22,055 nt of DNA from a virus. The stretch lies in IMG/VR virus record IMGVR_UViG_3300032085_000376, positions 1-22,055 of that record. The stretch is one strand, 5' to 3'. The notes under the pieces were generated by a model. The model did no database searches and was not told the DNA's origin. It saw nothing but the letters and a program-made list of their open reading frames with translations. Both the position numbers and the translations under genes were made by a program. How positions within the stretch are numbered: position 1 is the first letter of the stretch; each line of letters starts with the position of its first letter. This document shows, piece after piece, positions 1 to 22,055 of the stretch.

Positions 1-1812
1 AGTATTGAGTTTCTTACAGAGATTCTGACGGACAATACCATGTGTAGATACACCAGTAAGAGGACGTGGGTCAAGGATGACACATGCCCAAGGCTCAATA
101 CCATTCTTTAATAGAGTAGGATAGGAATGTTTAACACATACTACTTTAATATCCTTGTTGTTTTTAATTAGCTTTTTAAGTTCAGTATAGTTAGTAAAGG
201 GACCAGCCGATACTAGTACTGCTTTACCTTTATGTATAGGATGCTTGGTTACCCACTTCTTTTCATCCAGAAGTTCCATGTTAGAAATAATATTATTCCT
301 AATGTATTCTTTAGGTACGCAATCTCTTGGATGTACAACTACTGGAACTCTTTTTAGTTCGTCAGGACATCCCGGTAGATTGTCATCGGAGAGTATAAGA
401 CAGAGATGAGTGTGACCACCACCAACAACATTATCACCAGAGGGTAGAACATACTTCCGAATATTAACGGTCTCATCGAATACAGTCCAACCATCCTCAG
501 TAGTTTCTTGAGCGTCAACTTTCTTCGTAGGTATCTTATCAAAGACATTTTTAACTCCATGATATTCTTCAGGTGGTGTCTTGTCATCATCATCTTTAGT
601 AAAGAAGTGATCCATCACTACCACAGGAACATGTTTCAGCATGGCGTACTCATGCTCTACAGTTTTAATACTATTACCACTACCTATCATTGCCAGATCA
701 ATCTTATCCAGCGTTAGAGATGTAAGAGTATTACGAACATTACCTTTATACAGTTCAAAAGTAAACTTCTTATCAGTCTTCTTCATAACTTCAGTAAATT
801 CATGCAGTCTCTTGGTGACTGCGGCATAAGTATTATGAGGCTTTACATTAAACTCTTCTTCATCAACCTCAATACTTGCATCTTCAAAGAGATCATATCC
901 AATGTAGTGTACCTTGTCTGAGTTTTCAAAGGAAGCCAAAGACATTTCAATAGCACGTCCAGCATTCCATGTCCCTGTTTCTAAGATAGTCTCTGGTTTG
1001 TAAAGACGTATGATATCAGCAAGCTGCTTATATCTCTGCGGTAGAATGTCTGGAGATGTTTCTTCATCAGATAGTTTGAAAACTCTTTCACCATCAGAAT
1101 CTCTAATAGCAACATTGGTGCTACCCTTAAGGTGGAGAAACAAATCACTTACTATAGAGTTATCTCTCTCTAATTCATGTACTCGCATACCATGAGCAGT
1201 ATAGATAGTCATTAACCTACTAAAGATAAAGCCATCATACCACTCACGATAGTTCATAAACTCATTAGAAATGTAACAACCACGTAGATCACCAAGCATA
1301 TCTACAGATGATTGACGTGAAAGATTAAATCCCTGTAGAAAATAATCTGGTTCATCTTCATCATCTATTAGATAAACTACATCACATTTATCTTCGTTAA
1401 TGGGTAGCATTTTATTGAGAGAATTTACTGTAATCTTTTTCTTGGAGATGGTATCAGCATCTATCCAGAATAACCAGCAGTCTTCATTATTAAATGCAGC
1501 CTCAGTCAACGCCATTACTTTAGGTATAAATGTAGCAGCATCTATTGAACGATTGTACTGTACTTTTCCACCTTCAGTGCCGTCGTGGATTTTATTATTC
1601 TCCATACACTCAGCATAATCTTCTACCTCTTCTAAGTTATGGTAGAAGATATTATCAGCTTCAGGAAGAACATGTTTTTTAATATCTATATCATAGTAAT
1701 AACAGTGTATATCTATAGATGACTGCCATGTCTTAGACATTAGACTAAGAAGATGCGAAGACATCTCCTTTAGATATGCTTCATTAAAACATGTTACAAA
1801 CTTATACTTCAT
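1..1812 (-). CDS. Multidomain glycan-type protein: GT-A-like + methyltransferase-like + DUF115/Maf-like (partial, C-terminus off the left edge)
   Basis: An open frame of 604 codons runs from ATG at 1812 through position 1 without a stop, so the C-terminus is missing. Three parts can be seen. Residues about 1-240 look like a GT-A nucleotide-sugar transferase, with hydrophobic strands leading to a DAD (DxD-type) motif at 118-120. Residues about 260-430 look like a class I SAM-dependent methyltransferase, with an ETGTWNAG glycine-rich loop at 278-285 and a later strand ending in VVVMDHFF. Residues from about 520 resemble DUF115/MptE-like or motility accessory factor (Maf) proteins: GKAVLVSAGPF at 529-539 and a strand ending in ILDPRP near 579-584. 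Maf proteins glycosylate flagellin, so a role in modifying a surface glycan or a virion protein is an inference. The ATG overlaps the stop of the upstream glycosyltransferase by 11 nt, suggesting coupled translation. Domain names come from motif recognition only. Confidence 0.8.
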   Translation of the reverse strand, partial: MKYKFVTCFNEAYLKEMSSHLLSLMSKTWQSSIDIHCYYYDIDIKKHVLPEADNIFYHNLEEVEDYAECMENNKIHDGTEGGKVQYNRSIDAATFIPKVMALTEAAFNNEDCWLFWIDADTISKKKITVNSLNKMLPINEDKCDVVYLIDDEDEPDYFLQGFNLSRQSSVDMLGDLRGCYISNEFMNYREWYDGFIFSRLMTIYTAHGMRVHELERDNSIVSDLFLHLKGSTNVAIRDSDGERVFKLSDEETSPDILPQRYKQLADIIRLYKPETILETGTWNAGRAIEMSLASFENSDKVHYIGYDLFEDASIEVDEEEFNVKPHNTYAAVTKRLHEFTEVMKKTDKKFTFELYKGNVRNTLTSLTLDKIDLAMIGSGNSIKTVEHEYAMLKHVPVVVMDHFFTKDDDDKTPPEEYHGVKNVFDKIPTKKVDAQETTEDGWTVFDETVNIRKYVLPSGDNVVGGGHTHLCLILSDDNLPGCPDELKRVPVVVHPRDCVPKEYIRNNIISNMELLDEKKWVTKHPIHKGKAVLVSAGPFTNYTELKKLIKNNKDIKVVCVKHSYPTLLKNGIEPWACVILDPRPLTGVSTHGIVRQNLCKKLNT

Positions 1813-2584
1813 TATACATGTCCATTGGCTTTATTTTTCCTCGTCCGGCTAGGTATGTATAATCCCCATTCCATTCGGCTGCATACTTACCATCACTAGT
1901 CCGGCCACACTTCCAATCTTTAAACCAAGGACCACCTGTTGTAAAGTGTACGTTCTTGGCATCCATGTCTTCTGGAGAATGATTGTCCAACCAGTTCCAT
2001 TCTTCATGGATGCTACCAATATCAGAATCTTTATCAGGCAACCACTCAAAGCCGTGCAAGTATCCACCAGTCTCTGTGTTTACAAGTTCAGGAGTAAGCT
2101 TCTTATTGAGCTTGTGACTACAGTTAAAGAGCATTAGACTAGACCAATTCTTACGTCGGTAGTCCTGTTGTTTACGTCCATCCATTTTAACACCATCACC
2201 CGGTGCATACTTATGTTTAACACAGTACAGTGGGTAGTAGTCTGAGTTATACTCTTCAAAGATTTCATTGATGTCAGTACGTAGGTACATGTCAGAGTCC
2301 ATGTACAAGGCCCAGCCTTCATACATGTTCATGGCTGGCACCAAGAAGCGAGTGAAACTAAACTCACTTGAGAAGGGCTTGCCGTCAATCTTATCAATAG
2401 TTTGTCCATCAACTACATCAAACTCTCTGGTGTACATACCCATTCGCTCTGCGACATCACGCCGGATAGGTACAACACGTACATTATCTACGGCTATCCG
2501 TTCAATGGTAAACTTTAAAACTTCATAGGCTGTATTCTCTTTAGGATCATATCCTATGTATACAGTGTTAGGTGATTTCTTCAT
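1802..2584 (-). CDS. Glycosyltransferase, GT-A fold (GT8-like)
   Basis: This 260-residue protein begins VYIGYDPKEN, typical of GT8-like enzymes that transfer a sugar from a nucleotide sugar. It has a hydrophobic strand ending in a DSD metal-binding motif (ALYMDSDMYLRTD, DxD at 96-98). A conserved-looking block follows with asparagine, tryptophan and glycine residues (LFNCSH, GGPWFKDW). The acceptor cannot be told from sequence. It starts at ATG 2584 behind a good ribosome site (AAGGA, 8 nt spacing), inside the last codons of the HNH gene. Its own end overlaps the multidomain glycan-type gene by 11 nt, so the two probably act in one pathway. It is cytoplasmic, with no signal peptide. Confidence 0.8.
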   Translation of the reverse strand: MKKSPNTVYIGYDPKENTAYEVLKFTIERIAVDNVRVVPIRRDVAERMGMYTREFDVVDGQTIDKIDGKPFSSEFSFTRFLVPAMNMYEGWALYMDSDMYLRTDINEIFEEYNSDYYPLYCVKHKYAPGDGVKMDGRKQQDYRRKNWSSLMLFNCSHKLNKKLTPELVNTETGGYLHGFEWLPDKDSDIGSIHEEWNWLDNHSPEDMDAKNVHFTTGGPWFKDWKCGRTSDGKYAAEWNGDYTYLAGRGKIKPMDMYNEV

Positions 2585-3149
2585 CTATATTCCTTTTTTC
2601 ATTTCCATGATTAGGGTGAAAATTATAATTAATACTTGCTACTGCTCTGACTGCTGCTGCTTCTTCAACAGTGTCATAATATCCTAAATGTTTTTTAATA
2701 TAATTTATAGATATTTCTGCACAATATTTTCTGTACCGTTTATAAAACCTCACACCTGAATAACCAGTTGTACTATTGGTTTGTAGTGTTCTATTTTTAT
2801 TATTTTCAGCCTGAGTTACATCTCTAAGATTTTTTATTCTATTATCTGTAGGGTCTTGGTTGATATGGTCTATATGATTTTTAGGCCACTCACCATAATA
2901 TATTAACCATACTATACGATGTGCAGTATAGTTTTTGTTGAGCACACGACCACCTAACCTAGATATCTGTCCAGAATTTCTACGAGTAATGTTTGTAAGT
3001 GCTTCTTTACCAGCCCATCTAGTATTCCAAGACTTCATATTTATTTTAAAGTTCTTAAAATATTTTGGTGATCTTTCTTTCCAGAAGAGTTTACCAGTAT
3101 CAGGATTGTAAGTTAATAATTCTCTAGCTATTTCAGCAGTAAGTTCCAT
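2568..3149 (-). CDS. HNH homing-type endonuclease with C-terminal AP2 domain
   Basis: This 193-residue protein carries an HNH nuclease motif: HIDHINQDPTDNRIKNL at 92-108 (H92, D94, H95, N103) followed by AENNKN at 114-119. An AP2-type DNA-binding domain follows at about 131-172 (GVRFYKRYRKYCAEI through the alanine-rich helix). HNH-AP2 is the usual layout of free-standing phage homing endonucleases, which nick DNA near their own insertion site and so spread between phages. It sits between nrdB and the glycosyltransferase and overlaps the latter by 17 nt. It has its own sigma70-like promoter (3160-3188). RNR genes are frequent homing targets, which fits, but the actual target is not known from sequence. 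Confidence 0.9.
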   Translation of the reverse strand: MELTAEIARELLTYNPDTGKLFWKERSPKYFKNFKINMKSWNTRWAGKEALTNITRRNSGQISRLGGRVLNKNYTAHRIVWLIYYGEWPKNHIDHINQDPTDNRIKNLRDVTQAENNKNRTLQTNSTTGYSGVRFYKRYRKYCAEISINYIKKHLGYYDTVEEAAAVRAVASINYNFHPNHGNEKRNIDEEIT

Positions 3150-3159
3150 AATAATTATC

Positions 3160-3188
3160 CTTATACACTATATTTGTTTACTTGTCAA
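3160..3188 (-). promoter_or_regulatory. Sigma70-like promoter upstream of the HNH-AP2 gene
   Basis: Read on the minus strand, TTGACA (3183-3188) is followed by a 17-nt spacer and TATAAG (3160-3165). The -35 box matches the consensus fully, the spacing is ideal and the -10 differs at one base. The TGA inside TTGACA is the nrdB stop codon (3185-3187). The next ATG is the HNH start at 3149, so the leader would be very short. Confidence 0.7.
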
Positions 3189-4165
3189 GCACTTTCTGCC
3201 CATACTTCTGACCAGCTACCACTCAATGCACCCTTTGCATAGTCAGTAGAGTGGTTCTCAAAGAAGTTAGTATGAGTAGGTGCATTAATCATAGTCTCTA
3301 CCCAAGGCAGAGGATTACGTTTGACCTTAAAGATACCCTTCATACCCATAGAGATAAGCCTACGGTCTGCAATGTACCTGATGTATTCCTTTACTTCAGT
3401 ATCCCTAAGACCTTCTACCTTACCCATCTTAAATGATAGGTCTACAAACTTATCTTCTAGGTCAACCATAGTCTCTGCAATGCTATAGATGGTTGACTTG
3501 GTTTCGTCGTTCCACTCCTCACGGTTCTCTTCGATGTAAGTTCTAAAGAGTTGGATCATACCCTCTGCATGTTGTGTCTCATCTACAATAGACCACGTTA
3601 CAATCTGTCCCATGCCCTTCATCTTACCATGACGTGGAAAGTTAAGCAACATAATAAAGCTAGAGAACAATGCTAGCCCCTCAGTAAAGGCAGAGATAGC
3701 AGCAATCTTAATAGGCAAAGATATTTTCTTACTGTTTACATTAGCCATAAAGTACTCATGCTTCTCACGCATGGCATCGTACTCCAAGAACTCATTGTAT
3801 GTAGAGTCAGGCATACCCAGTGATTCAATCAAGTGTGAGTAGGCTGCAATGTGTAGTGCTTCCCTAGCAGCAAAGCCTGACAACATCATACGTACTTCAG
3901 GCTGTGGGAAGTTAGGTAGGTAATTATCAATGTACCCACCAGCTACATCAATGTCAGACTGAGTAAAGAACCTAAAGATATTAGTTAAGAAATACTTCTC
4001 TTCAGTAGAGAGGGTATTCTTCCAGTCTTTAATGTCTTCCATCATAGGTACTTCAGTGTGCAGCCAGTGAGACTGCTCATGTTTCAACCACAGGTCATAC
4101 GCCCACGGGTAGTGAAACGGTTTGAAGTAGTCACGTTTATCTTGAAGCTTTAATTTACTGGTCAT
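3185..4165 (-). CDS. nrdB: Class I ribonucleotide reductase, small (radical) subunit beta
   Basis: The small subunit holds the diiron-tyrosyl radical used with NrdA to reduce ribonucleotides. The expected residues are present: D71, E102, H105, radical Tyr109 (REALHIAAY), E162, E196 and H199 (DETQHAEG). Their spacing is the same as in class Ib NrdF of Salmonella, shifted by four, and is shorter than in E. coli NrdB between the first and second glutamate pairs. No nrdI gene is visible. I chose ATG 4165 (326 residues) because AGAGG precedes it; the frame stays open upstream to 4252, but that extension overlaps a small gene and has no family match. The gene lies downstream of nrdA and the 53-residue gene, overlapping the latter by 11 nt. 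Confidence 0.95.
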   Translation of the reverse strand: MTSKLKLQDKRDYFKPFHYPWAYDLWLKHEQSHWLHTEVPMMEDIKDWKNTLSTEEKYFLTNIFRFFTQSDIDVAGGYIDNYLPNFPQPEVRMMLSGFAAREALHIAAYSHLIESLGMPDSTYNEFLEYDAMREKHEYFMANVNSKKISLPIKIAAISAFTEGLALFSSFIMLLNFPRHGKMKGMGQIVTWSIVDETQHAEGMIQLFRTYIEENREEWNDETKSTIYSIAETMVDLEDKFVDLSFKMGKVEGLRDTEVKEYIRYIADRRLISMGMKGIFKVKRNPLPWVETMINAPTHTNFFENHSTDYAKGALSGSWSEVWAESA

Positions 4166-4316
4166 AGTATGGCCTCTTTCCTCTGTTGTCTTTCCACTGC
4201 CTTGGTATGCCCTCTTCGTGATCAAAAGTATAGTGGCTGTTCCACATAGCACAAGATATACTAGTAAAAATTCCGTATCCCTTTGATCTTAAGTGACAGT
4301 ACCACTTGTATATCAT
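4155..4316 (-). CDS. Small protein of unknown function between nrdA and nrdB (53 aa)
   Basis: A 53-codon frame fills the nrdA-nrdB junction. It starts at ATG 4316, one base after the nrdA stop, with GAGGG about 7 nt upstream inside the last nrdA codons. It ends in TAA overlapping the nrdB ATG by 11 nt (ATGACCAGTAA), the sort of coupled overlap used elsewhere in this genome. The product is aromatic- and basic-rich (begins MIYKWYCHLRSKGYG, contains HYTFDHEEG, ends RGKRPYYDQ) and has two cysteines that do not form a CxxC pair. It has no redoxin motif, so it is not a glutaredoxin. I do not recognise the family. Position suggests, but does not prove, a link to RNR. Confidence 0.65.
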   Translation of the reverse strand: MIYKWYCHLRSKGYGIFTSISCAMWNSHYTFDHEEGIPRQWKDNRGKRPYYDQ

Positions 4317-4317
4317 A

Positions 4318-6117
4318 CTAACCCTCACAAGCCAAACACTCCTCACCAGAAGCAAGTGCTTCCATATCAATCTCTTGTATAATCTCTCGTTCAATCTTAC
4401 GTGATACCTTGTCAGCCTTGCCAATCTTTTCAGAACGGCAGTAGTACATAGTCTTGACCCCTTTCTTCCATGCCATGAAGTGTACAGCATGTAGGTAGGT
4501 GATGTTTGCATCTGGCCTAAAGAAAACATTGAGTGACTGAGACTGATCAATATATTCCTGCCTATCAGCAGCATGTTCAATCACCCACCGCTGATCAATC
4601 TCCATAGAAGTCTTGTATATCTCTTTCTCTTGATCGTCCAAGCAGCGTAGGTGCTGCACTGAACCATCGTTAGCAATGATTGAAGACCAGATACGATCAT
4701 AGTTTAAGTTAATATTCTCTTCACACTTATCTTTAATAAGCTTATCTAAGAACTTGTTTTTATTCAAGAAAGAACCACTCAAGGTATCCTGTCTGTAGGC
4801 GTTAGCTCTCCACGGTTCAATAGATGGAGAAGTATTGCCCATGATAATAGAGGAAGAAGCATTAGGTGCAATAGCCATGACATGACTACACCTTAGTCCA
4901 GTGCCTTGAGCATCAGGAGCCTCGCCTCTCTCACGTCCAAGCTCAAGGTTGGCTGAGTCAAGCCCTGATCTAATGTGTCTAAACATTTTCATGTTTGAAG
5001 ACTTAGCCAAGGCAGATTCAAAAGGCATACCCTTCTTCTGTAGGTAAGCATGAAAACCCAAGGCTCCAACACCTACACTACGTTCACGCATTGCTGAATA
5101 TTTAGCACGGCTAATACTATCAGGAGCATCTTCAATAAACTTACTCAGAGTATTATCCAACATCTCCAGCACATCTTTAAGAAAGCCTTTGTCTTTAGAC
5201 CACTCATCAAAGTATTCTAGGTTAAGAGAAGACAAGCAGCATACAGCAGTCCGATCCTTATTAGTTGGTAGTATAATCTCTGAACATAAGTTAGACTGAT
5301 TAATCTCCAAGCCAAGCTGCTTCAACCATACCGGCATCTTCTCATTGGATGTATCAATAAAGTGTAGGTATGGCTCGCCTGTTTGCATACGCATCTCTAA
5401 GATACGCTGCCACATATCCCTTGCTGATACAGTCTCTTTAATTTCTTTTGTATGTGGATCACGTAGGTTCCAGCTGTCATCTACATTGGGATCAGTCATG
5501 CAATCTTCAATAAGCTGCATAAACTTATTGCTGATATTAATACCATGGTGGAGGTTCAAACATCTAAAGTTTTGATCACCAGTAGGCTTACGCATTTCCA
5601 AGAACAAGATAATATCAGGGTGATCTATGTCTAGATAGGCAGCATAGCTTCCCCTACGTGTACGTCCCTGACGGTAGGCTAGGCTGGAGGCATCATACAT
5701 CTTTAGATGTGGCATCATACCCGTTGACTTGTCATCAGCAGAACGAATACCAAAACCAATACCTACACCACCACCATACATGGACAGCCAGTTAGTCTCT
5801 GATAGATTGTTTACTAACCCTTCAGCAGTGTCATCAATGTAGTTAAGGTAACACGAGATGGGTAGCCCACGCTTGGACCTACCGTAAGATAGTATAGGAG
5901 TAGAGTAAGACAACCAATGCTTAGAGGCATAGTCATAAAGTCTTTGGGCGTGATCGTTATCAGTAGAAAATGTTTTAGATACAAAAGCAAATCTCTCTTG
6001 CGGAGACAACTCATTATCCATCATGTAAGATTCTTTAAGCCTAGCAATACCAAGCTCATCAAACAAATGATCTTGTGCGGGGTTGATGTTGATGCCAAGG
6101 TGGGTCATTTGAGGCAT
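4318..6117 (-). CDS. nrdA: Class I ribonucleotide reductase, large (catalytic) subunit alpha
   Basis: This enzyme reduces ribonucleotides to deoxyribonucleotides for phage DNA synthesis, together with NrdB. All catalytic residues are visible in 599 residues: C89 (LPISCYLNY) and C293/C294 as the redox cysteine positions, N276-L-C278-S-E280 as the thiyl-radical site, the tyrosine pair Y558-Y559 for radical transfer, and a C-terminal ECLACEG tail with C594 and C597 to re-reduce the site. The protein is shorter than E. coli NrdA (about 760 residues) because the N-terminal ATP-cone is absent, as in many phage enzymes. It may therefore lack overall dATP shut-off; this is inference. The gene lies directly after the DUF3310 gene with 3 nt between. 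Confidence 0.97.
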   Translation of the reverse strand: MPQMTHLGININPAQDHLFDELGIARLKESYMMDNELSPQERFAFVSKTFSTDNDHAQRLYDYASKHWLSYSTPILSYGRSKRGLPISCYLNYIDDTAEGLVNNLSETNWLSMYGGGVGIGFGIRSADDKSTGMMPHLKMYDASSLAYRQGRTRRGSYAAYLDIDHPDIILFLEMRKPTGDQNFRCLNLHHGINISNKFMQLIEDCMTDPNVDDSWNLRDPHTKEIKETVSARDMWQRILEMRMQTGEPYLHFIDTSNEKMPVWLKQLGLEINQSNLCSEIILPTNKDRTAVCCLSSLNLEYFDEWSKDKGFLKDVLEMLDNTLSKFIEDAPDSISRAKYSAMRERSVGVGALGFHAYLQKKGMPFESALAKSSNMKMFRHIRSGLDSANLELGRERGEAPDAQGTGLRCSHVMAIAPNASSSIIMGNTSPSIEPWRANAYRQDTLSGSFLNKNKFLDKLIKDKCEENINLNYDRIWSSIIANDGSVQHLRCLDDQEKEIYKTSMEIDQRWVIEHAADRQEYIDQSQSLNVFFRPDANITYLHAVHFMAWKKGVKTMYYCRSEKIGKADKVSRKIEREIIQEIDMEALASGEECLACEG

Positions 6118-6120
6118 TAG

Positions 6121-6510
6121 TTATTCTCCTTTATTGTATTCCATTTGTAGTATCATTTGTGCGTAGTGAATTACTTTACGTATGTCTTGCTCACCATCAC
6201 CTTTTGTTCTGTGACGTGTAATATACTTAACAACATTGCCCTCAAGAAAGTCAAGCCCGTTAGAATAAATATACTCTACGGGCTGTATGCCACAATCTTT
6301 ATAGTGACTACCTCCTACTTGTTTATCTAATGATCCTCCTACTTGTGTACCTAATTCTTCAGTTGATCTGTGCATGAGTGCGGTATCACTACCTACAAAC
6401 ATAGTTCCGTTTTCAAAGTAGTAATCCTGTTTTTCTTTAGGTAATCCTTCTCTATCTTCACGCATCTTTCGTAGAATATATCTTTCTCTTCCTTCAGCCA
6501 TCCACTTCAC
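6121..6510 (-). CDS. DUF3310 family protein
   Basis: The C-terminal half matches DUF3310, a small domain common in phages and sometimes labelled nucleotide kinase: GSHYKDCGIQPVEYI, then NGLDFLEGNVVKYITRHR and a lysine/glutamate-rich helix ending in HYAQMILQME. The biochemical role is not established. The start is GTG 6510: AAGGAAG lies at the right distance for GTG but too far from the in-frame ATG at 6501. The stop of the preceding small membrane-protein gene falls within that ribosome site. The gene sits immediately before nrdA, so a part in nucleotide supply is plausible but unproven. Confidence 0.85.
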   Translation of the reverse strand: MKWMAEGRERYILRKMREDREGLPKEKQDYYFENGTMFVGSDTALMHRSTEELGTQVGGSLDKQVGGSHYKDCGIQPVEYIYSNGLDFLEGNVVKYITRHRTKGDGEQDIRKVIHYAQMILQMEYNKGE

Positions 6511-6512
6511 GC

Positions 6513-6707
6513 CTACTTCCTTTTAGCTTTTCTAAGCTTTCTAGTACAAGACTCAATCCAATTAGAAAAAGTGTTTGTAAACAGACATGGGGACACAGCG
6601 TGGATTATCAACGCCAGCCCAACTGCTATACCTTCTCCTAACAGGCTTAAAGAAAACAAGAAATGTTCTTTGTATGTCATGTTAACATCATTCAAATGTT
6701 TATTCAA
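6513..6707 (-). CDS. Small DUF6356-like protein with one membrane-like segment (64 aa)
   Basis: The order of features matches DUF6356: an N-terminal HL...NMTYKEHF motif, then a hydrophobic stretch at about 17-43 containing LALIIHAVSPCLF, and a basic tail (TRKLRKAKRK). One membrane span or amphipathic helix is likely, which would place it at the inner membrane. Function is unknown. It overlaps the upstream 7044-6700 gene by 8 nt. Confidence 0.7.
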   Translation of the reverse strand: MNKHLNDVNMTYKEHFLFSLSLLGEGIAVGLALIIHAVSPCLFTNTFSNWIESCTRKLRKAKRK

Positions 6708-7044
6708 GTTCTTTTCTCCTTAGTAAAAGATTTAGTTTATGTCTTACTTCTTTATTGTTGTCTGAGTTAATAACATAAGATGCAAACTCCCTAACCTTAT
6801 TAGGATTAAGGTCAGCGTAGTCACATATAAACTCAAAGTTTTCACTGGTCACACCTATAGAAGCGAAGAACCAATTGGTAGCTTCTCTTCTTAGAGATGT
6901 AATACTACTTGATTCAGTAATACTTTTAGACTTAGTTGCATCCAATAGAGCTTGGTATATAACAGATAAGAATAAAATATTGTTTGAATCTTTTTTACTT
7001 TCTTCCTGTAACTCTAGTATATTATTTATATTTTGTTGGTTCAT
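6700..7044 (-). CDS. Hypothetical phage protein (114 aa)
   Basis: I place the start at ATG 7044, which has AAGAG about 6 nt upstream; the frame can be extended to a GTG at 7080 without a ribosome site. The N-terminal half is helical and polar. The C-terminal half (TNWFFASIGVTSENFEFIC followed by DLNPNKVREFASYV) resembles a short helical domain seen in other phage hypothetical proteins that carry a tryptophan, a cysteine and an LNP turn, but I cannot name a family with certainty. It overlaps the end of the GIY-YIG gene by 23 nt. Confidence 0.7.
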   Translation of the reverse strand: MNQQNINNILELQEESKKDSNNILFLSVIYQALLDATKSKSITESSSITSLRREATNWFFASIGVTSENFEFICDYADLNPNKVREFASYVINSDNNKEVRHKLNLLLRRKELE

Positions 7045-7450
7045 CCTCAAACTCTTGTACTGGCCTGTAGAACTTACCACCTACATAGTTATTATAATAT
7101 GCCGCTTCGTCTGTACCTTCTAAGACAGAAGACAGTACATTATATTTCATCTGGTAGTATAGCTCATAGTATTTTAGGCTTCTTTTATTTTTAAACTCAG
7201 CTATAATTTCAAACTTAAAACTTCTCTTGCCTAACTTTTTAATATCTTCTAGCAGTGACTTAGAAGAACCCATATAAATAAGCCAGTTAGATTCTCTTTT
7301 GGTTGGTGCAGTACTACCCTTCTTTCTTTTCACTGGGTGCCAATACTGCTTGCAACCTACATAAGCTTTGCCTGTTTTCTTATTTGTAATAAGATAGACA
7401 AACCCAAAGTGTTTCTTTGGATTTGGTTTCTTACTATATTTCCAGTGCAT
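7022..7450 (-). CDS. GIY-YIG nuclease-domain protein
   Basis: The N-terminal part reads FGFVYLITNKKTGKAYVG (15-32), a GIY-YIG domain with GFVY in place of GIY and YVG as the second motif. A glutamate in the expected place (E96 in KYYELYYQ) and asparagines at 120-121 could complete the active site. Such proteins are small DNA-nicking enzymes, often homing or repair/exclusion endonucleases of phages. It has no separate DNA-binding domain (142 residues in all). It follows the exonuclease gene directly, with stop and start adjacent. An intron-homing role is possible but not shown. Confidence 0.8.
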   Translation of the reverse strand: MHWKYSKKPNPKKHFGFVYLITNKKTGKAYVGCKQYWHPVKRKKGSTAPTKRESNWLIYMGSSKSLLEDIKKLGKRSFKFEIIAEFKNKRSLKYYELYYQMKYNVLSSVLEGTDEAAYYNNYVGGKFYRPVQEFEDEPTKYK

Positions 7451-8308
7451 TTAGGTAGTTACTTCCTCAACGTCAGGCGTCTTAACAACTTCAACCAACT
7501 CTCTTGTACCATTTGAGTACTTAAAAGTACGTATCCCTTTACCTTGGTTAGCATCAGACCAACACATACTCTTGTGTCTACAATAAACACAACCAACAGC
7601 AAGCTTAAGGTTACCAGACTTCCCATCAGGAACAGCAGCATAGCACTTAGAAGGTATGCTGCTTCCCTTAACAACTTCTTTAAGGTGCTTAATCCTGCTA
7701 CTAGCATTGACCATCTCCATAGAGTGTACTGGTGTTAAACAAATCTTACCAGTAGATTTATCTATAACAAGAAAGGCTGCTTCAGCTATACCATTGGCTT
7801 GAGCATAGGAAGATATCTGTGCCATGTATCCAAAGGGATCGTCGTCAGCTATTGTATTAGACTCAAACTTTTTAAAGCTGAATCCAGAAGCAGACTTACA
7901 ATCAACCAGAACCCCATCAATAACTGCATCCTGATGACCCAGTACTCCTTCTACTGTAACTTCTTTCTGTTGATCTTCTACTGTGTGACCTGCTATAGAT
8001 GCACAGAGTAGTAGAAGTTCTTCAAGAATATATCCATATAGAAATTTAATGCGTGTACTTGGTGGTAGTTTTTCTTCTGTCGTTTCTGTATTAACATCAT
8101 ACCATAATTGTCTATCAGGCTTTCCTATTGCAGACAGCCTAAGATTTCCATTGCTCCTTGGTTTGCTGTACATAAATTCTTTGATGTGAACCTTAAGCAT
8201 CTCACCAAAGTTATCTATGAGATCATCTACTTCTTTCTCATCACGCTCTATAGGTGTGAGATTAAATAACTCATAGATATCTTCTACTATTGTATTAATA
8301 TTTTTCAT
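7451..8308 (-). CDS. PD-(D/E)XK exonuclease, Cas4/RecB-like
   Basis: This 285-residue protein has the order of RecB/Cas4-type nuclease motifs: acidic helix near E96-E97, GHQDAV with D127, LVDCKSA with D136 and K138, and QISSYA with Q164. Together these would bind metal and cut DNA. Near the C-terminus are C222, C240, C243 and C249 (CVYCRHKSMCW), like the last part of an iron-sulfur cluster in Cas4/AddB. However, the N-terminal cysteine normally found in the S-x-x-x-x-C-x-R segment is replaced (SAIGKPDRQLWY), so cluster assembly must differ, perhaps using C222. In T7-like replication modules the exonuclease degrades host DNA and processes phage DNA ends. No Shine-Dalgarno sequence precedes ATG 8308; a strong hairpin ends 9 nt upstream. 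Confidence 0.85.
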   Translation of the reverse strand: MKNINTIVEDIYELFNLTPIERDEKEVDDLIDNFGEMLKVHIKEFMYSKPRSNGNLRLSAIGKPDRQLWYDVNTETTEEKLPPSTRIKFLYGYILEELLLLCASIAGHTVEDQQKEVTVEGVLGHQDAVIDGVLVDCKSASGFSFKKFESNTIADDDPFGYMAQISSYAQANGIAEAAFLVIDKSTGKICLTPVHSMEMVNASSRIKHLKEVVKGSSIPSKCYAAVPDGKSGNLKLAVGCVYCRHKSMCWSDANQGKGIRTFKYSNGTRELVEVVKTPDVEEVTT

Positions 8309-8317
8309 AATAAGAGA

Positions 8318-8354
8318 GGGGTGCTACACTAACCCTATAAAAATGTAGCACCCC
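8318..8354. repeat. Perfect 11-bp inverted repeat (hairpin) between SSB and exonuclease genes
   Basis: GGGGTGCTACA (8318-8328) and TGTAGCACCCC (8344-8354) pair perfectly around a 15-nt loop. In the leftward mRNA it lies 8 nt after the SSB stop and ends 9 nt before the exonuclease ATG, where a ribosome site would be expected. The bases after it (TCTCTTATT) are only a weak U-tract, so it may be a leaky terminator, an RNase III site or a translational control hairpin. Confidence 0.8.
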
Positions 8355-8362
8355 ATCCTCAC

Positions 8363-8854
8363 TTAGTTACCAAAGGGAATGTCGTCTGATTCAAGATCAG
8401 CCATTTGAGAGGCAGCGTCATTAACATAGCCACCTTCCACAACATCAAAGTCTTTATCCATAGCATACTCAATAAACTCAACTACTTGAACTGCTGCAAG
8501 ATCAGCAGACACACCCGCCTTACCTGCATAGTTCCACTCAAAGGGGAGTGCTTTTACTGTAACCACACTACCATTCCCAATAAGTTTATTATCCCAAGGA
8601 TTATTTTGGGAATCCACTACCGTAGGTGCTGAACGTGGACCGTTCTTACCCTGCACCTTACGTTTCAACGTGACAAATTCACCACGTTCATCTTCTTTGT
8701 TACGTACATTCAGACCTGCACCTTCTACTAAAGCTTTTGAATCTGCATCAAGACAGAGATCAACTTGCCAAGCAGGTTCAAACGTGCTGTTAGGCTCTAC
8801 GACAGAGGCCCAATAGCATTTACCAGTTAGATATAGAGGTTGAATTGGAGGCAT
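8363..8854 (-). CDS. ssb: Single-stranded DNA-binding protein (phage type)
   Basis: The product (163 residues from ATG 8854) looks like an OB-fold single-strand DNA-binding protein of the kind annotated as DUF2815-like in phages. It has an early aromatic strand (LTGKCYWASV), the segment FVTLKRKVQGKNGPRSAP before PTVVDS, a beta-rich core (GSVVTVKALPFEWNY), and an acidic C-terminal tail ending DIPFGN, the kind of tail SSBs use to bind partner proteins. The frame can be extended to 8938, but ATG 8854 has AAGGA 8 nt upstream and follows a strong promoter, so the longer form would lie in the leader. It sits between the polymerase/endonuclease genes and the exonuclease. Confidence 0.85.
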   Translation of the reverse strand: MPPIQPLYLTGKCYWASVVEPNSTFEPAWQVDLCLDADSKALVEGAGLNVRNKEDERGEFVTLKRKVQGKNGPRSAPTVVDSQNNPWDNKLIGNGSVVTVKALPFEWNYAGKAGVSADLAAVQVVEFIEYAMDKDFDVVEGGYVNDAASQMADLESDDIPFGN

Positions 8855-8876
8855 ATTAATTTTCCTTGTGTTTAGC

Positions 8877-8892
8877 GCCACACCATTGTGGC
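8877..8892. repeat. Short hairpin in the SSB leader
   Basis: GCCACA (8877-8882) and TGTGGC (8887-8892) form a perfect 6-bp stem around a CCAT loop. It lies in the predicted SSB leader, between the promoter and the ribosome site, and could be an operator or an RNA stability element. Confidence 0.6.
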
Positions 8893-8929
8893 TGTTGATA
8901 TTGTGTTTGTCTACTACTACAACTCCATC

Positions 8930-8958
8930 AGTATACACTACCTGATTTAGAGTGTCAA
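8930..8958 (-). promoter_or_regulatory. Strong sigma70-like promoter for the SSB gene
   Basis: On the minus strand TTGACA (8953-8958), a 17-nt spacer and TATACT (8930-8935) form a near-consensus promoter. The TGA inside the -35 box is the stop codon of the endonuclease VII-type HNH gene (8955-8957). The leader before ATG 8854 would be about 70 nt and contains the hairpin at 8877-8892. SSB is needed in large amounts, which fits a dedicated promoter. Confidence 0.75.
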
Positions 8959-9413
8959 CTGTTGTTTTTGAAATTTTCTAAATAATTTAAAGCCCTCCTT
9001 ACATAATTAATATCATCTTGTAACCAACCAAGTGCTGAGTTACATTTATTACAAAGCCATCCTCTAAACTTACCACTACTATGATCATGGTCTAATACCC
9101 AAGACCCTCTATTATATGCTTGGTATGCTGTATCTATTTTATTTTTTAAATCTTCTGAAGAGCTATTACAAATAGGACAGCAATAATTATCAGGAGGAGG
9201 GGGTGTTGTTTCTTTTAACTTGAGAACAGTTCTTTGCGAGGCATAAGTACACTCACTACATACATTCATATATGATTTACTACCATCTGTCCTACGCCAG
9301 TTACTTCCAAAAGAAGTTAGAGGTTTTACATTATTACATTTTACACATGGCTTAGTTACGGCATCAGGTCGTATAGATTTATTACTGTTAAAAAGTTCAA
9401 GTTGATCTGTCAT
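8955..9413 (-). CDS. Recombination endonuclease VII-type HNH protein
   Basis: The C-terminal half is of the T4 endonuclease VII type: CxxC at 79-82, WVLDHDHSSGKFRGWLCNKC (D108-H-D110-H111 catalytic region, zinc cysteines C121 and C124), then ALGWLQDD and a helix ending in RRALNYLENF. The N-terminal half adds a second zinc ribbon (C23, C26, C52, C55). Endonuclease VII resolves branched DNA before packaging, but short phage relatives like this one (152 residues) often behave as mobile homing nucleases. The start is ATG 9413, in a TGATG overlap with the polymerase stop. Its position between polymerase and SSB fits either a resolvase or a homing insert. Confidence 0.85.
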   Translation of the reverse strand: MTDQLELFNSNKSIRPDAVTKPCVKCNNVKPLTSFGSNWRRTDGSKSYMNVCSECTYASQRTVLKLKETTPPPPDNYCCPICNSSSEDLKNKIDTAYQAYNRGSWVLDHDHSSGKFRGWLCNKCNSALGWLQDDINYVRRALNYLENFKNNS

Positions 9414-11047
9414 CAGTGTGTCTCTGCCCATGTCTTACCAACTTTATAATCACAGTCTAATTCACACTTCATCTTCAGTGTCTTTGTTGTCTGTGTCATT
9501 GCCTCCTTTGTTAGCCTACAAAATCTTTCTATGTCAGGGATAGCTACTTCAAACTGATACTCATCGTGTATTGAGGCAACTAACCTCGCATCTAATTTAG
9601 TTTTAATAACTCGTTCCATGATATGAACAAGCCACTGCTTACATACTATAGCACCAGCACCCTGTAGTAAAGTATTAAGTGCTGCATGTTCTGATCTAAT
9701 ATGTAATAGCCTACCATCCAAAGCAGGGATTGTACCACTGGCAGCTTCTTTACTCACCCACATCCTAAGATTTTTAAGTGCTGGCATGTTACTCAAGAAC
9801 TTAGTTATCAACTGTTGTCCCTGCTTGGCATTGCCGCCTACTACCTTACCAATCTTGGCTGCACCAGCCCCATAGAGCCACGCATAGATAAATGTCTTGG
9901 CTTGATCCCGTGTCTTCAGACCTGCTCTTTCTTGATTAGCTGTATGTACATCACCTGTTAATACAATGTTGGTATACTCAGGGTCATTCATATAGTGTGC
10001 CAAGCATCTTAGTTCAAGGCCGCTGGCGTCCACACCTACCAAGCGATACTTAGATACATCATCAACTGTCCATAGTCCTCTGCATTCTCTACCGTAAGGG
10101 CTATAGACAGCGGGAACTTGTGCCATATTAGGAACTGCATGTGCCATCCTTCCTGTTATAGTACGTAGTGTCATAACACTACCACGTACTCGGTTATCTT
10201 CTTGACACGCCATTATCCAAGACTTTATTAGGCCAGTACGTTTCTGCAATAGAAAATATCTATTAAACATCTTGGCTTCAGGTAACTTAATCTTAGACAA
10301 GACTGCTTCATTAATAATTACATTACCTTTCTCAGTCATCTGAGTAGGCTCCCACCCTTTAGCTTGTAGTCTATCAGCTATCTGCTTACGACTTGCTATA
10401 TTGAAGGGTATGTATTTAGTCTTAGTCTTTAATACTACTTCAGTTGGTTCAAAGTCTTCTTCTGCCTTACGTTCTAGTCCATGTAACTCATCTTGCAACT
10501 GAGCCTGTAAGATCATAGCTTCTTGTATCTTAAATGCAAAGCCATTCTTCTTCTGCTTATCTAAGATAGCTCTGACCTTACACTCTAACTCGTAAGCTCT
10601 AGGGTTAAAAGCTTTACCTTCTTTCTCTAGCTCCTGTGCTACGTGACGGGTAACCTCTGTGTCACGCTTACAATACTCCAACATCTCAGGAGAGTAGTGT
10701 GCAAAGTCATGGAAGTCACCCTTCTCAAAGCCAAGGGTCTTACCCCAAGCTTCAAGAGAGTGACCACCATCACGTATAGGATTATAAAGCTGAGACTCAA
10801 TGAGAGTATCTCTTATTTGACTAAGCTTTATATTACATCCAAGTAAACGATTGAGGACAGGAGCATCGAAGCTGATACCATTGTGCATAATAAAGGTATC
10901 AATTTGCTGCGACCAACTAACAAACTCCGAACACTCCTGTCCCACCCACGCCTTAATCTTATTACCTTCATAACTCCTTGCTACGATACAATGTATCTTT
11001 GTTGCATTCAAACTATCTGTTTCAATATCAACTATAGCTGTTGTCAT
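9413..11047 (-). CDS. polA: DNA polymerase I family (T7-type) with 3'-5' exonuclease
   Basis: This is the replicative polymerase. The exonuclease domain is intact: DIE at 7-9, NGISFD with N56 and D61, and YCKRD with Y125 and D129. The polymerase motifs are motif A GVDASGLELR with D340, motif B RDQAKTFIYAWLYG with R380, K384 and Y388, and motif C IHDE with H494, D495 and E496. Y388 occupies the place of E. coli Phe762 and T7 Tyr526. At 544 residues it is shorter than T7 polymerase (704) and appears to lack the thioredoxin-binding insertion, so processivity must come from elsewhere. There is no 5'-3' exonuclease domain. The ATG is 4 nt after the stop of a small gene. Confidence 0.96.
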   Translation of the reverse strand: MTTAIVDIETDSLNATKIHCIVARSYEGNKIKAWVGQECSEFVSWSQQIDTFIMHNGISFDAPVLNRLLGCNIKLSQIRDTLIESQLYNPIRDGGHSLEAWGKTLGFEKGDFHDFAHYSPEMLEYCKRDTEVTRHVAQELEKEGKAFNPRAYELECKVRAILDKQKKNGFAFKIQEAMILQAQLQDELHGLERKAEEDFEPTEVVLKTKTKYIPFNIASRKQIADRLQAKGWEPTQMTEKGNVIINEAVLSKIKLPEAKMFNRYFLLQKRTGLIKSWIMACQEDNRVRGSVMTLRTITGRMAHAVPNMAQVPAVYSPYGRECRGLWTVDDVSKYRLVGVDASGLELRCLAHYMNDPEYTNIVLTGDVHTANQERAGLKTRDQAKTFIYAWLYGAGAAKIGKVVGGNAKQGQQLITKFLSNMPALKNLRMWVSKEAASGTIPALDGRLLHIRSEHAALNTLLQGAGAIVCKQWLVHIMERVIKTKLDARLVASIHDEYQFEVAIPDIERFCRLTKEAMTQTTKTLKMKCELDCDYKVGKTWAETH

Positions 11048-11051
11048 TTCT

Positions 11052-11264
11052 TTATAAACCTACTCCTGTTACCCAATTTTCAGCAGCATCTTCTACATAA
11101 TGTTCACTTTTATCTTTAATGACTATCAGCTTTTCTAATTTATTATCTATAAAACATTCTACTGTATAGGCACCATCGGATTGATGATGAATAAAGGCTG
11201 ATCTACAACTGTACTCTTCACACCCATAGTATTTATGTAATGGCTCACCGTCTATTGGTTTCAT
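11052..11264 (-). CDS. Hypothetical protein (70 aa)
   Basis: A small acidic protein beginning MKPIDGEPLHKYYG, with two close cysteines (GCEEYSCR) and no membrane segment. Its start shares a base with the upstream stop (TAATG), so translation is coupled to the nuclease-like gene before it, and the polymerase ATG follows 4 nt after its end. I do not recognise the family. Confidence 0.7.
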   Translation of the reverse strand: MKPIDGEPLHKYYGCEEYSCRSAFIHHQSDGAYTVECFIDNKLEKLIVIKDKSEHYVEDAAENWVTGVGL

Positions 11265-11728
11265 TAGTCTACCTTAATGAGACAAGCATCCTCCACTGGA
11301 ATGTGGAAGAACTTTTCTCCCTCTCTAATGTTTCTATTAGACACTTCTTTTACCTCGCAGTCAAGTAAAATATTTGCGTCAATATGCCATGCCTGTTTGC
11401 AATCGCTACGCCATACTATAAATGTAAAGAGGGCATCAGGATACTGCTCTTTCCACTTAAGTAGCAAGCGGTTCTTGCGGTAAGGGATACGTACTTCTTT
11501 CCAACTAGGGTTCCAATCTCCCTTCCAAGAATACTTAACCTCCACTTCATAGAGGTGGTGTGTTTCTTCTACTGCCTTGCAAATAATATCAAAGTCTTTT
11601 CGTTCTGTAGTATCAATAGTAGTGTAGTTCATATCTTTAATATACTTTAAGGTAGCTTTCTTAGCATCAGTGTCAGCTACTTCATACAAAGCTCTGTCAA
11701 AAGGTTTACGTTTACCCATCGTAGTCAT
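11264..11728 (-). CDS. Putative PD-(D/E)XK-type nuclease (154 aa)
   Basis: The central part (DFDIICKAV, then YEVEVKYSWKGDW and VRIPYRKNRLL) looks like a restriction-type nuclease core: an acidic residue on one strand, then E-x-K on the next, followed by a basic helix. This would suit the place of a Holliday-junction or end-processing nuclease beside polymerase and helicase, but I cannot tie it to a named family. I use ATG 11728, which has GGAG 8 nt upstream; the frame is open to ATG 11764 without a ribosome site. It ends in a TAATG overlap with the next gene. Confidence 0.7.
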   Translation of the reverse strand: MTTMGKRKPFDRALYEVADTDAKKATLKYIKDMNYTTIDTTERKDFDIICKAVEETHHLYEVEVKYSWKGDWNPSWKEVRIPYRKNRLLLKWKEQYPDALFTFIVWRSDCKQAWHIDANILLDCEVKEVSNRNIREGEKFFHIPVEDACLIKVD

Positions 11729-11834
11729 TATTCTTCTCCATTCTGTTCTGTTTTTGTTTCTCATAATTTTTCATAGCGTTTTTTATAAGTATTTTGACCA
11801 TTACTTTTTTTGTTTTTTTTGGTGAGTGCGCCAC
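11712..11834 (-). CDS. Possible small basic protein with GTG start (40 aa)
   Basis: AAAGGAGG lies 7 nt before GTG 11834, the best ribosome site in this part of the window. The frame gives 40 residues, rich in lysine and asparagine (begins MAHSPKKTKKVMVKIL), and ends in TAA overlapping the next gene's ATG by 17 nt. Without this gene the strong ribosome site would have no use, except for an ATG directly against it that would give only 26 residues. It could bind nucleic acid by charge, but that is a guess. Confidence 0.5.
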   Translation of the reverse strand: MAHSPKKTKKVMVKILIKNAMKNYEKQKQNRMEKNNDYDG

Positions 11835-11847
11835 TGCTCATCCTCCT

Positions 11848-12063
11848 TTATAGCTCATTCATTTGATCGTGTTTATATCTTTTGGTTTCAGATAAATCAT
11901 ATTCAATAATTTCTAAAGCATCGTTAGGAAGATTATATTCATTTATAAATCTTGTTCTACATCTTTTAGCAGCACTTTTTCTTTCCCAAATAAGTCCTTG
12001 CATGTTTTTATTCTTATAAAATTTATTTAATTTAGGACTATATACTTTCCAAGCTTTACTCAT
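11848..12063 (-). CDS. Hypothetical basic protein (71 aa)
   Basis: A lysine- and arginine-rich protein (MSKAWKVYSPKLNKFYKNK at the start, KSAAKRCRTRF in the middle) with an acidic C-terminal part. Its ATG overlaps the helicase stop by 4 nt (ATGA), so it is coupled to the helicase gene. The family is unknown; DNA or RNA binding is possible from charge alone. Confidence 0.7.
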   Translation of the reverse strand: MSKAWKVYSPKLNKFYKNKNMQGLIWERKSAAKRCRTRFINEYNLPNDALEIIEYDLSETKRYKHDQMNEL

Positions 12064-13691
12064 TCTTCATTCTCCGCAAAAGGATTATCAATCTGGGTCA
12101 TCCTACCAGTATCTTTATCATAATGCAAGTAGCAAGCAACACCAGTATCACCAGTGTACCTGTTCTTTAAGATACGTATGGTGGTGGTGTTGGCTGCTTG
12201 CTCATCGTCTGCCTGTTGGTTACGCTCCAGTGCAATCACTGCGTCAGATAGATGTGCAATGCTGGCCGACCCACGAAGGTGGGACAAGGATACCTCACGG
12301 CCATCCTCATGCCCACGATCACCACTTGGCCGACGTAGGTGGCTCACAAGCAGCAAGCCTATGTTTGTTTCTTCAACTAGAGAACGTAGCTTAGTCATTA
12401 GAATATCAATTGACTTGCGTTCATCACCGTTGTCTTCCTGACCCGATACCAAGATAGATAGGTGATCAAGGATAATCCATTTAGTTCCTAATGCCTTTGC
12501 CATGTAACGAACACGGCCTAAGATTTCATCGTTACTGATAGAACCAAAGTGATCAAAGGCAAAGAACCTCTTGCTACCTATAGTTTTATCTTGCCACTCA
12601 CGTAGTTGTTCTTTGGTATATTGATCACGTACTTCTTTGATATAGAGCCTAGCATTGGCCTCCACTGACATGATATTAAAGGCTGTGTTACGTATGCTTT
12701 CTTCCATTGCCAAGATACCAATGTTATCTTTGGTATTCATAAGTAGGTGGTGCATTAGCTCACGCATGATACTGGACTTACCCATACCTGCACCACTGGT
12801 GAACGTCACTAGCTCACCCGTCCTCATGCCATAGGTCTTCTCATTCATCTGTGACCAAGGGTAGAGACAAGTCTCGCAGTAGCTCTCATCGTACAGACTA
12901 TCCCCTAGATCATGCAGGTTGACAATCCCAGCAGGGGTGAAGGACTTAGCACCCCACCATGCAGTCATGAAGTCTTCTGACTTACCCACCTTGAGATATT
13001 CGTTGGCATCCTTCAAGTCTAGGTTCATGATCTTACATTTGTTAGGCTCAAAGATTTCAGCTACATCTGCGGCTGCTTGCTTACCAGCCTTGTCGTTGTC
13101 AAAGCATAAGACTACCTGCTCAAACTGATTTAGGTACTCAAAGGATTGCTTACAATTAGATACCGCTGAAGCTGCACCATTCTTCAGGGAAACGACAGGC
13201 CACTTAGACCCCATCATTTGATAGGCAGACATAGCATCTACCTCACCCTCACAAACGGTAATGAACTTACCCTTCTGTGTGAACACATTCTGACCAAAGA
13301 GGCCAGCACTGGTCATCTGTCCTTCAGACCAGAACTTTTTGTTGGCTGTGTCACGTACCTTATTACAGATATGATTACCATTCGTATCAAAGTACTGATA
13401 GACATGGTGGGTTGTCATGGACCCCTTCTTTTTTGTGAGGGTGCCGTACTTCTTGGCTGTATCTCTAAGTATTTTACGATCTGAGATATCATTATACTCA
13501 GCCATCTTGCTGGATGTTAGTTCAGTAGCCTGTTGTATTGGTAGTTTAGTAGCCATGGTCGTGACTTCCTTTGAGTGTTGATAAGTTTTACAGCTAAAGC
13601 AGTAGGTGTGTCCATCGTTGTAGTGATGGTTGGCGTCAGAAGAATCACACTTGGGACACGGCCCCTTTCTTCCTTGTTCTTCGGGCTGCAT
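12060..13691 (-). CDS. Bifunctional DNA primase-helicase (T7 gp4-like)
   Basis: This protein primes and unwinds DNA at the fork. From ATG 13691 (AAAAGGA 7 nt upstream) it has 543 residues. The zinc-binding primase domain has C12, C15, C31 and C34, with the same CX2C-X15-CX2C spacing as T7 gp4. The TOPRIM domain shows CEGEVDAMSAY (E148) and FDNDKAG (D198, D200). The DnaB-type helicase has Walker A GAGMGKSS at 300-307 (K305), Walker B WIILDH (D409), and later LLVSHLRRP and HLRGSASIAHLSD. The frame is open to 13724, but that start has no ribosome site and overlaps another gene further. An internal ATG at 13556 (M46) with its own ribosome site could give a helicase-only form. It is coupled by 4 nt to the next gene. 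Confidence 0.96.
   Translation of the reverse strand: MQPEEQGRKGPCPKCDSSDANHHYNDGHTYCFSCKTYQHSKEVTTMATKLPIQQATELTSSKMAEYNDISDRKILRDTAKKYGTLTKKKGSMTTHHVYQYFDTNGNHICNKVRDTANKKFWSEGQMTSAGLFGQNVFTQKGKFITVCEGEVDAMSAYQMMGSKWPVVSLKNGAASAVSNCKQSFEYLNQFEQVVLCFDNDKAGKQAAADVAEIFEPNKCKIMNLDLKDANEYLKVGKSEDFMTAWWGAKSFTPAGIVNLHDLGDSLYDESYCETCLYPWSQMNEKTYGMRTGELVTFTSGAGMGKSSIMRELMHHLLMNTKDNIGILAMEESIRNTAFNIMSVEANARLYIKEVRDQYTKEQLREWQDKTIGSKRFFAFDHFGSISNDEILGRVRYMAKALGTKWIILDHLSILVSGQEDNGDERKSIDILMTKLRSLVEETNIGLLLVSHLRRPSGDRGHEDGREVSLSHLRGSASIAHLSDAVIALERNQQADDEQAANTTTIRILKNRYTGDTGVACYLHYDKDTGRMTQIDNPFAENEE
13554..13572 (-). promoter_or_regulatory. Internal ribosome site and start inside the helicase gene (gp4B-like)
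   Basis: AAAGGAAG (13565-13572, minus strand) stands 8 nt before an in-frame ATG (13554-13556) that encodes M46, just after the zinc-binding domain. In T7 the helicase-only gp4B starts in the same way from an internal methionine. The resulting product would be 498 residues without the zinc ribbon. Confidence 0.6.
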
Positions 13692-13854
13692 TGGAATATC
13701 CTTTTGCAATTGAATACGTCTCATGGTCTGATAGTCTCAGCATATAGCACAACCCCTGCCTGTCGTCAAGCTCTTGTTGTGCTTCACGTCTAGTCCTGTA
13801 GCTTTTCAAGATGTTACTCTTGGCGTCTGCACCGCTGTATACTATGTTATACAT
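13645..13854 (-). CDS. Hypothetical basic protein (69 aa)
   Basis: The frame starts at ATG 13854 in an 8-nt overlap with the upstream stop (ATGTATAA) and ends 47 nt inside the helicase gene. The product is basic, with a central RTRREAQQELDD helix and a C-terminal tail rich in arginine and lysine. The pattern of an aromatic strand, then a helix carrying EAQQELD, and a later strand resembles small phage proteins of unknown role. In-frame starts further upstream (13869, 13923) have poorer ribosome sites. The long overlap with the helicase lowers my confidence slightly. Confidence 0.6.
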   Translation of the reverse strand: MYNIVYSGADAKSNILKSYRTRREAQQELDDRQGLCYMLRLSDHETYSIAKGYSNAARRTRKKGAVSQV

Positions 13855-14032
13855 CTTCGAAGGTTTCATCCCATAGGTTGCTGACAAAATCTTCTTTGTC
13901 TTCCATGATCTCATTGATCTCAATGTTAGCTAGTTTCCTAGCTTCTTTAATATCATAACCTTCTTCTTTGTACTGGCGAACAAGTCCTCTCAATAGAGAT
14001 GACCGTTCCTTCTGCCAAAAATTCTTACTCAT
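13847..14032 (-). CDS. Hypothetical helical protein (61 aa)
   Basis: A charged, probably all-helical protein (begins MSKNFWQKERSSLLRGL; contains YDIKEARKLANIEINEIMED). Its start overlaps the previous stop by 8 nt (ATGAGTAA) and its end overlaps the next start by 8 nt (ATGTATAA), forming a tightly coupled chain. The family is unknown. Confidence 0.7.
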   Translation of the reverse strand: MSKNFWQKERSSLLRGLVRQYKEEGYDIKEARKLANIEINEIMEDKEDFVSNLWDETFEDV

Positions 14033-14195
14033 TATCCATCATATCTTCTAAAAACTTTTCTACTTCTTCCTCGTTTGTAGGTTCATACCCATTGTCTAAC
14101 ATAGTATACCATAGATCAGCAGGATATCCAAGAGATTTTCTTAAGGACTCTTGTTTCTTTTTCCAGTGAGAGTAAAAGTTATGTATCTCTGCCAT
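14025..14195 (-). CDS. Hypothetical protein (56 aa)
   Basis: A 56-codon frame from ATG 14195 to TAA 14025 fills the otherwise empty stretch between two small genes. It overlaps the upstream stop by 17 nt and the next start by 8 nt. The product begins MAEIHNFYSHWKKKQESLRK and ends in an acidic helix (NEEEVEKFLEDMMDNE). It is soluble and has no cysteine. I do not recognise the family. Confidence 0.65.
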   Translation of the reverse strand: MAEIHNFYSHWKKKQESLRKSLGYPADLWYTMLDNGYEPTNEEEVEKFLEDMMDNE

Positions 14196-14376
14196 CACTT
14201 AACTCAGCCCATAGCTTATTTGGAGTGCTACCCTGCTTTGCAATAGACAATTCTTTCCTAAGTTGTTTATTAGCATCAGTCAGCTCTCTTACTTGTGACT
14301 TTAGTGTAGCTATATTTTTATGTAGGACAGCCACATACCCATTGTATTCTTCAGTGAACTCTGTCAATTCTAACAC
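14179..14376 (-). CDS. Hypothetical coiled-coil protein (about 65 aa)
   Basis: The centre is a clear heptad-like helix (VLHKNIATLKSQVREL followed by TDANKQLRKEL), so a dimeric coiled coil is likely. The start is uncertain. I choose GTG 14376, which has GAGG about 6 nt upstream; a TTG at 14388 and another at 14367 are possible. It overlaps the gene before it by about 26 nt. The role is unknown. Confidence 0.6.
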   Translation of the reverse strand: MLELTEFTEEYNGYVAVLHKNIATLKSQVRELTDANKQLRKELSIAKQGSTPNKLWAELSDGRDT

Positions 14377-14554
14377 ATCCTTCCTCAAAGACTACACTAT
14401 CATCAATCCCTAGAGAGTGTAGAAATTTTATAGCTTCTCCTTCAGTATCAAACTTAAGAGGCATTCCAGTAGGTGTTGTTAATAGATCAAAGCAATTAAA
14501 CTCTTTTATGTCTACACATTTTTCATTTAAAATGTCTTGAACTATTATAAACAT
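14351..14554 (-). CDS. Hypothetical protein (67 aa)
   Basis: A small protein (begins MFIIVQDILNEKCVDIKEF) with the look of a compact alpha/beta fold, including DTEGEAIKFLHSLG, a helix often seen in small phage proteins that modify a beta hairpin. The ribosome site is weak. It ends inside the next small gene. No family is recognised. Confidence 0.6.
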   Translation of the reverse strand: MFIIVQDILNEKCVDIKEFNCFDLLTTPTGMPLKFDTEGEAIKFLHSLGIDDSVVFEEGCVRIDRVH

Positions 14555-14560
14555 TTTAGT

Positions 14561-14746
14561 TTAAAACTTACGTTTACTAACAAACTTTTGTAAATCTTTT
14601 TCAACCCAACTGATTTCTTTTTCAATTACTGTGCGTGTCTTAATAAGAAACTTTAGCTTCTCTGAAAAATCAAGACGATCATAGTCAGCAGTTGCTACCA
14701 AAGTAGGAACGCTTGCAACTCTCTTAATCTCTAGTATATTAGACAT
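14561..14746 (-). CDS. Hypothetical helical protein (61 aa)
   Basis: A charged helical protein (contains DRLDFSEKLKFLIKTRTVIE and ends KFVSKRKF). Its ATG lies 8 nt inside the cupin gene's end (ATGTCTAA), a coupled start. The family is unknown. Confidence 0.65.
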   Translation of the reverse strand: MSNILEIKRVASVPTLVATADYDRLDFSEKLKFLIKTRTVIEKEISWVEKDLQKFVSKRKF

Positions 14747-15155
14747 CTTTACCCTCTACGTTTACTCCAAAAATATCCCCGATGGCTTCAGGAAAGAGAT
14801 CAAATTCTTTAGACATCCCACCTACAATATCTCTTTCAATATCATTGAGTGATAGCTCAGACCAATAAACTTCTAGTGCTTTAGTATCACGCCTAGCTCT
14901 AAACATATGATACTCTCCCGCAGGAACTATTGCTACGTCTTCAGCGTATAGAACTGTAACATCTACTAAGTCATAGTCTTTCCACCTGTGTATTTCTAAC
15001 TCACCGTCCTCAACATAGAAAGCATTTATCTTTGACTGGTGGCGATGCTTAGAGCAATGCCCTCCAGCATAAATAAAGATAGAATGCAATTCTATTTGAG
15101 GGCGTTGGATGAGGGGGATCGTTGTCCCCCACACCTTTCCTTCTATTATACTCAT
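14739..15155 (-). CDS. Cupin-fold protein
   Basis: A single-domain cupin of 138 residues. The first motif is GGHCSKHRHQ (H37, H39) followed by FYVEDGELEI, and the second is DVAIVPAGEYHMF (P78, G80, H83). These build a beta barrel with two or three histidine metal ligands, as in sugar-phosphate isomerases and WbuC-like proteins. The glutamate usually found four or five residues after HxH is an asparagine (N44) here, so metal binding may be altered. Substrate is unknown; a sugar or small metabolite would fit the glycan genes elsewhere in the window. Its ATG shares a base with the upstream stop (TAATG). Confidence 0.8.
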   Translation of the reverse strand: MSIIEGKVWGTTIPLIQRPQIELHSIFIYAGGHCSKHRHQSKINAFYVEDGELEIHRWKDYDLVDVTVLYAEDVAIVPAGEYHMFRARRDTKALEVYWSELSLNDIERDIVGGMSKEFDLFPEAIGDIFGVNVEGKDV

Positions 15156-15319
15156 TAATCTTTACTCATTTCTTCATTCATATTTAAGAACCCATTGATA
15201 TCTACTATACTTACTTCAGCTATACTACTTACAGTATATCCAGAAAATACTAAAGAAGATATAACATACTCTTGTAGTTCTTCAGGTATATCTTCATGGT
15301 TGTAGTAATTAAAGTACAT
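15155..15319 (-). CDS. Hypothetical acidic protein (54 aa)
   Basis: A 54-codon frame with a strong ribosome site (AAGGAG, about 10 nt before ATG 15319) and an extended -10 promoter just upstream. The product begins MYFNYYNHEDIPEELQEYV and ends GFLNMNEEMSKD; it is acidic and soluble. Its stop shares a base with the cupin start. It probably leads the operon that runs leftward through the cupin. The family is unknown. Confidence 0.7.
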   Translation of the reverse strand: MYFNYYNHEDIPEELQEYVISSLVFSGYTVSSIAEVSIVDINGFLNMNEEMSKD

Positions 15320-15341
15320 AACTTACTATCTCCTTTTCTAC

Positions 15342-15370
15342 ATTATATCACATGTATAATCACAATGCAA
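15342..15370 (-). promoter_or_regulatory. Extended -10 promoter upstream of the 54-aa/cupin operon
   Basis: On the minus strand the -10 is a perfect TATAAT (15342-15347) preceded by TGA, giving the extended form TGnTATAAT. A weak -35 (TTGCAT, 15365-15370) lies 17 nt upstream. It falls in the 57-nt gap after the DUF932 gene, the right place to restart transcription. Confidence 0.6.
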
Positions 15371-15376
15371 CTATAA

Positions 15377-16315
15377 TTATGCAGCCTCCAACTCTAACCA
15401 AGCAGGTGATACTAACATTTTCTTTACAGCATCTTCACGAAACACCCTTTTGTTGTGATCACCAGCCTTTTTAGCGGCGAGGTGGATGACGCTGGAGGTA
15501 TGAGTGGACCACCCAGTAGCAGCTTGATAGGCTGTCCATAGTGATCCCTTCATTTGTGTACCATACTTCTCATACAATCCCTTGCCATGTACGTGACGGT
15601 TCTCATTGTCAAAAGTTTTCATAAGATTAGATAGCACAACTTTATTTGGTACATTCTTACGCTTAATATTATTAATCTTCTTGGCTAATGTATTACTAAA
15701 TAATGATATAGCATCATCTCTACTAAGCTCAGTATTGTACCATCCCTTCATCTTTGTCAGCCCCTCACCAGAGACATACTCAGATGCTGCCCTGATCTTG
15801 GCACCAAATGACGTAACATTGAAGCCCTTGGTGTGCCTACCGTACACATAGGCCAGCTTATCACCACTGACTAAGGTGTTGAAACAGAATGTCCTGAAGA
15901 GGCCCATCATACCGTTGTTTGCCCATGTCCTGTTATGGCTGGTGCGGAAGACAAACTGTGGCACCACTGGACCTAATCCATCTATGTCCTTTGCATGGGC
16001 AGGGAACTTGGCAATCAACTCCATCCTTGCACCGCTGTCGTAGGTGTTGGTAGTAAATTCAGCATCAGTCAGGTCCAGCCCCGCTAGGTTGAGTGCCTCT
16101 TCGATCTGATCTACAATAGTAAGATACTGCGTAGGCTCATAGCTATCTGATACAATAGCCAGTGGCTCCATAGTATCTACACGACGCAGACCTACACCAA
16201 TGTCGTTTGGAATATCATAAATGCCCATACCTGCTGGACTGTGGGCTGGTATGTCTTGAGCTAGGGTAAATTTCTCTACTTGAAAGTTTAGTTTATCATG
16301 GTCAAACATATTCAT
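15377..16315 (-). CDS. DUF932 family (phage/plasmid-like) protein
   Basis: This 312-residue protein has the layout of DUF932 proteins, which are common in phages and plasmids and have no settled function: an N-terminal GIYDIPNDIGVGLRR segment, the central TIVDQIEEALNLAG, then FRTSHNRTWANNGMMGLFRTFCFN, and a helical C-terminal half with AYQAATGWSTH. Some relatives lie beside recombination or defence functions, but this does not give a role. The length is normal for the family. The start at ATG 16315 overlaps the stop of a 54-residue gene by 4 nt. Confidence 0.85.
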   Translation of the reverse strand: MNMFDHDKLNFQVEKFTLAQDIPAHSPAGMGIYDIPNDIGVGLRRVDTMEPLAIVSDSYEPTQYLTIVDQIEEALNLAGLDLTDAEFTTNTYDSGARMELIAKFPAHAKDIDGLGPVVPQFVFRTSHNRTWANNGMMGLFRTFCFNTLVSGDKLAYVYGRHTKGFNVTSFGAKIRAASEYVSGEGLTKMKGWYNTELSRDDAISLFSNTLAKKINNIKRKNVPNKVVLSNLMKTFDNENRHVHGKGLYEKYGTQMKGSLWTAYQAATGWSTHTSSVIHLAAKKAGDHNKRVFREDAVKKMLVSPAWLELEAA

Positions 16316-16476
16316 TCTCCTGTTTCTAGGGTAATAGGTGCATCATTGTCATGGAAGCATGTGAGTTTAAGTTTCTCTCCATCAGATGTTGTTACTTCTA
16401 CATTTATTATTCCAAATGTTTCCATGTCTGTTTTAGATATAACAATAGAACTTACGCTGTACATTGTACTTCTCAT
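16312..16476 (-). CDS. Hypothetical protein (54 aa)
   Basis: A 54-codon frame starts at ATG 16476 with AAGGA 8 nt upstream and ends in an ATGA overlap with the DUF932 gene. The product looks beta-rich (contains FGIINVEVTTSDGEKLKLTC) and is soluble. Hairpin copy A stands 27 nt before its ATG. The family is unknown. Confidence 0.65.
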   Translation of the reverse strand: MRSTMYSVSSIVISKTDMETFGIINVEVTTSDGEKLKLTCFHDNDAPITLETGE

Positions 16477-16503
16477 TGTATTCGTCCTTATATCTTCTAA
16501 TTA

Positions 16504-16542
16504 AAGTAACTTAGTATCGTAAGATACTCTACTAAGTAACTT
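16504..16542. repeat. Junction hairpin, copy A
   Basis: Left arm 16504-16516 and right arm 16530-16542 pair over 8 bp next to the loop (ending in TAGTA/TACTA), then one mismatch, then 4 bp. The 13-nt loop is TCGTAAGATACTC, identical to copy E. Its outer edge meets the stop codon of the 71-residue gene (16541-16543). The loop side can also fold as AGTATC-GTAA-GATACT. Confidence 0.8.
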
Positions 16543-16756
16543 AAATTAGTAGTAATTCCTCAGTTGTTTTAAGCTGGCTCATGGCTATATCAAAAGCTGT
16601 ATCTGGGCCTAGCTCATACCTTGTTGCTGTTAAAATAAAAGGTCGTTCTTCATTATCTACATACGTACTTACTGACCTTAAAGTTTTTTTATTCCACATG
16701 ATTTTAATTTCATGTCCTCTTATTTCTTTTTCTACAAAAGTTATTCTATCAGTCAT
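16541..16756 (-). CDS. Hypothetical protein (71 aa)
   Basis: A small protein (begins MTDRITFVEKEIRGHEIKIM, ends KTTEELLLI), probably alpha/beta. Its ATG overlaps the preceding zinc-finger gene's stop by 4 nt. Its stop forms the edge of hairpin copy A. The family is unknown. Confidence 0.65.
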   Translation of the reverse strand: MTDRITFVEKEIRGHEIKIMWNKKTLRSVSTYVDNEERPFILTATRYELGPDTAFDIAMSQLKTTEELLLI

Positions 16757-16965
16757 CGGTCATCTCCATCTTTCAGTGTTATACTAATAGTATTGAAGAA
16801 ATCATCTTCAACTTCTTCAACTGTATCATAATGATAGTTGGATTCATACCACTGTACTTCACCTACACCCTCACATTCATTGCACATATCAGGTTTTGTA
16901 GTATACCCATATAATTCACCTTGTCCAGCACAATATTCACATTCTTGAACAATAACCCACGTCAT
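16753..16965 (-). CDS. Zinc-ribbon protein with two CxxCxGxG-type motifs
   Basis: Two DnaJ-like zinc motifs are clear: CEYCAGQGE (C9, C12) and CNECEGVGE (C28, C31), with 15 residues between. One zinc ion would be held by the four cysteines. The C-terminal half is acidic. Such small zinc proteins in phages may act as chaperone-like or nucleic-acid-binding factors; the role here is not known. The ATG at 16965 has a good ribosome site (AGAGAGG). Confidence 0.75.
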   Translation of the reverse strand: MTWVIVQECEYCAGQGELYGYTTKPDMCNECEGVGEVQWYESNYHYDTVEEVEDDFFNTISITLKDGDDR

Positions 16966-16983
16966 CTTATTACCTCTCTTTCC

Positions 16984-17295
16984 TTATCTTAGTGCTGCAA
17001 TTAATCTAGCCTTAACCTTTTGTTTGTATGGTACTCTCTCAATCTTTTCATTGAAAGCCAATGACTTATCATAATAATTATTTATTCTTTGAGGATAAAC
17101 ATATTCTCTATTGTTTGGTATACACATACCAGCCCTTTTCTTAATACCTATTACAGCATTCTTTGTAAGTAAAGTTTTTAATTTACCCCTACATAATCTA
17201 TTGGCTTCAACTGCTACTTGATTTGCAGTCAAATTCTTTTTAAAAAGATCCAGAACTATTTGTTTTGTCTCTTGTTTGTGCGGTACTATAAACAT
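16984..17295 (-). CDS. GcrA-like helix-turn-helix protein
   Basis: Residues about 12-60 resemble the N-terminal DNA-binding part of GcrA, the alphaproteobacterial cell-cycle regulator that recruits sigma70 polymerase: a leading helix (VLDLFKKNLTANQVAVE) and the segment LTKNAVIGIKKRAGM (43-57), close to the GcrA TRNAVIG(K)xxRLG signature. The rest is basic and differs from GcrA. At 103 residues it is shorter than typical GcrA, whose C-terminal polymerase-binding domain is not seen. It could redirect host transcription or simply bind DNA. The match is by eye and a different HTH family is possible. Confidence 0.55.
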   Translation of the reverse strand: MFIVPHKQETKQIVLDLFKKNLTANQVAVEANRLCRGKLKTLLTKNAVIGIKKRAGMCIPNNREYVYPQRINNYYDKSLAFNEKIERVPYKQKVKARLIAALR

Positions 17296-17310
17296 TATCC
17301 AACTCTTTCA

Positions 17311-17916
17311 CTATACAGTCTCATTGTTTAAATCTCCCATTAAGTACGTTACATGGCAACGTGATACATGCTCACCATCATCATATCTTTTAGGATATAA
17401 GTCAGCAATAAAATTGCACCAGCTATCCCATAGGTATTCACAGCCACCTAAATCTTCTAATGTTTTCAAGCACAACTCAGCTTTTCTTAAAGCTGTATCA
17501 TAGCCTAGTTTCTTTGGTAGTTTGAATGTATTAGGTGAAAGTCCAAATCTTTTTAAGTTGTGAACGTCTAAACATCCAGCCTCACCTATACATAGTTGTA
17601 ATATAAATCCAGCTTTAGGTAAACCTATACCATCAATAGCGGCTACATTTAATAGTTTAACTGCTAAAGGCATGGTCTTATCGTGGATAGTTTTATACAG
17701 TTCAGCCTTATGCTTAGTAGCATATGTTATGGTATCAGCCTTACTACCCCAAGCGTATTTACTTTCAATACCTTCACTTTTCATAGAGTTAAATACAGTA
17801 GGCACTGTGTAAAATCTTTGTTGAATAGTAGAAGATACAAACAGTATCACCTCTCGTGTATGGTCAGGACTTTGCAAAGCAAAGGCTGCTATTCTTTTTT
17901 GATGGTTGCCAAACAT
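17311..17916 (-). CDS. Helix-hairpin-helix, DNA-glycosylase-like protein
   Basis: In this 201-residue protein the segment from about 88 to 125 reads like the HhH-GPD core of DNA glycosylases: DGIGLPKAGFILQLC (HhH hairpin with K101) and then CLDVHNLKRFGL, where D117 is in the place of the catalytic aspartate in the family's D-x-H-x-x-R pattern. The whole is shorter than MutY or Nth, and no iron-sulfur cysteine cluster is visible. Base excision of modified or damaged DNA is possible, but a non-enzymatic DNA-binding role is equally open. It has a good ribosome site (AAAGGAA), placed just after hairpin copy B. Confidence 0.6.
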   Translation of the reverse strand: MFGNHQKRIAAFALQSPDHTREVILFVSSTIQQRFYTVPTVFNSMKSEGIESKYAWGSKADTITYATKHKAELYKTIHDKTMPLAVKLLNVAAIDGIGLPKAGFILQLCIGEAGCLDVHNLKRFGLSPNTFKLPKKLGYDTALRKAELCLKTLEDLGGCEYLWDSWCNFIADLYPKRYDDGEHVSRCHVTYLMGDLNNETV

Positions 17917-17937
17917 ATTCTAATTCCTTTAATTAAC

Positions 17938-17971
17938 GCCCCGTAGTATCGTAAAAACTCTACTACGGGGC
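17938..17971. repeat. Junction hairpin, copy B
   Basis: Arms GCCCCGTAGTA (17938-17948) and TACTACGGGGC (17961-17971) pair perfectly over 11 bp around a 12-nt loop (TCGTAAAAACTC). Flanking TTAATTAA sequences (17929-17936 and 17975-17982) could extend the stem. In the leftward mRNA it begins 7 nt after the stop of the 62-residue gene and ends 21 nt before the ATG at 17916. Confidence 0.9.
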
Positions 17972-17978
17972 TTATTAA

Positions 17979-18167
17979 TTAACTTTTAATACTAAACACT
18001 GGGTTAGCTGTCTCACCAAACCTGTTAGCATTAAAAACTTTCATGTATAGGCTACGCTTTCTGAAGTGAATGCCTAAGAAACTTTTCCCAAGGCTAAAGC
18101 CATACCTGTTTTGTACTAGACGTGCCTTAGTTGATTTACCTAGTCCGGTTTTGTTAATAAGTTGCAT
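17979..18167 (-). CDS. Hypothetical basic protein (62 aa)
   Basis: A strongly basic protein (begins MQLINKTGLGKSTKARLVQN; contains FRKRSLYMKVF). Its ATG shares a base with the stop of the 70-residue gene (TAATG), so both are translated together. No family is recognised. Confidence 0.65.
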   Translation of the reverse strand: MQLINKTGLGKSTKARLVQNRYGFSLGKSFLGIHFRKRSLYMKVFNANRFGETANPVFSIKS

Positions 18168-18379
18168 TAGTTTGCCCTCTGTGATGTTGCGGTGCCTTCA
18201 GGTAAGGCATCAGCGTTCTTAATGACTTTGAAAAACTCGTTACCGTTCTTTGCCAAGCCACGTATTCTGATAGCGTTGCCAGCCTCTACAGCAGCCTTGA
18301 ATAGGCTGTTATCACCCTTTTCCTTTTGTTTTATTTCTACCCATTTCTTATCTTGGTAAACGTCAAATGCTTTAGACAT
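18167..18379 (-). CDS. Hypothetical protein (70 aa)
   Basis: A soluble basic protein (begins MSKAFDVYQDKKWVEIKQK; contains AIRIRGLAKNGNEFFKVIKN). The ATG has a good ribosome site (AAAGAGG). It follows a leader with two hairpins (18404-18422 and copy C). The family is unknown. Confidence 0.65.
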   Translation of the reverse strand: MSKAFDVYQDKKWVEIKQKEKGDNSLFKAAVEAGNAIRIRGLAKNGNEFFKVIKNADALPEGTATSQRAN

Positions 18380-18403
18380 GTGTAACCTCTTTGGTCGTTG
18401 TAT

Positions 18404-18422
18404 GCTGCTACACCCTAGCAGC
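18404..18422. repeat. Perfect 7-bp hairpin in the leader of the 70-aa gene
   Basis: GCTGCTA (18404-18410) and TAGCAGC (18416-18422) pair around a 5-nt loop (CACCC). It lies 24 nt upstream of ATG 18379 and 30 nt downstream, in mRNA sense, of junction hairpin copy C. It does not share that family's motifs and has no U-tract. Confidence 0.7.
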
Positions 18423-18452
18423 GTGGGCTAGATAATTCATACCTAATAGATA

Positions 18453-18483
18453 CCCTTTAGTATCACTATGTTCTACTAAAGGG
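18453..18483. repeat. Junction hairpin, copy C
   Basis: CCCTTTAGTA (18453-18462) and TACTAAAGGG (18474-18483) pair perfectly over 10 bp around the 11-nt loop TCACTATGTTC, the same loop as copy D. It lies between the 72-residue and 70-residue genes, 25 nt after the stop of the first. Confidence 0.9.
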
Positions 18484-18508
18484 CATCAATTAGCCATCAA
18501 TTTTATTC

Positions 18509-18727
18509 TCATGTTATCCAATCCAATGCGCCATTGAGATACTGATTCATCTCTTTACCTGACATGCGTGGTGTTGCATGGTGTGAACCTTTATAGTTTA
18601 CCAAACAATAACCTCCATAGCATTCAGCATAATCTAAATTCACATAAGAAGATTCATGCAACTTCAACTTAGCATTAAGTTGATCTAATTTAGCCTGTAA
18701 AGTTTTCTTTGTGATACGATTAGTCAT
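18509..18727 (-). CDS. Hypothetical protein (72 aa)
   Basis: A small protein whose N-terminal helix (KKTLQAKLDQLNAKLKL) is followed by a compact segment with AECYGGYCLVNYKGSHH and a C-terminal helix with MSGKEMNQYLNGALDWI. This layout (helix, GGY strand, helix) occurs in small phage hypothetical proteins. AAGGA precedes ATG 18727. The role is unknown. Confidence 0.65.
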   Translation of the reverse strand: MTNRITKKTLQAKLDQLNAKLKLHESSYVNLDYAECYGGYCLVNYKGSHHATPRMSGKEMNQYLNGALDWIT

Positions 18728-18731
18728 GTTA

Positions 18732-18923
18732 TTATCCTTTGTAAGATGTAATGTAGTCTAGGCAAGCTATGCAAGCTGTTATGATAACAGCACCTATAAC
18801 AATAAGCAATGTTGATATATAAATATCAAAGGGCAATAGAATGCCGCTGACTATTAAGAATAGTGCTACTAACATTCCGAATACCGTAACTGCTAATAGA
18901 ATAGTATTTCTAACAAGTGTCAT
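18732..18923 (-). CDS. Small membrane protein, two membrane spans (63 aa)
   Basis: Two hydrophobic segments at about residues 7-30 and 35-55 with a short turn between suggest a helical hairpin in the inner membrane. The tail (DYITSYKG) is polar. It is not in a lysis position and lacks holin features that I could point to, though a small phage membrane protein of this kind could be one. AAAGG precedes ATG 18923, right after junction hairpin copy D. Confidence 0.65.
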   Translation of the reverse strand: MTLVRNTILLAVTVFGMLVALFLIVSGILLPFDIYISTLLIVIGAVIITACIACLDYITSYKG

Positions 18924-18946
18924 GTCAATTACCTTTCTTAATTAAC

Positions 18947-18979
18947 GCCCTGTAGTATCACTATGTTCTACTACAGGGC
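18947..18979. repeat. Junction hairpin, copy D
   Basis: GCCCTGTAGTA (18947-18957) and TACTACAGGGC (18969-18979) pair perfectly over 11 bp around the loop TCACTATGTTC. Compared with copy B one base pair differs on both arms (C-G becomes T-A), a compensating change. It lies 6 nt after the stop of the 57-residue gene and 23 nt before ATG 18923. Confidence 0.9.
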
Positions 18980-18985
18980 TAATAA

Positions 18986-19159
18986 TTAACTTCCAAAAAC
19001 CTGATATCTTACTTCGTCGCAATCGTCATGAGTTGACACGTAAAAACCTTTTTGGGTGTACAAGTCAACTCCAGTTCCTCCTGTGGAGGGATAAGCAATC
19101 AGCCCATCAGTTGCCATATCAAGCTCTGCTTGGAGGTAGGTTATGTCGTTGATCTTCAT
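18986..19159 (-). CDS. Hypothetical protein, first gene of the leftward operon (57 aa)
   Basis: A 57-codon frame from ATG 19159 (CGGAG, about 8 nt upstream) to TAA 18986. The product begins MKINDITYLQAELDMATDG and contains GGTGVDLYTQKGFYVS; it is acidic and soluble. It is the last leftward gene before the divergent region, so it is probably the first transcribed. Copy E lies in its leader and copy D follows its stop. The family is unknown. Confidence 0.65.
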   Translation of the reverse strand: MKINDITYLQAELDMATDGLIAYPSTGGTGVDLYTQKGFYVSTHDDCDEVRYQVFGS

Positions 19160-19205
19160 GGTAAAACTCCGTTGGTTGAGGTTGGTAGTTATAATCTAAT
19201 TAATC

Positions 19206-19236
19206 TCTTTAGTATCGTAAGATACTCTACTAAAGA
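19206..19236. repeat. Junction hairpin, copy E
   Basis: TCTTTAGTA (19206-19214) and TACTAAAGA (19228-19236) pair over 9 bp around the loop TCGTAAGATACTC, identical to copy A. AT-rich flanks with ATTAAT on both sides resemble the other copies. It lies in the leader of the 57-residue gene. Confidence 0.8.
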
Positions 19237-19378
19237 TATTAATTAGTATATCGTCTCTGCTTTGTCAAGCCTCTCGTCAAAATGCTTTGCATTTCGTCAC
19301 GGCACCTTTGGTGCTTGACATGGTGCAATGTGTTGGATTGTGTAACAATCACAACGACTTAGCATGGTTTGCCAAGAG

Positions 19379-19435
19379 TTTACGTAGTAAGCCAATCTGC
19401 CATACCATCCCTCTTCGGGATGATTTACGTAGTAA
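19379..19435. repeat. Direct repeat TTTACGTAGTAA, two copies
   Basis: The 12-mer occurs at 19379-19390 and 19424-19435, 45 bp apart, and includes the partly palindromic TTAC-GTA-GTAA. Between the copies is the hairpin CATCCC-TCTTC-GGGATG (19406-19422). A protein-binding site (iteron-like or operator) is possible. Confidence 0.6.
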
Positions 19436-19474
19436 CTGTGACAAATTTGCAACAGTTTGGCTGAAGTTTCCTTA

Positions 19475-19525
19475 CTAACTCTTTGTAAAGTCTTCGTAAG
19501 AACTTAGACTTTACTACAGAGTTAG
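19475..19525. repeat. Long compound hairpin, probable distant relative (copy F) of the junction hairpins
   Basis: CTAACTCT (19475-19482) pairs with AGAGTTAG (19518-19525), and inside it TAAAGTCT (19486-19493) pairs with AGACTTTA (19506-19513), with a small TTG/CTAC internal loop. The 12-nt end loop TCGTAAGAACTT shares TCGTAAGA with the loops of copies A and E, which is why I group it with them. Confidence 0.75.
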
Positions 19526-19529
19526 ATAG

Positions 19530-19546
19530 GGACTCCTACGGAGTCC
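19530..19546. repeat. Perfect 7-bp hairpin
   Basis: GGACTCC (19530-19536) and GGAGTCC (19540-19546) pair around a TAC loop. It follows copy F by 4 nt. There is no U-tract after it on either strand. Confidence 0.7.
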
Positions 19547-19749
19547 TATGTGACACATCGTCGCACTATGTAGTGGGGGTAGGGGGAAAAACGCACCCGC
19601 ATGTATATATATATATAACACCTATGACATATATTTAGAAAATAACTCGGACTTCTAATCAAAATAAAAATGGCTGCGGCTGTAAAGTACGATCTGCGCC
19701 TATTAAGTTACTTTAATATATATTATTTATATTTATTTTAACTTTATAG

Positions 19750-19778
19750 TTGTACTATAGAATTATATAGTGTATAAT
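19750..19778 (+). promoter_or_regulatory. Promoter of the terminase gene, nearly leaderless
   Basis: A perfect -10 box TATAAT (19773-19778) lies 7 nt before the terminase ATG (19786); a weak -35 (TTGTAC, 19750-19755) is 17 nt upstream. The spacer contains ACTATA/TATAGT arms. Transcription would begin at or within a base or two of the ATG, and no ribosome site is present, so the mRNA may be leaderless. Confidence 0.6.
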
Positions 19779-19785
19779 AGTAACT

Positions 19786-21330
19786 ATGGAGTTACTAGAG
19801 AATACTAATGAGTACCTACAACCCTACATTAACTTAAAGGGACTGTTAGATACTAAGATAGAACAAGACTGTAAAGATGATTTCCTGACATTCGTCAAAG
19901 TCATGGCACCTATGATGGTGTCTGACTGGAAGATGGGTCGTCATATTGAAGTTATATCAAATAAATTAAAAGATTTAGAGAATGGTAAGATAAAACGACT
20001 GATGGTCTTTCTTCCACCACGGTCTTCTAAGTCTGTTATCTGCTCTAAGCTCTTCCCAGCTTGGTATATTGGTAGAAATCCTGCACATGAGATACTGACT
20101 GTCTCCCATAGTGACCAATTGTCCAGTGATTTTGGTAGGTCTGTCCGTGATGTGGTGGGTACTGAAGAGTTTGAGAAGATATTTAAAGGAGTCTCTTTAA
20201 GAAGCGACGTCAGAGCTGCTGGTAAGTGGAAGACAAACCACAATGGGTCTTACTATGCAGCTGGTGTGCGTTCACAGATAGCTGGACGTGGTGCTCACAT
20301 AGCTATACTGGATGATGTGATGTCTGAAGAGGACGCCATTAGTGCTTCAGGCAGGAGATACATCAAGGAATGGTATCCAGCGGGGCTTAGAACCCGCATC
20401 ATGCCCAATGGGGCTATAGTAATTATTAATACACGCTACCACTATGATGATCTCTGTGGTTGGTTGTTAAAACAACAAGAGAATATGGGAGAGTTTGAAA
20501 CAATCCCATGGGAAGTAATTAGAATACCTGCATGGGTTGACGAAGAAGCAGCAGAATTGCTTGACTTACCTGTAGGCTCTAGTTACTTTCCCGAATGGAA
20601 GTCCGATGAAGTCTTACGCATGGATGAGAGTGAGATCAAAGCCTCCAATGGCAGTAGATACTGGAATGCTCTCTACATGCAAGACCCCACACCTGAAGAG
20701 GGTGGTATTATTAAGAAGAAATGGTTGAAATACTGGGATGATGAAGAACCACCTAGCTGTGATTTTATAATTCAAACATATGATACTGCTTTCTCTACAC
20801 GGACTACAGCTGACTACAGTGTTATCCAGACATGGGGTATATTCTCCATGTATAACCAAGATGATAATGGTTTAGAAGACTTAACCCCTAACTTAATCTT
20901 GCTAGGGAACATTAGAGGTAGGTTTGAGTACCCAGAACTAAGAAGGATTACTCAGAAACTGTATGATGAGCATAGACCAGATGTGTGTATGGTTGAGAAG
21001 AAAGCCAGTGGACAGTCTTTGTTACAGGATATGCGTAGGAGTGGTCTCCCTGTAATGGAGTACACACCAGACAGGGATAAGGTATCCAGAGTGTACTCAG
21101 CTTCTCCAATCATTGAGGCTGGTAGAATGTGGATACCAAGTAAAAAGAAGTGGTCAGATGAATTAGTAGAGGAATTACTTAGGTTCCCCAATGCTGCTCA
21201 CGATGACCAAGTAGATGCAATGACAATGGCTATCCACTACATGAAAGAGTCTTGGCATCTAACACATCCAGATGATCCAGACCTTGAAGACTCACCACCA
21301 ACTAAAAAGAAAACTTACTGGTCTTTCTAA
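19786..21330 (+). CDS. terL: Terminase large subunit
   Basis: TerL packages DNA into proheads. The ATPase domain has a variant Walker A (LPPRSSKSV, K82), Walker B HIAILDD (D176, D177) and the coupling motif IVIINTRYHYDD. The C-terminal RNase H-like nuclease has the three acidic positions D333 (TYDTAFS), E404 (MVEKKASG) and D474 (HDDQVDAM). The 514-residue length is normal for the family. It starts the rightward operon and faces the replication genes across the divergent region. A separate small-terminase gene is not visible beside it. The start at ATG 19786 is supported by a -10 box 7 nt upstream, but there is no Shine-Dalgarno sequence. Confidence 0.95.
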   Translation: MELLENTNEYLQPYINLKGLLDTKIEQDCKDDFLTFVKVMAPMMVSDWKMGRHIEVISNKLKDLENGKIKRLMVFLPPRSSKSVICSKLFPAWYIGRNPAHEILTVSHSDQLSSDFGRSVRDVVGTEEFEKIFKGVSLRSDVRAAGKWKTNHNGSYYAAGVRSQIAGRGAHIAILDDVMSEEDAISASGRRYIKEWYPAGLRTRIMPNGAIVIINTRYHYDDLCGWLLKQQENMGEFETIPWEVIRIPAWVDEEAAELLDLPVGSSYFPEWKSDEVLRMDESEIKASNGSRYWNALYMQDPTPEEGGIIKKKWLKYWDDEEPPSCDFIIQTYDTAFSTRTTADYSVIQTWGIFSMYNQDDNGLEDLTPNLILLGNIRGRFEYPELRRITQKLYDEHRPDVCMVEKKASGQSLLQDMRRSGLPVMEYTPDRDKVSRVYSASPIIEAGRMWIPSKKKWSDELVEELLRFPNAAHDDQVDAMTMAIHYMKESWHLTHPDDPDLEDSPPTKKKTYWSF

Positions 21331-21356
21331 AAAACGTAGTTTTACTACATTTAAAT

Positions 21357-21385
21357 TTGGATAACAATAAAAAGTATGGTATAAT
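21357..21385 (+). promoter_or_regulatory. Promoter of the HlyC-like gene, nearly leaderless
   Basis: An extended -10, TGGTATAAT (TATAAT at 21380-21385), lies 3 nt before ATG 21389, with TTGGAT (21357-21362) 17 nt upstream of the hexamer. Transcription would start at or just inside the ATG codon region, so this promoter may instead serve a slightly internal start or the next gene. No ribosome site precedes the ATG. Confidence 0.5.
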
Positions 21386-21388
21386 AGA

Positions 21389-21793
21389 ATGGTAAGTGAA
21401 TTAGAAAAAGTATTGCTTATATTATCATTGTCTAACAGACATGAGAATTGGAATGTGAAAGATATACAGAGATTGGTTATACCGCCACTAAAATTAAACC
21501 AATACAGAATATATATAGATGAAGAAGTTCCGCTGTGTTATGCAAGCTGGGCAATGTTTCCAAAAGAAGCTGACGAAGGTTATAAAAATAAAACCAGAAA
21601 GATTCAACCAAAAGACTGGGATAGTGGGAATAACCTTTGGCTGGTAGATGTGATATGTCCTTTTGGAGGTACACGTAGTGCAATTAAAAGATTAGACACT
21701 TTAAGAAAAGAACTGGGATTACCAGATAAAGTAAATTTTTATAGAGGCAAACGGTTGGGGAGCAATAGAGTAAATAATGTTACACGAATTTAA
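21389..21793 (+). CDS. Toxin-activating lysine acyltransferase family protein (HlyC-like)
   Basis: The product (134 residues) aligns with E. coli HlyC, which uses acyl-ACP to acylate lysines of the RTX toxin HlyA. Matching blocks are SNRHENW (HlyC SPLHRNW) with the catalytic histidine at H18, LNQYRIY, PLCYASWAMF (HlyC PVAYCSWANL), and KDWDSGNNLWLVDVICPFGG with the catalytic aspartate at D87 (HlyC D92). Both catalytic residues are therefore kept. It is shorter than HlyC (170) at the C-terminus. No RTX toxin is in view; the neighbours are TerL and a Gly/Thr-repeat protein, so a phage structural protein is the likely substrate, by inference. The ATG follows a -10 box with no ribosome site. Confidence 0.85.
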   Translation: MVSELEKVLLILSLSNRHENWNVKDIQRLVIPPLKLNQYRIYIDEEVPLCYASWAMFPKEADEGYKNKTRKIQPKDWDSGNNLWLVDVICPFGGTRSAIKRLDTLRKELGLPDKVNFYRGKRLGSNRVNNVTRI

Positions 21794-22055
21794 AAGACCA
21801 ATGTGGAATGACGGTTACTCTAAGGAGCAGCCTTGGCTTAACTATTTTAATAGCTACGAACGTACGCACTGTTGCTTTGAGGGTGATCCTGAGGGTGATG
21901 AGAGTGGTGGTGATGATGACATCACGAGTGGTGGCACTGGAACTAGCACTGGAACTGGCACTGGCACTGGAACTGGCACTGGCACTGGTAGTGGCACTGG
22001 TAGTGGCACTGGTGTTGGTACAGGTAGTGGCACTGGTGTTGAGGACGAAATAGTA
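21777..22055 (+). CDS. Protein with a Gly-Thr/Ser repeat tract (partial, runs off the right edge)
   Basis: A frame from ATG 21777 stays open for 93 codons to the window end. It overlaps the HlyC-like gene's end by 17 nt, with GGAG about 14 nt upstream. The N-terminal 35 residues are ordinary (MLHEFKRPMWNDGYSKEQPW, NYFNSYERTHCC). An acidic linker (EGDPEGDESGGDDD) follows, then a GT/GS dipeptide tract that ends VEDEIV. The rest is not visible, so the function is unknown. Gly-rich flexible tracts occur in phage structural proteins, and it could be the acyltransferase's substrate or partner, but that is speculation. Confidence 0.75.
   Translation, partial: MLHEFKRPMWNDGYSKEQPWLNYFNSYERTHCCFEGDPEGDESGGDDDITSGGTGTSTGTGTGTGTGTGTGSGTGSGTGVGTGSGTGVEDEIV
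21937..22041 (+). repeat. Tandem hexamer-type repeat encoding Gly-Thr/Ser
   Basis: Units of the form GGCACTGGAACT or GGTAGTGGCACT are repeated for about 100 bases and translate to repeated GT and GS. The repeated third-base variants show divergence between units. Such a tract may change length by slippage. Confidence 0.8.

What the first reader, a model, noticed from the sequence alone, without database searches (positions are those of the whole stretch)
16504..19236. Family of five gene-junction hairpins with compensating stem changes
Copies A-E share inner arms TAGTA/TACTA, one of two related loop types and mostly AT-rich flanks (TTAATTAA in B). The outer stem bases differ from copy to copy but stay paired: B and D differ at one position on both arms (C-G versus T-A), and D and C differ at another (G-C versus T-A). 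This covariation points to selection on RNA or cruciform structure. Copies A-D lie between a stop and the next start on the minus strand, and E lies in the leader of the first gene. They have no U-tract, so they are not classic terminators. They recall, in position only, the start-associated inverted repeats of mycobacteriophage cluster K. They may be RNase III sites, mRNA stabilisers, operators or mobile hairpins.
Basis: partly seen in the sequence, partly recalled or inferred. Interest (0 to 1): 0.85.

Follow-up and report, generated by a model that had tools for sequence, protein, structure and literature searches.

The report
Repeated RNA hairpins between phage genes
A group of uncultured phages carries repeated RNA hairpins of one shared design in the gaps between early genes; they probably help to cut or separate one long message into smaller ones, but what reads them is not known.

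Summary
The pattern occurs 5 times against 0.03 expected. Relatives in IMG/VR carry more: 20 groups of loci have two or more copies, all on one strand within each group.

In mRNA sense the design is: a stem of about 20 bp whose sequence varies and covaries (108 double-changed cells against 34.9 in shuffles), often a mismatch near bp 11, a tandem GA/GA internal loop (131 hairpins, next class 19), a 2-3 bp cap and a small loop. Copies stand near the preceding stop codon and about 20 nt before a start codon. In six long genomes they occur only in, or in the leader of, the operon opposite terL. Orthologous junctions differ in having them. No Rfam family matches.

Best reading: an undescribed structured mRNA element that works like the RNase III sites of T7 early mRNA. 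That it is an RNA element is well supported (about 0.85); RNase III as its reader is inferred (0.4). A strand-neutral G-U test was inconclusive, so a DNA-level role is not excluded.

The parts
16496..16550 (-). Hairpin A, between ORFs 16541-16756 and 16312-16476 (it overlaps the end of the upstream ORF)
   Evidence: covariance model 69.4 bits, E 8.5e-14, minus strand; a training sequence; z -4.6
17928..17983 (-). Hairpin B, between ORFs 17979-18167 and 17311-17916
   Evidence: model 46.2 bits, E 7.5e-8, not in training; z -7.0
18442..18494 (-). Hairpin C, between ORFs 18509-18727 and 18167-18379
   Evidence: model 43.8 bits, E 3.2e-7, not in training; z -7.2
18938..18989 (-). Hairpin D, between ORFs 18986-19159 and 18732-18923
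   Evidence: model 34.5 bits, E 7.8e-5, not in training; z -7.3
19194..19248 (-). Hairpin E, in the leader of the first leftward ORF (18986-19159)
   Evidence: model 66.2 bits, E 5.6e-13; a training sequence; z -5.6
19473..19526 (-).
   Evidence: perfect 9 bp upper stem; fold, z -5.7; below the model's reporting limit

Best explanation
These are copies of one structured mRNA element of the leftward (early/replication) operon in a phage clade. Shown by sequence: a variable, covarying stem of about 20 bp, often with a mismatch or small internal loop in its middle; a tandem GA/GA loop; a 2-3 bp cap; placement just before a Shine-Dalgarno and start codon; one orientation per genome; restriction to that operon in the long genomes examined; presence and absence between orthologous junctions. 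Inferred: a polycistronic transcript is made (probably by host RNA polymerase), each hairpin folds into about two turns of duplex, and host RNase III or a similar double-strand enzyme cuts near the central mismatch. That would release shorter messages, each with a new 5' end just upstream of a ribosome site and a protective 3' hairpin, as at the R sites of T7 early mRNA. The GA/GA cap would fix the apical end or bind a helper.
For: Covariation along upper and lower stem. Stem length 19-20 bp in 65 of 134. T7 junctions folded here show two stems of roughly 9-10 bp around a central internal loop at early gene junctions. Site placement: 144 of 175 sites have SD and start downstream in mRNA sense, median 20.5 nt from the stem. 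In six long genomes 34 of 34 model hits (E up to 0.1) lie in or in the leader of the operon opposite terL. No T7-type RNA polymerase in 6 genomes (T7 rings as control) and no phage-borne RNase III of family PF14622 in 9, so the host would supply both.
Against: No transcript or cleavage data. RNase III is not known to need a conserved GA/GA cap (recalled). F apart, the central feature is a single mismatch, or none, not an asymmetric internal loop as in the T7 folds. Close relatives lack the element: G002 (terL 95% identical) and G005 have no model match. The wobble test is inconclusive. The host is unknown.
Confidence: 0.4

Rival explanations
1. The hairpin is a protein-binding site: a phage or host protein recognises the tandem GA/GA and capped loop at each junction and controls translation, antitermination or decay. 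The stem only presents the cap.
For: GA/GA is the commonest loop-end class by far, 131 against 19, while cap pairs switch (GU/AC, AC/GU, UU/AA) and stems vary.
Against: No candidate binder identified. A stem of fixed length of about 20 bp is more than a cap display needs. Relatives have other hairpins in such junctions without GA/GA.
Confidence: 0.3
2. The hairpin acts without being cut: it insulates neighbouring genes (ends translational coupling, shields the ribosome site) or blocks 3' exonucleases.
For: In L145 the hairpin and an SD stand between the upstream gene and primase, where four of four orthologs shown have stop and start touching or overlapping. Stop codons often fall at the base of the stem, median -3.
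Against: Insulation does not require the GA/GA cap or a constant stem length. The upstream-stop rule also fires on the opposite strand (113 against 147 of 175).
Confidence: 0.2
3. It acts as DNA: a cruciform or single-strand hairpin (operator, replication signal) or a small mobile palindrome that copies itself between junctions.
For: 63 of 101 query proteins have orthologs both with and without a family hairpin upstream. Variable stem positions are more alike within a locus (0.54) than between loci (0.39), 0 of 500 permutations. The wobble test does not separate RNA from DNA. Tandem GA also stacks in DNA (recalled).
Against: Flanks are inverted and covary, not target-site duplications. Long genomes show it only in one operon, in the sense of its genes, before SD sequences. 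No transposase search was made.
Confidence: 0.1

Closest known systems
RNase III processing sites of phage T7 early mRNA (R0.3, R0.5, R1, R1.1, R1.3; site names and places recalled, T7 record does not annotate them)
   Same: Hairpins at early gene junctions upstream of start codons, two stems around a central irregularity (folded here); repeated with family resemblance within one operon. R1.1 RNA is cut at a single bond (passages of PMC4858673).
   Different: T7 folds show an asymmetric internal loop and no GA/GA cap; T7 encodes its own RNA polymerase, these phages show none of that family. The covariance model finds no match in the first 8 kb of T7.
Extended start-associated sequences (ESAS) of cluster K mycobacteriophages
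   Same: 17 bp imperfect inverted repeats with 4-13 bp spacer just upstream of starts of a subset of non-structural genes, mostly one orientation, function unknown (PMC3203893, passages and section 15 part 1).
   Different: ESAS carry a sequence consensus per genome and a 13 bp SAS; here stem sequence varies with compensation, the GA/GA cap is conserved and no SAS-like 13-mer was looked for.
Correia / NEMIS elements of Neisseria
   Same: Small inverted-repeat elements near genes that can bind RNase III and be cleaved or protected by it (start of the abstract of PMC2649163 in a search listing).
   Different: Described as mobilised elements with promoter and IHF functions in a bacterial chromosome; here phage, confined to one operon, with a GA/GA cap.

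Membership tests
T7-type early RNase III site | cleaved by RNase III | not testable with these tools
   needs enzyme or RNA-seq
T7-type early RNase III site | intercistronic hairpin of about two helical turns in the early operon | tested here: met
   stem 19-20 bp in 65 of 134; 34 of 34 model hits in six genomes in or in the leader of the operon; T7 folds for comparison
T7-type early RNase III site | sequence antideterminant rules at proximal and distal boxes | not tested
   rules seen as a passage of PMC4357697; no scoring script was run and the host enzyme is unknown
cluster K ESAS | repeat arms built on one sequence consensus per genome, next to a 13 bp SAS | tested here: not met
   stems differ within a genome: identity at the five variable positions 0.54 within loci, with compensated changes; SAS not searched for
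intrinsic terminator | U tract directly after the stem | tested here: not met
   stems A-E are followed by no U tract in the sequence; scan made no call there (loop limit 3-8)
N4-type virion RNA polymerase promoter hairpin | phage encodes a giant virion RNA polymerase | tested here: inconclusive
   three large ORFs of three genomes show no polymerase match in PHROGs; not every ORF was scanned
described Rfam family | covariance-model match | tested here: not met
   no match at the hairpins with E up to 1 in the window; 0 at gathering in 8 hairpin-rich loci

The most novel reading that the evidence does not exclude
A new class of portable gene-junction RNA cassette: a hairpin with a tandem GA/GA cap, together with its ribosome site, spreads through the early operons of a phage clade. 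Its stem is rewritten while staying paired, and one dedicated reader, phage or host, recognises the cap to set the processing or translation of each early gene.
Probability: 0.3. Interest if true: 0.78.

Novelty: new variant of a known kind. Interest (0 to 1): 0.6.

Why it matters
It is a clean, testable case of a many-copy structured RNA in the early operon of uncultured phages, in which stem, cap and position are under visibly different constraints. If RNase III reads it, T7-style segmentation of early messages also occurs in phages without a T7-type polymerase. If a protein reads the cap, an unknown RNA regulator probably sits among the small orphan early genes or in the host. The covariance model also marks early-gene junctions in otherwise unannotated phages.

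Tried and rejected
N4-type promoter hairpins were suggested by C-GTAA-G mini-hairpins on the + strand. Weakened: three large ORFs of three genomes show no polymerase match, the stem is long, and the conserved GA/GA cap is on the other (mRNA) strand. T7-type polymerase PF00940: none in 9 genomes (no control rang), none in 6 with T7 itself ringing. Phage-borne RNase III PF14622: none in 9 (rings in 8 of 14 control genomes).

An alternative inner fold (the loop-proximal copy pairing with the 3' arm) is preferred by 1 of 63 representatives.

G-U against A-C as proof of RNA: 29:2 at first, but most of it lies at one junction position where A-G is also common. With that position excluded it is 18:10, p = 0.18 on 70 nonredundant sites, and 24:18, p = 0.44 on all 117. 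I do not use it as support.

Host genomes: an exact 23-mer had 0 matches in genome contigs. Isolated phages: blastn of hairpin E had a best E of 0.5; in the first 50 kb of HTVC027P the best model match has E 2.9, in that of 023Pt_psg01 none up to E 10.

Seven of the 15 hits of the C/D pattern have no outer stem. One search dropped four loci (L049, L137, L369, L268) as non-family and collapsed the rest at 90% core identity to 63. The site rule is loose (stem of 8 or more with GA/GA ends or CTTACG): 15 of its 35 groups have a single site, and some of those are chance, so I count only the 20 groups with two or more. The naive gene calls are noisy (116 of 134 intergenic; 22 of 116 downstream genes called on the other strand); one search replaced them.

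Not done: RNase III antideterminant scoring, R-scape, a tree-aware covariation test, a transposase search.

Literature: searches listed no paper whose title or abstract start describes this element; most listed papers were not opened. Apart from Rfam, the claim of novelty rests on that.

Full report
OBSERVATION. The window is a phage fragment: a leftward operon with a primase-helicase and DNA polymerase A, and rightward terL at 19786. A 55,065-base IMG/VR contig (handle G001) encodes its DUF932 and terL proteins at 100% identity and has the hairpins. The five hairpins are present as described and exceed chance. A sixth, F, was missed.

FAMILY. An exact pattern for the A/E type (21 fixed bases plus a gap of 1-3) has matches in 55 stretches of viral contigs. 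Over all fetched loci the anchor CTTACG in a stem scoring 8 or more occurs 134 times; five control hexamers occur 2-5 times each. A census without a sequence rule (stem of 9 or more, loop 7-16, low-complexity arms removed, T7 left out, only exact duplicates merged) lists 1018 strand-wise hairpins. Loop ends are GA/GA in 131; TC/TC, also 131, is the same set read on the other strand; the next class has 19. A looser rule counts GA..GA 117 times against 7-42 for seven other dinucleotides, AA highest. Loci with sites form 35 groups by shared 31-mers; 20 have two or more sites in their best locus, and in 20 of 20 these are on one strand. Of 57 pattern loci, 48 encode a homolog of at least one of 11 window proteins; seven of the nine others are chance hits without a stem.

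STRUCTURE. For 20 ungapped copies (A and E among them) with the named structure, 87.1% of cells pair against 68.6% in shuffles, 108 cells are changed on both sides against 34.9 +/- 5.0, and the covariation score is 0.528 against 0.162 +/- 0.020 (0 of 500 shuffles for each); slid partners score 0.06-0.16. Pairs with a double change are 17 against 13.8 (8 of 500), further pair types 37 against 35.0 (149 of 500, not exceptional). Seven innermost and cap pairs never vary there and say nothing. The sequences are related, so these are not probabilities. At the primase junction L151 and L157 (89% protein identity) have stems that differ by three compensated pair changes (read). A covariance model from the 20 finds B, C and D, which were not in training, at E 7.5e-8, 3.2e-7 and 7.8e-5, always higher on the minus strand. 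RNAfold forms the outer stem in 62 of 63 representatives.

PLACE. An SD plus a start with at least 35 open codons lies downstream on the mRNA strand in 144 of 175 sites, median 20.5 nt from the stem, against 13 of 175 on the other strand. The upstream-stop rule does not discriminate (147 against 113). In six long genomes with strand runs (G001, G003, G010, G011, G012, G014), 34 of 34 model hits with E up to 0.1 (5, 5, 8, 6, 5, 5; better strand counted) lie in the operon opposite terL or in the stretch before its first called gene. G013 has 6 more. G002 and G005 have none; G002 has five other hairpins in that operon or its leader.

EVOLUTION. Of 137 distinct downstream proteins, 101 have orthologs below 97% identity, and 63 of these have orthologs both with and without a family hairpin upstream. 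Junctions total 356 with, 673 without and 101 with another hairpin; loci overlap, and some 'other' ones are family variants, such as L157. In L145 a hairpin and SD stand before primase, where four orthologs shown have stop and start touching or overlapping. Copies within a locus are more alike than between loci (0.54 against 0.39), which suggests local duplication or conversion.

MECHANISM. Shown: a structured element with mRNA-sense polarity at early junctions. Inferred: transcription through it, folding in vivo, and its reader. RNase III is preferred because stem length, central mismatch and placement resemble T7 R sites as folded here and the enzyme is widespread (recalled; PF14622 rings in 8 of 14 control genomes). 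The conserved cap is the main argument for a binding protein. A DNA-level role is disfavoured, not excluded.

NOVELTY. No Rfam match, and no description found in the searches named under Tried and rejected. I rate it a new variant of a known kind: intercistronic hairpins of phage early operons.

Noticed in passing
window 8318-8354; G002 18415-18450: Another junction hairpin, GGGGTGCTACA..TGTAGCACCCC, between ORFs 8363-8938 and 7451-8308; in G002 the same junction hairpin reads GGGGTGCTGCA..TGCAGCACCCC, one compensated pair change.
   Followed up: no
L218 7250-7297, L210 3677-3722, L230 8070-8106: Relatives without the GA/GA family carry other long junction hairpins (stems of 11-17 bp) with different loops.
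   Followed up: partly
L317 and L308, upstream of the ortholog of the gene behind hairpin D in L128: These junctions keep a TTAATTAA stretch before the SD but have no hairpin, as if half of the lower stem were left behind.
   Followed up: no
window 19380-19460: The leader between E and F holds a palindrome (19434-19457) and two copies of TTTACGTAGTAA.
   Followed up: no
window 21777-22055: ORF ending in a long Gly-Thr/Ser dipeptide repeat that runs off the contig.
   Followed up: no
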